From positions 1-57,070 of IMG/VR virus record IMGVR_UViG_3300006919_008385: 57,070 nt of DNA. One strand, given 5' to 3'. Under the pieces are notes generated by a model, which was not told the DNA's origin, did not search any database, and saw only the letters and a list, made by a program, of their open reading frames with translations. The stretch is from a virus. Of the stretch, positions 1-57,070 are shown piece by piece (positions within the stretch are counted from its first letter, which is position 1; every line of letters starts with the position of its first letter). The translations under genes were made by a program, and so were the position numbers.

Positions 1-140
1 ATCTGTCTGTGCTTTCTCCACATTTCATTCTGCATGAATTTAATGTGTTTGTTCCTGGCATTTCGTTTGGCTTTTTTAATGCCTGACTTACGAGCTAATT
101 TAATTTGAGTTTGTCTTTGTTTTGTGGTTTGTTTTTTCAT
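1..140 (-). CDS. Basic small protein, truncated by the window edge
   Basis: The first 46 codons of a gene whose 3' end lies outside the window. The visible part is very rich in Lys, Arg, Gln and Asn, suggesting a nucleic-acid- or ribosome-binding protein, but no family is recognised. Its ATG (138-140) overlaps the TGA of the SGNH-like gene as ATGA, the usual coupling in this genome. A TATAAATA octamer at 147-154 lies only 6 nt before the ATG, so the gene may also have its own leaderless late transcript. Confidence 0.6.
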   Translation of the reverse strand, partial: MKKQTTKQRQTQIKLARKSGIKKAKRNARNKHIKFMQNEMWRKHRQ

Positions 141-925
141 AGTGTATATTTATATTGTTGAATTTTGTCAAATAACAGATTTAGAAAATGTATCTGACCG
201 TTAAAATTTAAGTGACCACTGTCAGGCCACATCCACTTCTGAAACTGTTCTGACTGGTAGTATTGGGTATGTTCGTGTAAATAATGTATAGTGAGGGCAT
301 CATATTTATCCAGCACACTTTTATCTGCCCAATTGGTCAGTTTGAATACACCAGGAGTTGTGATAGGGTTTCTAATGTTTAATTTGTTGTGTATTTCTGT
401 TATAATACATTCTGCACCCAGATACAGATAATTCAGTCTGGGGTCATTGGGCTCAAAAGCATTATCAAACACTTTTTGTTTCAGTGTGGTTTGTCCACCA
501 AACAGCAGGATTTTCTGCTTATTTTCCAGTGCAAAATCACCCAGTTGTTGTAACTGCTGATACATCATTTCATTATAATGAACCTTGACCTGATGCCAGG
601 GTTTGCTCAGAAACTCTTCTAATTCCGTATCCCTAATCACTGTGCTCACATAAACAACATGAAAATCACTGTTAGTGGGTTGATTCAAAACATCCTGCAC
701 CGTGACTTTAAAAGCATTGCCAGGAGTACAATAATTTTCCACCTGATGACCCCAGGATGTCAGTAAAGGTGTCAGTATATCATAACCATTTATAAACGTT
801 TCTTTAAACTCTTTAGAACCCACACTGATTCCTTTCATTTTGGATAACTCACTGTTTGTTAGAGCATTCTGATTAGCAGTAAACCATACCCAATACCAAC
901 TGTCTCCGTAAAATGCTAACTTCAT
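137..925 (-). CDS. SGNH/GDSL-like hydrolase
   Basis: A 262-aa protein. The N-terminus has GDSW at residues 7-10, matching the block I nucleophile motif of SGNH/GDSL esterases. Near the C-terminus (about residue 235) is PDSGHLN, matching the block V Asp-x-x-His pair. The family hydrolyses esters, often acetyl or acyl groups on glycans or lipids. In phages it can act on host surface polysaccharide, or modify glycan made by the infected cell. No signal peptide is evident. The ATG lies 1 nt past the upstream membrane-protein stop, without a clear Shine-Dalgarno, so translation is probably coupled. The blocks between I and V are not obvious, so the substrate is unknown. Confidence 0.6.
   Translation of the reverse strand: MKLAFYGDSWYWVWFTANQNALTNSELSKMKGISVGSKEFKETFINGYDILTPLLTSWGHQVENYCTPGNAFKVTVQDVLNQPTNSDFHVVYVSTVIRDTELEEFLSKPWHQVKVHYNEMMYQQLQQLGDFALENKQKILLFGGQTTLKQKVFDNAFEPNDPRLNYLYLGAECIITEIHNKLNIRNPITTPGVFKLTNWADKSVLDKYDALTIHYLHEHTQYYQSEQFQKWMWPDSGHLNFNGQIHFLNLLFDKIQQYKYTL
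147..154 (-). promoter_or_regulatory. T4-type late promoter octamer (TATAAATA)
   Basis: The minus strand reads TATAAATA, then 6 nt, then the ATG of the left-edge gene. It sits inside the end of the SGNH-like coding sequence. The match to the T4 late consensus is exact. The spacing would place the transcript start at or near the A of the ATG. Confidence 0.5.
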
Positions 926-926
926 A

Positions 927-1151
927 TCAAAAGAATTTGGTGTCTGGGTTTGTTTTTTTAATTAACAAAATTAATAATATCCCAATTAAATTGAAAATCC
1001 ACAATGCTCCTAAGATTGATACATTAAAAAGATTACTTAAAAATATACAGGCTACAATTATTATAAAAAATGCAAAATATTTAAATAATATATTAAATGC
1101 GGTGTATAAGTATAATCCTGCTAAAAGTATTAGTGCTATTGCTGTTTCCAT
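927..1151 (-). CDS. Small membrane protein
   Basis: 74 aa and mostly hydrophobic, with two or three predicted transmembrane segments and a short charged tail (KKTNPDTK). No family is recognised. A sigma70-type promoter ends 6 nt before the ATG with no Shine-Dalgarno, so the mRNA is predicted to be leaderless. The plus-strand frame over the same bases lacks a promoter and was rejected. Confidence 0.6.
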   Translation of the reverse strand: METAIALILLAGLYLYTAFNILFKYFAFFIIIVACIFLSNLFNVSILGALWIFNLIGILLILLIKKTNPDTKFF

Positions 1152-1157
1152 ATTATT

Positions 1158-1185
1158 ATTATAGCAAAAACTCCTGATTTGTCAA
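1158..1185 (-). promoter_or_regulatory. Sigma70-type promoter, 16-bp spacer, leaderless
   Basis: The minus strand carries TTGACA (1180-1185), 16 bp, then TATAAT (1158-1163): both hexamers are perfect consensus. Only 6 nt separate the -10 from the ATG at 1151. Confidence 0.75.
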
Positions 1186-1212
1186 GTAAATGACTGCTAT
1201 CAGTTAAAACAT

Positions 1213-1239
1213 CTGTTAATGTATAGTGAGTATTAACAG
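1213..1239. repeat. Inverted repeat in an intergenic gap
   Basis: CTGTTAAT and ATTAACAG form a perfect 8-bp inverted repeat around an 11-nt loop, in the 177-bp space between 1152 and 1328. It lies about 30 nt upstream of the TTGACA box at 1180. It could be an operator or a transcript-end hairpin; there is no U-run. The rest of this gap shows no gene. Confidence 0.4.
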
Positions 1240-1328
1240 GCTTTCTGACGCTCTGACGTGCTCTGTCTTGCGTGTTTTGTGTGTAAAAAGGTGTTATACT
1301 TGCTTTTACCTAGAATACTTTCAAATGC

Positions 1329-1589
1329 TTAGAATAAGCTCATACGCAATAATGCTAAATCTGTGCCATTTTCAAAGCGAAATACTAATGTGTTTGTGTA
1401 ATCGTATTTTTCATACTTAAACAGGAAGTTGCCAGGCTGTATGCCTAGTTCATATAACCAGTTTCTAACGTCTTTTTTAGTGTGCAATCCAAACTCTGTC
1501 TTCTGTCTGGAATTCAACACTAATTCAAACTCTTCCCAACTATCCCAGGCCTTTTGCTCCAGTTCGTTAAAGTGTTTAAATTGTGTCAT
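1329..1589 (-). CDS. Hypothetical 86-aa protein
   Basis: A soluble, mixed-charge protein with aromatic clusters in the middle (WDSWEEFELV, NWLYELG). No family is recognised. A sigma70-type promoter lies 7 nt before the ATG and there is no ribosome-binding site, so it is a predicted leaderless early or middle gene. A terminator hairpin sits just beyond the promoter, so the gene is an isolated unit. Confidence 0.6.
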   Translation of the reverse strand: MTQFKHFNELEQKAWDSWEEFELVLNSRQKTEFGLHTKKDVRNWLYELGIQPGNFLFKYEKYDYTNTLVFRFENGTDLALLRMSLF

Positions 1590-1596
1590 TAATCAT

Positions 1597-1624
1597 ATAA
1601 TAACAAAAGATAACTTTTTGTCAA
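1597..1624 (-). promoter_or_regulatory. Sigma70-type promoter, 16-bp spacer, leaderless
   Basis: TTGACA (1619-1624), 16 bp, TATTAT (1597-1602) on the minus strand. The -10 is 7 nt from the ATG of the 86-aa gene. Confidence 0.7.
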
Positions 1625-1633
1625 GTCATAAAA

Positions 1634-1655
1634 AAAGGGCCTAATAAGACCCTTT
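1634..1655 (-). terminator. Intrinsic terminator
   Basis: Minus-strand hairpin AAAGGGTC / GGCCCTTT with a 6-nt loop, followed by a T-run. It ends the transcript of the winged-helix-like gene and directly abuts the next promoter. The A-tract on the other side means it could also work on plus-strand transcripts. Confidence 0.7.
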
Positions 1656-1674
1656 CCTTATATAGAACTTTTCT

Positions 1675-1941
1675 TTAGACAGAAACAGTTCCAGTAGCCA
1701 TTGCTCTGTAACCAGCGGCAATAACTGCTCTTGAAGGTGTACCTAAACGGTAAACATTTCTTGATCTACCTTTTGTGTCAGTGACAGTATTTAGATAGAT
1801 TGGGAACCCTTCAAATCTTAGTGATTGAATCACTGATTGTGGGTTACCTAAGCCAAATTGGCTTCTCAATTGAGCTGAACTTAGAGTTCTGCCATTTTGT
1901 AGTGCTGTTAGCACCTTCGCTTTTTTAGTAGATGTTGTCAT
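1675..1941 (-). CDS. Small winged-helix/HTH-like DNA-binding protein
   Basis: 88 aa. The start chosen is the ATG at 1941, preceded by AGAGGACGTT, a strong ribosome-binding site. An upstream ATG at 2052 is rejected because it lies beyond the promoter. The N-terminal half (KVLTALQNGRTLSSAQL, then SVIQSLRFEGFPI) has the helix-turn-helix plus wing pattern of small marine-phage HTH proteins. A YRLGTP segment and a hydrophobic tail follow. It is probably a regulator or nucleoid-type protein expressed early. The family is recognised from memory only and its targets are unknown. Confidence 0.65.
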   Translation of the reverse strand: MTTSTKKAKVLTALQNGRTLSSAQLRSQFGLGNPQSVIQSLRFEGFPIYLNTVTDTKGRSRNVYRLGTPSRAVIAAGYRAMATGTVSV

Positions 1942-1999
1942 AACGTCCTCTCTTACTATTTTATTAAAATCCATTACCAATATTGGTAACTTGTAAACT

Positions 2000-2027
2000 A
2001 TTATACACAGGTTATACATATTGTCAA
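2000..2027 (-). promoter_or_regulatory. Sigma70-type promoter, 16-bp spacer
   Basis: TTGACA (2022-2027), 16 bp, TATAAT (2000-2005), both perfect. It leaves a leader of about 50 nt with a Shine-Dalgarno before the HTH gene, and starts right after the terminator at 2041-2063. Confidence 0.75.
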
Positions 2028-2040
2028 GCCTTTTTAGACA

Positions 2041-2063
2041 GAAAAGGCCCAAAAAATGGGCCT
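2041..2063 (-). terminator. Intrinsic terminator
   Basis: AGGCCCA / TGGGCCT stem with a T-rich loop, followed by TTTTC on the minus strand. It sits just after the stop of the 98-aa membrane protein and directly before the next promoter. Confidence 0.7.
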
Positions 2064-2079
2064 AGTCTAAACAAAACAG

Positions 2080-2376
2080 TTATTTCTGTTGTGCTTTTGC
2101 TTCTTTCTGGAATGATTTAATCATATCGTCTTTCTTAAGTCTAGCATCTAACTTGATATCAAACTCTGTTTTAGCAAAGTTATCAAGTTCTTTTTTGCTC
2201 ATTTTGTTAAGAACAGTCTTTGTAGGTACTTTCTTAACTTCTGCTTCAACAACTGGTGCTGGTGCAGGAGCAGGTGCTTTTGCAGGTGTAGATACAACTT
2301 TATCTTTTTTAAAGAAACTGTTATATACAACAAATCCTACTACTACGACGATGATTCCAATTACTAGATTATCCAT
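2080..2376 (-). CDS. Membrane-anchored protein with Pro-Ala linker and HeH/SAP-like C-terminus
   Basis: 98 aa in three parts: one N-terminal transmembrane segment (residues 4-20), a PAPAPAP-type linker (about 32-42), and a C-terminal helical motif (about 56-92; MSKKELDNFA, then LDARLKKDDMI) resembling HeH/SAP/Rho-N helix-extended-helix domains. Similar architectures occur in marine T4-like phages. The Shine-Dalgarno is AGGAG. It lies 2 nt after the NAD synthase stop and is followed by a terminator, so it is the last gene of its operon. It may tether nucleic acid or protein to the membrane; this is inference. Confidence 0.6.
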   Translation of the reverse strand: MDNLVIGIIVVVVGFVVYNSFFKKDKVVSTPAKAPAPAPAPVVEAEVKKVPTKTVLNKMSKKELDNFAKTEFDIKLDARLKKDDMIKSFQKEAKAQQK

Positions 2377-2378
2377 GG

Positions 2379-3317
2379 TTATCTCCTAAGTTTATCATCT
2401 AATTTACTGAGATTAGAATATCTCTTCCAATCTAATGGGTGGTCTAAATTAAAAGGATTTAGCCTTTTATATACTGTTGAGTTTATTCTGCTTTTAACAT
2501 CATCAACAATGGCTTCGTCCTTTGCATCATCCAGTTCAATATCAAAGTTTTCAAATAAAGAAAACATAGCAATATCAAACTCTAGGTAACTGAACCCAAA
2601 CTGGTCTTCGTCACCATTCGCTACGCCTAACCCATCAGTAGGTTTTGCAGAAATGATCGATTCTGGAACTCCCAAATGCTCTGCTAGAGCAGGAACTTCC
2701 CAACTTTTAGTGAGACTTTGTATTGGTGCTACGTCACCGACGTCACCGTGTAAAGTCCAAAACCCTGCGGCTAATTCACTAAAGTTGTCTGTACTTGCAA
2801 CTATACCTTTGTGCAAACTTGCCTGGTTGTAAAGAGTAATCATTCTGAGTCTTGCTCTAATGTTTCCTCCTCTCACTCTGGCGTCTTTGCTATGGTAGAA
2901 GTCTCTGCCATGTAAATTGACATCTGCTACTTCAGTTGCGTGTTCTAAATATGATTCGAATGCTTGAGTTAAGTCTACTTGTAAATGTTCTATTCCCAAA
3001 CTTTCACAAGCCTCTATTCCTCTTTCTGTTTCTGATGGTTCTTGATGGATAGGAAGTGTTAGTCCTGTAACATTCCATCCTGCGTTTTTAAATAATGCGG
3101 CAGTTAAGGCACTATCTATGCCTCCGCTCATGCCTAAAAAGACATTGTTCACATTCCATTTTGTTCTGTATTCTGATAACCCTTTAACAAGTTCTTCTCC
3201 TAACGTAGGAATATCATCATGATATACGTCAGAGTTCTTAAGGTCTTCTAATCTGTCTAAAAACCAAGAGCTTAACTCAGGGTTTCTGTTTAATTCTAGT
3301 ATCTTGTTTGTGTCCAT
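2379..3317 (-). CDS. nadE: NH3-dependent NAD+ synthase (NadE-like)
   Basis: 312 aa. The PP-loop SGGIDSA at residues 64-70 and the later blocks (SFSEL-type STDNFSEL; LHGDVGDVAPI; KPTDGLG then DEDQ) match NadE, which amidates nicotinate adenine dinucleotide to NAD+ with ATP. No glutaminase domain is present. The start MDTNK is chosen because an AATAAATA late octamer lies 7 nt before it; an extended start at 3392 would overlap the upstream gene. In phages NadE may restore NAD+ during replication or after NAD-depleting defence. Confidence in the family is high; the physiological role is inference. Confidence 0.85.
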   Translation of the reverse strand: MDTNKILELNRNPELSSWFLDRLEDLKNSDVYHDDIPTLGEELVKGLSEYRTKWNVNNVFLGMSGGIDSALTAALFKNAGWNVTGLTLPIHQEPSETERGIEACESLGIEHLQVDLTQAFESYLEHATEVADVNLHGRDFYHSKDARVRGGNIRARLRMITLYNQASLHKGIVASTDNFSELAAGFWTLHGDVGDVAPIQSLTKSWEVPALAEHLGVPESIISAKPTDGLGVANGDEDQFGFSYLEFDIAMFSLFENFDIELDDAKDEAIVDDVKSRINSTVYKRLNPFNLDHPLDWKRYSNLSKLDDKLRR

Positions 3318-3324
3318 GTAGTAG

Positions 3325-3332
3325 TATTTATT
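3325..3332 (-). promoter_or_regulatory. Late-type octamer upstream of nadE
   Basis: AATAAATA on the minus strand, then 7 nt, then ATG. One mismatch to TATAAATA. A leaderless or near-leaderless mRNA is predicted. Confidence 0.45.
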
Positions 3333-3333
3333 T

Positions 3334-3558
3334 TTAAATAATTTTGTGTGAAAGATTTTCGAACTTAATTTTAATAAATGCCAAGTCCTCATGGCTTTTA
3401 AATCTCACCATACCTTTACGCCTTACAAATTCTGTAATGCCTAATTCTTCACAACTGTTATCAAACATCATATGATCTTCAAGTTTGTCAGATGTAAGAA
3501 TAATCTGATTGTCCTTCCAATTCATCCAGTTTTTAAATTGTATTTTATGATCTGTCAT
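3334..3558 (-). CDS. Hypothetical 74-aa protein
   Basis: A small soluble protein with Trp- and Met-rich stretches (NWMNWKDN, DHMMFDN). No family is recognised. The ATG overlaps the upstream stop as ATGA (3555-3558), so translation is coupled to the membrane-protein run. Confidence 0.55.
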   Translation of the reverse strand: MTDHKIQFKNWMNWKDNQIILTSDKLEDHMMFDNSCEELGITEFVRRKGMVRFKSHEDLAFIKIKFENLSHKII

Positions 3559-3929
3559 AATAAACTTGCTAAATTCATTAATACAGATGTTCCTGTAATG
3601 GCACTACCTATCATAATTGCTTTGTCGTTCCATAAATGTCCAACATATACCCAAGCGATTGAACTTAATGCATAGGCTACTTTGCCTTCAGTTATAAATT
3701 CTGCACTCTGTAAAAAGACTCCTGATACTGCAAGAATAGTTGCGACCCATTTGATGTAACTGTCTATTCCACCTGTTGGTGTGCTGGGTGCAAATATATC
3801 TACTTGTTCTTGTGCTTCTGCTAGTTCTTCTTTGAGTCTCTGACGTTCAGCATTAAGTTCTCGTGCTAACTGCCCTGCTCTACTAGTGCCATCTAATTTC
3901 TTAACTTCTTCTTTAAATGATTTTTCCAT
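3555..3929 (-). CDS. Coiled-coil plus membrane protein (DUF6552-like, paralogue 1)
   Basis: 124 aa. Residues 1-50 are charged and heptad-like (RELNAERQRLKEELAEAQEQV), then three hydrophobic segments follow. The membrane part (YIKWVATILAVSG, then WVYVGHLWNDKAI) parallels the next gene (YIKWTASFFILLS, then WMIVGLLWKDRAL), so the two are tandem paralogues. Similar YIKW/GLLWxD membrane domains occur in marine phages (DUF6552-type, named from memory). Stop and start overlap with the neighbour. Function unknown. Confidence 0.55.
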   Translation of the reverse strand: MEKSFKEEVKKLDGTSRAGQLARELNAERQRLKEELAEAQEQVDIFAPSTPTGGIDSYIKWVATILAVSGVFLQSAEFITEGKVAYALSSIAWVYVGHLWNDKAIMIGSAITGTSVLMNLASLL

Positions 3930-4249
3930 TAGTTACCCATAAAATATTTCAATAAGCCTGATGCTAATACAAACATTAATACACCATTTAATAATAACAA
4001 TGCTCTGTCTTTCCATAATAAGCCAACTATCATCCAGCCTGTTACTCCTATTAAACTAAAAATATTGTCAAGTAAGTTTGCCATTTCGCTATCTATATCT
4101 GGTCCGTTTATTCTAAACATAGCAGACAATAAAATAAAGAAACTTGCAGTCCACTTTATATACCAACTTGCATCATGTTTTGGGGTAGCACTTTTGTATA
4201 TTCGTTTACTGTTTGCTATTTCTTCTGGATGAAAATCTTTTCCTGCCAT
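3929..4249 (-). CDS. Membrane protein (DUF6552-like, paralogue 2)
   Basis: 106 aa. A short charged N-terminus with no coiled coil is followed by the same YIKW and GLLWKDRA blocks as the previous gene, with about three transmembrane segments. The start overlaps the preceding stop region by 1 nt. It is probably an inner-membrane protein; function unknown. Confidence 0.55.
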   Translation of the reverse strand: MAGKDFHPEEIANSKRIYKSATPKHDASWYIKWTASFFILLSAMFRINGPDIDSEMANLLDNIFSLIGVTGWMIVGLLWKDRALLLLNGVLMFVLASGLLKYFMGN

Positions 4250-4250
4250 A

Positions 4251-4565
4251 TTATAATCCTAATCTATCGTTTGTGTTCATTGAAAATAAACTGTGTTCTT
4301 CGTGTAATATTAATTCCCATGTTAATACCTCTCTGGTAAGATCGTTGTCTGCTTCTTGTATTTTTTTCAAGATTTTTTGTCTGTGTACTATATCTACCTC
4401 ATATACAAGTTCACACCATAAAAATAACAGATAAAAAATTGCTGGAGGAACAATAATAAACATTAGGACATTTGGGAATAACCAACATAATGCTACCAAG
4501 TGAGCGCCTAAGACAGCCATAGCATAGTTTCTCAAACTGTTTGTGTACTTAGTAACGTGGCTCAT
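4251..4565 (-). CDS. Small membrane protein (tandem paralogue)
   Basis: 104 aa. The start MSHVTK at 4565 is preferred over an ATG 27 nt upstream because it aligns with the start of the neighbouring gene (MLSKVT) and reduces overlap with it. Both share the order SxVT, LxxYAxA, GAHL/GYHL, LFP, then a long hydrophobic stretch. The C-terminal half is charged and helical. No known function. Confidence 0.5.
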   Translation of the reverse strand: MSHVTKYTNSLRNYAMAVLGAHLVALCWLFPNVLMFIIVPPAIFYLLFLWCELVYEVDIVHRQKILKKIQEADNDLTREVLTWELILHEEHSLFSMNTNDRLGL

Positions 4566-4857
4566 AATCTGCAAAAATGTAGTCTGGTTCATAATCGTTT
4601 ACTAATACAAAAGGTCTGATGTGTGGATCATAACCACCAGCATCAAACAAATAGATAGGTGTATACGGCCAATCTATGCCTTCACGTTGAGCATAATTGT
4701 ACACCATATAATATGCTATGAATAACCACAACGAAGGCACAACTAATAAAAATAAAACAAAAAAGTACATGGGAAATAATGCTATTAACAATAATAAATG
4801 TCCGTATGCTATTGCACCAGCATACCATTTTAAACTGCTAGTTACTTTGCTCAGCAT
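4549..4857 (-). CDS. Small membrane protein (tandem paralogue)
   Basis: 102 aa. Two hydrophobic segments (residues 10-60) are followed by an aromatic, acidic C-terminus rich in Tyr, Asp and Pro (YEPDYIFADYEP). It overlaps both neighbours (16-20 nt) in different frames. It is paralogous to the downstream gene in its N-terminal half; the C-terminus is unique. Confidence 0.5.
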   Translation of the reverse strand: MLSKVTSSLKWYAGAIAYGHLLLLIALFPMYFFVLFLLVVPSLWLFIAYYMVYNYAQREGIDWPYTPIYLFDAGGYDPHIRPFVLVNDYEPDYIFADYEPRY

Positions 4858-5023
4858 TTTCTAGTTCTTGTTTAACAATGAATCTTATATATTCATCAGC
4901 ATTAGTTAAATCATAATCAGTAACTATTGCATATAATAAAGTTAAAAATACTAACGTCATTATTACAGACAGATATATGTTTATACCGGCTGTTATCTTG
5001 AGCCATTTGATCATATGTTTCAT
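4838..5023 (-). CDS. Small single-pass membrane protein
   Basis: 61 aa. The start MKHMIKW at 5023 overlaps the DUF3307-like stop as ATGA; an extended start at 5137 would overlap that gene by over 100 nt and is rejected. One transmembrane segment (about 13-34) and an acidic tail. Function unknown. Confidence 0.5.
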   Translation of the reverse strand: MKHMIKWLKITAGINIYLSVIMTLVFLTLLYAIVTDYDLTNADEYIRFIVKQELENAEQSN

Positions 5024-5385
5024 AATGCTACTCCTAGTAATATTATTAAAACATAAGTCATAATATGTAAAAACTGGTCTGTACCATGAACTACCCAATA
5101 CATTTGGTCTGCTGGTCCTAGGTTTCTGCTTTTCCAAAAATTACTTTTAACATAATCTATATGATAATGAATAATACTGTCTAATGCACCAAATAAAAAT
5201 GCTGTTAGAGGATTAACATATAAAAGTAAGATAATAAAAGTAAATAAGCCATGTAATTTAGCATGAGCAACTCCACCCCAAGCACCGTAAGAGCCTTTGT
5301 CTTTGATCATCCAACTGTTTTGAGTGTAGTAATCTGCTATAAGATGTTTAAGAGCGAATAATGTAAAGAGCCCTAAGATTTCCAT
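5020..5385 (-). CDS. DUF3307-like membrane protein
   Basis: 121 aa. LKHLIADYYTQNSWMI, then AKLHGL, then SIIHYHIDYVKS follow the DUF3307 pattern (KHxxAD, HxxxH, DxxIHYxxDxxK), an integral-membrane family with conserved His and Asp found in bacteria and phages. Four hydrophobic segments. The conserved polar residues inside membrane helices suggest a membrane enzyme or metal site, but no function is established. It starts 3 nt after the cyclotransferase stop. Confidence 0.65.
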   Translation of the reverse strand: MEILGLFTLFALKHLIADYYTQNSWMIKDKGSYGAWGGVAHAKLHGLFTFIILLLYVNPLTAFLFGALDSIIHYHIDYVKSNFWKSRNLGPADQMYWVVHGTDQFLHIMTYVLIILLGVAL

Positions 5386-5388
5386 TTG

Positions 5389-5835
5389 TTAATCCCAACT
5401 CTGGGTTTGATCTATTGTGGTAATTCTGTCTGAGCCTGTGTCTGCCACAGACTGATATGTTTTTCTATCCAGCACATACATAAATGCTTTGCCTTGATTT
5501 GTAGGTACTATTGTTCTCTGATAAAAGTTTGTTGCTGGTTGGCCTGTGTAGCCTTCCATTCTATCTAAATCAGACAAAGTTTCTGAATCAACTTCCCAAA
5601 CTTCGCCCTGTATGTAATGTTCGCCCTGTTCAAATACTCCAGGAAATGCTCCTAGATCTACCAATTCATAATCAGGATATGTTGTTTTTGCTTTGCCAAC
5701 AATAGTGGCACCTTCAAACTGATGTAATCCTCTGATATCGCCGCCACTTTTTAGTGTGCCATAGACAAAAACTTTGTATGTTTTATCATCACTAGTAAAG
5801 TATTCTGCTTTATTATTGTCTTTATCTTCAGGCAT
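5389..5835 (-). CDS. Gamma-glutamylcyclotransferase-like protein (GGCT/AIG2 fold)
   Basis: 148 aa. VFVYGTLKSGG (residues 22-32) is the signature substrate loop of the GGCT/AIG2 family. GEVWEVD and LDRMEGY follow, the latter matching the family's LDxxEGY. These enzymes cyclise gamma-glutamyl amines to 5-oxoproline, or act on related gamma-glutamyl amines. The length fits the small cyclotransferase type. In a phage it may affect glutathione or act on modified peptides; substrate unknown. Overlaps the coiled-coil gene by 8 nt. Confidence 0.75.
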   Translation of the reverse strand: MPEDKDNNKAEYFTSDDKTYKVFVYGTLKSGGDIRGLHQFEGATIVGKAKTTYPDYELVDLGAFPGVFEQGEHYIQGEVWEVDSETLSDLDRMEGYTGQPATNFYQRTIVPTNQGKAFMYVLDRKTYQSVADTGSDRITTIDQTQSWD

Positions 5836-6043
5836 CTAACTTTTCCTCAAGTGCTTTGATCCTGGCATTCATTGTGCTAATCAGTCTGCTTGTATCTGCA
5901 TCTAACGGTTTGGCTGTACTTGCCACGGCCATTGCCTCAAGGTCGTCAATTTTAGCATTTAAGTTACCAATTACTCTGTTTTTTTCATTAATGACTTCAA
6001 TTAGTTCTGCTTTTGTCATCTGTGTTGTACTTTTAACTGCCAT
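5828..6043 (-). CDS. Small coiled-coil protein
   Basis: 71 aa with heptad patterns at both ends (ELIEVINEKNRVIGNLNAKIDDLEAM; LISTMNARIKALEEKL). It is likely a dimeric or trimeric helical protein. A sigma70-type promoter (6067-6094) and a Shine-Dalgarno (AGGAATAATT) precede the ATG. First gene of a unit that continues into the cyclotransferase and membrane-protein run. Confidence 0.6.
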   Translation of the reverse strand: MAVKSTTQMTKAELIEVINEKNRVIGNLNAKIDDLEAMAVASTAKPLDADTSRLISTMNARIKALEEKLDA

Positions 6044-6066
6044 AATTATTCCTATAATATTCTGCT

Positions 6067-6094
6067 ATTGTAACTTAAATTTGTTTAATGTCAA
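6067..6094 (-). promoter_or_regulatory. Sigma70-type promoter, 16-bp spacer
   Basis: TTGACA (6089-6094), 16 bp, TACAAT (6067-6072) on the minus strand, in the gap between the Bfd-like and coiled-coil genes. A leader of about 18 nt carries the Shine-Dalgarno. Confidence 0.7.
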
Positions 6095-6104
6095 CCTTTT
6101 TTTC

Positions 6105-6281
6105 TTAAATCTGGCCTAGTTTACTGTGAGCTTGTTGTAAAATAATTTGTTTTAATGTATCTTTACAGGAGCCACATTGTGATGTTACGCCTGTTTCATT
6201 AATAAATTTTTCTAAACTTTTACTCTTTATTTCAGATCTAAATTTACTTTCAGATATGTTTTTACAAATACATAATATCAT
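6105..6281 (-). CDS. Bacterioferritin-associated ferredoxin-like [2Fe-2S] protein
   Basis: 58 aa. Cysteines at 4 and 6 (ILCICKN) and at 36 and 39 (SQCGSCKD), with a helical middle, reproduce the Bfd-like CxC-x29-CxxC arrangement of [2Fe-2S] proteins. Bfd donates electrons to bacterioferritin so that stored iron is released. The ATG overlaps the upstream DUF2061 stop as ATGA, which fixes the start. The window also encodes a ferritin-like protein (30498-30938) and SUF proteins, so an iron-mobilising role is a reasonable inference. Alternatively the domain is a stand-alone version of the Bfd-like modules found in larger oxidoreductases. Confidence 0.75.
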   Translation of the reverse strand: MILCICKNISESKFRSEIKSKSLEKFINETGVTSQCGSCKDTLKQIILQQAHSKLGQI

Positions 6282-6478
6282 GATTTACTCCCAACATGAG
6301 CCCAAAGTCTTTCATGTCCAATATACAGTAAAAACTTAATTACCATATCAACTACTACAACACCAACCGCCGCCTTCATGGGTAATCCAAATGCCAAGGC
6401 AATAACACCTGATGTCAAAGATGCTATTATTCTCCATGTAACACTTTTGGCTACGCTTCTTGATATACTTTCTGCCAT
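6278..6478 (-). CDS. DUF2061-like membrane protein
   Basis: 66 aa. SRSVAKSVTWRIIAS at the N-terminus and the ending KFLLYIGHERLWAHVG match DUF2061, a small two-helix membrane family with conserved Arg, Lys and HERxW. Function unknown. In cyanobacteria and phages DUF2061 genes are often near small membrane proteins. Overlaps the next upstream gene by 28 nt. Confidence 0.7.
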   Translation of the reverse strand: MAESISRSVAKSVTWRIIASLTSGVIALAFGLPMKAAVGVVVVDMVIKFLLYIGHERLWAHVGSKS

Positions 6479-6834
6479 ATTTTTTCTATAGTTTTAAATA
6501 ATATTAGATAAAATGCTGTTGCAGTAAATGTACTAGCATCAAACTCTAATGCCGCCATAGTAAATGGATTGCCATGCGACAAGTTTGCCAATATGTGATA
6601 GCCAAACATACTCACAAAGTATGCTTTAAACATATTGAGCTTTTTACCTATAAATGTAGCAAATACTACACTAGCAAAATAACCTAATTGTGCTATATCT
6701 AGTCCTACACTAACAAGATAATACACAGTTAATGCCATTAATGGCAAACCATATTGCATTTTGCTGTTAGAACTTAATAATGGCATAAACAATGCCAATG
6801 CTAAAAAGGGTTGAAAGTTAATTATTTCTATCAT
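6451..6834 (-). CDS. Multi-pass membrane protein (DUF6580-like)
   Basis: 127 aa with about four hydrophobic segments and conserved-looking polar spots (FIGKKLNMFKAYF, GYHILANLSHGNPFTMAALEFD). It resembles small ECF-S-component-like/DUF6580 phage proteins, from memory. Overlaps both neighbours (28 and 17 nt). Its substrate, if any, is unknown. Confidence 0.5.
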   Translation of the reverse strand: MIEIINFQPFLALALFMPLLSSNSKMQYGLPLMALTVYYLVSVGLDIAQLGYFASVVFATFIGKKLNMFKAYFVSMFGYHILANLSHGNPFTMAALEFDASTFTATAFYLILFKTIEKIWQKVYQEA

Positions 6835-7267
6835 TTTCTATTTCATATACTCTTTTTCTTAAACTGGTACTACTAAAACTGTGATCTCTGCCATTGTAGA
6901 CCATCTTTATATTTCTGTCTTTACAAATGCTTTTACCAGTAAAAGATTTTGATTTATATTCTTCTCCAATTATTCTTATATTTATAGGAAGTGTTAATAA
7001 CAAGTCCTCTAGGTCTCTTTCTGTAGCATACATCACAATTTCGTCAATATATTTTACTGCCGCAAGTTGTATTTGTCTCTCAACTACACTTTGTATTGGA
7101 GCATTTTTATCTGGTCTGTCTATTGTTGGATCTGTCTGCAGACCCACAATCAGATAATCACAATGTCGTTTTGCTTCTTCTAACATTGTAATGTGTCCTG
7201 CATGAAGCAGATCAAATGTACTACAGGTAAATCCTATAGTGCCACAATCTTTATAATCTAATCTCAA
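6818..7267 (-). CDS. Glycerol-3-phosphate-type cytidylyltransferase
   Basis: 149 aa. STFDLLHAGHI (residues 16-26) is the HxGH nucleotidyltransferase motif, and HSFSSTSLRKR near the C-terminus matches the conserved end of TagD/CDP-glycerol-type enzymes. It transfers CMP from CTP to a phosphorylated alcohol, forming a CDP-activated headgroup. The start is TTG at 7267, overlapping the TGA of the 28-aa gene as TTGA; no suitable ATG exists upstream of the motif. Could serve lipid headgroup or cell-surface chemistry; substrate not decided. Confidence 0.75.
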   Translation of the reverse strand: MRLDYKDCGTIGFTCSTFDLLHAGHITMLEEAKRHCDYLIVGLQTDPTIDRPDKNAPIQSVVERQIQLAAVKYIDEIVMYATERDLEDLLLTLPINIRIIGEEYKSKSFTGKSICKDRNIKMVYNGRDHSFSSTSLRKRVYEIENDRNN

Positions 7268-7350
7268 TGTTTTGGCCTATTGTTTCTGTCATTCCAGATC
7301 ATATAGGCCATCATTACTATTACAACAATTAAAACGTAATCAAAAACCAT
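7264..7350 (-). CDS. Very small single-pass membrane protein (28 aa)
   Basis: MVFDYVLIVVIVMMAY followed by MIWNDRNNRPKH: one transmembrane helix and a basic tail. The ATG overlaps the phosphatase stop and the TGA overlaps the TTG of the cytidylyltransferase, filling an otherwise unexplained gap and supporting translational coupling. Function unknown. Confidence 0.5.
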   Translation of the reverse strand: MVFDYVLIVVIVMMAYMIWNDRNNRPKH

Positions 7351-8089
7351 CTGTAAAATCCAAATACTGCTCTATTTCGCTAGTATCTGTATTTACAATT
7401 ACGCCAAATAATTTACCACCTTTTCCGGCACCACAATCTAAGAATGTAGTGAGCCCTCCTAATTCACTTTCATAAGTTTCAGGATGGTCTTGGAAGTTGT
7501 CAAAATCAGGAATACCAACCATAGGTCTTGGATCATGTCCTACAAATAAATGTACATCTTTTGGGATATATTTTGTCCAGTCGTATGTTCTAATCCAATA
7601 GTCTTGTCCTTTGTGATGATATTGTGGGGCATCAAAGTCTACAGTACCCCATTTAAATACATCTCTTCTTTTTTTGTGCATGTCATCACCAAACTTCCAA
7701 AAGTCAGGATGAGCTCCAGCATGAGCAATATAAATTTTATTGTTTATATTGATATAATCTGTACAATAAGTACATATTTCCATAAAGTTTTTAGCAAACT
7801 CTGGGTTTTCTGTCATCTGATCTATTGTTGCTTGGTTAGGCGGGCCTAATTCTACATTGTTACCAAGTAGATGCCTGTATATTTTCCATTCGTGGTTGCC
7901 CCAAGTAATTCTTGCATGTCCTTTTTTAAGTAGGTATAAAAATTGAGAGCAGACTTCTGCACCATCAGGTCCATTGTCTATAAGGTCCCCAACACAAATA
8001 ATAGGAATATTATTTTGTATAGAATAGTTTACAGCCTTGGTAAATGGAATACCATCTGCGTGAACATCTCCTATTATTAATTGTTTCAT
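7340..8089 (-). CDS. Calcineurin-like metallophosphatase
   Basis: 249 aa. The metal-binding blocks GDVHADG (7-13), GDLIDNGPDG and GNHEW are the PPP/metallophosphatase signature, and FVGHD near residue 200 supplies a later His. The closest relatives would be lambda-type Ser/Thr phosphatases or diadenosine-tetraphosphatases (ApaH-like). Substrate may be phosphoproteins or nucleotide signals. It has its own sigma70 promoter (8114-8141), so early or middle expression is likely. Confidence 0.8.
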   Translation of the reverse strand: MKQLIIGDVHADGIPFTKAVNYSIQNNIPIICVGDLIDNGPDGAEVCSQFLYLLKKGHARITWGNHEWKIYRHLLGNNVELGPPNQATIDQMTENPEFAKNFMEICTYCTDYININNKIYIAHAGAHPDFWKFGDDMHKKRRDVFKWGTVDFDAPQYHHKGQDYWIRTYDWTKYIPKDVHLFVGHDPRPMVGIPDFDNFQDHPETYESELGGLTTFLDCGAGKGGKLFGVIVNTDTSEIEQYLDFTDGF

Positions 8090-8113
8090 ACCTACCTACT
8101 AATTTTAAATTAT

Positions 8114-8141
8114 ATTATAGCAAAAAATGTAAAAATGTCAA
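8114..8141 (-). promoter_or_regulatory. Sigma70-type promoter, 16-bp spacer
   Basis: TTGACA (8136-8141), 16 bp, TATAAT (8114-8119), both consensus. It begins exactly where the SlmA-like gene ends and drives the phosphatase and following genes. Confidence 0.75.
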
Positions 8142-8681
8142 CTAAGAAAGGTTGTTGACTAACACATCATAGTAATAATCTAAGTAACTTGAGGGCAGTT
8201 CTTTAAATTTAGATCTAGAAAATCTAGTATAAATGCCTTCTATTGTGGTTATCATAATTTTGCAATGGTCTTTTGTAAACCCATAACTGCCAAACTCATT
8301 TTCTATGTTCATGAACAGCAGATTAATTTTATCAGATATTTCTTTTTCGTCTATAGACAAACACTCTCTGTTTAAAAATCTTGCAAACCCTGGATTACTT
8401 TCTACAAATAATACTAAAAAATAATACAGAGTTTTTGCTTTTTCCAAATTGTTTACAGGTTTGTTACGGACTTCATATATTTTGTCTATAATAGTCTGCT
8501 CTATAAACTTAAACAATGCCTGAAATATCTCATTTTTACCTTTGTAATGTTTATAGATAGCAGGCTCTGTAATGTCGCTTTTAACTGCTAACACTTTGGT
8601 TGTAATGTTTGGTAAGTCATCTTCTTGTAATAAGTTTACAAGAGATTCTAGTATCATATGTTTTCTATTAACGGTTGCCAT
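8142..8681 (-). CDS. TetR-family regulator resembling nucleoid-occlusion factor SlmA
   Basis: 179 aa. The TetR HTH is at residues about 22-48 (ITTKVLAVKSDITEPAIYKHYKGKNEIF). The rest follows SlmA closely: FKFIEQTIIDKI, then ESNPGFARFL, then KINLLFMNIENEF, then EGIYTRFSRSKFKELPS. SlmA binds chromosomal SBS sites and blocks FtsZ ring assembly over DNA. SlmA is about 195-200 aa, so the length is near normal. A phage copy could stall host division or regulate phage genes. The SlmA assignment comes from pattern memory; a generic TetR repressor is the alternative. The start has AAGGATC upstream; no clear promoter is seen for it. Confidence 0.7.
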   Translation of the reverse strand: MATVNRKHMILESLVNLLQEDDLPNITTKVLAVKSDITEPAIYKHYKGKNEIFQALFKFIEQTIIDKIYEVRNKPVNNLEKAKTLYYFLVLFVESNPGFARFLNRECLSIDEKEISDKINLLFMNIENEFGSYGFTKDHCKIMITTIEGIYTRFSRSKFKELPSSYLDYYYDVLVNNLS

Positions 8682-8696
8682 GATCCTTCAGATTCT

Positions 8697-8704
8697 GATA
8701 AATA
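8697..8704 (+). promoter_or_regulatory. Late-type octamer GATAAATA
   Basis: Located 24 nt before the GTG start of the PKD-repeat protein, with AGGAG (8717-8721) between. A late promoter for the fibre pair is predicted. Confidence 0.55.
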
Positions 8705-8727
8705 AGTATATTGTTTAGGAGTATTTA

Positions 8728-11700
8728 GTGGCACAAGTCAAGAATTACGGATTAATTGGTGTAGGAAATAACCTTCAGTTAGGCAAAAACGGGCCTAAAT
8801 TATTAGGTAATGCAACTACAGATACTGTTCAAGTCACTAATGAGGGTGGCATATCTTTATCTGAAATCCAAGCCGCAAATGCCACAACATCATCTGCATT
8901 AGTCACAAAGGCACAATTAGATGAAGTAAGTTCAAGTGCCGCCTCAGATGGTTTTAGTTTAACACTAGGTAACATAGATGCTAGTGGAGACGGCGATTGG
9001 CATATTACTCCAAACCAAGGAGACTACGAAGGTAATACATCAGTAACCAGACAAGGTGCTGTTACTAGTTTATCAAATACAGAAAAAGTATCAGAAGCGA
9101 TTGACAAAATTAACGAAGCAGTATTAAATGTATATAATGATACTTTTGTTAGAGATGTAGACTTTACTGTTGATAATAGTACAGGTGGTAGTCCACTTGT
9201 AAGTACACTGACAATTAGTGCTACAGGTAATGCTAACAGATATACAATTGATTGGGGAGATGGCACCTCAACAACTGCAACAAGCGATAGTACTCCTACT
9301 CATACATATACTGATAATACTAACTCTCCTTTTGATGTAGTAGTTACAGCATTTAATAATTTAGGTGCAGGAGAAGGCAGTACAACAAGTTTAACAAAGA
9401 ACAATTTTATTACATTATACACAGCAGACCCAGTTGCTGACTTTAAATTTTATGCGGCATCAAGTGGTGGTAGTAATGTAAGTATAGTTGATGACGGTAC
9501 AGCATTGTACTTTGACAATGACACTACAAATATTGGTAGTGCAGACGCCACATACAGAATTGAGTGGGGCGATGGAAGTGCTAATGCTAATATATCAGCA
9601 GATACAGATGCTGGTGGTACACAAGGAACCAGATTAGCTCATACATTTACAACATCAACGGAAACAGATCAATTAAGAACAGTAAAATTAACACTTTTAA
9701 CTCATACTACAGCAGATCCTAGCACAGTTCCTAACAATACATCTGCAATAGTTAAAGTTTACGATACTCATACACCAGATATATCAGCAAACACCACTAA
9801 CGTAATTAATGAACAAGGAACAAGTGGTGGCGTTGTTCAGTTTACTAATAATACTGAAGCAACAATAGGAAGTTATGCTGATTTTGGAATAATTTACAGA
9901 TATAATTGGGGAGACGGCACAAGTTCAGATGTAAACGTAGGTGCTGGAGGCTCAGGTGATACAGGCGGAACAATTAATCACACTTATGAATTAAGTGGAG
10001 CAGAGCAAAGCAGTGGTGCTAATGCAGACTATACTGGTAACTTACAGGTTATCTCAAGTCATACAGGCTCACCATTTACAAGTACAGACTTTACAATTCA
10101 TGTTGAACCAGACGTTAGAGCAAGTATCACAGGCTCAACAACTACTCCTGGATTAACATCATCAAACGATAACAATTTAACACTTTATAATGGCACAGAC
10201 CTTAGTGGTACTGACAGAGCAGAAGTTACAATAGATAACAACTCTGTAAATGGAACGGTTTACTCTTATGATTGGGGAGATAGTACTAGTAATGCTAACA
10301 TAACATCAGGTGCTGGTGATTTATCATCAAACATTACCCATTCATATAATGGACAAAGTGCTGGAAACTATACAACAACTATAACAGTTACAGGTACTCC
10401 AGATATCACAGCACAAAGTGATACAGATACTGTAGTATTTTCATTAGAAAATGTACCAGCCGCACCTGCTAGTGTGTCTAGCAAAAGTTTAACACTTAGT
10501 ACAAGTGCTCAAGACACTAGTAAATTGGCTAGTGGTGCCGAAGATGCCACAGGTGGTTCACTTGCGGCAGGTAGCAGTTTAAATAGTACAACTGCTAGAA
10601 GATATGATACAACAACAAGTGTTAATACAAATACAATAAGTGATGCTTATAGAAGTGATAGTGGAACAGCAAGTGCTCTTATAGATGGCGTTGCAGATGG
10701 TACCAAAGCATTTACTACTTCAACTGGAGAGACAGGAACATTTACTTCTTTAGTTATTACCAATGAGGGTGATGCTTACAATGAGATTAGTTCAACAACA
10801 TATCCTCAAAACTTCTATCAGGTATTCACAGGAAGAATTACAAAAGATATTAGTAGTATAAACTCAGGTGTTCACAGTATGGCTATTAGTCATGACAGCA
10901 CAGGTACTACTAATAATGTTTATATAGTCAAAGACAATGTTACAGGTGTTCCAACAGTTAATATTGGTAGTGCTACACTAGAAGAAGAAACACAAGGAAC
11001 ATATAGATATGTTTCTGGTGTACCATATTATAACAGTGGCTCACCACAAGTTAAACTAGTAAGTGCCACAGTTGATAACCTAACAGGACAAGCATACTTA
11101 GATAGTAGCAGTATATTTGATATTGCTAGTGGTATTAATGCTGAAGGTACAAGTAGTTCAGCAGTACAACAAGAAAGCAGAACTTATGCTCAAATAGATG
11201 GAGCAAGTAGTTTATTATCAAGTGGTACACCTATTGCTAATGTTGGTGTAGCAAGTAGTTATGCTTTAGGCAATGTTATATGTGACATTACAAGCAGTTC
11301 AGTAGCAACTGTAGAAGGTATTAAGTTTAGAGCTCAAAATGTAAACGGTTACAGTAGTTATACAGCAGATCATGGCACTAAATTACAAGTTTGGTCAGCA
11401 ACACCAAGTTTTGATGAGACAAGCATAAGTGTTAGTGCTAGTTTAGGTGCTGGTTTTGATGACGGTGGAGTTAGAATTACAGGACATGGTAGTAGTTCAG
11501 ATACTCCTGCTTTTGATAATGCCGTTAATAACTATACAGCAAATGCTTGGAGTGGTGCTGAAACAGTAGCAAGTACCTCAGAAGCAATAAACAGATTCAA
11601 TACTGTACAACATTTTGATACAGATTTAAGTTCAGGTTATTTACCCGCAGGTCCAGACTTGAACACAGGCAGAAGTGGAGCTCAATACTTCACTTTTGCT

Positions 11701-12060
11701 TTCCGTAGAACCACAATGAGTAACTTTACTGTAACACTTACAGGTACAGTTAGTGGGTTCTTTATAGCCGCACCAGGCACAGATATAGATAATGCTTCAG
11801 GCTTAAATGGCTGGTTAGATGCTGGTACTACATACGCAGGTAGTGGTACTCCAGGATCTGATACAGGCAATGGTGGTAATGGCTCAAATGGTTGTGCTTT
11901 TACATCTGGTGACAGAATACTAGATGGTACAGCATACTCAGGAGATACATTTACACTAACATTAGGTGATCAAAATGCCACAGATGCTACAGGCAACAAC
12001 ATATTGGTTAGAATTAAACTAGAAGACGGAGACTCTTTTACTGGATTGAGTATAAGTTAA
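8728..12060 (+). CDS. Large PKD-repeat virion fibre/adhesin
   Basis: 1110 aa, GTG start with a good Shine-Dalgarno. Residues 1-70 (VKNYGLIGVGNNLQLGK, then ALVTKAQLDE) match the N-termini of two other virion genes (43045 and 43660), so this is probably a shared attachment module. At least four PKD/Ig-like repeats follow, each with a WGDG or WGDS core (about residues 170, 280, 395 and 515) and a later HTY/HTF/HSY strand. The C-terminal half is Ser/Thr/Gly-rich beta structure. PKD domains mediate protein or glycan binding; here a receptor- or surface-adhering fibre is inferred. Translationally coupled to the next gene. Confidence 0.75.
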   Translation: MAQVKNYGLIGVGNNLQLGKNGPKLLGNATTDTVQVTNEGGISLSEIQAANATTSSALVTKAQLDEVSSSAASDGFSLTLGNIDASGDGDWHITPNQGDYEGNTSVTRQGAVTSLSNTEKVSEAIDKINEAVLNVYNDTFVRDVDFTVDNSTGGSPLVSTLTISATGNANRYTIDWGDGTSTTATSDSTPTHTYTDNTNSPFDVVVTAFNNLGAGEGSTTSLTKNNFITLYTADPVADFKFYAASSGGSNVSIVDDGTALYFDNDTTNIGSADATYRIEWGDGSANANISADTDAGGTQGTRLAHTFTTSTETDQLRTVKLTLLTHTTADPSTVPNNTSAIVKVYDTHTPDISANTTNVINEQGTSGGVVQFTNNTEATIGSYADFGIIYRYNWGDGTSSDVNVGAGGSGDTGGTINHTYELSGAEQSSGANADYTGNLQVISSHTGSPFTSTDFTIHVEPDVRASITGSTTTPGLTSSNDNNLTLYNGTDLSGTDRAEVTIDNNSVNGTVYSYDWGDSTSNANITSGAGDLSSNITHSYNGQSAGNYTTTITVTGTPDITAQSDTDTVVFSLENVPAAPASVSSKSLTLSTSAQDTSKLASGAEDATGGSLAAGSSLNSTTARRYDTTTSVNTNTISDAYRSDSGTASALIDGVADGTKAFTTSTGETGTFTSLVITNEGDAYNEISSTTYPQNFYQVFTGRITKDISSINSGVHSMAISHDSTGTTNNVYIVKDNVTGVPTVNIGSATLEEETQGTYRYVSGVPYYNSGSPQVKLVSATVDNLTGQAYLDSSSIFDIASGINAEGTSSSAVQQESRTYAQIDGASSLLSSGTPIANVGVASSYALGNVICDITSSSVATVEGIKFRAQNVNGYSSYTADHGTKLQVWSATPSFDETSISVSASLGAGFDDGGVRITGHGSSSDTPAFDNAVNNYTANAWSGAETVASTSEAINRFNTVQHFDTDLSSGYLPAGPDLNTGRSGAQYFTFAFRRTTMSNFTVTLTGTVSGFFIAAPGTDIDNASGLNGWLDAGTTYAGSGTPGSDTGNGGNGSNGCAFTSGDRILDGTAYSGDTFTLTLGDQNATDATGNNILVRIKLEDGDSFTGLSIS

Positions 12061-13133
12061 TGGCAATATCAGATAGTCAAAAGGTAGATTTACTTTGGAA
12101 AAAGGTCGGCTTCGGCAAAATGAAGACTGACACCAATGCCAATAAGAAAGCACCTAACGAAGCCACAGTCTCAGATCCTATCATTAAAACTTCTAGTATT
12201 TGGTCACAATCAGGTAGTATTCCAGGCACAATACCTTCAGCAAATAGCAGTATAGTAAATGTATATTCAGATGCTATAAGTGGTAGTTTAGAAACTACAG
12301 AAGATGGTACATCATCAGATAACAGAACATGGAAAACAGGTTCCACAAACTGGGTGCCGCCTAGTTTTGGTTCCACATATCAGTTAAAAGTTTATGCTGG
12401 TGCTACAGGTTTAAGTAATGTACAATCAAGTGGTACACAATTATTTGAAACAGGCTCCGGTAATGACGACCAATGGTACTTTGACTATCAATCTGGTGTG
12501 CTACATTTTATTGGTACAAACTTACCTACAGATATTGGTACAGGAACCAGTAATGTAATTTATGTAAGTGGTGCTAGATATGTAGGCAGTACAGGTATTA
12601 GTGCGGCGGCAAGTGGTGCTAGTGCTACAGTATTTAAAGCAGATTTAAGTGCTCTTTATTCTGACAGTACAATTAATGCTGGTGATATTATTGTTGTAAC
12701 AGACAATGGTGATGGTGAATATGCTGTTTATGTTTCTAATCAAGATGCTCCTACACAGGCAAGTCATTTAACAACACTCACAACTAGAGATAGTGCCACA
12801 GTAGATGCTGGTACACTAAAAACAGATGTTATACACACTAGTGGTAATGTAACATTAGGTAACGTAAGTAATGGTAGTAAAGTTGTTGAAGTTACAATTA
12901 CTGTTAATACAGTATTTGATAGTGCTAGTGCTGGAATAACTGTAGGTGACGATACTGACACTGACAGACTGTTTAGTAATGATTATGTTGACTTAACATC
13001 ATTAGGCTCTTATGTTGTAAACCCAAATTACATTTACACAGGTACATTAGATAGTGCTAACACTATTAAGACTTATGTAACTCAGGGTACTGCTACGCAA
13101 GGTAATGCAACTGTTACTGTTGTTTATCAGTAA
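12060..13133 (+). CDS. Fibre-associated virion protein
   Basis: 357 aa. The start overlaps the fibre stop (TAATG). The N-terminus is helical and basic (SQKVDLLWKKVGFGK), like short attachment helices. The C-terminal 100 residues (GSKVVEVTITV, ITVGDDTDTDRLF, YVTQGTATQGNATVTVVY) align by eye with the C-termini of the 43045 and 43660 products, a shared beta domain. It is likely a fibre, hinge or fibre-tip partner. No enzymatic motif. Confidence 0.6.
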   Translation: MAISDSQKVDLLWKKVGFGKMKTDTNANKKAPNEATVSDPIIKTSSIWSQSGSIPGTIPSANSSIVNVYSDAISGSLETTEDGTSSDNRTWKTGSTNWVPPSFGSTYQLKVYAGATGLSNVQSSGTQLFETGSGNDDQWYFDYQSGVLHFIGTNLPTDIGTGTSNVIYVSGARYVGSTGISAAASGASATVFKADLSALYSDSTINAGDIIVVTDNGDGEYAVYVSNQDAPTQASHLTTLTTRDSATVDAGTLKTDVIHTSGNVTLGNVSNGSKVVEVTITVNTVFDSASAGITVGDDTDTDRLFSNDYVDLTSLGSYVVNPNYIYTGTLDSANTIKTYVTQGTATQGNATVTVVYQ

Positions 13134-13332
13134 ACTTCTTTAATATAATTTCGCTTATTTGACCTATATCCTCTCGTTCTAAATCATATAGATCGCTCAT
13201 ATTATCCACAGCACTCTTTATGCTTACCAAAGAGTCTGACTTTGCTTCTTTAATATGTTTATACACAAAGCCTCCTGGTCTAAACTCAGGTTCAGTCATT
13301 ATTACTTCTGCTAATGCTTGATAGTCTTTCAT
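13114..13332 (-). CDS. Hypothetical 72-aa helical protein
   Basis: A small, acidic-basic helical protein (LYDLEREDIGQISEIILKKF) with no recognised family. It overlaps the fibre partner's 3' end convergently by 20 nt and follows guaC's overlapping stop/start on the upstream side. It is the last gene of the minus-strand operon 13114-18418. Confidence 0.5.
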   Translation of the reverse strand: MKDYQALAEVIMTEPEFRPGGFVYKHIKEAKSDSLVSIKSAVDNMSDLYDLEREDIGQISEIILKKFTDKQQ

Positions 13333-14381
13333 GTTTCGTATTTGTCAAACACATGATTAATTACATTGTTTACTCTAACAAAGTGAGCACACTTGGGCAT
13401 ATCTTTGATGCGTGTAGCACCAATATAAGTACATGTACTTCTTACTCCACCTAATATTTGCTCTACAGTATCTTTTACAGGTCCTTTGTCATAAAGTATT
13501 ACTGTTTTACCTTCTGTTCCTCTGTATCCATCCTTTCTGGCACCATGTGTATCTAGTGCTGTTTGTGAGCTCATACCGTAAAATGTTCTTCTACCCATGT
13601 CATCTAACTCTGCTTCGCTTTCCTGATGTCCTGCTAACATGCCTCCTAGCATAACAAAATGAGCGCCACCACCTAATGCTTTGGCTACATCGCCTGGTTG
13701 GGTACAACCACCATCAGCAATTATATGTCCGCCTACACCATTGGCCGCATCTGCACATTCCACAATGGCACTAAACTGAGGAACTCCAACACCTGTCTGT
13801 GTTCTAGTAGTACATACACTACCTGGACCTATGCCAACTTTTACAATGTCTGCTCCACTAAGTATTAGTTCTTCAGTCATATTAGGTGTAACAACATTAC
13901 CTGCTATAATTATTTTGTCTGGATATTCTGATCTTATTTTTTCTACAAAGTCTAAAAACGATTGATGATACCCATTTGCTACATCGATTGTTATTGCTGG
14001 AATGTCTGGATATGCTGTCATTACTTGTTTAAGTGTAACATAATCCAAACTGTTTTCGTCCCACAAGGCTCCTGTGCCTACACATGCTGAAATATATTTT
14101 AATTGTAGTCCATTACCTACAGCAGATTTCCATTCGTCAATACTGTAATGTTTTCTGATCACAGTCATCATTTTAAATTCCTGTAATGCTTTTGCCATAC
14201 TAAATGTACCTACACCGTCCATGTTACTAGCCATTATAGGAACATAACTCAATGTTTTACCACAGTTTTTAAAATGAAATTCTCTCAATATTTGTACTTC
14301 CTTTCTAGAACTTAAAGTAGATCTTTTGGGTTGAAGTAGTACATCAGAATAATCTAAATGAATATTATAATCAATTCTCAT
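13329..14381 (-). CDS. guaC: GMP reductase
   Basis: 350 aa of the IMPDH/GMPR fold. It has [14 protein letters not shown] at the start, the active-site loop [18 protein letters not shown] with the catalytic Cys, [18 protein letters not shown] and [13 protein letters not shown]. The absence of CBS domains and the MLGGMLAGH sequence fit GMP reductase (GMP to IMP, NADPH) better than IMP dehydrogenase. Together with the next gene it suggests recycling of host guanine nucleotides toward the phage purine pool. Shine-Dalgarno AGGAAAC-type. Confidence 0.85.
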
Positions 14382-14390
14382 AATAGTTTC

Positions 14391-15029
14391 CTATTGTATG
14401 TGTGTAAATCCGTGTTCTTCTTTGAGTATATTATAAAACAAGGGCTCACCCTTTGCTACGTTCTCATGCCAATCACTTGATGCATTTTCGTCTGCCTTAT
14501 CTGATACAAATTTATAACAAATAAAGTCTTTACCCATCATAGCACAAACTTTTGCTAAAGCATAAGCCTCCATGTCTACAATGTTAAAAAGGTTATCGAT
14601 TACTAGATGTTGAAATATTTCCAATGCTTCAAAATTTTCTACAAACTGGTCTTGTGTTCTACAAATTACTCCATCTGTTCCAAAGTTTAATACACTTCCT
14701 ATGGCTTCATCATCACCAAATGTAATACCAGGGCCTTTTGCTAATTTGTTACCACAGTTCATATCTCCTTGTATAAACGTGGTTGCTTTAACTAGGGTGC
14801 CAGGCTCAACATTGTATGCTCCACCACATGTTCCATAATTTATAACTCTTTTAATTTCAGGATGTGCTGATAGATATCTGGTTAAAACATGGGTAGCATT
14901 TATTTTACCTACTCCTGTAAACAATATTTTTTCTGGTAATGCTTCTGGTAACTCACCTGCTAATGCTGTAACAACTAATGTGTCTTCTGTGGGTGCTCTT
15001 AAATGAGTAAAAAGAGGTGGTTGTATCAT
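14391..15029 (-). CDS. Purine nucleoside phosphorylase / MTA-SAH nucleosidase family protein
   Basis: 212 aa. The family blocks are visible: GVGKINATHVLTRYL, INYGTCGGA, NIVDMEAYALAKVC (the VDME substrate motif) and KFVSDKAD with the catalytic Asp. It cleaves the N-glycosidic bond of a purine nucleoside or of MTA/SAH. Paired with guaC it fits purine salvage; hydrolysis of MTA or SAH is the alternative. Confidence 0.75.
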   Translation of the reverse strand: MIQPPLFTHLRAPTEDTLVVTALAGELPEALPEKILFTGVGKINATHVLTRYLSAHPEIKRVINYGTCGGAYNVEPGTLVKATTFIQGDMNCGNKLAKGPGITFGDDEAIGSVLNFGTDGVICRTQDQFVENFEALEIFQHLVIDNLFNIVDMEAYALAKVCAMMGKDFICYKFVSDKADENASSDWHENVAKGEPLFYNILKEEHGFTHIQ

Positions 15030-16204
15030 ATACTATTATACCTTTCTATATTTGTGTTCATGTCTTCTCTAAGTTTTTGCCAAAGTTTACTTGACCTATT
15101 ATTTAACAAATATTGATTTGATCTAGTCTTTTGTCTGGTGACAGAATTAAACGGATTTATTTTCTTATTTAAGTCTAAATCAAAATGTGTAAGTTGTTCT
15201 GTAATTTGCAGAGCTCTGTCTACAGGACTATCCAAATCATCAAAACTATAATCAAATAATTCGTCATGTATTTCAAATCCATACTCTGTCAGATATTTGT
15301 AGTAATCTTTCTCTCCAAAAACAATTAGTGGATGTCCATTAAGTAATGGATACAGACTCTTTTCAGTTACATAAGGACCTGCTTGTATTTCTGTACCTGA
15401 AAAACTTTCACATACCAAACTTAAAACTGATTGATCAAATATAATTTTAGGCCATACTCTGAAAGTCTGATCAAACCTTCTGTTGCCAGGCTGTAAAAAT
15501 ACTTCTTCATAAGGTAGTTCATTATTATCGAACCATGTCAAAGCATGTTGTTTAAATTTTTCATTGTTTGAATGATCTATTAATTTTTGTATTTGTTCAA
15601 TTTTATCTTCAGGGTTTTCATGTCTAAATGTAATTAAATTATCTTCTAAATTGTAATACTTTAATGCCGTTCTTAATATATGCTTGTCTGGTCTCCAGTT
15701 AAACATTAAACAATTAAACAAATATACATGCTCTTTATAATCTATGTCAGGATATTTTATTACTATATTTTGTTCTGTATTAGATATAGATGTAAAGTAA
15801 TACTGAAATGGAATATATCTGTCGTGATAAATGTTTGCATTTGTTAAAGGATAGTGACAATCAGATAACATTATGTTAGGATACAAACCTAAAAATTTGT
15901 CTATTGTATCCTTTTGCCAAGGCTCTTGTGTGCTTAAAATAATTGCCTTTTTGTAAGTGTTGGCAACTTTGTCTATCACTTGCTCAAACTCTGGAGTTCT
16001 GTGATGTAAACTTCCAACGTCTGCTATAACAATACTGTCATCTGGATTATCTGACCACTCATACTCTATACCCAAACTGTTTAACACTTTATAAAAACTA
16101 CTGTCCTGTGGATTATTTGGTAAGTCATTCCAGACGTCAACACTATCTTGTTCTCTACTTACTATATTTTTGTAAGGTTCAGTGTTATAATAAAGTTTTA
16201 TCAT
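15026..16204 (-). CDS. Glycosyltransferase-like protein
   Basis: 392 aa. The C-terminal block VTEKSLYPLLNGHPLIVFGEKDYYKYLTEYGFE matches the conserved nucleotide-sugar region of exostosin/fucosyltransferase-like proteins common in marine phages (TEK, P-L-G-P-I, G-F). The N-terminal half has no obvious motif. ATGA overlap with the nucleosidase. It may glycosylate virion proteins or host surface glycan. Confidence 0.55.
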   Translation of the reverse strand: MIKLYYNTEPYKNIVSREQDSVDVWNDLPNNPQDSSFYKVLNSLGIEYEWSDNPDDSIVIADVGSLHHRTPEFEQVIDKVANTYKKAIILSTQEPWQKDTIDKFLGLYPNIMLSDCHYPLTNANIYHDRYIPFQYYFTSISNTEQNIVIKYPDIDYKEHVYLFNCLMFNWRPDKHILRTALKYYNLEDNLITFRHENPEDKIEQIQKLIDHSNNEKFKQHALTWFDNNELPYEEVFLQPGNRRFDQTFRVWPKIIFDQSVLSLVCESFSGTEIQAGPYVTEKSLYPLLNGHPLIVFGEKDYYKYLTEYGFEIHDELFDYSFDDLDSPVDRALQITEQLTHFDLDLNKKINPFNSVTRQKTRSNQYLLNNRSSKLWQKLREDMNTNIERYNSI

Positions 16205-17291
16205 TGTCGTCTGTGAGTATTGTACCTAATATTTTAGGTGTACTGTTTATAACTTGTTCTATAAAATCGTTAGGTGTATCTATGTTATGACTTATACACT
16301 CTCCTAATATGTGTCTGCCTGGAGTGTATTGTGGGTCATCTAAATCTATATAATTACCCACGTTGTTGTCCTCAATCCATTTGTTGTATTTGTCTGTTAA
16401 ATTGTTTTGATGATGTATGTCGCCTATATGGTGTAACCAACCAAATGCTACCCAAGGATGCCTGTATGTTTGTTGAGATAATTTACCTTTTTGTACTAAC
16501 TCTATATCATCTGTCCAGGCACAACTCCATAAGTCTTTACCCACAGTACCAAAGTCTAATTCTAACCATCCCTTTGGTTTTATATATGTAAAGTCAGCAT
16601 AGTCTTCTGGCTCCATTTTTATATCATATATTGTATCGTTATCTAAGCCTGGTTGGTAATTTACTTTTAGTGATGTAAAGTATTTAGGAAATGCCTCTGC
16701 TAAAAGTTGTCTGCAATGGTCATTATCAACTCCAACATATTGTGTTAATACTTCATTGTAATGAACCATCATGTTTATTGTTTGGAAGTTATTGTACCAA
16801 GTATCAAAATCTACATCACCTGGCAACTCTTGTGTTTTATTCTTTTCTATTAATATAGGTAAGTTATCCTCAAATAAATCGTGCAATGTATTTAAGGCTT
16901 TTATTTTTGCATTATTAATATTGATAGGGTCTAGTCTTAAATCATCTGATATGTTAAACCAACCCCATTCAACATTATTAAATTCGTCTATAATATCGTT
17001 CATTACTTGTCTTGATTTTAATATGGGTTCCTCTAAAGGATTGCTATAAACATCATACGCATAATTGAATGAATTATTTTGGTTATCTATAAAATGATTT
17101 AGTGTGTTTATATGACTTGTAGTAAACTTTTTTGTTAATGGTAAATCGTTTAGTTGCCAAGTCACAACCTGAGTGCCAGGTTGGTTAAGCATAAACTCAC
17201 TGTCTAATAAATGTATGGGTGTAGGTACTTCTGTAAAATTTGTAGTGTAGTAAGTTACATCACCAGGTTGATAAATTACATGATACTTCAT
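16185..17291 (-). CDS. Hypothetical 368-aa protein of the glycan cluster
   Basis: No family is recognised. It is acidic and aromatic, with scattered His and Trp (WGWFNISDDLRLDP, HPWVAFGWLHHIGDIHH) and no signal peptide or membrane segment. The His-rich WLHHIGDIHH near residue 290 could bind a metal. It overlaps both neighbours and sits between a glycosyltransferase-like gene and a 2OG oxygenase, so a glycan role is inferred only from context. Confidence 0.5.
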   Translation of the reverse strand: MKYHVIYQPGDVTYYTTNFTEVPTPIHLLDSEFMLNQPGTQVVTWQLNDLPLTKKFTTSHINTLNHFIDNQNNSFNYAYDVYSNPLEEPILKSRQVMNDIIDEFNNVEWGWFNISDDLRLDPININNAKIKALNTLHDLFEDNLPILIEKNKTQELPGDVDFDTWYNNFQTINMMVHYNEVLTQYVGVDNDHCRQLLAEAFPKYFTSLKVNYQPGLDNDTIYDIKMEPEDYADFTYIKPKGWLELDFGTVGKDLWSCAWTDDIELVQKGKLSQQTYRHPWVAFGWLHHIGDIHHQNNLTDKYNKWIEDNNVGNYIDLDDPQYTPGRHILGECISHNIDTPNDFIEQVINSTPKILGTILTDDNDKTLL

Positions 17292-18418
17292 ACATATCCT
17301 AAAGTCTCATTAGGTGGTGTATTTTCATTTACAAATTTAAATATATGTTGAATGTGTTCTATGTCTTTTTCTTCTCTTACACTACATAACTCATTTGCAA
17401 AATGTATCTCAACATTATTTTCAACTGCAAGTTTTAAAAGGTAATGCCTTCTGAAAGGATCGTCTGGTAGTCCGTATATGCTACACATTACAATTCCATC
17501 TACATTATAGCCTGTAATAAATTTCTCTAAACCAGGAAGCCAATCAACATATTCATTTTCAAATTGATAATCATTTATCACTATGCCATGCTTTTTACAA
17601 TACTGGTTAATTATAGAACGTTGCATAGGTAAAGGTATAGGACTACTGAATTTTGTATTCCAGCCACCATAACTAACCCATTTTTTATCAGGGTCTATAG
17701 CTCTTACATCATCTTTCTCGCCTAAGAATCTAAAATATCCTCCAGGAAGTTTTCTATGATAATGTCCACCTTTAGGTAATATCCTGCCGTCCATACTCCA
17801 ACGTGTTATGTCAGTATCGTTGTTAAAATTACCGTGTATATGATGCTGTTGGAACAAGTGAGCCTGACCTGGTTTTAATGTTACAGGCCAACAATGTTTA
17901 CTACATTCTTCTTGAAGTTTATCATAACTCCATTTTTCTTCATAACATTTTTTTGTAATCTCATCTGATATATCCCAACCCATTATTTGCATACTGTTAT
18001 TGCCATAACATTCTGTAAAAGGTGTCCAAATAGTTCTTAATCCTAATCCATTACCAACCCAAATGCCTTGATGATATTGTAATAGCCTGCCAACTTTTGC
18101 TTGGTTAGGAATAACCATTCTGATTGTAAAGAATCTCTGTAACATCCACTCATCATCATATAATAATTGTGGTGCTATATCTTGATAATATGCATCTACT
18201 CTTTCTATAAAATCTGCATCTCCTGTTCTTTGTTGTAAATAGGCACCTAATTGGCTAACTTCTTTTACATCTAAAGTTTTGTGAACTGTTTCTAAAGTTT
18301 CAACTTGGGGGAATTTTTCTTTTGCTACTGCTAACCAATACTCTGGCCAATTGTGTTTTTCTAGGTTATATTCTAAAGTTTGATTATCCCATCTAGGGTC
18401 CAGATCTTGTAGGCTCAT
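17288..18418 (-). CDS. Fusion: 2OG-Fe(II) oxygenase + LIC12192-family sporadic carbohydrate protein
   Basis: 376 aa. Residues about 90-225 look like a phytanoyl-CoA-dioxygenase/2OG-Fe(II) oxygenase core (YHQGIWVGNG, IWTPFTEC, LKPGQAHLFQQHHIHGNFNN, TRWSMDGRI). The C-terminal 120 residues (SPIPLPMQRSIINQYCKKHG, WLPGLEKFI, IVMCSIYGLPDDPFRRHYLL) match the LIC12192-type sporadic carbohydrate cluster protein. In bacteria these two families are neighbours in surface-sugar clusters; here they are joined. Role: probably modification of a surface or virion glycan. Domain names are from memory. Confidence 0.65.
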   Translation of the reverse strand: MSLQDLDPRWDNQTLEYNLEKHNWPEYWLAVAKEKFPQVETLETVHKTLDVKEVSQLGAYLQQRTGDADFIERVDAYYQDIAPQLLYDDEWMLQRFFTIRMVIPNQAKVGRLLQYHQGIWVGNGLGLRTIWTPFTECYGNNSMQIMGWDISDEITKKCYEEKWSYDKLQEECSKHCWPVTLKPGQAHLFQQHHIHGNFNNDTDITRWSMDGRILPKGGHYHRKLPGGYFRFLGEKDDVRAIDPDKKWVSYGGWNTKFSSPIPLPMQRSIINQYCKKHGIVINDYQFENEYVDWLPGLEKFITGYNVDGIVMCSIYGLPDDPFRRHYLLKLAVENNVEIHFANELCSVREEKDIEHIQHIFKFVNENTPPNETLGYV

Positions 18419-18439
18419 ATTCTATATTTCCAAAATAAG

Positions 18440-18458
18440 TATTTATAGTCTATAAATA
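18440..18458. promoter_or_regulatory. Divergent pair of late promoters
   Basis: The 19-bp segment reads as two exact TATAAATA octamers facing away from each other, minus strand 18440-18447 and plus strand 18451-18458, separated by 3 bp. The minus copy serves the 2OG fusion gene; the plus copy is 5 nt before the GNAT ATG. Confidence 0.65.
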
Positions 18459-18463
18459 TCAGT

Positions 18464-18925
18464 ATGAAAATAATTCGGCTATCATTTGAACAAATATCTG
18501 ACGTCTGGAAAGAACATTTATGGCCTAACAGAGTAAGTCCTATTGAAACTCATAGTGCTATGACATGGCCTTACCAAGGTAATCCAGAAGAATATGATAT
18601 GAATATTTTTAATTATCCTGCATTATTTTTTGGTGTGATAAGTGATTATAAAATAATAGGAGTCAATTCAGGACATCGTACTACAGATCAGCAATACAGA
18701 AGTAGAGGTATATGGGTGAACCCAGACCACAGACGCAAAGGTATTAGTCAAATGTTATTTGAAGCAACAAAAGATCAGGCTATTAGTGAAGGATGTAAAA
18801 TGATTTGGAGTATTCCAAGAAAAACCGCCCTGCCAGCCTATACCAAATTTGGTTTTGAGACTGTGGGCGATTATATTAAAACTGAAACTTCAGACGCAAA
18901 TATTTATGTTAAATTAACTTTTTAA
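18464..18925 (+). CDS. GNAT-family N-acetyltransferase
   Basis: 153 aa. The acetyl-CoA motif A is seen as GIWVNPDHRRKGISQMLFEAT (about residues 83-103), with R/K-x-G-x-S/G in place. A later Y-x-K-F-G-F block is typical of GNATs. Substrate unknown; in phages GNATs can modify host proteins, toxins or tRNAs. A leaderless late mRNA is predicted because TATAAATA ends 5 nt before the ATG and there is no Shine-Dalgarno. Isolated plus-strand gene between two minus-strand operons; its end overlaps the peroxiredoxin end by 12 nt. Confidence 0.75.
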   Translation: MKIIRLSFEQISDVWKEHLWPNRVSPIETHSAMTWPYQGNPEEYDMNIFNYPALFFGVISDYKIIGVNSGHRTTDQQYRSRGIWVNPDHRRKGISQMLFEATKDQAISEGCKMIWSIPRKTALPAYTKFGFETVGDYIKTETSDANIYVKLTF

Positions 18926-19432
18926 ATAGTTAAGAATAGTATCAGCATCACTTACTTCAAATGGATCTCCATCAGCATTATCACTTAATCCAGGTTCCAC
19001 CCAAAGATTTTCTACTTTGTAATCGTCGACAATCATACTATATCTCCAACTACGCATACCAAAACCAATGTTAGTTTTGTCCACTAAAAATCCTAATGTT
19101 CTAGTAAATTGGCCTGAACCATCTGGAATTGGTTTAACTTTTTGTATATCTAAATTTTTAAACCATGCATTCATTACAAAAGTATCATTAACACTCATGC
19201 AATAAATATCATCTACTCCATGTTTACAGATCTCATCGTAATAAGCATCATAAGTTGGTAAATGAGTACTTGAACATGTTGGTGTAAATGCTCCAGGTAA
19301 TCCAAATAACACTACACGTCTGTTAGCAAATATTTCTTCAGAGGTTAAATCATGCCATTTAAAGCCTGGTGCCTCGTCAGTTTCAACTCTAGTTTTAAAT
19401 GTAACATTTGGTACATATAAATCTATTGCCAT
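18914..19432 (-). CDS. Peroxiredoxin (Prx5/type II-like)
   Basis: 172 aa. LFGLPGAFTPTCSSTHLP (about residues 43-60) carries the peroxidatic Cys in the PxxxTxxC context, and SVNDTFVMNAWF and FGMRSWRYSMIVDD are typical of the Prx5 subfamily. It reduces hydrogen peroxide and organic peroxides. Last gene of the SUF operon, with its own AATAAATA octamer at 19456-19463 and an AGGAGAG ribosome-binding site. Protecting newly built Fe-S clusters from peroxide is a sensible inference. Confidence 0.85.
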   Translation of the reverse strand: MAIDLYVPNVTFKTRVETDEAPGFKWHDLTSEEIFANRRVVLFGLPGAFTPTCSSTHLPTYDAYYDEICKHGVDDIYCMSVNDTFVMNAWFKNLDIQKVKPIPDGSGQFTRTLGFLVDKTNIGFGMRSWRYSMIVDDYKVENLWVEPGLSDNADGDPFEVSDADTILNYLKS

Positions 19433-19455
19433 TTTTCTCTCCTATTATATTACGT

Positions 19456-19463
19456 TATTTATT
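19456..19463 (-). promoter_or_regulatory. Late-type octamer before the peroxiredoxin
   Basis: AATAAATA on the minus strand in the 36-bp gap between the SufT-like and peroxiredoxin genes, 23 nt upstream of the ATG, with a Shine-Dalgarno in between. It suggests extra expression of the peroxiredoxin. Confidence 0.45.
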
Positions 19464-19468
19464 TTAAC

Positions 19469-19792
19469 TTATAACAAACCCATTTGATATTTGGCTTCAT
19501 CAGATACATGTATATCTGGATTCCATGGTGGGTCAAATGTTAAATTTATTTTTACTAAATTAGTGTCTTTTACACTACGCACAGCAAACTCTGTTTCCAT
19601 CATTATCATCTCACCAAAAGGACAATTAGGTGCTGTGAGTGTCATCAAAACTTGTACATCATTTTCTTCATTTACATCTATATTGTATATAAGACCCAAG
19701 TCAACTATATTGATACCTATTTCAGGATCAACTACTCGTTTAAGATTACTTCTAACCTTATCCTCTATACTAATTTCTGAATTGCTTTGCAT
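19469..19792 (-). CDS. sufT: SufT/PaaD-like (MIP18 family) Fe-S maturation protein
   Basis: 107 aa. VVDPEIGINIVDLGLIY, LTAPNCPFGEMI and FDPPWNPD are the MIP18/DUF59 signature, including the conserved Cys and the DPPW motif. SufT-type proteins help mature or deliver Fe-S clusters and are often encoded with sufBCDS. It overlaps the sufS 3' end by 28 nt. A PaaD role is unlikely as no phenylacetate genes are present. Confidence 0.8.
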   Translation of the reverse strand: MQSNSEISIEDKVRSNLKRVVDPEIGINIVDLGLIYNIDVNEENDVQVLMTLTAPNCPFGEMIMMETEFAVRSVKDTNLVKINLTFDPPWNPDIHVSDEAKYQMGLL

Positions 19793-20964
19793 AATGAATC
19801 TGATAATTTAAATATATCTTCTTTACTTGTATAGATACCAGGACTTATTCTTAAAACTCCTTTGCCACCACTTACTTTATTTACAATAGGATGAGCACAA
19901 AGTTTCCCCACTCTTACAGCAATGTTGTCTAATCCCAAAAAGGCACTAACATCACTTGGGTGATATCCAGTACAGGTAAATGTATAAACATATCTGCCAT
20001 TTTGTCTGTAATCTTTGTATATTAAATCCAGTCCTTTAATGTTAAAAATATCTGAATCACTCATAGCAAAATCTAAACCAGTAAAGTGTTCTTTAAAGTT
20101 TTCATATTTTAAATAATTCATCCATTCGGCCGCTCTGCCTAATCCTAATATACCTGCTAAGTTAGGTGTGCCAACTTCGTGTTTTGTAGGACCATCGTAA
20201 AACTCTACATTCCCTTTTAAATCATAATGTACTACGGAGCCTCCTCCTAATCTTACAGAACGATGTCTTTCAAAAGGCAGTCTACTATATAAAACTCCTA
20301 CACCTGTTGGACCATACATTTTATGACCACTAAAAACAGCATAGTCATATGTATAACTATCGAACTCATGTGTACCTATTGTTTGACAAGCATCTATAAC
20401 TACCTTTATTCCTTGGTTGTGTGCCATTTTACATAACTTTTTGCAACTTGATGGTATGCCAGTTACATTACTATGACTGTGAATACTTAATAGAGCATAA
20501 GGATATTTTTCAAACACTTTATTTGCTTCATCTAAATTTATTTTACCTGAGTCTGTAATAGGAAGTACAACCAATCTACCGTTTTCTGTTGTTCTATTTT
20601 GTGCTATCCAAGGCAATATATTTGCTGTATGTTCTGCTTCGGTAATTATTACTACAGGCATGTCTTTATACCAGTCTGCTACTATGTTAAGACCTTCTGT
20701 TGCACCTGATGTAAACATAATTTGATCAGGCTTTGCTTTAATTAGTTTGGCAAATTCTTCTCTAGCAGTTTCTATATCAGCACTTACCTTTTGGCTAATA
20801 GGAAAATCTCCTCTGTTTGCATTACATCTTTCTTCTTCATAATACTGGTTCATACGATCTAAAACACTTTGATGCGTTTGCGTACTGGCGGCACTATCCA
20901 AATAAACTAATTCTGGATTGTTTACTAGTGTTGGAAACTCTTCTTTTATGTTGTTATAAAGCAT
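19765..20964 (-). CDS. sufS: Cysteine desulfurase SufS
   Basis: 399 aa. It has the PLP lysine motif SGHKMYGPTGVGVLY (about residues 213-227), LDSAASTQTHQ at the start, GATEGLN, ACQTIGTHEFD and the active-site Cys in VRVGKLCAHPIV. It supplies persulfide sulfur for Fe-S assembly. Full length for a SufS. No SufE or SufU acceptor is in the window, so it may use the host's. It starts by overlapping the sufD end by 19 nt. Confidence 0.9.
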   Translation of the reverse strand: MLYNNIKEEFPTLVNNPELVYLDSAASTQTHQSVLDRMNQYYEEERCNANRGDFPISQKVSADIETAREEFAKLIKAKPDQIMFTSGATEGLNIVADWYKDMPVVIITEAEHTANILPWIAQNRTTENGRLVVLPITDSGKINLDEANKVFEKYPYALLSIHSHSNVTGIPSSCKKLCKMAHNQGIKVVIDACQTIGTHEFDSYTYDYAVFSGHKMYGPTGVGVLYSRLPFERHRSVRLGGGSVVHYDLKGNVEFYDGPTKHEVGTPNLAGILGLGRAAEWMNYLKYENFKEHFTGLDFAMSDSDIFNIKGLDLIYKDYRQNGRYVYTFTCTGYHPSDVSAFLGLDNIAVRVGKLCAHPIVNKVSGGKGVLRISPGIYTSKEDIFKLSDSLCKAIQKLV

Positions 20965-22160
20965 CTTTTTAATAATTCCTCAGACTCAAAGTCGTTTATG
21001 CCTCTACTCTCCAAGTAGTATAGCATGTCTTTATCCAAATTACTTATAGTACATCCATGAGTACATATAACTTCTTTGGTGTTAATGTCTAGTTGAGGCT
21101 CAGTAATCATTGTATTCTTATTGCTTAACATTAAATTTTTATTCTCTAAATGTGCCTCTGTGTTTTCTGCTTCTTTGTTTATGTTAATTTTACCAATAAA
21201 ACTTGAATGTGAATTATCATCTCCTATAGTTCTTACGTCAACAATACTGCTACTGTTAGGACTCAAATGATTTACATTAACAGTCATATTATTAGTATAA
21301 TTTTCAAATAAATTAAAATTTCCTATTACATTTGTATCACAATCGTTATAAATGTCAAACTCCATATTATCCTGATTATGTTTACTGCCTTCTCCAAATA
21401 CTTCCACTGTGACTTTACTGCCAGGAAACTGTATAAATTTACTATCTATAACATTACATGCTCTGTCTTTATTGTTGTAATCATGTTTTCTGTTAAGGTT
21501 CAACTTAACATTGTCTCTTACAATATATGTTATGTTATATAATTTTACACCATCTTTATTTTCAAAAAATTCATCTAATGTCAATTTTGTATTTTTACCT
21601 ATATCTATTATAGCAAACACACAATTAACATCTTTGTCTTTATAACTATCAGCATAACAAATACTTTGAGCAAAATTTTTATTGGCATAATATTTTATGC
21701 CTACTGGGCCTGTACTATTAATTACAGCATAATCTGACAGTCTGTTATTTGGTTTAAAATATGGCTCATATAATTTTATTTTGCTGTACTTGGAATACAA
21801 ATCAAATATTTTAAAATAATCATATTGATAAGGCCTATACATACTGGTACCATTGTGTACATCAGATATAAATCCATCATCTATGACTACATCAAATTGT
21901 TCTGTATAATTAGATAACCAGTCTTCCTTTTTATTTGAGCTAGAGTTAGCAATTAAATCAACATCTCTAAGAGTTTTTAGATTCATGTTTTTATAAAAAT
22001 TATTTTTTAAAGGAGATCCTTTTTGTACTAAACTGTTAAAAAATCCGTCTACTAAGTTAGGTAACACATTATTTGCTACAGTATTAGATACCATATTATT
22101 TCGTAAACCAAAGTTCACTAGGTTATGCAACTCATCTATATTGTATGTAACTTTAGACAT
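20946..22160 (-). CDS. sufD: Fe-S scaffold component SufD
   Basis: 404 aa. The start MSKVTYN at 22160 overlaps the sufC stop; an extended start 30 nt upstream is rejected. The C-terminal core is clear: SSFIGKININKEAENTEAHLENKNLMLSN, then EPQLDINTKEVICTHGCT, then LYYLESRGI, including the conserved Cys-x-His-Gly. The N-terminal half is divergent and Asn/Lys-rich. SufD joins SufB and SufC in the SufBC2D scaffold. Confidence 0.85.
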   Translation of the reverse strand: MSKVTYNIDELHNLVNFGLRNNMVSNTVANNVLPNLVDGFFNSLVQKGSPLKNNFYKNMNLKTLRDVDLIANSSSNKKEDWLSNYTEQFDVVIDDGFISDVHNGTSMYRPYQYDYFKIFDLYSKYSKIKLYEPYFKPNNRLSDYAVINSTGPVGIKYYANKNFAQSICYADSYKDKDVNCVFAIIDIGKNTKLTLDEFFENKDGVKLYNITYIVRDNVKLNLNRKHDYNNKDRACNVIDSKFIQFPGSKVTVEVFGEGSKHNQDNMEFDIYNDCDTNVIGNFNLFENYTNNMTVNVNHLSPNSSSIVDVRTIGDDNSHSSFIGKININKEAENTEAHLENKNLMLSNKNTMITEPQLDINTKEVICTHGCTISNLDKDMLYYLESRGINDFESEELLKRCFITT

Positions 22161-22869
22161 ATTCTTCAAAGCCATTAACCAACACATCATTTGCTAGTGT
22201 AATGTCACCTCTAACAACTTTATCCTTACCTAAAATTGTTACTGTATCTACATTAAGGGAATTTATTAATTGTGAATAGTGACTTATAATTAAAACTATT
22301 TTGTCTGGTTTTTGTGAGAATACATTTAAAAACTTTATTAAATGTTTTATAGCATCTACATCTAATCCACTGTCTGGCTCATCTAATATTACACATTTAG
22401 GATCTAACAATTCCATTTGTATTAACTCATTCTTTTTCTTCTCGCCGCCACTTGCTTCTACATTCAATTGCTTTTTATCCCAATTATCAGGCAGTTTAAA
22501 TGTTTCTGCTAATTGTTTAAACTCATTTAAATTTTCTGTTAGCCTCTTTGCATCATCTCTTCTAGATAGTACCTGATGTAATAATTGAAAGTTACTTAAA
22601 CCTTCAATGGGTGTAGGTTGCTGAAAGCCCAAAAACAATCCTGCCTGAGCTCTTTCAAATGTAGGCATAGCCAACAAGTCTTTACCATAAAACTCTACAG
22701 CACCTTCAGTAATGTAATTGGGATTTCCCATAAGAGCATGAGCAAATGTACTTTTGCCTACTCCATTAGGACCCATTATGATATGAACACCAGGACCAAA
22801 CTCCAGATGTAAATCATTTAAAACTATTTGATCTTCAACTTTTACTGAAAACTCTTGTGTAACTATCAT
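22153..22869 (-). CDS. sufC: Fe-S assembly ATPase SufC
   Basis: 238 aa ABC ATPase. Walker A GPNGVGKST (about residues 34-42), Q-loop FLGFQQPTPIEG, signature ASGGEKKKNELIQM and Walker B CVILDEPDSGLD, the last two in the SufC-specific form. It powers the SufBC2D scaffold. Overlaps sufD by 8 nt and abuts sufB. Confidence 0.9.
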   Translation of the reverse strand: MIVTQEFSVKVEDQIVLNDLHLEFGPGVHIIMGPNGVGKSTFAHALMGNPNYITEGAVEFYGKDLLAMPTFERAQAGLFLGFQQPTPIEGLSNFQLLHQVLSRRDDAKRLTENLNEFKQLAETFKLPDNWDKKQLNVEASGGEKKKNELIQMELLDPKCVILDEPDSGLDVDAIKHLIKFLNVFSQKPDKIVLIISHYSQLINSLNVDTVTILGKDKVVRGDITLANDVLVNGFEEYV

Positions 22870-24314
22870 TATCCTACTGCTCCTTCTAGTGTAACACTCA
22901 GCAATTTATTTGCCTCTGCGGCAAATTCCAAAGGAAGTTTTTGAAAAACATCCTTACAAAATCCATTTACAACACAATTAACTGCGTTCTCTTCGTCTAA
23001 ACCTCTGCTTTGTAAATAATACAAAGCCTCTTCTGACAGTTTACCTGTACTGGCTTCATGCTCTACTATACTGCTGTTATTATACTGCATAACCACAGGT
23101 AATGTCAATGCCTTACTGTTATCTAACATTAAACTATCACATTGTGTATAGTTTCTACTGTTATGAGCATTTTTATTGACCCTTACCATTCCTCTGTATG
23201 TGTTACTACTGTCTCCAAAACTTATGCCTTTGGATATAATGGTGCTCTTGGTATTTTTACCAACATGCAACATCTTTGTTCCTGTGTCTGCCATTTGTTT
23301 GCCTTTGGTTACAGCAACACTATAAAACTCACCAACACTATTATCGCCTCGTAATATACAACTTGGATATTTCCAAGTAACGGCACTACCTGTTTCAACC
23401 TGTGTCCAACTAATCTTACTGCTTTCACCTTTACATAATCCTCTCTTAGTTACAAAATTTAATACGCCACCAACACCATTTTCATCTCCTGGGTACCAGT
23501 TTTGTACTGTACTATATTTAATCTCTGCCCTGTCATGTGCTACCAGCTCTACTACAGCCGCGTGTAGTGTGTTCTCATCATATGCTGGAGCAGTACAACC
23601 TTCTAAGTAACTGACATAACTGTCCGCATCTGCTATAATCAGTGTTCTTTCAAACTGTCCTGTATTACGAGCATTGATGCGGAAGTATGTGTTTAATTCC
23701 ATTGGGCATTTAACTCCCTTAGGAATATAACAAAAGGTGCCGTCCGTAAAGACGGCACTATTTAGGCAAGCGAAGTAATTATCCTTGGCTGGGATAATAC
23801 TACCTAAATACTCTTTTACGAGTTCGGAATGTTCTTGTATGGCTTCACTTATACTGCAAAATATAATGCCATGTTTCTTTAATTCTTCTTGGAATGTTGT
23901 GGCAATACTAACACTATCAAATACTGCGTCAATGGCCACTGTGGGTATTTTGTTTTCTGCTTCTATACCAAGTAGAGAATCTCTTTCGTGTAGAGGGACA
24001 CCTAACTTTTCAAATGTATCTAAGATCTCTTGTGGAATGTCTTCTTTGTTTCTAAACTTGGGTGCTGAATAATAACTTAATGCTTGGTAATCTATAGGTG
24101 CATAGTTTACATGAGCCCATGTAGGTTCTTTTATTTTTTGTAGATGTTCAAATGCTTTTAGTCTAAACTCAGTTACCCATTCAGGTTCGTTTTTTATTGC
24201 ACTAAGTTTTCTTACTACCTCTTCTGTAAGTCCAGGTTCAAAGTCCTCAGAGTCTACGACTGTTTCGAATCCAGCAGTATATTGATTGGATGTTATTTTA
24301 CTATAGTCAGTCAA
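22869..24314 (-). CDS. sufB: Fe-S scaffold protein SufB
   Basis: 481 aa, full length. It has SDSVSI-like [82 protein letters not shown] and [21 protein letters not shown]. Strongly conserved relative to sufD. It forms the main cluster-assembly site with SufD. Overlaps clpS by 8 nt. Confidence 0.92.
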
Positions 24315-24606
24315 TTTTCTCTACCATAATAGTTAATGGGTGTCCATTGTTCCTACTTATAGCAACGGCTTCTGCTTTCTTTTGCTCAGCAAGTTCAAAG
24401 TTATATGTACCTGCTATGCCTTTTCCTTTTTCATGGATTAACATTGTAATATCCTTTGCTTGTTCTAAGTTTCTATTAAAAACTTCTATCAGCAACTGAA
24501 TTACAAAATCCATAGGAGTAAAGTCGTCGTTAAGTAGCACCACATTATATCTATTAGGATAGGTGACGTCAGTCTGTGTAATTGTATCAGATTGTGTTTG
24601 TGCCAT
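24307..24606 (-). CDS. clpS: ClpS N-degron adaptor
   Basis: 99 aa. [20 protein letters not shown] carries the DD and M residues of the N-end-rule pocket, and [20 protein letters not shown] and [12 protein letters not shown] complete the family pattern. ClpS delivers N-degron substrates to ClpA in bacteria. The window has clpX but no clpA or clpP, so it probably acts on the host ClpAP, or competes with host ClpS. Starts on the bL33 stop (TAATG). Confidence 0.9.
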
Positions 24607-24812
24607 TATTTTTGATGTTTAGGTAGTTTAGCCTCCACAAACATTTCATGTTTGCGTTTAACAGGATTATATTTTTTCATTTTAAGTTTTCTATTTTCCT
24701 GTATAAGAGTCTTAGTCTTAACAGCAGTATAATGATAGGTATGACTGTCTCTGGTCTCACCTTCTGGTATCATGTATACTATTGTTTTCTTTTTATTACT
24801 TTTGCTTGCCAT
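24606..24812 (-). CDS. rpmG: Ribosomal protein bL33-like
   Basis: 68 aa. The C-terminal 45 residues follow bL33: HYTAVKTKTLIQENRKLKMKKYNPVKRKHEMFVEAKL, with the YTxxKxK, LxxKKYxP and R-K-H blocks in place. It lacks the CxxC pairs, so it is the zinc-free type. The N-terminus (ASKSNKKKTIVYMIP) is a little longer than usual. First gene of the clpS-suf operon, under a TATAAATA promoter with a 5' hairpin. It may replace host bL33 in ribosomes and alter translation; this is inference. Confidence 0.85.
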   Translation of the reverse strand: MASKSNKKKTIVYMIPEGETRDSHTYHYTAVKTKTLIQENRKLKMKKYNPVKRKHEMFVEAKLPKHQK

Positions 24813-24821
24813 TTTATAAGT

Positions 24822-24845
24822 GGAGAGGACTTATTTGTCCTCTCC
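24822..24845 (-). other. mRNA 5' stem-loop of the bL33-suf operon
   Basis: A perfect 9-bp stem (GGAGAGGAC / GTCCTCTCC) with a 6-nt loop, starting about 5 nt after the TATAAATA box at 24850-24857. The transcript would begin at or next to the hairpin base, as in mRNAs stabilised by a 5' hairpin. There is no U-run, so a terminator for hsp20 is less likely. Confidence 0.6.
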
Positions 24846-24849
24846 CACA

Positions 24850-24857
24850 TATTTATA
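24850..24857 (-). promoter_or_regulatory. Late promoter of the bL33-clpS-suf operon
   Basis: Exact TATAAATA on the minus strand, 37 nt upstream of the bL33 ATG and just after the Hsp20 stop. It predicts late-phase expression of bL33, ClpS and SUF. Confidence 0.65.
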
Positions 24858-24864
24858 AACCAGA

Positions 24865-25317
24865 TTAGCCAATTTTAATCTTTTGTGGTTTAAGTGCGTC
24901 AGGAACATTTCTGAACAGTTCTACTTTTAGTAAACCGTCCTCTAGTTTTGCACTTTTAACCTCCACATACTCAGCAAGTTTAAAACTTCTTACAAAGTCT
25001 CTTTCTGCAATACCTTTATGTAAAAACTCAACGTCGTCCATTGCTCCGGACTCGTCTGCTTTAATGGTACCAGTAATAAGTAAGTTACCGTCTTCTAACT
25101 CAATATCTATTTCGGACTTTTTAAATCCTGCAATAGCCAATGTAATTGAATACAGATCATCACCGTCTTTACTGATGTTGTATGGTGGATAGCCTTGTGA
25201 ATTTGTTGCAGAATTCATCTGAGTTTCGAACTCATTAAAAAGTCTGTCAAATCCGACTGTGGCTCTATATAGTGGGTTTAGTGTATCAGAAGTGATACGA
25301 AATTGTTTGCTTACCAT
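24865..25317 (-). CDS. Small heat-shock protein, IbpA-like (Hsp20)
   Basis: 150 aa. LNPLYRATVGFDRLFNEFE and YPPYNI at the N-terminus, the alpha-crystallin core (YSITLAIAGFKKSEIDIEL, GIAERDFVRSFKLAEYV) and the C-terminal I-x-I (KIKI) are close to IbpA. It holds unfolded proteins and may help phage assembly. The ATG at 25317 has AAAGGAG upstream; an upstream TTG start is rejected. Hsp20 is typical of marine T4-like phages. Confidence 0.9.
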   Translation of the reverse strand: MVSKQFRITSDTLNPLYRATVGFDRLFNEFETQMNSATNSQGYPPYNISKDGDDLYSITLAIAGFKKSEIDIELEDGNLLITGTIKADESGAMDDVEFLHKGIAERDFVRSFKLAEYVEVKSAKLEDGLLKVELFRNVPDALKPQKIKIG

Positions 25318-25356
25318 GATATTATCTCCTTTAAAAAGCAAGTTAATTTATTTTTA

Positions 25357-25479
25357 CTAGTTCTTTTTAAACCCTATTGGCGAATAAAAAGATCGCATTG
25401 TGAGGTCGTTTCCGTTTGTATGTGTCTGTATCTCCTCACGACACTTGGCAAACTTCTTGGTTTCCTTTGATGTTGCCAT
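25357..25479 (-). CDS. Small hypothetical protein (40 aa)
   Basis: MATSKETKKFAKCREEIQ at the start and a basic end (GFKKN). The upstream GGACC is a weak Shine-Dalgarno. It lies between hsp20 and the structured leader and could be a true small gene or a leader peptide for hsp20. No family is recognised. Confidence 0.35.
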   Translation of the reverse strand: MATSKETKKFAKCREEIQTHTNGNDLTMRSFYSPIGFKKN

Positions 25480-25800
25480 CTTAGGTCCTTTGTTGGTTGC
25501 CCCAAATAAAAAACATGTCAACTGTTAAACCCGTGCTCTTTTGAAGACTATTTCCATATAGCAATAGTCCGAGCACTTTTGAAGATTTAACCTTCTATGC
25601 CTTTCTAATCTTGGAACTAATGTTCCTAATATTACCTTTCGTTTGGCTATTGTCCCTAGTAGGTCACCTTCACTTACGATCTGGTTTCCCTTAGTTCTTT
25701 TTACCTGTCCAGGTAATAATGCATATCTAACTTTGCAGTAGACTCCATTCTCTTACGATCCTTTTGCCCTTGCATTATTTTTTATGCAATTTTATTTATC
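25480..25800 (-). ncRNA. Structured gene-free region upstream of hsp20 (candidate leader or ncRNA)
   Basis: About 320 bp with no open frame carrying a plausible start. It is full of short stems: GTGCTC/GAGCAC enclosing GACTATT/AATAGTC (25533-25576), GGAAC/GTTCC, ACCTGGACAGGT and AGGTGACCT. GATCGTAAG occurs twice as a direct repeat. A late octamer stands at its start and a 5' hairpin (TTGCAT/ATGCAA) follows at once. It looks less AT-rich than its surroundings. It may be a leader RNA regulating Hsp20 or an independent RNA. Confidence 0.4.
25793..25800 (-). promoter_or_regulatory. Late-type octamer GATAAATA
   Basis: On the minus strand at the upstream border of the structured region; the predicted transcript begins a few nt before a TTGCAT/ATGCAA hairpin. 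The likely promoter for the leader, the 40-aa ORF and hsp20. Confidence 0.5.
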
Positions 25801-25804
25801 TTTT

Positions 25805-25828
25805 CACTATACTTATATAGTGTTTTTT
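25805..25828 (+). terminator. Plus-strand intrinsic terminator
   Basis: CACTATA, a 4-nt loop, TATAGTG, then six T on the plus strand. No plus-strand gene precedes it, so it either protects the HNH gene from antisense reading or ends an unrecognised plus-strand RNA. Confidence 0.5.
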
Positions 25829-25861
25829 GGATAAATTTCAAGTATTTTTTGCAAAAAAGTG

Positions 25862-26290
25862 CTATTTTCCTCTAAAATCCTCATTCAAAGTAGTTTTTAT
25901 AGCATGACAAACTTTACATAGTGTTTTATGATTACTTGGATCATTATTATAATGATTACCATCTATGTGATCTACATCTAATAATGTTCTAACAAGTCTG
26001 TTTACTACAATAGGATCTTTTACACTTTTAACTGTAGGGTGCTCTAGTGGATCAAACCCACATTCCTCACAACAATCACCTCTGCTAAAACTATGCTCTT
26101 TAGTTCCTTTTGCAAGTCCACCATATTCAACTAGATCCTTTTGATGCTGTCTGCAATACTTGTCATGTCCAGGACCTTCAAATAGTGTTAGTATTTTATC
26201 ACAACCTTCAACACTACATCTGCTTTTCCTAGCCTTAAGTAATAGTTTGCCTGTTTTAGGCTTATCTATATTTGCATCTCTGAAGCTCAT
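25862..26290 (-). CDS. HNH endonuclease
   Basis: 142 aa. Zinc-type Cys pairs are seen at SVEGCDK, KYCRQH, CCEECG and CKVCH. LDVDHIDGNHYNNDPSNHKTLCKVCHAIK is a standard HNH/beta-beta-alpha-metal core. Could be a homing-type or host-DNA-cleaving nuclease. Coupled by ATGA to the ParB-like gene. The structured region next to it raised the idea of an intron, but the core pairings were not found. Confidence 0.8.
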   Translation of the reverse strand: MSFRDANIDKPKTGKLLLKARKSRCSVEGCDKILTLFEGPGHDKYCRQHQKDLVEYGGLAKGTKEHSFSRGDCCEECGFDPLEHPTVKSVKDPIVVNRLVRTLLDVDHIDGNHYNNDPSNHKTLCKVCHAIKTTLNEDFRGK

Positions 26291-27492
26291 GATAATTCCT
26301 CTTCAGTAAATCTGTAGTTCATATTGCCACCAAATTTTGGCACAGCATAACTAAATCCTGCTAGAGTAACTGCTTGGCATAACCAGGTAGGTGCTACAAG
26401 TGTTTGGTTACATCTTTGGGATATTGCATCTGAATTTCCTTGTCTGTTCCTCCAAGATGTATAAGCATCACTAACCTTTTTGTGCTTACTGTTTTTACTT
26501 TGCTGTCTGTGTTTCCAAGTATTACCAGTAACTTTATCTAAAACATCAACAAACTGTTGTATATAATCTTCGTTGACATCTATACCTTGCTCTTCACATG
26601 CTCTAAATATATGAGACATATTGTCTATTTCCAAAGGTTCTACAGGTAAGTCTGGATTGGACAAACTGTGATACTTAAACACTTTTGCTAAAGTTTCAAC
26701 ACTAAATTTATCTAACCTTTTAGGAAATATTTCTGAAGGACGTGATATAGCACCTGCCATATTCTCATCACCAAACTTTGAATGTGTAAAGAACATATCA
26801 TTTTCTTCTAAAGCAGTCTGTATAGCCTCCATTCTTTGGTGCCAAGGATTTTCACTACCATTATGCCTTACAGCATATACATATTGATCATAGTGATCAA
26901 TCTTATCTAGTTCTTTACTCATGCTACCGTCATTAAATCCTATAAATCTGTCTCTAATTTTAGCAACATCTTTACCTGGATAGATTGCAGTAGGCATCTT
27001 AAATTTTTGTGCGTCTTTCATTGAGAGACCAAATCCATATATAGCAACTATAAGTAATAGTAATGCTGTATGCTGACCGTCCCATACAATTAATTGCTCT
27101 TCGCCCTCAACATTATCTTTATATGTTCTAATAGGGTTTACAAAGAAAGGATCAAATTTACCAAATAGTTCACACAACCATTGTGCATCTGGTTCTCTTT
27201 GTATAATTGCATTAATAACCAAAGTATCAGGAGCAACTGTTCTGCCTTCGTCTCCCAATCCTACCATGTCTTTCATCATGGCTTTAAATGTTTTATATTG
27301 AGGATACCTGATTTTAAACTCTTCACCATATGCCTCAAATACTTCTGCAATATCAGGATCTTCATCTATAATTGCTTGGTACCTTTCCCATAAGGTTAAG
27401 TAGGTATCTTTATCTGATTGGAACCTGGAGTTCCTTTTGGTGGCGTGACTTACGCCTATTGTGCCTATTGGCATTGTAGTTTTCATACTCAT
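26287..27492 (-). CDS. ParB/sulfiredoxin-like nuclease-domain protein
   Basis: 401 aa. LIVWDGQHTALLLLIV (about residue 128-143) matches the DGxHR-type motif of ParB/Srx-fold proteins, with the Arg replaced by Thr. It is followed by KMPTAIYPG and by helical regions. The phage members act as nucleases or DNA-binding ATP-dependent proteins. A sigma70-type promoter lies upstream with a leader of about 110 nt ending in AGGAG. It forms an operon with the HNH gene. Confidence 0.6.
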   Translation of the reverse strand: MSMKTTMPIGTIGVSHATKRNSRFQSDKDTYLTLWERYQAIIDEDPDIAEVFEAYGEEFKIRYPQYKTFKAMMKDMVGLGDEGRTVAPDTLVINAIIQREPDAQWLCELFGKFDPFFVNPIRTYKDNVEGEEQLIVWDGQHTALLLLIVAIYGFGLSMKDAQKFKMPTAIYPGKDVAKIRDRFIGFNDGSMSKELDKIDHYDQYVYAVRHNGSENPWHQRMEAIQTALEENDMFFTHSKFGDENMAGAISRPSEIFPKRLDKFSVETLAKVFKYHSLSNPDLPVEPLEIDNMSHIFRACEEQGIDVNEDYIQQFVDVLDKVTGNTWKHRQQSKNSKHKKVSDAYTSWRNRQGNSDAISQRCNQTLVAPTWLCQAVTLAGFSYAVPKFGGNMNYRFTEEELS

Positions 27493-27608
27493 GTTTTTCT
27501 CCTATAATGTATATGAGTTCCTATTCCTTTCTGTGTTAGTACTTTGATCCTGGCCTTCTGGTCCTTTGATCTTTTTCCTATTTAAAATTTATAGGTTGTT
27601 ATATTAAT

Positions 27609-27636
27609 AGTATATACAAAAATTACTTTTTGTCAA
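27609..27636 (-). promoter_or_regulatory. Sigma70-type promoter, 16-bp spacer
   Basis: TTGACA (27631-27636), 16 bp, TATACT (27609-27614). The -35 lies inside the end of the upstream coding sequence. Drives the ParB-like and HNH genes. Confidence 0.7.
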
Positions 27637-27877
27637 TACCATTTTTCATTCTTGCTTTTTGCTCAAAATATAATCTTGTGTATGTTTTTCTTATGATGGC
27701 AACTGAAGTAAATACAGCAGTTAAAAATACTGATGTTGCTACTATTCCTAATTCTAGTCTAAATGCAGTCCAAACTAGTAAAATGTTTAGTGGAAAATTA
27801 ATACTTAGAGCCAGCATTGTGTCTAAAAATGCTTCTTTAAATGCCTTTTTTTTATCTGCTTCTGTTATCGTATTCAA
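27623..27877 (-). CDS. Small two-pass membrane protein (DUF7220-like)
   Basis: 84 aa. AFLDTMLALSINFPLNILLVW and ATSVFLTAVFTSVAIIRKTYTRLYFE suggest two transmembrane helices followed by a cytoplasmic basic tail. The pattern resembles small phage membrane proteins of the DUF7220 type, from memory. It overlaps the next gene upstream by 26 nt. Confidence 0.55.
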   Translation of the reverse strand: MNTITEADKKKAFKEAFLDTMLALSINFPLNILLVWTAFRLELGIVATSVFLTAVFTSVAIIRKTYTRLYFEQKARMKNGIDKK

Positions 27878-28157
27878 AATGTCCTTCCAATTTATTATCT
27901 ACTACTAACTTATTAAGTGGACTACCACCATGTAAAAGTTTAAACAAGGCATAGTCTTCTGGTTCGTCAAATTTAGCATCAACACACAAAGTTAAACTAT
28001 ATCCAATGTCCTCATAATTCTTTTCAAAACAGACTGTCCCTTTAGAAGTTTCAGCCCAAGTCCAATAATCTTTTAAAGTGTTTTGAACTGCGTTATCATA
28101 AATGAAATCGTAGTCACTATCGTCTTTGACAGTTGCTTCTATTACTCTAACTTTCAA
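27852..28157 (-). CDS. Hypothetical 101-aa acidic protein
   Basis: An acidic, Asp- and Tyr-rich soluble protein (KDDSDYDFIYDN, KFDEPEDYALF). No family is recognised. It overlaps both neighbours. The position in a run of small genes suggests an early accessory protein. Confidence 0.5.
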   Translation of the reverse strand: MKVRVIEATVKDDSDYDFIYDNAVQNTLKDYWTWAETSKGTVCFEKNYEDIGYSLTLCVDAKFDEPEDYALFKLLHGGSPLNKLVVDNKLEGHFEYDNRSR

Positions 28158-28443
28158 AAGACTTCCTTTTATAATACATTACAATACCATACACACTAAT
28201 AATAAACCAAAAGAATTCTATTACCATACTAGGTTTGTTTAGTGTATATAATAAACTGACTGTGACTAGGATTGCTACTAATAAATTATTAAATGAATAC
28301 CAAAAACCTTTGGGATCTATTTGTTGTGTTTGCAATAGTCCATAAGTTACAATTAATAATGCTACACCTGTGTAACCTATTATTTCATAAAGGGGAACAG
28401 TAAATAGTGTCAGTTCTCCAAATTGTGTATATAATTCTATCAT
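28147..28443 (-). CDS. CBU_0592-like membrane protein
   Basis: 98 aa with three transmembrane segments. IGYTGVALLIVTYGLLQTQQID, then FNNLLVAILVTVSLL, then SMVIEFFWFIISVYGIV match the small bacterial CBU_0592 family (GxxGxxLLxxxYxLLQ, NLxGAxLLxxSL, WPSxxIExxWxxISxYGL). Function unknown. Confidence 0.65.
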   Translation of the reverse strand: MIELYTQFGELTLFTVPLYEIIGYTGVALLIVTYGLLQTQQIDPKGFWYSFNNLLVAILVTVSLLYTLNKPSMVIEFFWFIISVYGIVMYYKRKSFES

Positions 28444-28625
28444 TATGTCGTCTCCTTTATGACTGGTCTAGTGCAGGGTTTTAGCTCTCCAGCCTGTGTT
28501 TCGTGTGGTAGGTAATCAGTATCAGCAATTACCTGCTTTAACTTTTTATTAAGTTTACCGCCATCATTTAAAAGTTCGTTACTGTAAGGAACTTCTACTG
28601 TGATTGTTGCTCTAATTGTTTTCAT
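28443..28625 (-). CDS. Hypothetical 60-aa protein
   Basis: MKTIRATITVEVPYSNELL is followed by a Lys-rich middle. The start at 28625 is chosen for its AGAAGGAC ribosome-binding site; the longer frame to 28721 lies across the 50-aa gene. No family is recognised. Confidence 0.5.
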   Translation of the reverse strand: MKTIRATITVEVPYSNELLNDGGKLNKKLKQVIADTDYLPHETQAGELKPCTRPVIKETT

Positions 28626-28764
28626 CGATGTCCTTCTTTTTTTTCTTTCCAAAAATCTTTTCCCAATTTTCTGCATACTTGTCTTGATCAGTAGGCTTTT
28701 GTACTGAACCTTTTCCGCCATGCCATTGGCCTTTACTCTTTTCTGTTTTGTTTTCTTCGCTCAT
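28612..28764 (-). CDS. Hypothetical 50-aa basic protein
   Basis: MSEENKTEKSKGQWHGGKGS, then YAENWEKIFGKKKKK. The GGKGS and the N-W-x-x-I-F-G-K end resemble small proteins of marine T4-like phages. It overlaps its neighbours by 14 and 32 nt. Possibly a nucleic-acid-binding peptide. Confidence 0.5.
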   Translation of the reverse strand: MSEENKTEKSKGQWHGGKGSVQKPTDQDKYAENWEKIFGKKKKKDIDENN

Positions 28765-28924
28765 CTGCTTTTACCAAAATCTTATTACAATGTGGGCACT
28801 CAAGATCTAAATCTAACAGCCTGGTTATTGCCTCATGTTTTAAAAAATCTACTTCTTCTTTTTCCATACTGTTCCACATCTCTGTCGGCACAGGGTAACC
28901 AACATGTTTACTAGACACTTTCAC
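28733..28924 (-). CDS. Hypothetical 63-aa protein with CxxC
   Basis: The body contains LLDLDLECPHCNKILVKADERRK, a single CPxC knuckle. No ATG precedes the conserved-looking part; the start is set at a GTG (28924) overlapping the upstream stop, because an in-frame GTG at 28987 would overlap that gene by 77 nt. The start is uncertain. Confidence 0.45.
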   Translation of the reverse strand: MKVSSKHVGYPVPTEMWNSMEKEEVDFLKHEAITRLLDLDLECPHCNKILVKADERRKQNRKE

Positions 28925-29150
28925 TTTTGTTTCTAATAAACAATAATTCTTTCTGCCAATTTTCCTTATTTGTTTGTTCTTGTCCACTTCCAGTTTGTGC
29001 TAATATAACACGTCCGCCATCCATGTCAATACGAATGCTATCTGTGTTTATTACTTCACCATGTCTTCCAATAAAAACACCTGTCATTTTTCCTTTTGTG
29101 TCTTCAGGATGTAGTCCTTTTATTAGCTCTATTAGTTCTTCTTTATTCAT
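28911..29150 (-). CDS. Hypothetical 79-aa protein
   Basis: Soluble, with a helical start (KEELIELIKGLHPEDTKG) and a Gly-rich beta part (GVFIGRHGEVINTDSIRIDMDGGRVIL). No family is recognised. Overlaps the 64-aa gene by 8 nt. Confidence 0.5.
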   Translation of the reverse strand: MNKEELIELIKGLHPEDTKGKMTGVFIGRHGEVINTDSIRIDMDGGRVILAQTGSGQEQTNKENWQKELLFIRNKSESV

Positions 29151-29337
29151 CTAAATAATATATTTGAGTATACTTTCTTGTATGCGGTATTTTCTCATAA
29201 GTTTCACAATCGTAGTCGCAATTACTACACCATTTTTCTATTGGATGATCACAAGTAGGGAATTCAAAGGATGCAGGAATTAAAAGATTTTGATTTAAAT
29301 AAAAGTTTCTTAATTCTTGTTGATCTTTTTCTGTCAT
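29143..29337 (-). CDS. Hypothetical 64-aa Cys-rich protein
   Basis: Cys and His cluster as TCDHPIEKWCSNCDYDCETY, which could bind zinc. An ATGA overlap joins it to the 47-aa membrane protein. No family is recognised. Confidence 0.5.
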   Translation of the reverse strand: MTEKDQQELRNFYLNQNLLIPASFEFPTCDHPIEKWCSNCDYDCETYEKIPHTRKYTQIYYLDE

Positions 29338-29477
29338 GCCAATCGTTCTGTGTTTATTGTATCTAATGTATCAAAATAGTCTTTATGTTCAGGTTTTTTA
29401 ATCTCTAATATAGATAACCAAATTAAACATATAATAATAATTAATGCAAATATATTTTCTTTTAAAAAGTTTATCAT
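29334..29477 (-). CDS. Small single-pass membrane protein (47 aa)
   Basis: MINFLKENIFALIIIICLIW, then a charged tail. It fills the gap between two genes and overlaps both as ATGA, so it is very likely translated. Function unknown. Confidence 0.6.
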   Translation of the reverse strand: MINFLKENIFALIIIICLIWLSILEIKKPEHKDYFDTLDTINTERLA

Positions 29478-29677
29478 AGATCAACTTTGCTCCATGGATT
29501 GTTCTCTCTATGCTCTAATAAATCTTGTATACTGTATATACCCATTTCTTTGTATACATGTGGTGCAACCTTGTAAGGACTTTTACCCATTGCTTTGTAA
29601 TAATCTTGCATGTCAGTAATATACTTTTTAAGATTTGTATACTCTGATGCCATAGGTTTCATAACTTTGGTCATCAT
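29474..29677 (-). CDS. Hypothetical 67-aa protein
   Basis: Helical and Tyr/Met-rich (YTNLKKYITDMQDYYKAMGKSPYKV). No family is recognised. It overlaps its upstream neighbour by 4 nt. Confidence 0.5.
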   Translation of the reverse strand: MMTKVMKPMASEYTNLKKYITDMQDYYKAMGKSPYKVAPHVYKEMGIYSIQDLLEHRENNPWSKVDL

Positions 29678-30153
29678 CCTCTTCTCATTCTTGCAATGTC
29701 TTTTGCTTGATCCGTACCTTTCATTACAGGTACAGCATTACTTTTATGCATAGTAGCAATACCCTGTATAAGATCGCCTGTGTACTTCATAGGTTCCTTT
29801 TTACCCATACCTGAACCACTTGGCTTATATGTACCTGATTTCATTTGTTGTTCCATTAAACTAGGATACTTTTCCCTATGCTCTTTATCTGCTTCTGCTC
29901 GCCAGTTAGTTTGTTTCTGCATAGGTTTGAATGTTCTGTAGTCTCTAGGATCAGGCATACTGACTTTGCCATAACAATAATCCATATACTCTTGCAATGT
30001 ATCATATCTCATATGATGCATATGATTTTGCTTACAACGTCTATTATGCTCTCGCCATCTAAGTTCTAGTTCTTTAAGTTTACCTTTAGTGATCTTTGCT
30101 TTATACTTTTTGGTATTGATCATAGAAAACCTGTTATCTAAATGCATAGTCAT
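29674..30153 (-). CDS. Conserved marine-phage hypothetical protein (159 aa)
   Basis: A basic protein: LELRWREHNRRCKQNHMHHM, YDTLQEYMDYCYGKV, and an ending GIATMHKSNAVPVMKG, DIARMRRG. The last blocks resemble a conserved unknown of marine T4-like phages. A sigma70-type promoter lies 6 nt before the ATG with no Shine-Dalgarno, so a leaderless mRNA is predicted for this gene and the operon below it. Confidence 0.6.
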   Translation of the reverse strand: MTMHLDNRFSMINTKKYKAKITKGKLKELELRWREHNRRCKQNHMHHMRYDTLQEYMDYCYGKVSMPDPRDYRTFKPMQKQTNWRAEADKEHREKYPSLMEQQMKSGTYKPSGSGMGKKEPMKYTGDLIQGIATMHKSNAVPVMKGTDQAKDIARMRRG

Positions 30154-30159
30154 ACATCT

Positions 30160-30187
30160 ATTATAACAGGTTGTATTAGTTTGTCAA
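30160..30187 (-). promoter_or_regulatory. Sigma70-type promoter, 16-bp spacer, leaderless
   Basis: TTGACA (30182-30187), 16 bp, TATAAT (30160-30165), both consensus. The -10 is 6 nt from the ATG at 30153. Confidence 0.75.
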
Positions 30188-30403
30188 CTATTTTTTTATA
30201 TTAAGTCTTAGTAAACCACCAAAAGTGTAAACTAAGAAAAGCATACACATTCCTAAAATTACATTTGAACCTTGCTCTTTTGTTTTAACAAATTCTAGAA
30301 ACTCTAGTAAGTATACCATACCTAGCATGATTGCTACGATTCCTGCGGTTACTATCAGACCGTAACCAAAGTCTTTTGTTATTTCTTTAAATTTATCTAA
30401 CAT
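30188..30403 (-). CDS. Small two-pass membrane protein (71 aa)
   Basis: FGYGLIVTAGIVAIMLGMVYLLEF and VILGMCMLFLVYTFGGLLRL are two transmembrane segments with short charged ends. It has its own sigma70 promoter and AGGAAATTTT before the ATG. It ends exactly at the next promoter. Function unknown. Confidence 0.55.
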   Translation of the reverse strand: MLDKFKEITKDFGYGLIVTAGIVAIMLGMVYLLEFLEFVKTKEQGSNVILGMCMLFLVYTFGGLLRLNIKK

Positions 30404-30445
30404 AAAATTTCCTATATTACTGTAAGGTTAATTCCTTACTGTTAT

Positions 30446-30473
30446 ATAATAGCATATCTTGTGGTATTGTCAA
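30446..30473 (-). promoter_or_regulatory. Sigma70-type promoter, 16-bp spacer
   Basis: TTGACA (30468-30473), 16 bp, TATTAT (30446-30451). It starts the 71-aa membrane-protein transcript in the gap after the ferritin-like gene. Confidence 0.7.
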
Positions 30474-30497
30474 GCAAAAAATACAAGATATAGTGTT

Positions 30498-30938
30498 TTA
30501 ACTGTAATCTTGTAGCATTTTTCTTATTTCTAATGCGTGTTGTTCTTCCATGCCAATCTGTCCTCTGGCATATTCTTCCAACATTATACTTGCATCAGCA
30601 ACTTCCATTAGTAATTCTTTGTATGTCTCTACTGCTTTCATTTCATGTTCTAAACTCTCTGTGAGAATTTGTTCAACACTATGATTGTGATTTTCTTCTA
30701 TATGAGAAATGTTTTGACTCGGGTGTCCACCAAAGCCTGTGATATATTCACCTGCTTGTAAGGCGTGTGCTAAACTTTCATTTGCTTGTTCTTGTAGGAA
30801 TGCTACAATAGGAATCCTATTAGGTCCTGTTACCATTAGTGAACTGTGAGCATATCGTACAACTCCAGCCATTTCTAATTCCACAATTTTATTAAGTATA
30901 TCACATACTTTAGACGTGTTTAATTCTTTCAATTCCAT
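30498..30938 (-). CDS. Ferritin-like diiron protein (bacterioferritin-type)
   Basis: 146 aa, a four-helix bundle by pattern. Candidate iron ligands: E20/E22 (VELEM), E54 with H58 (QANESLAH), E97/E99 (LEHEM) and E131-x2-H134 (EEQHALE). It is likely to store or oxidise iron. The helix-B spacing differs from classical bacterioferritin, so it may be a divergent Bfr/Dps relative. It is the last gene of the ClpX-bS21 operon and could work with the Bfd-like protein at 6105-6281. Confidence 0.7.
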   Translation of the reverse strand: MELKELNTSKVCDILNKIVELEMAGVVRYAHSSLMVTGPNRIPIVAFLQEQANESLAHALQAGEYITGFGGHPSQNISHIEENHNHSVEQILTESLEHEMKAVETYKELLMEVADASIMLEEYARGQIGMEEQHALEIRKMLQDYS

Positions 30939-31726
30939 TATTCTCCGTCGTAGTATTCTAAACGTTCTATGTCTTCTTCGTTTGTTTCTTCACCATATTG
31001 TATCTCTACAATGTGACATGGTTCTTCACTACTGTTTACAATTTGATGCCAATCACCTACTCTTATATGTATAACTTCATCTGTTTTTAAATTGATTACA
31101 TCATGTTCATCTGGTTTGTCTGTATCTCTGCCATGTTTTACAACACATTCACCTTTACTTACAAACCAAATTTCACTACGTTTAAAGTGTCTCTGATAAC
31201 TAATGCCTTTGCCTGGCTCTATTACAAGCTCTTTGACTTTAACAACACCATCTTCAAACAAGTTACTGAACTCTCCCCATACTCTGCGTTCAGTTGGATA
31301 CTTCCATTCTTTTAGTATCCAACTACTGCTATTGGCTTTATTTTCTCCACCAACACCAAATTGAAATGTATATCCATCTACTTCCATTTCCGGTATGTTG
31401 TCTTTTCCTCTATCACCTCCGTTACAAAAGACATACTCTATCCCTTCACTGGATTTGTCAAACATTTCTTTTATTTGTCTTAATCCTTGATTTACACTAT
31501 TGTCACTATCGTCTACACCATAAACATAATCCACCATGCTCATGCGTTCTAATATAGTTGCTCTTTCCTCAAAAGGCATAAATGGTCTGCCTTTCTTTCT
31601 GGTAAGCCATTCATCACTATTAAGTAGTACCACAAGTTTGTCGCCATATGCGGCGGCTGATTCTAATAAGTTGATGTGACCAGAATGTAGAGGATCGAAA
31701 CCCCCACTGACAACAGAAATTTTCAT
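30938..31726 (-). CDS. Fusion: cytidylyltransferase domain + phosphomannose-isomerase-type cupin
   Basis: 262 aa. Residues 1-140 contain GGFDPLHSGHINLL and are a HxGH nucleotidyltransferase of the HldE/RfaE-C type. Residues 150-262 (RRVWGEFSNLFEDGVVKVKELVIEPGKGISYQRH, SEIWFVSKGECVV, IRVGDWHQIVNSSEEPCHIVEIQYG) are the cupin of type II mannose-6-phosphate isomerase. The fusion would link NDP-sugar formation to sugar isomerisation, perhaps for a heptose- or mannose-type glycan. Adjacent to bS21 and the ferritin-like gene. Confidence 0.75.
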   Translation of the reverse strand: MKISVVSGGFDPLHSGHINLLESAAAYGDKLVVLLNSDEWLTRKKGRPFMPFEERATILERMSMVDYVYGVDDSDNSVNQGLRQIKEMFDKSSEGIEYVFCNGGDRGKDNIPEMEVDGYTFQFGVGGENKANSSSWILKEWKYPTERRVWGEFSNLFEDGVVKVKELVIEPGKGISYQRHFKRSEIWFVSKGECVVKHGRDTDKPDEHDVINLKTDEVIHIRVGDWHQIVNSSEEPCHIVEIQYGEETNEEDIERLEYYDGE

Positions 31727-32109
31727 TATCTATTTCCTCTGAGTTTTTGAATTTTTTCTCTGCCCATGTATTCTTTTCTTCTCTGACGTTTGCCCTTAAG
31801 ATGTTTTTGGCCAGTAACAGGAGTTGGCATCCATTCGCCTCGCATAATCATAATGTCTAATTCTTTATTACGACGTTTGATTGCTTGATCTTTTTTGCGT
31901 TTTCTTTTAGCAGATGGTTTTTCATAATACTCTCTTTTAGAAAGTTCTTTCTGGAAGTCCATCTTCTCTAATACTTTTTTAAGTTTTCTTATTGCAAGAT
32001 TTACGTTGCCGTTAACGACTGTAATTGAACGACCTTTATCTACTATTTTAGTATTTTCGGGTCGTTTAACCTTCCAGTTTTTATTAAAATTTTGTTTGTG
32101 TTTATTCAT
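31726..32109 (-). CDS. rpsU: Ribosomal protein bS21-like
   Basis: 127 aa. The middle (about residues 28-80) is bS21: ITVVNGNVNLAIRKLKKVLEKM, then LSKREYYEKPSAKRKRKK, then AIKRR. A host bS21 is about 70 aa; here basic N- and C-terminal extensions (28 and about 45 aa) are added. bS21 lies at the mRNA exit near the anti-Shine-Dalgarno, so a phage version could favour phage mRNAs. Phage bS21 genes are known from marine phages. It overlaps clpX by 8 nt. Confidence 0.88.
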   Translation of the reverse strand: MNKHKQNFNKNWKVKRPENTKIVDKGRSITVVNGNVNLAIRKLKKVLEKMDFQKELSKREYYEKPSAKRKRKKDQAIKRRNKELDIMIMRGEWMPTPVTGQKHLKGKRQRRKEYMGREKIQKLRGNR

Positions 32110-33370
32110 CTATTTGTCTGTATACCTTATAATTAGCATCTAATTCCTCTCTGCCATCCAAAACCAGGACAGGATACTTATCTTTACTAGATGGATAATG
32201 ATTAAATTTTACTGTTTTTACGCCCATTTCTTTTAAATCTTTTATTCTAAACATAATATTTACAATACTATTCTCAACAATACTCTTTAATGACCTTGCT
32301 CCTGTTGATGTTTTAACAGCCATATCAGCAACATTGTTGTAATATTCATCAGCAAATTCTAATGCTATATCATCCACCTCCATTAATGAGGATACCTGAA
32401 GTATAACACTATTCTTGACGTTTGTCAAGATATTTTTATATTGATCTTTATTAAGATTTTCCATTATACCAATTACAGGAAGTCTACCTATTAACTCTGG
32501 TATAAGACCATAATCTACTATATCTTGTTCAGTAATTTTTCCTAAAAGTGCTCTTCTATCATCAGTACCAACAATTTTACTTCCAAATCCTATTGTGCTG
32601 GCCTTTTTTAAACGTTTTTCTATAATTTTTTCTATGCCTACAAAAGCACCACCCACAATAAATAATACATTGGATGTATCAAAATCCACGAAATCGTCTG
32701 ATATTTTTTTACCTGAATTTACTCTTACTTTTGCTGATGTACCTTCTATAAGTCTTAACAATGCCTGTTGTACACCTTCGCCTGAAACATCTCTGGTGCC
32801 TGTATTTGATTCACTACGCCTAGCCTTTTTGTCTATCTCATCTATAAACACTATACCTCTTTGTGCTAATTCTACATCAAAGTTTGCCAGATTAACTAGA
32901 CGTCCCAGAACACTCTCTACATCTTCTCCCACATAACCTGCTTCAGTGAGTGTGGTGGCGTCAGCAATAGCAAATGGTACACCTAATTTTTCTGCAAGTG
33001 TTTTTACTAATAATGTTTTACCTGTTCCTGTAGAACCTAATAATAATATATTAGATTTTTCTATTTTAATCTCTTTAATTTTATTACTAATTCTTTTATA
33101 ATGATTATAAGAACTAACACTCAATACCTCTTTGACAGAGTCTTGCCCAATTACATATTCATCCAGGTAATCTTTTATTTCTTGAGGTTTAGGAATATCT
33201 TCAAATTCAAAGTCTAATAAATCTAATTGAGTTTCATCTTTTACAATGTCATAGCTCAGTGTTATACATTCATTACAAATGTAAGCATCAGGTCCTGCTA
33301 TAAGTTTTTCAACTTCTTCTCTTTTCTTCCCACAAAAATTACAATTTAGGTGTTTGTTATCATCCTTCAT
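32102..33370 (-). CDS. clpX: AAA+ unfoldase ClpX
   Basis: 422 aa, full length. The N-terminal zinc domain has C10, C13, C32 and C35. Walker A is GSTGTGKT, pore loop 1 AGYVGED, Walker B IVFIDEIDK, and the later STIGFGSK holds the IGF loop that docks ClpP. All features for unfolding and for binding host ClpP are retained. No clpP is in the window. Operon: coiled-coil membrane protein, clpX, bS21, fusion, ferritin. Confidence 0.92.
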   Translation of the reverse strand: MKDDNKHLNCNFCGKKREEVEKLIAGPDAYICNECITLSYDIVKDETQLDLLDFEFEDIPKPQEIKDYLDEYVIGQDSVKEVLSVSSYNHYKRISNKIKEIKIEKSNILLLGSTGTGKTLLVKTLAEKLGVPFAIADATTLTEAGYVGEDVESVLGRLVNLANFDVELAQRGIVFIDEIDKKARRSESNTGTRDVSGEGVQQALLRLIEGTSAKVRVNSGKKISDDFVDFDTSNVLFIVGGAFVGIEKIIEKRLKKASTIGFGSKIVGTDDRRALLGKITEQDIVDYGLIPELIGRLPVIGIMENLNKDQYKNILTNVKNSVILQVSSLMEVDDIALEFADEYYNNVADMAVKTSTGARSLKSIVENSIVNIMFRIKDLKEMGVKTVKFNHYPSSKDKYPVLVLDGREELDANYKVYRQIDE

Positions 33371-35313
33371 TTTTTACCAATGTATCTTTTATTTGTACTT
33401 GACTTATCTATGTCTGTTTTTGGTAAAGGCATAGCCCAGAACCCTATTTTCTTTTTGACATCTTCTTCTGAGCTTTTAACTAACATATCATATATTGCTT
33501 CTTCTGATAAATCTTCTTTATTAAGTTCACTATTAGCCATTAATCTTGCCGCCTCTTTTAAATCTCCTGATGCGACCTTCTCAACTTCAACAGGTACTTC
33601 TTTTTCTACCTCAACAATCTTTTCTACTTCAACAATCTTTTCTACTTCTGTTGGTTTAGTATTTAATTGTTCTTGAGTACTACTGAGGGCATTTCTTAGC
33701 CTATTATTATCTTTTGTAAGTTCCTCTATTTTTGAGTTGTCTGTTCTGATGACGACTCTTTCTGGACCTGGGACTTCCTTTTCGACAATTCGTTCAACCT
33801 CCTTGATGACCTCAACCTCCTTTTCAACTTCGACTTCAACGATCTTTTCAACTGGCACCTTCCTTTCAACTACCACTTCTTTAATTACTTCAACCGGAAC
33901 TTCTACTATCTTTTCAACTTCTTTTTCTACTATAACTTCTTTAGGCTTGTCGTCAAGAGCCTTTAATGTTTTTGCGTATTTTGTCTCCAATGACGATAAG
34001 GCCTTTTTTAATTCGTTTACTCTTTTTTTTTCGGCGGCACTTTCAGCCATTGCTTTGGCGGCATCTTCTGCCGCACTTGCCTGTTCTTTTTGTAATTGTT
34101 TAAATGCTTTTAGGTCTTCTACATCAGGCAGTTTGTCAGGATTTAATATGTCTAGTATTTCTTGTCTGTCATCTGGATCATTAGGATCAGGATCTGGATT
34201 TTTAGGTCCTGTGCTTTCTAAGTTTACACCATATCGTAATAATGTCTGGTTTGCCGCAATTAACATCATAACTGCTAATGGATCAAACACAAATACAAAA
34301 AGTAATATGAATATTCTAATTGCTTTGTCCATAACATCTTGATCTGATGCACCATAAAGTAATTCAGCCACATATTTAATTGGGCCTACTTCTCGCTCTA
34401 AGTCTCTTACTTTACTTTCTGCTTCAAACTTCTCGTCTTTTAATACTGCAATGACATCATATATACCATCTATCTGATTATTAAATCCATCTATCTTAAT
34501 TAGGTTATCGTCTTGTGCTGATTGACTATTGTTCCTTAATCTGTTTATTTCTGTATTAGCATCGTCTATGGTCTTTTGTGCCTGTAGTCTATAGGCATCT
34601 ATATTTGCTTGTTGCTTGTCTATGTCTGCTTTGATGTCTGCACGTTGTTGTTCCTGTTGAGCATACAGCTCATTAGCCTGTGCAACATAGTCTATCTTTT
34701 CTGTCTCGCCTTGCTGAAATAGTCCGCCTTCATCTAATACAACTACTTCAACACCTTTGTTTCTTAAATCGTTTACTGCTTTATCTAGTACTGCTAGTTG
34801 GTCTCTGAGTCTGTCTATTTGTCCTTGTGCATAATCTATATCGCCTTGTACTCTTGCCCATGCACCATCTCTGATTGTTTCCTGTTGCGTTATGCTTTCA
34901 CTTACATCAACAGTTCCACCTATACTAAGTATCCTGTCTTCCAGTATATCTATTTTGTTTTCTTCTCTGGCAATTTGGCCGTCTAGTCTATCTACTTCTG
35001 CAAATGCCACAGCACCATCACTAGACACATCACTAGCGGCTTTGGAAAGATAGCCGTAGATACCAGCAGATGTAATTAACATCAATACAATTACGGCAGT
35101 GGTAAGATATGATTTGAGTGCGAGGGAAGTTTCGTTCCAATAACGATATAACCAACTGGCTGTTAGTAGTTTACCTACTTCTAATGTTCCAGCCATAATG
35201 GCGATACTCAATGGCATACCACCAAAGAATATCATAAGTCCTGCTATACTAAACCAGGCGGCTACGCCGGCTATAGCGATAGAGGTTATTAAAGTTAATA
35301 GACCAAACCACAT
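33367..35313 (-). CDS. Large membrane/coiled-coil protein of marine T4-like phages
   Basis: 648 aa. Residues 1-95 hold three transmembrane segments with MWFGLLTLITSIAIAGV, then FFGGMPLSIAIMAGTLEVGKLL, then ITSAGIYGYLS. A long coiled coil (about 110-320), another transmembrane segment (about 335-360), and a charged tail rich in VEKIVEV/EKEVEV repeats (about 470-590) follow. Similar proteins occur in marine T4-like phages. A late octamer (35321-35328) lies 7 nt before the ATG. It may act at the host envelope or in assembly; unknown. Confidence 0.65.
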   Translation of the reverse strand: MWFGLLTLITSIAIAGVAAWFSIAGLMIFFGGMPLSIAIMAGTLEVGKLLTASWLYRYWNETSLALKSYLTTAVIVLMLITSAGIYGYLSKAASDVSSDGAVAFAEVDRLDGQIAREENKIDILEDRILSIGGTVDVSESITQQETIRDGAWARVQGDIDYAQGQIDRLRDQLAVLDKAVNDLRNKGVEVVVLDEGGLFQQGETEKIDYVAQANELYAQQEQQRADIKADIDKQQANIDAYRLQAQKTIDDANTEINRLRNNSQSAQDDNLIKIDGFNNQIDGIYDVIAVLKDEKFEAESKVRDLEREVGPIKYVAELLYGASDQDVMDKAIRIFILLFVFVFDPLAVMMLIAANQTLLRYGVNLESTGPKNPDPDPNDPDDRQEILDILNPDKLPDVEDLKAFKQLQKEQASAAEDAAKAMAESAAEKKRVNELKKALSSLETKYAKTLKALDDKPKEVIVEKEVEKIVEVPVEVIKEVVVERKVPVEKIVEVEVEKEVEVIKEVERIVEKEVPGPERVVIRTDNSKIEELTKDNNRLRNALSSTQEQLNTKPTEVEKIVEVEKIVEVEKEVPVEVEKVASGDLKEAARLMANSELNKEDLSEEAIYDMLVKSSEEDVKKKIGFWAMPLPKTDIDKSSTNKRYIGKK

Positions 35314-35320
35314 AGTCTAG

Positions 35321-35328
35321 TATTTATC
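35321..35328 (-). promoter_or_regulatory. Late-type octamer GATAAATA
   Basis: Minus strand, 7 nt before the ATG at 35313. Predicts a leaderless late mRNA for the coiled-coil, clpX, bS21, fusion and ferritin operon. Confidence 0.5.
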
Positions 35329-35359
35329 TATATTTTAGGTGGGATTTCTTAAAAGTGAA

Positions 35360-35384
35360 GGGCAGTAGGATATCTATACTGCCC
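35360..35384 (-). terminator. Hairpin after the QueD-like gene
   Basis: GGGCAGTA / TACTGCCC stem with a 9-nt loop, followed by TTCACTTTT on the minus strand. A weak intrinsic terminator that separates the QueD-like gene from the coiled-coil operon. Confidence 0.55.
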
Positions 35385-35422
35385 TCATTCTAAACTTCTT
35401 GTTCATCATTTATCGTTCTTCG

Positions 35423-35908
35423 TTATTTCTCAGAATCTACGAATCGAATCTTCTGAGTGTCTGCAAGTTCGCATGTTGCACTATTGGCTTCATGTTCTCT
35501 TACAGTGACCTTTTGTACCCAGCATCTGCCATTGCTGATATCCTTAACAATTTCATCTGCTTTGTCAAAGGCCATTTCGGCAAACCGTTCACACCCTGTT
35601 GCTTTTACAACTCTCATGTCAATAAGACCTTTGTCTTGTAACAATTGAACTGTATCCATCTCAGGATCGTCCTCGGCTACCAAATAAGTATGGTCAAACA
35701 TTTCTTTTAACCATTGTTTTAGTTCTTTTAAACCACCAAAGTCCACAGCCCAGTTGCGATCATCTAATTCATCACAACCAAATGTAAACTCAAACTGTAG
35801 TGCATAGCCATGAATTAAATTACAGTGACTATCTGCTCTCCATTGTCTAAATGCACAACTATGACCTGTTGCGTGGGTATATGTTTTACCTGAATAAAAA
35901 CGTTTCAT
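35423..35908 (-). CDS. queD: 6-carboxytetrahydropterin synthase-like (QueD/PTPS)
   Basis: 161 aa. The zinc His set H12 (ATGHS), H29 and H34 (SHCNLIHGY) is present, together with WAVDFGGLKEL, FDHTYLV, CERFAEMAF and VREHEANSA. QueD makes 6-carboxytetrahydropterin in the 7-deazaguanine (queuosine/preQ0) pathway. No queC, queE or folE is in the window, so host enzymes or genes elsewhere must complete it. A sigma70 promoter gives early or middle expression. Confidence 0.85.
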   Translation of the reverse strand: MKRFYSGKTYTHATGHSCAFRQWRADSHCNLIHGYALQFEFTFGCDELDDRNWAVDFGGLKELKQWLKEMFDHTYLVAEDDPEMDTVQLLQDKGLIDMRVVKATGCERFAEMAFDKADEIVKDISNGRCWVQKVTVREHEANSATCELADTQKIRFVDSEK

Positions 35909-35934
35909 TACAATACCTCGATGTATAAAGTTAT

Positions 35935-35962
35935 ATTATATACTCTATTTAGGTATTGTCAA
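35935..35962 (-). promoter_or_regulatory. Sigma70-type promoter, 16-bp spacer
   Basis: TTGACA (35957-35962), 16 bp, TATAAT (35935-35940), both consensus, in the gap before the QueD-like gene. Confidence 0.75.
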
Positions 35963-35979
35963 GTAGAATTATTGGTTTT

Positions 35980-36453
35980 TTAGACAAGTCCTGCTTCTGC
36001 TTCAGTCATTTTAACTAATCCTTCACGAATTAATTTACTTCTGTTTGCCATATGTTTTGCTTGAACTTCATCTTTGCTACCACCAAAGTATGCCACAGCA
36101 TGACCTTCCTCAACCATAATCTCGGTTACCATTCTCCAAGAATCAGTTGGTGCATGATAAACAGTAAAGTCGCCTAATATACGGCCAAACTTACCTTTCA
36201 TGTCCTCGCCTTTCTTATTGATCTGTGTCTTTAGGATTGGACCTGATTTGTTATCAAGCATTTCTTTTAGCCTTTTCTTTGCGGCTAAGCCAAATTGTTT
36301 TTCTACTTTGTCCCTAGTTCTTGACTCAGGTGTATCTATGCCCATGACTCTGACACGTTCGCTTTTTAACACTATACCAAATCCCAAATCGATATCAACA
36401 TCTACTGTGTCACCATCAACTATTTTCAAGACTTTACATCTATATTCATACAT
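35980..36453 (-). CDS. Thermonuclease (SNase-like)
   Basis: 157 aa. VLKIVDGDTVDVDIDLGFG, RVRVMGIDTPESRT and the later FGRILGDF give the staphylococcal nuclease pattern (D, R, E catalytic residues). No signal peptide, so it probably acts inside the cell, for example in host DNA degradation. AGGAG precedes the ATG. Confidence 0.85.
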   Translation of the reverse strand: MYEYRCKVLKIVDGDTVDVDIDLGFGIVLKSERVRVMGIDTPESRTRDKVEKQFGLAAKKRLKEMLDNKSGPILKTQINKKGEDMKGKFGRILGDFTVYHAPTDSWRMVTEIMVEEGHAVAYFGGSKDEVQAKHMANRSKLIREGLVKMTEAEAGLV

Positions 36454-36488
36454 ACTGTTACTCCTAATGTGTGTATTATAACAGTATA

Positions 36489-36496
36489 TATTTATC
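36489..36496 (-). promoter_or_regulatory. Late-type octamer GATAAATA
   Basis: Overlaps the end of the SleB-like gene, 35 nt upstream of the thermonuclease ATG with a Shine-Dalgarno between. Confidence 0.4.
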
Positions 36497-37046
36497 TGAT
36501 ATCTTTATAAAAAACGTGGTTATCTATTTGGGCTGTGAGCAACATACTATTATTCCATTTTGGATTAATATAATCTGCATGATAATGGTCAGCACCATCT
36601 GTGATACCTATACCTCTGTCAAACTTTAACATAAGTGTGGCAAGTTCTAATGCTCTGTACCAACTAAAAAGTTCTGTAGGCATATCACTTATTCCATCAC
36701 AATACCAACTGAATTGACATTGCCTTTTGATAGGATAAAAAATTCTTTCTGAGTCTGGTAAATCTGGGAATCTAGAAGTCTTCCAACTCTCTCTTGTAGG
36801 TCCTTGTTTTATAACTTCGCAGATAGTATTTGGAAATGATGAGCTTTTTACTCTGTTAATTACGACGTCACTAACTGCCCACATACCTGCTGTGCTTTCA
36901 CTTCTGGCTTCATGGTACATGTTAAGAGCTAAACACATAGTATCATCTGTCATAGATAAATCTACTGTTTGGATATTAGCATCAACATCTTCTGATAGTA
37001 AACTAACAGAAAATAAGGTTAGAAATATTCCACGTTTTAACATCAT
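36492..37046 (-). CDS. SleB-family cell-wall hydrolase
   Basis: 184 aa. Residues 1-24 look like a signal peptide. MCLALNMYHEARSES with the catalytic Glu, GMWAVSDVVINRVKS, FPNTICEVIKQ, QFSWYCDG and GADHYHADYI are the Hydrolase_2/SleB pattern, a lytic transglycosylase-like fold for peptidoglycan. In marine T4-like phages such enzymes are thought to aid lysis or entry. A sigma70 promoter precedes it. Confidence 0.85.
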   Translation of the reverse strand: MMLKRGIFLTLFSVSLLSEDVDANIQTVDLSMTDDTMCLALNMYHEARSESTAGMWAVSDVVINRVKSSSFPNTICEVIKQGPTRESWKTSRFPDLPDSERIFYPIKRQCQFSWYCDGISDMPTELFSWYRALELATLMLKFDRGIGITDGADHYHADYINPKWNNSMLLTAQIDNHVFYKDIR

Positions 37047-37065
37047 AATCTCTAAATGTCCATAT

Positions 37066-37093
37066 ATTATAACAAAATACTATATTTTGTCAA
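37066..37093 (-). promoter_or_regulatory. Sigma70-type promoter, 16-bp spacer
   Basis: TTGACA (37088-37093), 16 bp, TATAAT (37066-37071), both consensus, with a leader of about 14 nt to the ATG at 37046. Confidence 0.75.
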
Positions 37094-37108
37094 GTAAAGA
37101 AATGTGTG

Positions 37109-37402
37109 TTATTTTGCCAGTGTAATGTTTGTAGTCGCTTCTATGAATTTGTCTGCGATGGCTTCTGCTGTTTGACCAAATGTAACTACTGTATCTTTAT
37201 TTATGCTGATTTTATCTGGCATAGAGCTCATCATCCAGGGTACTAATCCTAGTCCACCTTGAGGGTTTGCCGCCACAATACTTGCTTTGGATACAATAAG
37301 ATTATTATCTTTTTCTTCCTGAAATTGTGCTATGACTTCTTCGCCAGTCAGCAATTTTAGTGAAATTATATCGTTTTTCTTTATAGGTTTATCTAATAAC
37401 AT
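37109..37402 (-). CDS. Sm-like beta-barrel protein conserved in marine phages
   Basis: 97 aa. IISLKLLTGEEVIAQFQEE resembles the Sm-like start, and VAANPQGGLGLVPWMMSSM is a hallmark of a conserved cyanophage unknown. The start MLLDKP at 37402 is preferred by comparison; two upstream ATGs (up to 37480) give longer, unconserved N-termini. Function unknown, perhaps RNA-binding. Confidence 0.6.
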   Translation of the reverse strand: MLLDKPIKKNDIISLKLLTGEEVIAQFQEEKDNNLIVSKASIVAANPQGGLGLVPWMMSSMPDKISINKDTVVTFGQTAEAIADKFIEATTNITLAK

Positions 37403-37530
37403 GTGTTTTATCTCTAGTTTTTCTATATTAATAACTGTATTTAACATTAAGTGAGTTGTTAAGTAAGTGATTACTGGCACTTAAATATTATCTGAATTTG
37501 CTAATTTTGGTAAATTCAAAGGAGGTTGAT

Positions 37531-37761
37531 ATGGAAATTCTTAAAAGTGTTGGCGGATGGGCCAAACAACTAACAGAAGTTGGTATCAGTGTTATTGCTC
37601 TTGGAGTAGTACTTGAAGTATTATTTGGTGGAGCAGTACCATTCCTCGGAGATTTCCAAGTTGTTGATAACATCATGGCTATCTTAGGAGGATTAAGTAA
37701 CGAAGGCTTATTAGGATTAATAGGTGTTTGGATACTATACCACATCTTCAATAAGAAGTAA
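37531..37761 (+). CDS. Small two-pass membrane protein (76 aa), probably abundant
   Basis: MEILKSVGGWAKQLTEVG, a hydrophobic helix, GGAVPFLGDF, and a second helix ending in HIFNKK. A perfect AAAGGAGG Shine-Dalgarno 5 nt before the ATG and a strong terminator after it mark a separate, highly translated unit. Similar short proteins exist in marine T4-like phages; a virion or holin-type role is possible. Lone plus-strand gene here. Confidence 0.65.
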   Translation: MEILKSVGGWAKQLTEVGISVIALGVVLEVLFGGAVPFLGDFQVVDNIMAILGGLSNEGLLGLIGVWILYHIFNKK

Positions 37762-37781
37762 CATACATTTACAATAGATTA

Positions 37782-37801
37782 GGGCGGTTATCCGCCCTTT
37801 T
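37782..37801 (+). terminator. Intrinsic terminator
   Basis: GGGCGG, loop TTAT, CCGCCC, then TTTT. Located 20 nt after the 76-aa gene on the plus strand. The best terminator in the window. Confidence 0.85.
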
Positions 37802-37940
37802 CTTTGAAAAACAACCTATATAACTATAATTTTTATATTATTTGTTAAATAAAAGTGTTGGGCAGAATAGATTTCAGTCTAACAGTAATAAAATATCGGC
37901 TCCCTCGTAGTAAAGCCTAGAATAGCAGGAGAAACTGCAA

Positions 37941-38000
37941 ATGACTGTTCCAACATATTTGCAAGGTGGCCACCAAGCATTATTAGGGAATGTAGTATGA
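37941..38000 (+). CDS. Possible 19-aa peptide
   Basis: MTVPTYLQGGHQALLGNVV with AGGAG 12 nt before the ATG. A GTTAAATA late-like octamer lies about 95 nt upstream, at about 37842. The space 37802-37982 has no other gene. Overlaps the sulfotransferase end convergently. Could be a short peptide gene or chance. Confidence 0.3.
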   Translation: MTVPTYLQGGHQALLGNVV

Positions 38001-38651
38001 CTGATTCCTTATGTGTTCTATAAGTTTATAGTCATCAATTCTGAGCTCTTGTTCAAACCACTCTTTATTCTCTTTTGAAATACTATAACTTTGATTTATT
38101 TCTGGAAATTGCTTTCTGCTTCTTTTTAAAAAAGGATCTTGAGGTAAATTAATACCCTGCTCATGAATTATCCTTGACAGTGAATTTAATTCATAAACAT
38201 TTTTTACTTTTACTTCATGTTTTTTGTATGTTGGTAATTTTCCTACCCAATATGTTAATGGTGATAATAAAAGATTAAGAGGTGTTTTTCCAAACTCATG
38301 TTCATCTCTATCTGCTGTACCTTGCCTAAGAGCTGTTAAGAAATGATTGGGCGTTGGAAAGTCCCTGAATATGTTTTGTTCTCCTTTGGCTAAATCCTGA
38401 TAGCCTCCTCCCTGAAATAAAATGTTTACACCTTTATTGATCTGTTTGCGTTTGTGATTTGTTGCTCTTTCCCAAAACCCACTACAAAATCTATCCAAAG
38501 GGTCGCGAATACTGAATATACAAAATGTTTCTATATTAAGTAAAGTGATTGCGTGACTGGGTGCTACTACAAATGGCACAGGTGTTTGTGCCAACATAAA
38601 GGCATTTCTAAGTGACGTTCCACCTGTTTTTGGTATGTGTAGATATATCAT
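37983..38651 (-). CDS. Sulfotransferase
   Basis: 222 aa. The PAPS 5'-phosphate loop is HIPKTGGTSLRNAF (residues 4-17) and the 3'-phosphate motif FSIRDPLDRFCSGFW (about 47-61), both typical of Sulfotransfer_2. It sulfates a sugar or lipid. Last gene of a glycan operon with a glycosyltransferase-like protein and the RfbH-like dehydratase. Confidence 0.8.
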   Translation of the reverse strand: MIYLHIPKTGGTSLRNAFMLAQTPVPFVVAPSHAITLLNIETFCIFSIRDPLDRFCSGFWERATNHKRKQINKGVNILFQGGGYQDLAKGEQNIFRDFPTPNHFLTALRQGTADRDEHEFGKTPLNLLLSPLTYWVGKLPTYKKHEVKVKNVYELNSLSRIIHEQGINLPQDPFLKRSRKQFPEINQSYSISKENKEWFEQELRIDDYKLIEHIRNQSYYIP

Positions 38652-39379
38652 TATTCATTTTCTACCGGAACCTCTAACCATTCACATATATGTTTGAATA
38701 GTTCTACTCTATTAGCAATACCTCTACTGCTATGCCAATGTACAATGTGAGCATCATTGATATCTATACCGTTCCAGTGATTACCTCTGTCTATATTTGT
38801 TTCCAAATTGGGTATCATATGTCCTTGATATGCCATTTTTGGATCTATTACATCTGTATATTTAACCTCTTGCCCCCATAACATATCATTGTAGATATCC
38901 TGCTCATCTGACCATACTTTAAGGCTATCTATTTTTTCCATAGTATAGTCCATCCATTTCTTATCCATTGTGGCTGGGTAGTATCTTACGTCACAGTTAA
39001 AATTATTTTCAAATTTAGGAGTATTTTTTGGATCACTATGATTAAACATAGTAAATTTGTCATATTTTCCAAAAACTTCTGTAGGTTGAATCATTGTTGT
39101 ATCTAAACCTGTAAACAAAATATTACAAGGTTCCTTGTTCCATAAATCATATATCTTTCTGAAGTTTTGTTGGAATACTTCAAACACATGAGTTACTTCT
39201 TCCTCTAACAAGACATATTCCCAATCTCCTTCCATAAAATGATTGAAAGTTGAATAGGATAAATTTTGTAATTCCTGATACATTGGGTAAGTATCAGGTT
39301 CATTAATAGGTACTTGTTGGTTGGGATCGTAGTCTTCTTTTTTTACTTTACATAAAGTTTGGATAAAATAGTTCTTCAT
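38651..39379 (-). CDS. Glycosyltransferase-like protein
   Basis: 242 aa. NILFTGLDTTMIQPTEVFGKYDKFTMFNH (about residues 87-115) has the DxD-type GT-A look of small marine-phage transferases, and NHWNGID, IVHWHSSRG follow. Family assigned from pattern memory only. Start and stop overlap the neighbours by 1-4 nt. Confidence 0.5.
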   Translation of the reverse strand: MKNYFIQTLCKVKKEDYDPNQQVPINEPDTYPMYQELQNLSYSTFNHFMEGDWEYVLLEEEVTHVFEVFQQNFRKIYDLWNKEPCNILFTGLDTTMIQPTEVFGKYDKFTMFNHSDPKNTPKFENNFNCDVRYYPATMDKKWMDYTMEKIDSLKVWSDEQDIYNDMLWGQEVKYTDVIDPKMAYQGHMIPNLETNIDRGNHWNGIDINDAHIVHWHSSRGIANRVELFKHICEWLEVPVENE

Positions 39380-40719
39380 ACAATTCTGTTTTCATATTGT
39401 GATAAAAAATCATCGGCAACCTTTTTAATCCATGCTATTTGCTCTGGTGTTATAACAGCACTTGCTCCATGGAAGAAAGTATTTGTTAGTGTAAAGGTAG
39501 CATTAGGGAAATTATCTTTTGCTTGTTGTGGATCCATTAAATGACTATATGCTGGTTGTAACATAATATTACCAGCAAAATAAGGTCTTGTTTGTATTTT
39601 ATTATCTTCTAAAAAGTCTACATATTGTGTTCTAGTAAAAGGCGCATCTTTTCTAATAGTAAGTGGGAAAGCAAACCAACTTGGGTCTGAATGTTCTCTG
39701 GGTCTAGGCAGTATAAAATATTTCTCATACTTCTCATAAATTTCAAAAAGTAATTTATAGTTTCTTCTTCTCAGAGCATGTATCTCATCTAGTTTCTTAA
39801 GTTGCTCAAGGCCCATAGCACTCTGGATATCTATTGGTTTTAAATTGTAACCAATTTCGTCATAAACAAATTTATGATCAAATGTTTGGTCAGGCATTGT
39901 GGGTATCCAGCAACTAAAACGTTTTTTACAAGTACCGTTTTTAAGTTTATTTGCTTCTGGGCCTACGCAATAACAACCTCTCCCCCATTCTCTAAAACTT
40001 CTAGTAATTACTTCTTGCTCATATGTATTACAAGCAACAAAACCACCCTCTCCCATTGTCATATGATGTGCTGGATAAAAACTACAACTAGCCATTTCTC
40101 CAAAACTACCTAATGGTTTGTCTTTGTATGTACTACCCAAAGCATCACAACAATCTTCCAGTAATACTAAATTGTATTTGTCTACTAATTCCATTAGTTG
40201 GTCCATGTTTGGTGGATTACCTAATACATGAGCAAATGTAATTACTTTTATGTCAGGATTGTTTTTTAATATCTCTTCGCATTGATCTAAATCTAAATTT
40301 AGTGTGTCTAATTCTATGTCTACAAATACAGGTTCAAATCCTACCTGTAATGTTGGATTTAGTGTTGTAGGGAAACCTGCTATAGGCATTAAAACTTTTG
40401 TGCCTTTACCAAAGTTATGTCCTCTTTTGCTGGTTAAAGATGCCATCATCAATAAGTTAGCACTACTACCAGAATTTGTAAGTACTCCGTGTTTTTTACC
40501 GTAATACTTTGGAAACTTTCTTTCAAACTTAATACTCTTATCTCCCATCACTAACCAACCGTCCAGTAATGTTTCTGCGGCACTGACATATTCATCACTG
40601 CTAAACAAAGGACCAGCATAGTTTACAAAGTCCTTGCCAGGCTCCCAGGTTTTATTTGCTTGTTTTTCGTCTATGTATTCTTTTATAGACTCGAGAATAT
40701 TATTGAGTTTGTCGTCCAT
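39376..40719 (-). CDS. RfbH/E1-type PLP and [2Fe-2S] sugar 3-dehydratase
   Basis: 447 aa of the DegT/DnrJ/EryC1 fold. SFYPAHHMTMGEGGFV has His where aminotransferases have the PLP Lys, as in RfbH/E1. WGRGCYCVGPEA, then GTCKKRF gives C-x-C and a later Cys like the E1 [2Fe-2S] site, with a longer gap. It would convert a CDP-4-keto-6-deoxy sugar toward a 3,6-dideoxyhexose. It needs an Fe-S cluster, so it is a possible client of the phage SUF system. A TATAAATA octamer lies 5 nt before the ATG. Confidence 0.8.
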   Translation of the reverse strand: MDDKLNNILESIKEYIDEKQANKTWEPGKDFVNYAGPLFSSDEYVSAAETLLDGWLVMGDKSIKFERKFPKYYGKKHGVLTNSGSSANLLMMASLTSKRGHNFGKGTKVLMPIAGFPTTLNPTLQVGFEPVFVDIELDTLNLDLDQCEEILKNNPDIKVITFAHVLGNPPNMDQLMELVDKYNLVLLEDCCDALGSTYKDKPLGSFGEMASCSFYPAHHMTMGEGGFVACNTYEQEVITRSFREWGRGCYCVGPEANKLKNGTCKKRFSCWIPTMPDQTFDHKFVYDEIGYNLKPIDIQSAMGLEQLKKLDEIHALRRRNYKLLFEIYEKYEKYFILPRPREHSDPSWFAFPLTIRKDAPFTRTQYVDFLEDNKIQTRPYFAGNIMLQPAYSHLMDPQQAKDNFPNATFTLTNTFFHGASAVITPEQIAWIKKVADDFLSQYENRIV

Positions 40720-40724
40720 GTTGA

Positions 40725-40732
40725 TATTTATA
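40725..40732 (-). promoter_or_regulatory. Late promoter TATAAATA
   Basis: Exact match, 5 nt before the ATG of the RfbH-like gene and without a Shine-Dalgarno. Leaderless late mRNA predicted. Confidence 0.6.
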
Positions 40733-40739
40733 TGCCTTT

Positions 40740-41666
40740 TTATTCGTACTCTATAGGTTCTGATCTGTTAGTTTTTAATTCACAACCGTCAAATTTACCT
40801 ACAGTTTCGTGTACTAAGGACTCTAGTGTGTCTTTAAATTCAAAATTAAATGTTTTTTCAAATTTTGTTGTAGTTACACCAAAGTTATAATTCTTTTTCT
40901 CTAATTTTTCGTTTGTGATAACTTCTGGTGTATCTTTATTAATAACTTTAACTTTGGTTACTCTGCCTACTACTTCAGCAATCTCTCCTGATGTACTTGT
41001 AAAACTTGCCAAGTTGAAAATTCCTTTGTTGTTCTGTTCTGATTCTATTATTGCTTTAAAGGCTCTCATAAGATCATTGATGCCTAAAATACTTCTTTTA
41101 GTGTCAGCATTAAACAAATGTATCTCGCCTTTTGTTTTTGCTGTATTAGTCATCGCATTAATCATTACATCAGTTCTTATGTGTGGAGCAGGACCATTTA
41201 CTGTACCAAATCTTAATCCATAATATTCTGTGTCACTTAATTTTGCTAATTGGTCTATATGAAGTTTTGCCATATCATAAAAATTTATAGGAGAGAAGTC
41301 CAAATACTCTTCGTCTATTTCATCTTCAGTAGTATTTCCATATACACTACTGCTACTGGCATATATAAATTTTGTACCATTTAATTTTGAAAGCAGGTTA
41401 GCAAAGTTTCTAACATTGTTATTCCAACTGCCAAATTTATCGTCACACATCTTGACACTACTATGACCTGCTAACAATATTACTACATCAAATGTTTTGA
41501 TATATCTGTCTGTGACATCATTGTAATCAAAAAATTCATACTCTACATCAATAGGATTTCCAAACCAATTTATGTCTACATTAGTTATATTGTATTTGTC
41601 TTTAAAGACTTTGTTGAATTTAGAACCGACATAACCTATGCCGCCTAGTAGCAATATGTTTTTCAT
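40740..41666 (-). CDS. NAD-dependent epimerase/dehydratase (extended SDR)
   Basis: 308 aa. LLGGIGYVGSKFNKVF (Rossmann GxxGxxG) at residues 5-20, VILLAGHSSV, YASSSSVYG and the catalytic pair YDMAKLHIDQL. Likely acts on a nucleotide sugar to supply the RfbH-like enzyme or the glycosyltransferases. Upstream of the RfbH-like gene in the same direction. Confidence 0.8.
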   Translation of the reverse strand: MKNILLLGGIGYVGSKFNKVFKDKYNITNVDINWFGNPIDVEYEFFDYNDVTDRYIKTFDVVILLAGHSSVKMCDDKFGSWNNNVRNFANLLSKLNGTKFIYASSSSVYGNTTEDEIDEEYLDFSPINFYDMAKLHIDQLAKLSDTEYYGLRFGTVNGPAPHIRTDVMINAMTNTAKTKGEIHLFNADTKRSILGINDLMRAFKAIIESEQNNKGIFNLASFTSTSGEIAEVVGRVTKVKVINKDTPEVITNEKLEKKNYNFGVTTTKFEKTFNFEFKDTLESLVHETVGKFDGCELKTNRSEPIEYE

Positions 41667-41670
41667 GCAA

Positions 41671-42708
41671 CTATTTACCAGTTGCTATTGCTTGTTTGTA
41701 TAATTGTTGGCTTGCCAAGTTTTTAGCCTTGGCTTCACATTGTATGTCAAAGTCATTCCAAAAGCTCAAGGCCCATTCATTTGCAATAGCATTAGGGTAG
41801 AAGTCTGAATGAGCCCTCAGTTTTTGTTTTTTAGCACCACTTTCTATTAGTGTATTAATGCTGTGAAGTTTATCATGTTCATATCCATCTGGTATCCATT
41901 CATCACGACTGTAACTGTAATGTAACGTTGGCCTTACACCTCTCCAACTATCTATGATTCGCTTCACACGATCATCATCTGCTTGTATGTATTCTTCGTC
42001 ACGTATCCAGTGATGGTGTATATCAAGAACAAGTGCCACATGTTTTTCCAATTTGAGACTTTCATCTAGTCCCCAACACATCTCATCATTCTCGATAGCA
42101 ATAGTGTTACGAGCTTCAGGAGAAAGTTTAGGCAATATATCTATAATACCCTGATACCCTTGCTTACCAGATATATGTACATTACATTTAAAGTCCATAA
42201 ACTCTTTACCAAAACCCATCCAACGTATCATGTTAGCATGATACTCAAACTCATCTATACTTCGTTCAACAACATCTGGTTTATCACTTGCTAATACACA
42301 AAATTGACCTGGATGAAAACTTACACGAACATCTTTTGCTCTGGCTAGTTCGCCTACTTTACTAAATCCTTTCTCTAGTTCTTTAATTACTGATTTGTCT
42401 TCAAATACATGTCTCCAAGTAGGCTCCGTTGCCATGGGTATTTGGTTGCTACCCAATCTAACCATACGCAAATTTTCAGGTAGTGTACTCACATACTCTA
42501 CGAGGTTGTAGGCACTTTGCATATTGTGTTCAACACAATCTAGTAATTTCTGTTCTGCTTTATCAGGATTATTATTACACCACAGCCTTGTAGTAGACTT
42601 TTCAGTATACATCTGTTGTTTTTCTTTGAGAATTTTAGGTTTTTGTGTCTGATCTTCTTCCAGATACTTACAGCAAAAGCCTATTCGATTTATACTTTGA
42701 TCAAACAT
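41671..42708 (-). CDS. uvsE: UV damage endonuclease (UvdE/UvsE)
   Basis: 345 aa TIM-barrel enzyme. RIGFCCKYL at the start, VRLGSNQIPMATEPTW, FHPGQFCVLAS, NVHISGKQGY, IAIENDEMCWGL and LDIHHHW hold the metal-binding His, Glu and Asp residues. It nicks 5' of UV photoproducts. Common in marine phages exposed to light. Overlaps the upstream gene by 8 nt. Confidence 0.9.
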   Translation of the reverse strand: MFDQSINRIGFCCKYLEEDQTQKPKILKEKQQMYTEKSTTRLWCNNNPDKAEQKLLDCVEHNMQSAYNLVEYVSTLPENLRMVRLGSNQIPMATEPTWRHVFEDKSVIKELEKGFSKVGELARAKDVRVSFHPGQFCVLASDKPDVVERSIDEFEYHANMIRWMGFGKEFMDFKCNVHISGKQGYQGIIDILPKLSPEARNTIAIENDEMCWGLDESLKLEKHVALVLDIHHHWIRDEEYIQADDDRVKRIIDSWRGVRPTLHYSYSRDEWIPDGYEHDKLHSINTLIESGAKKQKLRAHSDFYPNAIANEWALSFWNDFDIQCEAKAKNLASQQLYKQAIATGK

Positions 42709-42961
42709 TGTTTTTAAATATGTCCATTGCTTTTTGCAAAGAGTTAGAATCTGTTTCTTCCTGCATCACATCAAGTGTAGAAGCATTCAAACTCTTTATA
42801 ATAGTATAATTTAATTGTAACAAATTGTCAAACTCTAATTTCACAGGTTCCCTATCCCAATCTGCAATAGTCATACCATCTTCTGATATGTAGACTTTAT
42901 GTACAGAGTACTGTACTTTGCCCTTATTGGTTGTCTTAAAGATTCTGAATTGTTCTTCCAT
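42701..42961 (-). CDS. Hypothetical 86-aa protein
   Basis: MEEQFRIFKTTNKGKVQYSV starts a soluble protein with beta-like repeats of charge. The ATG at 42961 is set by a promoter whose -10 ends 6 nt upstream; an in-frame TTG at 42979 would lie inside the promoter. No family is recognised. Confidence 0.55.
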   Translation of the reverse strand: MEEQFRIFKTTNKGKVQYSVHKVYISEDGMTIADWDREPVKLEFDNLLQLNYTIIKSLNASTLDVMQEETDSNSLQKAMDIFKNNV

Positions 42962-42967
42962 ACTGGA

Positions 42968-42995
42968 AGTATAACACAAAAGCCAAAATAGTCAA
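42968..42995 (-). promoter_or_regulatory. Sigma70-type promoter, 16-bp spacer, leaderless
   Basis: TTGACT (42990-42995), 16 bp, TATACT (42968-42973), 6 nt before the ATG. Drives the 86-aa gene and uvsE. It is back-to-back with the late octamer of the plus-strand virion block. Confidence 0.65.
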
Positions 42996-43000
42996 GAACA

Positions 43001-43008
43001 GATAAATA
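43001..43008 (+). promoter_or_regulatory. Late-type octamer GATAAATA
   Basis: Located 36 nt before the 43045 ATG with a CTGGAG ribosome-binding site between. Likely the start of the late virion operon. Confidence 0.55.
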
Positions 43009-43044
43009 CTATTTGTAATTACAATCTAATCTCTGGAGATTTAA

Positions 43045-43647
43045 ATGGCTACAGTTAAAAAATATAATCTAGCAGGTGTTGGCGCCAATGTGGAACTTGG
43101 AAAACAAGGTTCATACATTGCCGGTAATGCCAGTGCAATCGGTTTTTACACGTCCGGTGATGCTTTACAAAAGATAGCAGTTGCAAATGCTACAGTTAGC
43201 ACACAGGCCGTTACAAAAGCTCAGTTAGATGGTGCTGAAGCAAACTTATTACAACACGTTACAGTAGATGTTGACTATAATTCAGGTTCTGCCAACATTG
43301 CCAGTATTACATCAGGTTCAAGGATAGTGAGTGTCACAGTTGATGTTCCTAGTCCTTGGTCAAGTGGTGGTGCAGGTGATTATGTGGAAGTTGGAGACTC
43401 AGGAAACTCTAGCAGATTTATAAGATCTGGTGACGTTGATGTAACTAAAGCGGCTCAATATCATTCACAATATCAATATGAATATACTTCAGACGGTGTA
43501 TTAAGTTACAATGTGGTTAACGGTGCCGCAAGTGCCGGTAATGCCACCATTAGTATAGTATTAGCAAGTGATAGTGTTACAGTAACAGATTACGGTACAA
43601 TTAGTCAATCACAAAATAGTAACAGTGATCTTGGTAACATCAGTTAA
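43045..43647 (+). CDS. Virion protein with shared fibre N-terminal module
   Basis: 200 aa. Residues 1-75 (VKKYNLAGVGANVELGKQG, then AVTKAQLDG) match the N-terminus of the PKD fibre and of the next gene. The remaining part (SRIVSVTVDVPSPW, YVEVGDSGNSSRFI, GAASAGNATISIVL) matches the C-terminal beta domain of the 12060 gene. A short fibre, head decoration or spike is likely. Confidence 0.65.
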   Translation: MATVKKYNLAGVGANVELGKQGSYIAGNASAIGFYTSGDALQKIAVANATVSTQAVTKAQLDGAEANLLQHVTVDVDYNSGSANIASITSGSRIVSVTVDVPSPWSSGGAGDYVEVGDSGNSSRFIRSGDVDVTKAAQYHSQYQYEYTSDGVLSYNVVNGAASAGNATISIVLASDSVTVTDYGTISQSQNSNSDLGNIS

Positions 43648-43659
43648 TAGGAGTATAAC

Positions 43660-44196
43660 ATGGTAGACTCAGTAAAAAACTACGGTATAGCAGGAGTAGG
43701 TGCTAACGTTCAACTTGGTAAAAGTGGTGTAACTATTGTTGGTAGCAATAGTGATCAGATCAGTTTTACAAACTCAAGTGATCAATTAGTAAATGTTAAT
43801 CTTGCTGACGGAACTGATGCCACCCATGCCGCAACTAAAAGTCAATTTGACGGAATAGTTGACCCTAAAATACAATACGTTGATACCACAGTTAGTTATA
43901 ACAGTGGTAATGTTTCAGTAGGAACTAGTTCATCAAACACATGGATACATAGTGTGGTTGTTGAAAAAGACGCAGGTAACTGGACAGATTATGATTCATC
44001 CACAGAAATTACTGTGGGTGACTCAGGTGAAGTTGACAGACTTTTTGCAGGATTTGATCCGTCAGGAAGTCAAGTTAAAATTGAACCCAAGCATAACTAT
44101 ACCAGTACCACTGGAATTGTAATTTATGTTACACAGGGTGGAGCAAGTGCCGGAAGTGCCACAGTAAGAATTTGGTACTCAGGCGAAATAGCATAA
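43660..44196 (+). CDS. Virion protein with shared fibre N-terminal module
   Basis: 178 aa. VKNYGIAGVGANVQLGKSG, then AATKSQFDG, then HSVVVEKD, ITVGDSGEVDRLF and VTQGGASAGSATVRIWY, the same two-part build as the previous gene. AGGAG 6 nt before the ATG. A tandem paralogue. Confidence 0.65.
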   Translation: MVDSVKNYGIAGVGANVQLGKSGVTIVGSNSDQISFTNSSDQLVNVNLADGTDATHAATKSQFDGIVDPKIQYVDTTVSYNSGNVSVGTSSSNTWIHSVVVEKDAGNWTDYDSSTEITVGDSGEVDRLFAGFDPSGSQVKIEPKHNYTSTTGIVIYVTQGGASAGSATVRIWYSGEIA

Positions 44197-44204
44197 TAGG
44201 TATT

Positions 44205-45122
44205 ATGAAGATAGACAGTATTATCACAGAAAAGAAATCTAGAAAGAAATCTAAACAGGTTAAGGCGTCTGACAAGGCGCCTAAACTTATCAAGCCTAAC
44301 ACAGGTCATGAGTCACCACACCCTATGCAGGGTAAAATGGTAGGTGAAAATAATCAACTTAGAGAATTATTTTTTAAATTTGCAAATGATACTAGTGTAA
44401 ATTTAACAGAAGAAGAATTACAAATAATAAAAGAAGCACCAGGCGACATTAGAAAGTTTTTAACCATTTTAGGATTAATGGGTGGTTTAGCATTTGGTGT
44501 TGGCAAGGCCATGGATGCTACAAGTTTTAAACAATCAGAATTAGGTAAAGAACTAGCAATGGCGGCTCAACAAGGAGATATGGTTGCCGCATATCATTTA
44601 GAAAATTTAGATTTGTATGCTGATCAAGATATGATGAGAACAATACAAAATTTAAAAATTGCATATATCGACGATGCTAATAGAGAAGATGTAAATACAT
44701 TTTTATCAGATCCTAAAAGATTTCCAGGCCTTAAAAAAATAAAAAATGAATCCAAAATAGATGAGGCACCATATTCTGCAGATAAGATAACATTGCTAAA
44801 AGCAGTAATAGATGAAATAGAAGACAAAGCACAGGACGAGGACGGAATAAAGTTTTTAAAAAAACTTGCACAATTAGTAGGCAAAAGGATTTATAAAAGA
44901 GATAATGGTAAATTAGCATTAGAAAGTCCTATTCCATTTAACAAATGTCCCAAATGTGGTGGTGACATAGTACACGAATCACAACTCAATGAAAAACAGG
45001 ATGCCTGTTATCACAAAGTAAAATCCAGATACAAAGTATGGCCCAGTGCCTACGCCAGTGGAGCCTTAGTCAAGTGCCGTAAAGTAGGTGCTAAGAATTG
45101 GGGCAAAAGCAAGGGTAAGTAA
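44205..45122 (+). CDS. Probable head-associated protein with basic C-terminal module
   Basis: 305 aa. A start at 44205 (MKIDSII, AATAGG upstream) is preferred to an upstream ATG in the previous gene. The N-terminal 50 residues are basic. A hydrophobic segment (about 85-105) and a CPKCGG knuckle (about 248) follow. The C-terminal 38 residues (ACYHKVKSRYKVWPSAYAS, then VKCRKVGAKNWG) are a module recurring in marine T4-like phage proteins. Function unknown; packaging with DNA is a guess. Confidence 0.6.
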   Translation: MKIDSIITEKKSRKKSKQVKASDKAPKLIKPNTGHESPHPMQGKMVGENNQLRELFFKFANDTSVNLTEEELQIIKEAPGDIRKFLTILGLMGGLAFGVGKAMDATSFKQSELGKELAMAAQQGDMVAAYHLENLDLYADQDMMRTIQNLKIAYIDDANREDVNTFLSDPKRFPGLKKIKNESKIDEAPYSADKITLLKAVIDEIEDKAQDEDGIKFLKKLAQLVGKRIYKRDNGKLALESPIPFNKCPKCGGDIVHESQLNEKQDACYHKVKSRYKVWPSAYASGALVKCRKVGAKNWGKSKGK

Positions 45123-45124
45123 AT

Positions 45125-46003
45125 ATGCTTATCAAAGAAATCACAACAGGAAATTTTGGTGCCTCAAAGAAGCCTTTGTTCTCGCCACAGAGAAGTCAAA
45201 AAGCATATGAAGAATGGTTAAACGGTGCCGCAGTGGATACAGATATTGAGATAATAGGTAACGACAATCAACTGTACTACATACGTCAAAACACTGATGG
45301 TGACAGCCAACACTTTAAGGAAGACTATTGGTACCTCACTGATGCTAAATATAATCCTGTAGATTTTGAAGGGTATGAAGACCCAGAAGATCTATTATTC
45401 AGTCATAGTGCTACAGGATACGAGCCTAAAGACCCAGATCAAATGGACGAAAACTTTCCAATACCACCAACTAATGATAAGTTATTGCAAAAAATTAGGG
45501 ACTGGCAAATAAGAGGTACTGCTACTGGCGATAGTGAATTATTTAGTATGTGTCATAATTATTTGATGGATCCAGATAAACCTATGGCAGGAAAATTAGA
45601 AGCATTACAAAAAATAGATCTTGCAATGGATATGGATTCATCTGAAACTCCTACAGAAAAAGATGTTTATGATTATATAAGAGGCTCAGGAGTGGATATG
45701 CCATTCAATCCACTAGTTGGTGAAAATTTAAGAGCTTGGTTTGGCAAAGGCAAAAAAGGTGGTGCTGGAGGCGGAGGCTGGGACCGTTATAATACCAAAG
45801 GTGAAAGAATTGGTAAATGTGGTGACAGCAAAAAAGGTGAAGGTAAACCTAAATGTTTAAGCAAATCAAGAGCGGCAAGTTTAAGAGCCAAAGGTGGTAA
45901 GAAAGCAATAGCGGCCGCAGTAAGAAAGAAAAGACGTGAAGACCCTAATAAAAACAGAAAGGGTAAGGCTAAGAACGTTAGCAATACTACTCGCAAGAGT
46001 TAA
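45125..46003 (+). CDS. Probable head-associated protein with DUF5872-like basic tail
   Basis: 292 aa. The N-terminal part (QKAYEEWLNGAAVDTDIEI, VDFEGYEDPEDLLFSHS) is acidic. The C-terminal 80 residues (WDRYNTKGERIGKCGDSKKG, CLSKSRAASLRAKGGKKAIA, then KKRREDPNKNRKGKAK) form the DUF5872-type basic domain seen in large viruses and marine phages. It starts 2 nt after the previous stop. Confidence 0.6.
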   Translation: MLIKEITTGNFGASKKPLFSPQRSQKAYEEWLNGAAVDTDIEIIGNDNQLYYIRQNTDGDSQHFKEDYWYLTDAKYNPVDFEGYEDPEDLLFSHSATGYEPKDPDQMDENFPIPPTNDKLLQKIRDWQIRGTATGDSELFSMCHNYLMDPDKPMAGKLEALQKIDLAMDMDSSETPTEKDVYDYIRGSGVDMPFNPLVGENLRAWFGKGKKGGAGGGGWDRYNTKGERIGKCGDSKKGEGKPKCLSKSRAASLRAKGGKKAIAAAVRKKRREDPNKNRKGKAKNVSNTTRKS

Positions 46004-46019
46004 ATAATAGGAGTAACAA

Positions 46020-46514
46020 ATGCCAGATATAAATTTTCCAAATAGTCCAAGTGGCGGAGATACATACACTTTCAACAATATAGTATTCAGTTATGATGGT
46101 GAGAAATGGACAGCAAAAGGAAAAGTCACAACATCTGTAACAAACGGATTAGTAATAGAAGATGGTGTAAAAGAAAGATATAGTTCGCTTACAGGTGCTA
46201 CTGGTGTTGTTGCACACGATTGTGATAATGGACATATATTTTATCACACTAGCATCAGTACTAACTTTACTGCTAATTTTACAAACTTATCGCTTTCCGA
46301 TAACTATAGCACTAACCTTACATTGATTTTAAATCAAGGTGCTACAGCATATATTCCAAGTGCTTTACAAATAGCCGGTTCGGCACAAACAATAAATTGG
46401 CAAGGAGGCTCAGCACCAACTGGAACTGCTAACGGCGTAGATACTGTTTCATTTACCATACTCAGAGTAAGTGGTACCTATGTGGTACTTGGACAACTGG
46501 TTGACTTTACATAA
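46020..46514 (+). CDS. Small virion/fibre-like protein
   Basis: 164 aa. INFPNSPSGGDTYTFNNIVFSYDGEKW is the start typical of marine-phage tail or fibre-linked proteins. The rest is beta-rich with Asn/Thr. AGGAG 6 nt before the ATG; a GTTAAATA octamer at 45999. The stop overlaps the next ATG (TAATG). Confidence 0.6.
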   Translation: MPDINFPNSPSGGDTYTFNNIVFSYDGEKWTAKGKVTTSVTNGLVIEDGVKERYSSLTGATGVVAHDCDNGHIFYHTSISTNFTANFTNLSLSDNYSTNLTLILNQGATAYIPSALQIAGSAQTINWQGGSAPTGTANGVDTVSFTILRVSGTYVVLGQLVDFT

Positions 46515-47509
46515 TGCCTTTCGTTAGTTCAACATCAGGATCACTATCAGCAGGACGTAGATCAACTGCTTTCTTAGAATACAACAACGGCCCAATATGT
46601 AATGTCAGTGGCGACGGCAGTGACTTCTTTAAACGTGATGTTACCGTTAACGGTGTGAGAATAATGGGTGCCGGCGGTGTCGGTGGCCAAACAGCAGTAC
46701 CAGATGCGTGGTTAGAAAAAGTTGCTCGTATGTTTGAATTGTTTATGGATCGAAAAGGCACAGGCATAAATCAAACAAAACAGAGAAGAATGGTTAAAAC
46801 ATTACGAGGTGATACAGGAACCTATCACGCAGGATTACCTACACTACAAAGAGTAGCCAGAGGTGCCGGCTCAGACTACAGTACAAATTTCTTAACTGAC
46901 TCGGGCATTACGTTTTGGAATCTGACAGACTTGTTTGATAATACCGTTCAAAACGATATGGTGTGGTATTTAAATTCAACAGGCGATGGATATGGCGATG
47001 GCGATGCAGATGCACAAGAAGTCATTGAACACGTCTTCCACACAATTCATATGCACGGTTTACCTGCAGACGATATTAAATTATACAATTACTTGGCAAG
47101 TGATTGGGCCAGCGGTGATTTGTATGCGGCAATGGAAGAAGCATACGATGACGGCTATTGGGATTCATCAGGCTATGGTGGAAATACTTGGAAAACCGAT
47201 TCAGACGCATTTGAAGTAGCCGCAAAAGAATATTTGTTCTTGCTTAACTTCTGTATGTTTGACTACTCCAGTTTGTGGGACGGTGGAAGCCTTTCTCCGG
47301 AATGGAGTGATTCAATGCGTACACCATCAGGCATTCAAACAAATAATCCATTAGGTTATGCATTTTTTAACACATGGATGGCACCAGTTATCAGTAAGCC
47401 ATCGCTTACTACTATCAGAAGCATATTCCAGGATGGCAATACACCAGAACAAGATGATCCTAGTCTATCAGGTTCATCAGGTTATGTTTCCCTAGGAGTA
47501 TGTCCTTAA
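46514..47509 (+). CDS. Virion protein with His-rich metal-binding-like motif
   Basis: 331 aa. A Gly/Ser-rich start (FVSSTSGSLSAGRRSTAF), then a helical middle with EVIEHVFHTIHMHGLPADD (about residues 166-184). The E-H-x3-H-x2-H-x-H cluster could bind zinc as in metallopeptidases, but no exact HExxH is present. YSSLWDGGSLSPEW and a Gly/Ser tail follow. Slightly higher GC than the neighbours. Role unknown; tail-tip or adhesin enzyme possible. Confidence 0.55.
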   Translation: MPFVSSTSGSLSAGRRSTAFLEYNNGPICNVSGDGSDFFKRDVTVNGVRIMGAGGVGGQTAVPDAWLEKVARMFELFMDRKGTGINQTKQRRMVKTLRGDTGTYHAGLPTLQRVARGAGSDYSTNFLTDSGITFWNLTDLFDNTVQNDMVWYLNSTGDGYGDGDADAQEVIEHVFHTIHMHGLPADDIKLYNYLASDWASGDLYAAMEEAYDDGYWDSSGYGGNTWKTDSDAFEVAAKEYLFLLNFCMFDYSSLWDGGSLSPEWSDSMRTPSGIQTNNPLGYAFFNTWMAPVISKPSLTTIRSIFQDGNTPEQDDPSLSGSSGYVSLGVCP

Positions 47510-47515
47510 TAAATA
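47508..47515 (+). promoter_or_regulatory. Late-type octamer AATAAATA
   Basis: At the end of the previous gene, 24 nt before the holin-candidate ATG, with AGGAG between. Late promoter for the lysis pair. Confidence 0.5.
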
Positions 47516-47539
47516 TAATATATAAAATAGGAGAATATT

Positions 47540-47695
47540 ATGGACTTTATAAAAGCAAGACTAAAAGAAAGAACCAGTTGGGACGGTGGTGTCCTAATTG
47601 TTGGCGGTATCTTAATGATACTTACCCCTGTAAATCTTATTGCATATGGCATGATTGCCTACGGTGCATGGACTATCTGGAAAAAAGAGGACTAA
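47540..47695 (+). CDS. Holin candidate (51-aa membrane protein)
   Basis: MDFIKARLKERTSWDGGVLI, then one long or two short hydrophobic helices, and a charged WKKED end. AGGAG lies 5-6 nt before the ATG, and the stop is 3 nt before the lysozyme ATG, so the pair is coupled. The small size, charge pattern and context fit a holin or another membrane partner of lysozyme. Similar proteins lie next to lysozyme in marine phages. Confidence 0.65.
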   Translation: MDFIKARLKERTSWDGGVLIVGGILMILTPVNLIAYGMIAYGAWTIWKKED

Positions 47696-47698
47696 TAT

Positions 47699-48166
47699 AT
47701 GTTTTTTGGAAAAGATAAAGGATTAAATCGCGAATCAGTTTATGAACAATTAAAAATCGACGAAGGTGTGGTGTATGAAGTTTACCATGATCACTTAGGC
47801 CTTCCTACATTTGGTGTTGGACATTTAGTTTTGGAATCTGACCCTGAATACGGTAAACCTTTGGGTACTCCAGTTGATGAAGACAGAGTTAAAGACTGTT
47901 TTGAAAAAGACCTGGATACTGCTATTTCCGAATGCAAAATTTTATATACACAATTTGAAGATTGGCCTGGGGAAGTTCAAGAGATTCTTGTGAACATGAT
48001 GTTCAACATGGGACGAACCAGGCTCTCAGGTTTTAAAAATTTCAAGAAGGCATTAGAAGCCCAAGATTGGAAAAAAGCAGGCATTGAGGGCCGAGATAGC
48101 AAATGGTACAGACAAGTGACAAATCGAGCAGAGAGACTGATGTCGAGACTCGAGAACGTAAAATAG
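47699..48166 (+). CDS. T4-type lysozyme (GH24)
   Basis: 155 aa. IDEGVVYEVYHDHLGLPTFGVGHL holds the catalytic Glu, Asp and Thr in the T4 lysozyme spacing, and EILVNMMFNMGRTRLSGFKNF and KWYRQVTNRAERL complete the GH24 fold. It cleaves peptidoglycan; no signal peptide, so it needs a holin, or else rides in the baseplate. Confidence 0.9.
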   Translation: MFFGKDKGLNRESVYEQLKIDEGVVYEVYHDHLGLPTFGVGHLVLESDPEYGKPLGTPVDEDRVKDCFEKDLDTAISECKILYTQFEDWPGEVQEILVNMMFNMGRTRLSGFKNFKKALEAQDWKKAGIEGRDSKWYRQVTNRAERLMSRLENVK

Positions 48167-48267
48167 ATCTCGCCTTATACAAACTAAAACACCCTATATA
48201 CAGGGCAAAATTCTGGTGCAGTGAACGAAAAGATTTTTTTAATTATATTGATTGGTTATACAAGTAA
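48103..48267 (+). CDS. Hypothetical 54-aa protein overlapping lysozyme
   Basis: MVQTSDKSSRETDVETRER, then KIDLALYKLKHPIYRAKFW, then KDFFNYIDWLYK. It begins inside the lysozyme gene in another frame (64-nt overlap) and fills the gap up to 48267. Its aromatic, helical C-terminus looks like a real peptide. No family is certain. Confidence 0.5.
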   Translation: MVQTSDKSSRETDVETRERKIDLALYKLKHPIYRAKFWCSERKDFFNYIDWLYK

Positions 48268-48313
48268 AAACATGTTTTTAACTAAATAATCACATAATAA
48301 TTAGGAGACACAC

Positions 48314-48523
48314 ATGCCAGTAAAATTTAAACCAAGCCAAATAACTATGGTTAAAGGCCAAGGTAAAGTAACAAATCATTTTTATATAAAAAATACACCT
48401 AAAGAAGAGTTAATAGAATATATTAACAAAGGTCAAAAACCTAAAGTTAAACAAAAATGTTTAAATGAACTCACAAGACGTGGTATAGAAATTGTTTGGA
48501 AGAAAAAAGAACTAGATATCTAA
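48314..48523 (+). CDS. Hypothetical 69-aa protein
   Basis: A basic protein (NHFYIKNTPKEELIEYINKG, KVKQKCLNELTRRGIEIVWKKK). AGGAG 8 nt before the ATG. The pattern resembles small conserved marine T4-like proteins. Function unknown. Confidence 0.6.
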   Translation: MPVKFKPSQITMVKGQGKVTNHFYIKNTPKEELIEYINKGQKPKVKQKCLNELTRRGIEIVWKKKELDI

Positions 48524-48527
48524 ATTT

Positions 48528-48535
48528 GATAAATA
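48528..48535 (+). promoter_or_regulatory. Late-type octamer GATAAATA
   Basis: 5 nt before the 48541 ATG, no Shine-Dalgarno. Leaderless late mRNA predicted. Confidence 0.55.
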
Positions 48536-48540
48536 GTTAT

Positions 48541-50256
48541 ATGAAATTAAATAACTTTTTTGAAAACATTAATACTAAAACTGGTTCAGGGTTTCAAGAG
48601 CCTAGTGAGTCAGGTTGTTTAGGCAAACAAATCAAAAAAGGCAAAGCCAAAAAATCAGAATCTAAATTAAACGAATATAAGTATTACATAGTCAAAGGCC
48701 CTAAAGGGTTTAAGGAAAAAATACTTGCCTCTCACGAAAATGATGCTAAAACCAAAGCAAGACACTTAGCATACCGTCAGGGTAAAGCAAGTGCTGGTGC
48801 TAGTAGGTTCAGTGGTACATCAGACAGTGACTTTGAGATTGTGGAAAGTATAATGGTAGAAGCCATCAGTGTAAGTGATGATATGATTGGTTCTCCAGAC
48901 AACTTTTATGATGCTGAAGAAAGACAAGAAGCACACGATGAATTACTTGATGCGTTAGACGATTGTCGTGCTAGTCACGAAAAATCAGATGTTATGCAAG
49001 GCGTATGTCCTAATTGTTCAGGCACAGGATATCAAGATGCCGAATACCCAGAATATGACGATGATGGCGAAGAGATAGAAGACTCTGCTTTCGAATGTGA
49101 TGGTTGGGGAATGTACGGATGTGACGAAGGTGAAATGGTTGGTGCTAGTTGGGTAGATATTATTAGACACGACGAGCGTAAAGCAGAAAAACAGAAGTCG
49201 CAAGACAATTATCCTGGTGATGAAGCAGTAATTGATCAGATCTCTAGAGCTGTTAAACAAATGGACGATCCCAGACAAATGTATCAGTATATGAAAGCAG
49301 ATTATCCATTTATGGGTGTTGCTCAAAGAAGTGATCTAATTGCTAAAGGTATGAAAAAAGCAGGACTTACAAGTGAGAGCATAAACGAAGGCGAAGAAAG
49401 AAGTATTATCGCTAATGGTTGTGTTGAAAAACTACTAGATATGTTTTTAAATAGTGAAGACGAATTTGAAAGCATAGATGCTTTGGAAACTGCTATTTAT
49501 AATGCATTAGAAAGATTAGATGTTGAAGATTGTGTAAACTCAAATATGGTACACGGTGGTCAACGTATAGGCGACTTTGCTAGTGGCAGTGTATTAGATG
49601 TTATAGATAGCAGTAGTGTTATAGATGATGTTATGGCACAATTAGACACATCACAAATAGAAGCAAAAGATGGTGTTGTTGAAGATAAAGATAAAGACAG
49701 TAATGAAGCAATGGTTTCCAAAATGCTTGCCAAAGCATTGGGAGATGAAAATCGTTGGTCAGAAATGACACCACATGAACTTTATGCTGAATTAGAAAGT
49801 GAAAAACCAGAAATTGCTGATGTAATTAAACTAACTGCCAAGATGATTTATGATGTAAGACTTGCAGAAAATACTAAAGATCCAGGCTTTGGTGGTACTA
49901 AGTCATACGAAGAAATTACATTAGATGAAGATCAAGACTTTACAGAAGAGTTTGGTATATTAGGCTACAGCATAGACGAAGAAAATACATTTGAAGCAGA
50001 ATATCAAGGTCGTAAAGTAAAACTAAACAAGCCTATGCGTGGTGATGTTAAAAAGTTTAAAGTGTATGTAAAAGATCCTAAAACAGGAAATGTTAAAAAA
50101 GTAAACTTTGGGCATGGCGGAACATCAGCAAAACGTAAAACAATGCGTATCAGAAAGAGCAATCCTAAAGCCAGAAAGAGTTTCAGAGCAAGACATAATT
50201 GCGATAATCCAGGACCAAAGACAAAAGCACGTTATTGGTCTTGCCGAAAGTGGTAG
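48541..50256 (+). CDS. Large acidic protein with DnaJ-like knuckle and basic C-terminal module
   Basis: 571 aa; a start 45 nt upstream is rejected as it lies before the promoter. A basic leader (1-45), a CPNCSGTGYQD knuckle (about 163), long acidic helical parts, and a basic end: KKFKVYVKDPKTGNVKKVNFG, then KARKSFRARHNCDNPG, then ARYWSCRKW. The last block recurs at the C-termini of marine T4-like phage proteins. Probably packaged with DNA or acting in head assembly; unproven. Confidence 0.6.
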   Translation: MKLNNFFENINTKTGSGFQEPSESGCLGKQIKKGKAKKSESKLNEYKYYIVKGPKGFKEKILASHENDAKTKARHLAYRQGKASAGASRFSGTSDSDFEIVESIMVEAISVSDDMIGSPDNFYDAEERQEAHDELLDALDDCRASHEKSDVMQGVCPNCSGTGYQDAEYPEYDDDGEEIEDSAFECDGWGMYGCDEGEMVGASWVDIIRHDERKAEKQKSQDNYPGDEAVIDQISRAVKQMDDPRQMYQYMKADYPFMGVAQRSDLIAKGMKKAGLTSESINEGEERSIIANGCVEKLLDMFLNSEDEFESIDALETAIYNALERLDVEDCVNSNMVHGGQRIGDFASGSVLDVIDSSSVIDDVMAQLDTSQIEAKDGVVEDKDKDSNEAMVSKMLAKALGDENRWSEMTPHELYAELESEKPEIADVIKLTAKMIYDVRLAENTKDPGFGGTKSYEEITLDEDQDFTEEFGILGYSIDEENTFEAEYQGRKVKLNKPMRGDVKKFKVYVKDPKTGNVKKVNFGHGGTSAKRKTMRIRKSNPKARKSFRARHNCDNPGPKTKARYWSCRKW

Positions 50257-50287
50257 TCATCACAACATAAATTAAATAAGTATATGT

Positions 50288-50983
50288 ATGAAAATTTTAA
50301 TTGTTGGCTCAATGCGAACTGGAGGTCACTATCTTGGAAAAAGACTATCTAAAAAGCATAACTTATACTATTTAGGTGAGATATTAAATACTTTTACTCA
50401 TAATAAATTACTTAAAAATGGTTCCTTAGATGATGTAGAAACTAAAATTTGGCTTGATATTTATTTTAATAAATTTAATACTAAAATCTGCCTAGAGGAT
50501 ACATATTTAGAAAAATTAAATCATTATATTTTTAGTGAGCTGGTTGCAGAATTTTGGTTAAAAGTTTTAGAAAGACAAGAAAACTATGTAATTAAAATTA
50601 TAGCAGACTCATTACATATAAATGAATCTGCAAGTATTAGTTTTTTATGTAAATATGCAAAACTTGTAGATAAAATTTACTATACTCAAAGACTAAATTT
50701 AATGGATCAAGTAGTTAGTTTAAGTGTTGCAAGAAAAAGTGGCGACTGGATGGAAAACCGTGACACATTTGATAAACAATTATCTGATGATGAATTAACT
50801 AATGCATACGAACTTTTAATAAAACAATATAGAATATTAAATAACTTATATTCACAATATCCTGGAGAAGTTATTACATTAGAAAAACAGTTAGAACAAA
50901 AACCATATCCTAATAAATTTATATATAAGGGCGATTGGGTATTGCCTAAAAAATTTCCATTAATAAATGAACAAACATATTAA
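50288..50983 (+). CDS. P-loop sulfotransferase-like protein
   Basis: 231 aa. MKILIVGSMRTGGHYLGKRLS is a PAPS-type 5' loop as in Stf0/LPS sulfotransferases, with later conserved-looking Arg and Ser (YYTQRLNLMDQVVSLSVARKSG). It overlaps the next gene by 17 nt. ATTAAATA lies 9 nt before the ATG. A second sulfotransferase besides the one at 37983. Confidence 0.65.
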   Translation: MKILIVGSMRTGGHYLGKRLSKKHNLYYLGEILNTFTHNKLLKNGSLDDVETKIWLDIYFNKFNTKICLEDTYLEKLNHYIFSELVAEFWLKVLERQENYVIKIIADSLHINESASISFLCKYAKLVDKIYYTQRLNLMDQVVSLSVARKSGDWMENRDTFDKQLSDDELTNAYELLIKQYRILNNLYSQYPGEVITLEKQLEQKPYPNKFIYKGDWVLPKKFPLINEQTY

Positions 50984-51515
50984 AAAAATAGATAAAATTG
51001 AATCTAATCTGTTATGGGAACCTATTGATAAATTTCTATCATTTTATAATTTATGGGAAGAACACCAATTAAGTATAACAAATACTGATGGTAGTAATGA
51101 TTGGCAATGCAGTATAGGTAAAAAAGCAAAATTAAAATACAGCGAAAGAATGTACTCTGAGGTATTAGAGTTTTTTAAAGGTTCTACAGTTGAAGATGTA
51201 ATTAAAAAGTATAATAAGTTTTATAGATGGCGTTTAATGAAAGTAGAACCACGATCAACGTATACTATACACAAAGATAGCGATACAGATAGCCTATTAA
51301 ACATACGATTGCATATACCATTAAAAACAAATAAGCAAAGTTATCTTACGTTTTTTGATGATAACGATTGTAATGGTTCAACGTTTTATCATTTACAGGC
51401 AGATAATGTTTATGAATTAAACACATCAGGTTATCATACAGCAATAAATTTTGGTTTAGAACCCAGATGGCATCTAGTAGGAGTCAAATATGAAAATAGC
51501 AATTACTGGTCATAG
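50967..51515 (+). CDS. Aspartyl/asparaginyl beta-hydroxylase-like cupin
   Basis: 182 aa. YTIHKDSDTDSLLNIRLHIPL (HxD and Arg), then YELNTSGYHTAINFGLEPRWHLVG (second His and Arg) fit the 2OG-Fe(II) AspH-type fold. It would hydroxylate a protein residue or a small molecule. It overlaps the SDR gene by 26 nt. Confidence 0.65.
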   Translation: MNKHIKKIDKIESNLLWEPIDKFLSFYNLWEEHQLSITNTDGSNDWQCSIGKKAKLKYSERMYSEVLEFFKGSTVEDVIKKYNKFYRWRLMKVEPRSTYTIHKDSDTDSLLNIRLHIPLKTNKQSYLTFFDDNDCNGSTFYHLQADNVYELNTSGYHTAINFGLEPRWHLVGVKYENSNYWS

Positions 51516-52041
51516 TAAAGGAATAGGCAAAGCAATATTTAATTATTGCGTTGACAAAGGCCATACCTGTGTTGGTTACAGTAGATCTAACGGATTTAAT
51601 ATAAACGATCATTATAATCTAATTGCTAGGGAAAGCAAAAAGTGTGACGTATTTATAAACAATGCTTTTGATTTTGGCGGCCAAATTAATATGTTTAAAT
51701 CTATATTTAATATATGGAAAGATAACAGTGAAAAAACTATAGTAAATATAGGCAGTAGAACAAAATACTATCCTGTTGGTGGTACAAGAAGTCCAGACTA
51801 TACTCGCGAAAAACGTGCATTAAACGACGAAGTAAACAGAGCACTTCTATATAGCGATAAAAAATGTAGAATTATTAACATTAATCCAGGTTACGTTGAA
51901 ACTGAAATGATATCAGATATACCTGATATAGAAAATAAAAATAAACTCACAGCAGATGAATGTGCTAAGAATATTATGTGGGCAGTAGATCAGCCACAAC
52001 ATATAGAGATTGGAGAATTAAGTATATGGACTCCATTCTGA
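51490..52041 (+). CDS. Short-chain dehydrogenase/reductase
   Basis: 183 aa. TGHSKGIGKAIF (TGxxxGIG) at 7-18, FINNAFDFGG (NNA), VNIGSRTKYY and the catalytic YTREKRALNDEV (YxxxK), then NINPGYVETEM. A small classical SDR using NAD(P)H; substrate unknown. Its stop overlaps the late octamer of the next gene. Confidence 0.8.
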   Translation: MKIAITGHSKGIGKAIFNYCVDKGHTCVGYSRSNGFNINDHYNLIARESKKCDVFINNAFDFGGQINMFKSIFNIWKDNSEKTIVNIGSRTKYYPVGGTRSPDYTREKRALNDEVNRALLYSDKKCRIININPGYVETEMISDIPDIENKNKLTADECAKNIMWAVDQPQHIEIGELSIWTPF

Positions 52042-52047
52042 TAAATA
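52040..52047 (+). promoter_or_regulatory. Late-type octamer GATAAATA
   Basis: 6 nt before the ATG of the 762-aa gene, no Shine-Dalgarno. Leaderless late mRNA predicted. Confidence 0.55.
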
Positions 52048-52053
52048 GTACAT

Positions 52054-54342
52054 ATGAAGAAGGTTATTATATATCCAGGACGTTTCCAGCCTATGCTGGC
52101 TCATCATGCCACAGTTTTTAACAAACTTGTAGCAGATAATCCTGATGCTGATGTTTATATAACCTCATCAGACAAAACAGAACCTGGTAAATCACCATTT
52201 AACTTCAAAGAAAAACAACTGATTGCAACCGCTCAGGGTGTAGACCCAAACAGAATGTTACAGGTAAGACGTAATTATCACCCTGATGATTTAGCACCTT
52301 ACATAGAAGACCCAGATAATACAGCAGTTTTCTTTGCTGTGGGTGAAAAAGATATGGAAAATGACCCCAGATTTAAGTTTAATAACATGGATAAGAAAAC
52401 TGGGCTAAGTATTAAACCAAACGGTGATCCATATTACTTTCAGAAGATAAATACATATAGAACAAATCCAAAATCCATGATGGACAGAGGATACATACAG
52501 GTCGTTGGAACAGAACGAGACGACGAAAAAAACGAAATATTGAGTGCTAGTGCATTCAGAAAACAGTTTTTAGACGCATCTGATAAAGAGAGTGCTAAAA
52601 AAGTATTTAACAGATACTTCAAACAATATAACGAATCTGTTTTTGAATTAGTTTATAAAAATATAGTAGGTGAAAAAATGAACGAAGATTTAAACACAAT
52701 TTTAAAATTAGCAGGATTAGATATCCGCGAAGATGCTCCAGTAGAGTTTGATACTCCTTTAAGTATTAAGGATATTAAATTTGCTCCAGTCACAAAAAGC
52801 TCAGCAACGATGAGTATAGCAAACAGATTCCCAGAAGGATCAGATGCAAATGACCCTGAAGTTAAAAAAGAACAATTTGTCCAAGCATTACTTAAATCTC
52901 CTGCAAACCTACTAGCAGAAATTAATGAAAGAATAATGCCAGACGAAAATGGGCTATCAATAAGTGAAAAATTAAACAAATTGATAGACAAAATGCCTGA
53001 AAATGGTTTAGCAGGAATGAAGGATGAGGACAAACAATTTACCTTAAAACTTGTTAAAAAGGCTATATCAGATATGGATTTAGAAGCAGGTGATGATAGT
53101 AAATATGAACCTGAAGAAGATGATTTTGAAAAAGAAAGTTTAGACTTATCAGATATAAAATCAGACTACGGCGTTGAAGAAGGAACTAAAAAAGGTCCTA
53201 AAGGCATGATTGTATATGATAATGGCGAACCTCTAAGTTTATCAGATTGGAGACATGAAAATAAAAAAGAAGGTGGCGATACTTGGAAAGACGAAGAAGC
53301 AAGTGAACATGCATATAGAAAATATCTTAAAACACTAGGCGAAAAAGAAATTGCAGAAGGCGGTAATGCTTTTGATATAGCAATGACTGATGCTGAACAA
53401 GGTATAATGGATTGTGATGATGAAAAAGAATGCTTGGAACTTTTAAATGGCATGAAAACAAATATCACAGACGATGCTGATGAAATGATGGCCGATGATG
53501 TTATTCAAAGTTACATAGAGATGATTGAAAAATTTGGTTTAGAAAAAATGAAAGCCAAAATAGATTCAGAAACTAATGCTCCAGAGCCTGCAGATGAAAT
53601 GAGTGAAGCAGAAGCAGAGCAAGATCCTAAAGATCCAAGAGATGCCGAAACTGGAATCACTGGTATGCTAGATCCTGAAGATGAAGAAGATGCTAAAGTA
53701 GACCAATCTGTTTATAACAGAATGAGACAAGACATTGGTGGTAAAGATGCCGCATCAATTATGCAAAAAGCATTAGATACTGCCGCAGGTGATAGCAATA
53801 TGGCTCCTTACTTACAAAAAGTAATGCAACCTTTAATGACTAAAGTTAAAGACATGATGAGCCATAGAAAATATGCAGATAAACTTCATCAAATTATGGT
53901 ACAATTTGATAATGAAATGGGACAACAAAATCCTGTAATGGCATCTAAAGAGTATGATGAAAGTTTTGACATTGATGCAGAACAAAGTCGTGAAGAAGAG
54001 GCATACAATGAATTAATGGATGCTTATGCAAAAGGTGGCGAAGAAGCATACGCAGAAGCATGTGGTTTATCAATGGAAGAACTTGATCAAGAAATGAGTG
54101 AGATTAGCAGAGACCTAAACTTGCACATGGATGATGACAGAGATGAAATACTTCAAAGACATGCTGAAGATACCGTAGACAATGCAGATTGGAAAGACCA
54201 TGGTGAACCTGAAGTAGACGAAGATATTCAAAGAATGCGAGACCTAGCAGGTATTAAAGAAAAAGAACAAACAGAGCCTTGCCCTAAGTGTGGAAAGGAA
54301 AGAATAGTGCTTAAAGCATGTTCAGGATGTGGATGTAGTTAA
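52054..54342 (+). CDS. Fusion: nucleotidyltransferase-like domain + acidic repeat-rich protein with zinc ribbon
   Basis: 762 aa. Residues 1-205 are a HxGH-type nucleotidyltransferase fold: IIYPGRFQPMLAHHATVF with the first His replaced by Leu, and LSASAFRKQFL like ISATxxR. At residue 209 an in-frame ATG (52678) with AGGTG upstream starts MNEDLNTILKLAGLDI, similar to the next gene's N-terminus, so an internal start is possible. The rest is acidic and helical, with IQRMRDLAGIKEK and CPKCGK, CSGCGC at the end (zinc ribbon). Head or scaffold role guessed. Confidence 0.6.
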   Translation: MKKVIIYPGRFQPMLAHHATVFNKLVADNPDADVYITSSDKTEPGKSPFNFKEKQLIATAQGVDPNRMLQVRRNYHPDDLAPYIEDPDNTAVFFAVGEKDMENDPRFKFNNMDKKTGLSIKPNGDPYYFQKINTYRTNPKSMMDRGYIQVVGTERDDEKNEILSASAFRKQFLDASDKESAKKVFNRYFKQYNESVFELVYKNIVGEKMNEDLNTILKLAGLDIREDAPVEFDTPLSIKDIKFAPVTKSSATMSIANRFPEGSDANDPEVKKEQFVQALLKSPANLLAEINERIMPDENGLSISEKLNKLIDKMPENGLAGMKDEDKQFTLKLVKKAISDMDLEAGDDSKYEPEEDDFEKESLDLSDIKSDYGVEEGTKKGPKGMIVYDNGEPLSLSDWRHENKKEGGDTWKDEEASEHAYRKYLKTLGEKEIAEGGNAFDIAMTDAEQGIMDCDDEKECLELLNGMKTNITDDADEMMADDVIQSYIEMIEKFGLEKMKAKIDSETNAPEPADEMSEAEAEQDPKDPRDAETGITGMLDPEDEEDAKVDQSVYNRMRQDIGGKDAASIMQKALDTAAGDSNMAPYLQKVMQPLMTKVKDMMSHRKYADKLHQIMVQFDNEMGQQNPVMASKEYDESFDIDAEQSREEEAYNELMDAYAKGGEEAYAEACGLSMEELDQEMSEISRDLNLHMDDDRDEILQRHAEDTVDNADWKDHGEPEVDEDIQRMRDLAGIKEKEQTEPCPKCGKERIVLKACSGCGCS

Positions 54343-54343
54343 G

Positions 54344-54718
54344 ATGAACGAAATAGCAAGATTACAACAATTAGCAGGTATAGTATCAGAAGGTGACGGT
54401 GAGCCTGGAGTAGATTACAGATCAGACACCGGTGAAGGCGAAACTAAAAAAGTTGCTGTTGGTCATATAGATAACGAAAGAGGCATGATATCTAAAGAAT
54501 TATACCTTATTGGTAAAAATGCTATAGAACTTCACAAAATGTTAAAAGACTTGCCTGACTCAGATTTCCCACACTGGTGGCAAGCCAAAGTGGTTAAAGC
54601 TCATGAGTATTTGGAAGGTGCTAAAAATTATCTAGAAGCAGAACTTAAAGAACCTGAATCAGATCCTATTCCAAGTGACGACATGATGTCAAATGACGAC
54701 CCTAGTGGCGTTAGTTAA
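54344..54718 (+). CDS. Acidic 124-aa protein with LAGI leader
   Basis: MNEIARLQQLAGIVSEGDG starts an acidic helical protein (ISKELYLIGKNAIELHKML, WWQAKVVKAHEYLEGAKNYL). The start at 54344 is chosen, 1 nt after the upstream stop. The LQQLAGI leader parallels two sites in the previous protein. A capsid-targeting or assembly signal is possible. Convergent with the GH6 gene (8-nt overlap). Confidence 0.55.
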   Translation: MNEIARLQQLAGIVSEGDGEPGVDYRSDTGEGETKKVAVGHIDNERGMISKELYLIGKNAIELHKMLKDLPDSDFPHWWQAKVVKAHEYLEGAKNYLEAELKEPESDPIPSDDMMSNDDPSGVS

Positions 54719-55559
54719 TATCTTTTACTAACTCTGCACCCATTTCAGGCCAAAACCTACCAGCTCTAGGACCACCATTACCTTTTCCGTCAGACTCACC
54801 TGGTATCTTTACCCATAAAAAGGCATCGCATTTAGGCTCTCCTGTATCGCAACTAGGAACTTTACCTACATGTCTACCAGGAGGATTGCACCAGTCATTA
54901 CCATGTGGACCATTGCCATTACGGCTGGTGTCTATAATAAAATGCCAGTCTTCGTTGTATTCACACACCTTTAAAGCCCATTTCATGCTCTCTTCTGTGC
55001 TTCTGTAATTACTTACATTAACACTAAACCCTCTTATACCTGCGTTAGATACACTAGAAATTAGCTCTGATGCTTGTTCTGGACTAAGCCAATTACTGTG
55101 ACCTATGTCTACATATACATAAGCATCACTCTCTTCTGCCATAATATCTAGTCCTGCCTTAATAAGATTTACACGATACTCAGCATCTTTTTTATCCATT
55201 AAAGTAGTATGTGGTAATGCATCTGGTTCAAATATAACTATTGGTTTATGCCCTTTAATACCAGCACAAAACTCTTGTAAGAACAATAAGTATTCAGTTG
55301 CGTCAGAGGCTCCTCCTTTGCTGTAATGCCCTAAGTCTCTGTTAGGTAAGTTGTATATTACAAAGTAAGGTAGTTTGGGTGCTGTACGATTAAATAGTCT
55401 TTTTAGGCTTTTTTTTAATTTTGCGTAGGCATTTTTATTACGTTTAGCACCATACCAAAATGCTACAGGTTGTTCAAATATTTTGGCTACTTCTGGGTGG
55501 GTAAGTCTGTGATCTTTAACTCTGTCAAAATCATTTACCCAAAAAGGATAATCAAGCAT
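54711..55559 (-). CDS. GH6-family beta-1,4-glucanase (cellulase)
   Basis: 282 aa. GH6 motifs in order: FVIYNLPNRDLGHYSKGGA, IVIFEPDALPH (catalytic Asp), VYVDIGHSNWLSP, RGFSVNVSNYRST, FIIDTSRNGNG, DWCNPPGRHVG and FLWVKIPGESDG (base Asp). GH6 enzymes cut cellulose and beta-glucan. No signal peptide and no carbohydrate-binding domain, so the product is a bare catalytic domain that would need lysis or virion placement to meet its substrate. Overlaps the deformylase gene by 8 nt. Confidence 0.9.
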   Translation of the reverse strand: MLDYPFWVNDFDRVKDHRLTHPEVAKIFEQPVAFWYGAKRNKNAYAKLKKSLKRLFNRTAPKLPYFVIYNLPNRDLGHYSKGGASDATEYLLFLQEFCAGIKGHKPIVIFEPDALPHTTLMDKKDAEYRVNLIKAGLDIMAEESDAYVYVDIGHSNWLSPEQASELISSVSNAGIRGFSVNVSNYRSTEESMKWALKVCEYNEDWHFIIDTSRNGNGPHGNDWCNPPGRHVGKVPSCDTGEPKCDAFLWVKIPGESDGKGNGGPRAGRFWPEMGAELVKDIN

Positions 55560-56142
55560 TTTTAATTTGTCTTTCTAATTTCTTAAAAAACTTCTCTCTC
55601 TTTTTAAATGCTCTTTGTAATTTTAAATCGCTCACTTTGTCTATAAATAAATCACCATATAAATGATCAAATTCATGTTGGAAACATCTGGCATCTCTGC
55701 CGTCCATCCAGGTCTCCACCTGTGTTTCACCATCTGATTTATAATATTTCACTTTGATTTTTTCTGGTCTGATTACATCTAAATATAACATAGGGAAACT
55801 TAAACAACCTTCTTCATATCTACAAGTTTCTTCACTGTACTCTAATATCTCAGGCCTATATACACCTATGTCTCCTAAATGCTCATGATTCATAACAAAC
55901 ATATTATAACTGTAACCTATCTGTGGAGCGGCTAAACCTATACCAAACTTATCATGCATCAGTTGTAGCATTTCTTTTTCCTTTTCTTGCCAATCTATAT
56001 CTGTTCCAAAAGGATCAATATTTGCTCTAGTATGAAGTGCTTGATGTTTGGGCTCTACTAACTCGCATACCCATTCTTCTGTGAGTGATGTAGTAATTAC
56101 ATCAGTTGTCATGTAGTTATTATAAGGATTATAAGTACTCAT
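55552..56142 (-). CDS. def: Peptide deformylase
   Basis: 196 aa. Motif I GIGLAAPQIG (67-76), motif II EGCLSFP and motif III QHEFDHLYGDLF (HExxH) are complete, so an active Fe/Zn deformylase is likely. It removes the formyl group from new proteins. The start at 56142 follows GATAAATA by 5 nt; an in-frame TTG upstream lies inside that promoter. A C-terminal basic helix (KKREKFFKKLERQ) follows the core. Confidence 0.92.
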   Translation of the reverse strand: MSTYNPYNNYMTTDVITTSLTEEWVCELVEPKHQALHTRANIDPFGTDIDWQEKEKEMLQLMHDKFGIGLAAPQIGYSYNMFVMNHEHLGDIGVYRPEILEYSEETCRYEEGCLSFPMLYLDVIRPEKIKVKYYKSDGETQVETWMDGRDARCFQHEFDHLYGDLFIDKVSDLKLQRAFKKREKFFKKLERQIKNA

Positions 56143-56147
56143 ATCTA

Positions 56148-56155
56148 TATTTATC
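56148..56155 (-). promoter_or_regulatory. Late-type octamer GATAAATA
   Basis: 5 nt before the deformylase ATG, no Shine-Dalgarno. Leaderless late mRNA for def and the GH6 gene. Confidence 0.55.
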
Positions 56156-56160
56156 AAGTT

Positions 56161-56184
56161 CTCCGCAGTATTTCTACTGCGGAG
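56161..56184 (-). terminator. Perfect 10-bp hairpin between the basic-protein and deformylase genes
   Basis: CTCCGCAGTA and TACTGCGGAG around a 4-nt loop. No U-run follows on the minus strand (AACTTG), so it may be a weak terminator or an mRNA 3'-end stabiliser. It lies directly before the deformylase promoter. Confidence 0.45.
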
Positions 56185-56232
56185 TGATTGGGTATTGAAG
56201 TATTAGGAGAACAACATGCCCAATTTAAACTT

Positions 56233-56388
56233 TTATCTACCTTGTCCTCTATATTTCTTATGTGACCTTTTTTTGTGCTTGTTCATTGTAGATAAAGAAA
56301 TCTTTGTGCTTCTTCCTCTACCGCCTTGTCCAGTAGAACTAGCCTTTCTTGTTGGTGTTATTGTTGTTTTATTATATATTTTTGCCAT
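56233..56388 (-). CDS. Small basic protein (51 aa) of marine T4-like phages
   Basis: MAKIYNKTTITPTRKASSTG, then GGRGRSTKISLSTMNKHKKR, then a basic KKYRGQGR end. It is similar to a small basic conserved cyanophage protein. Overlaps the metallopeptidase end by 17 nt. Probably nucleic-acid or ribosome binding. The plus-strand frame over it has a good ribosome-binding site but an implausible product. Confidence 0.6.
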   Translation of the reverse strand: MAKIYNKTTITPTRKASSTGQGGRGRSTKISLSTMNKHKKRSHKKYRGQGR

Positions 56389-56803
56389 CTATCCAGTATG
56401 TTTTAAAAATGTTATCTTCCATTAAATATGCTTCTTTCTCCCAGGGTTGTTTGAAATAGGGAGTGTTAGCATAATCTTTTTTAAACTTCTTCCATTTACT
56501 AAGTGTAGGATGAAGTTCACCTTTTAAAAATTGTTTAGCATGAACAAGTTCATGAGCCAAGTTTAACATCATTTCGTCTAATGTAAACTTTTTTCTGCCA
56601 CTTTGTCTGGCTAACTCAATTTCTACTTCGTTTTTATCGCCCCAACAAAGTGCATAATTTTTTTCATCACACTCTGTTAAGACTGTTAAGTCAATGTCCA
56701 CAGTTCGTCTTAATCTGGGCATCATTCCTATTAGAGCTGTTTCAATATACTCTATAATTTTTTTCTTTTTAGCAATTCTGCCTTTAATATTAACTCTGAT
56801 CAT
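56372..56803 (-). CDS. Zinc metallopeptidase-like protein (SprT-like)
   Basis: 143 aa. NLAHELVHAKQFLKGEL contains HExxH, and PWEKEAYLMED downstream may supply the third ligand. The size and context fit small phage SprT/gluzincin-like enzymes. No signal peptide. AGGAAA before the ATG. A role in protein processing is only inferred. Confidence 0.75.
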   Translation of the reverse strand: MIRVNIKGRIAKKKKIIEYIETALIGMMPRLRRTVDIDLTVLTECDEKNYALCWGDKNEVEIELARQSGRKKFTLDEMMLNLAHELVHAKQFLKGELHPTLSKWKKFKKDYANTPYFKQPWEKEAYLMEDNIFKTYWIDGKNI

Positions 56804-56835
56804 TTTATTTTCCTAATATATTTATAAAAGAAAAA

Positions 56836-56912
56836 TGGTGGGTCTTGCAGGATTCGAACTTGCGACCCCCTCGGTGTAAACGAGGTGCTCTAACCAACTG
56901 AGCTAAAGACCC
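56836..56912 (-). tRNA. tRNA-Val (anticodon UAC)
   Basis: Cloverleaf by eye: acceptor GGGTCTT / AAGACCC, D stem GCTC / GAGC, anticodon stem CCTCG / CGAGG around TTTACAC, T arm GCAAG-TTCGAAT-CCTGC with one A-C mismatch, and encoded 3' CCA. Reads GUA and related Val codons. Confidence 0.93.
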
Positions 56913-56914
56913 AC

Positions 56915-56992
56915 TGGCGATCTGGAAGGGACTCGAACCCTCGACCTCCGCCGTGACAGGGCGGCGTTCTAACCAATCTGAACTACCAGACC
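56915..56992 (-). tRNA. tRNA-Asp (anticodon GUC)
   Basis: Acceptor GGTCTGG / CCAGATC, anticodon stem CCGCC / GGCGG around CTGTCAC, discriminator G, encoded CCA. Only 2 nt separate it from tRNA-Val. Confidence 0.93.
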
Positions 56993-57067
56993 TGGTACCG
57001 CATAGGAGGATCGAACTCCTGTTGCCGAGATGAAAACCCGGTGTCCTAACCACTAGACGAATGCGGC
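56993..57067 (-). tRNA. tRNA-Glu (anticodon UUC)
   Basis: Acceptor GCCGCAT / ATGCGGT, anticodon loop TTTTCAT, encoded CCA whose last base directly abuts the tRNA-Asp 5' end (0-nt spacer). More tRNAs may follow outside the window. Confidence 0.92.
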
Positions 57068-57070
57068 AAA

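Follow-up and report, generated by a model that had tools for sequence, protein, structure and literature searches.

Control of Z-ring position by a DNA-bound protein is common to the closest described systems, namely SlmA, the nucleoid occlusion factor of gamma- and betaproteobacteria, which keeps a cell from dividing across its DNA, and, in Bacillus subtilis, the TetR-fold protein RefZ and the ParB-like protein Noc, whose fold differs from that of SlmA. To our knowledge, phages block division with small peptides that bear no relation to the regulators of the host; T7 Gp0.4 is a phage FtsZ inhibitor of this kind, a small unrelated peptide without DNA binding. Lambda Kil is likewise a small unrelated peptide that does not bind DNA (PMC3961180), and it shares with the phage SlmA described here one possible outcome, a block of host division, whereas the latter would be of a host-derived, DNA-activated type. 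In E. coli, genetic analysis mapped FtsZ inhibition by SlmA to F65, R73, L94, G97, R101, N102, and L105 in helices 4 and 5; changes at F65, R73, and N102 abolish anti-FtsZ activity while largely sparing DNA binding, and site-directed F65Y and R101A substitutions are tolerated (PMC3573117). Judging from their titles, PDB entries 5hbu and 5k58 contain SlmA with the FtsZ tail bound. SlmA of Vibrio cholerae also activates the chb operon, for which FtsZ binding is not needed (PMC5519180), and overproduced E. coli SlmA that is unable to bind DNA still inhibits division (PMC4117426).

The stretch of DNA analyzed here (the window) is a 57,070-base IMG/VR virus record, a marine phage fragment that also encodes a match to a baseplate hub/tail lysozyme, QueD, a peptide deformylase, a ClpX-like protein, and members of several PHROG families. 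The original prediction held that one of its genes resembles slmA along its whole length, beyond the TetR helix-turn-helix (HTH), and this proved correct. NCBIfam model NF007015 (SlmA) aligned with residues 3 to 176 of the product over model positions 9 to 195 of 197 (E = 4.1e-32; 111.4 bits, slightly under the curated cutoff of 120 bits), and the features named in advance, helix 1, an NPG block (residues 96 to 98), and a C-terminal TRFSRSKF segment (152 to 159), were all present. SlmA was the sole full-length NCBIfam match. The TetR, MtrR, and AcrR models covered the N-terminal part only, at E values of 1e-5 or worse; the margin of SlmA over the next family exceeded 25 orders of magnitude, with no generic TetR family fitting better. 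The RefZ model matched SlmA of SAR86 only at 1e-5 to 1e-4 and did not appear among the matches listed for the protein of the window. Pfam SlmA-like_C (PF22276) scored 42.8 bits against a cutoff of 27, TetR_N (PF00440) was also above its cutoff, and the seven best PDB sequence matches were all SlmA (3e-23 to 9e-18, with the next at 1.8e-3).

The predicted structure agreed with the sequence-based assignment. An AlphaFold2 model built from 52 sequences had a pLDDT of 94, and the ten best PDB entries were all SlmA (Z = 17.8 to 23.9; best non-SlmA TetR protein, 17.6), with 4gck superimposing at 1.4 Å over 176 residues. A structural search of BFVD gave no significant match, which does not prove absence from that collection. 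The product shares with SlmA of E. coli, V. cholerae, and SAR86 full-length homology, the fold, N102, T33/T34, E45, and the FtsZ groove, and it is about 13 residues shorter than E. coli SlmA between helices 7 and 8. The resemblance cannot be due to chance, and the gene is a true slmA homologue. Its coordinates and those of the neighboring features are collected in Table 1.

Table 1. The slmA locus of the window, with flanking genes and mapped regions.
Feature	Position	Strand	Basis
slmA homologue, 179 aa	8142..8681	-	NCBIfam SlmA 4.1e-32; PDB SlmA 3e-23; AlphaFold2 model matching 4gck at Z 23.9; three phage contigs with sister copies
TetR-type HTH, residues 25-49 (E. coli 31-55)	8535..8609	-	column counts in a 53-row alignment
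FtsZ-binding region, helices 4 and 5, residues 59-99 (E. coli F65 to L105)	8385..8507	-	mapping to the mutants of PMC3573117
Shine-Dalgarno-like AAGGA, 2 nt upstream of the slmA ATG	8684..8688	-	sequence
12/12 sigma-70-type promoter immediately past the slmA stop codon, directed toward the metallophosphatase gene	8114..8141	-	consensus match only
Calcineurin-like metallophosphatase	7340..8089	-	Pfam Metallophos 9e-10; restricted to the four slmA contigs among the phage loci examined
Cytidylyltransferase-like protein, conserved neighbor	6818..7267	-	Pfam CTP_transf_like 5e-14; 75-82% identical in three sister phages
Large phage protein, PHROG 8578 (no annotated function), divergent from slmA	8728..12060	+	E 5e-61; conserved in place in all sister phages
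Phage protein, PHROG 9417, after the PHROG 8578 gene	12060..13133	+	E 4e-35

A single-sequence viral scan with the window protein returned no relatives; these came from two-row and four-row profiles together with scans using neighboring genes. An alignment-based scan recovered a 54% identical copy in contig L003 (IMGVR 3300018416_004481), and scans with two neighboring genes plus a local SlmA profile recovered copies in L177 (46%) and L104 (44%). All three sister copies, which are 44 to 54% identical to the window copy, are free of stop codons, and they scored 121.7, 131.2, and 117.9 bits against NF007015, two of them above the cutoff. A further profile scan found only the same three contigs. 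Two other candidates, L004 and L005, turned out to be host slmA genes beside prophages, and a third, L087, was an unrelated TetR gene.

The four slmA contigs share a PHROG 8578 protein, which is probably a tail fiber or tip, a PHROG 9417 protein, slmA, the metallophosphatase, and the cytidylyltransferase; in three of them, the DNA read also includes the NAD synthase and GGCT-like genes. L104 differs in that its slmA has shifted beyond the cytidylyltransferase and no longer neighbors the divergent gene. More than 20 related phage contigs have the same neighbor genes without slmA; most are fragments, which makes this absence weak evidence. The metallophosphatase could be a functional partner of slmA or simply a subclade marker, given its restriction to these contigs.

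Some records filed as phage do carry host slmA. Among 50,697 phage records, SlmA matches reached at most 29% identity, and the annotated ones were enterobacterial host DNA; no copy of the window type was apparent among these matches, and megablast with the first 25 kb of the window found no relatives in the collection. MG065691, MG065686, and OR845735, filed as Campylobacter or Escherichia phages, contain an enterobacterial-type slmA that is 28.8% identical to the window copy and is probably host DNA. Such records, like the prophage-adjacent L004 and L005, are what would make one suspect host contamination or a chimeric contig at our locus as well. However, four independent contigs combine slmA with the same phage neighbors, a synteny that already refutes contamination, and the nearest sequenced SAR86 copy is at most ~41% identical over the length of the phage copy; we regard this explanation as extremely improbable. 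Sequence and fold make the gene product a SlmA; what is new is its carrier, together with the altered surface that reads DNA. The original prediction knew of no well-described phage SlmA, and a title and abstract search of the open-access literature found no earlier report of one.

We then placed the phage copies in a phylogeny restricted to SlmA sequences, other TetR families having been excluded by the family and PDB scans. In the IQ-TREE phylogeny, the four phage copies formed one clade (100/99) joined to SlmA of SAR86 at 100/98; two long branches meet inside the phage clade, and its inner order is unsure. The ten closest of the 80 best bacterial loci belonged to SAR86 or to marine metagenome-assembled genomes without a genus name, and the nine that could be placed in the tree grouped as a SAR86 clade (36 to 45% identity in the best segment). 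When 185 genomes drawn from the class were compared, SAR86 likewise ranked first by a wide margin (122.8 bits; next, 80.1), and SAR86 copies scored 153 to 184 bits against the SlmA model, above the cutoff. In L010, the single SAR86 locus inspected, slmA directly follows a phosphomannomutase-like gene; such a gene also lies near slmA in other gammaproteobacteria. The expected gammaproteobacterial connection was thereby narrowed to a SAR86-like donor, and the position of the phage clade beside SAR86 makes a single acquisition from a SAR86-like gammaproteobacterium, kept since, the simplest reading. Pairwise differences among the four phage genes were 0.37 to 0.50, 0.26 to 0.34, and 0.56 to 0.64 at codon positions 1, 2, and 3, respectively, indicating long-term selection.

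The one gene that points to SAR86 as the host is slmA. No SUFBD genes were found in five SAR86 genomes, and tRNAs were uninformative for host assignment. The window itself carries a SUF iron-sulfur set at 18914 to 24314 on the minus strand (SufB, a SufC-like ATPase, SufD, SufS, a DUF59/SufT-like protein, and a peroxiredoxin). Its SufB is 88% identical in L104, 72 to 78% identical in other marine phage contigs, and about 67% identical at best in the sampled bacteria.

To assess the FtsZ-binding surface, we mapped the E. coli residues onto the phage proteins. F65, R73, L94, G97, R101, N102, and L105 correspond to F59, K67, F88, L91, S95, N96, and F99 of the window copy. The positions F65, R73, N102, and L105, needed for FtsZ inhibition in E. 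coli, thus read F, K, N, and F in the window copy, with K and F being the SAR86 states. N102 is invariant across all phage and cellular rows, and K73, F94, and F105 are common to all phages and all SAR86-clade copies. At these seven positions, a residue found in SAR86 occupies 24 of 28 phage cells, compared with 340 of 672 (51%) over 168 columns, and only 0.6% of random seven-column sets reached this count. The comparison of FtsZ-contact residues thus found the surface retained in its SAR86 form, although a conserved pocket can also reflect the fold or plain ancestry. Position 65 is Y in L177 and H in L104, and position 101 is S or I in two phage copies, with I in L104; H at F65 together with I at R101 may weaken FtsZ binding in L104. 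The FtsZ C terminus of SAR86, DFLDVPTFMRKQVD, is close to that of E. coli, DYLDIPAFLRKQAD.

These observations favor, on balance, a phage product that binds DNA, antagonizes host FtsZ, and blocks host division. The protein would dimerize and bind DNA through its HTH, and the DNA-bound dimer would use the groove formed by helices 4 and 5 to grip host FtsZ by its C-terminal tail. This would break up FtsZ polymers and prevent Z-ring assembly over the bound DNA, leaving the infected cell undivided.

The DNA-reading region tells a different story from the FtsZ site. All four phage copies retain T33, T34, E45, Y49, H51, and K55 in the HTH, the DNA-binding residues T33 and E45 being invariant, whereas the neighboring R50 and S54 are changed. 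R50, invariant in cellular rows, is K in all four phages, P53 is K or S, S54 is G or N, and A46 is P or S in three copies; the window copy carries R50K, P53K, and S54G. Over columns 44, 46, 50, 53, and 54, a SAR86 residue occupies 5 of 20 phage cells, a descriptive count from columns chosen post hoc. The suggestion that the phage might carry SBS-like palindromes was not borne out: the E. coli SBS, GTGAGTACTCAC, was not enriched in the window, with 12 matches at up to three mismatches against 18.8 expected. It was not enriched in five SAR86 genomes either. This SBS need not define SlmA beyond the E. coli/Vibrio side, and the changed HTH may read another site. Given the HTH replacements and the lack of SBS enrichment, the operator is probably one other than the E. 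coli SBS. A search upstream of the four slmA genes yielded no inverted repeat or palindrome in common. A palindrome shared by three slmA phages, ACCAAATTTGGT, was rejected as an operator; it sits in the conserved coding region 18464 to 18925 and its homologues.

The same changes bear on what the protein does. One tentative possibility is that the phage captured a host nucleoid occlusion factor and altered its DNA-reading surface while keeping its grip on FtsZ, so that division would be prevented near phage DNA and not at sites on the host chromosome, as a viral nucleoid occlusion system. The main rival to FtsZ inhibition, to which we give a fairly low probability, is a SlmA-derived transcription regulator that uses the TetR fold at phage or host promoters, for example at the adjoining divergent boundary, and has lost its action on FtsZ. 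The chb operon of V. cholerae offers a precedent, slmA lies 46 bp from the divergent structural gene, and both the altered DNA-reading region of the four copies and the histidine at position 65 in L104 would suit such a role. Yet the FtsZ site is better kept than the rest of the protein, with N102 invariant, no palindrome common to the four slmA upstream regions was detected, and the L104 gene has been relocated away from the divergent gene. It is also conceivable, at a lower probability, that the protein acts as a decoy and disturbs host nucleoid occlusion, either by pairing with the host SlmA or displacing it or by titrating FtsZ while free of DNA. Conservation of R175, at the dimer interface, in all four phages would fit this, as would the division block caused by DNA-binding-deficient E. 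coli SlmA, but the kept HTH residues speak against it, and E167 is Q in two phages, as if pairing with host SlmA were not conserved.

The slmA gene and its structural neighbor point in opposite directions. A 12/12 sigma-70-type site, a consensus match only, terminates 6 bases upstream of the slmA start codon in L003, where the start of the metallophosphatase gene overlaps with slmA; at the slmA/metallophosphatase junction, sites matching at 12/12 and 11/12 positions are present in the window and L177. The T4-late-like motif TATAAATA was not enriched in the window. The sigma-70-type sites near slmA suggest that the cassette would be transcribed early by the host polymerase, and slmA is probably an early phage gene.

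Other genes of the window may relate to division or are unusual for a phage. A QueD-like gene lies at 35423 to 35908 (minus strand), and its involvement in division control is conceivable because QueE, of the same pathway, is reported to moonlight as an E. coli division regulator (PMC11142719). The same genome encodes a ClpX-like ATPase with a zinc finger (32102 to 33370, minus strand) and a ClpS adaptor (24307 to 24606, minus strand); E. coli ClpXP degrades FtsZ (PMC3983244). A glycosyl hydrolase family 6 domain (54711 to 55559, minus strand; E = 1e-49) is of the cellulase type and unexpected in a phage.

By capturing SlmA, these phages would have made a viral tool of a host checkpoint; they appear linked to SAR86, a lineage that is abundant in the ocean and mostly uncultured. 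Phage SlmA makes it possible to test directly whether holding back host division benefits a phage, and its diverged variants provide a natural set for separating DNA choice from FtsZ binding.
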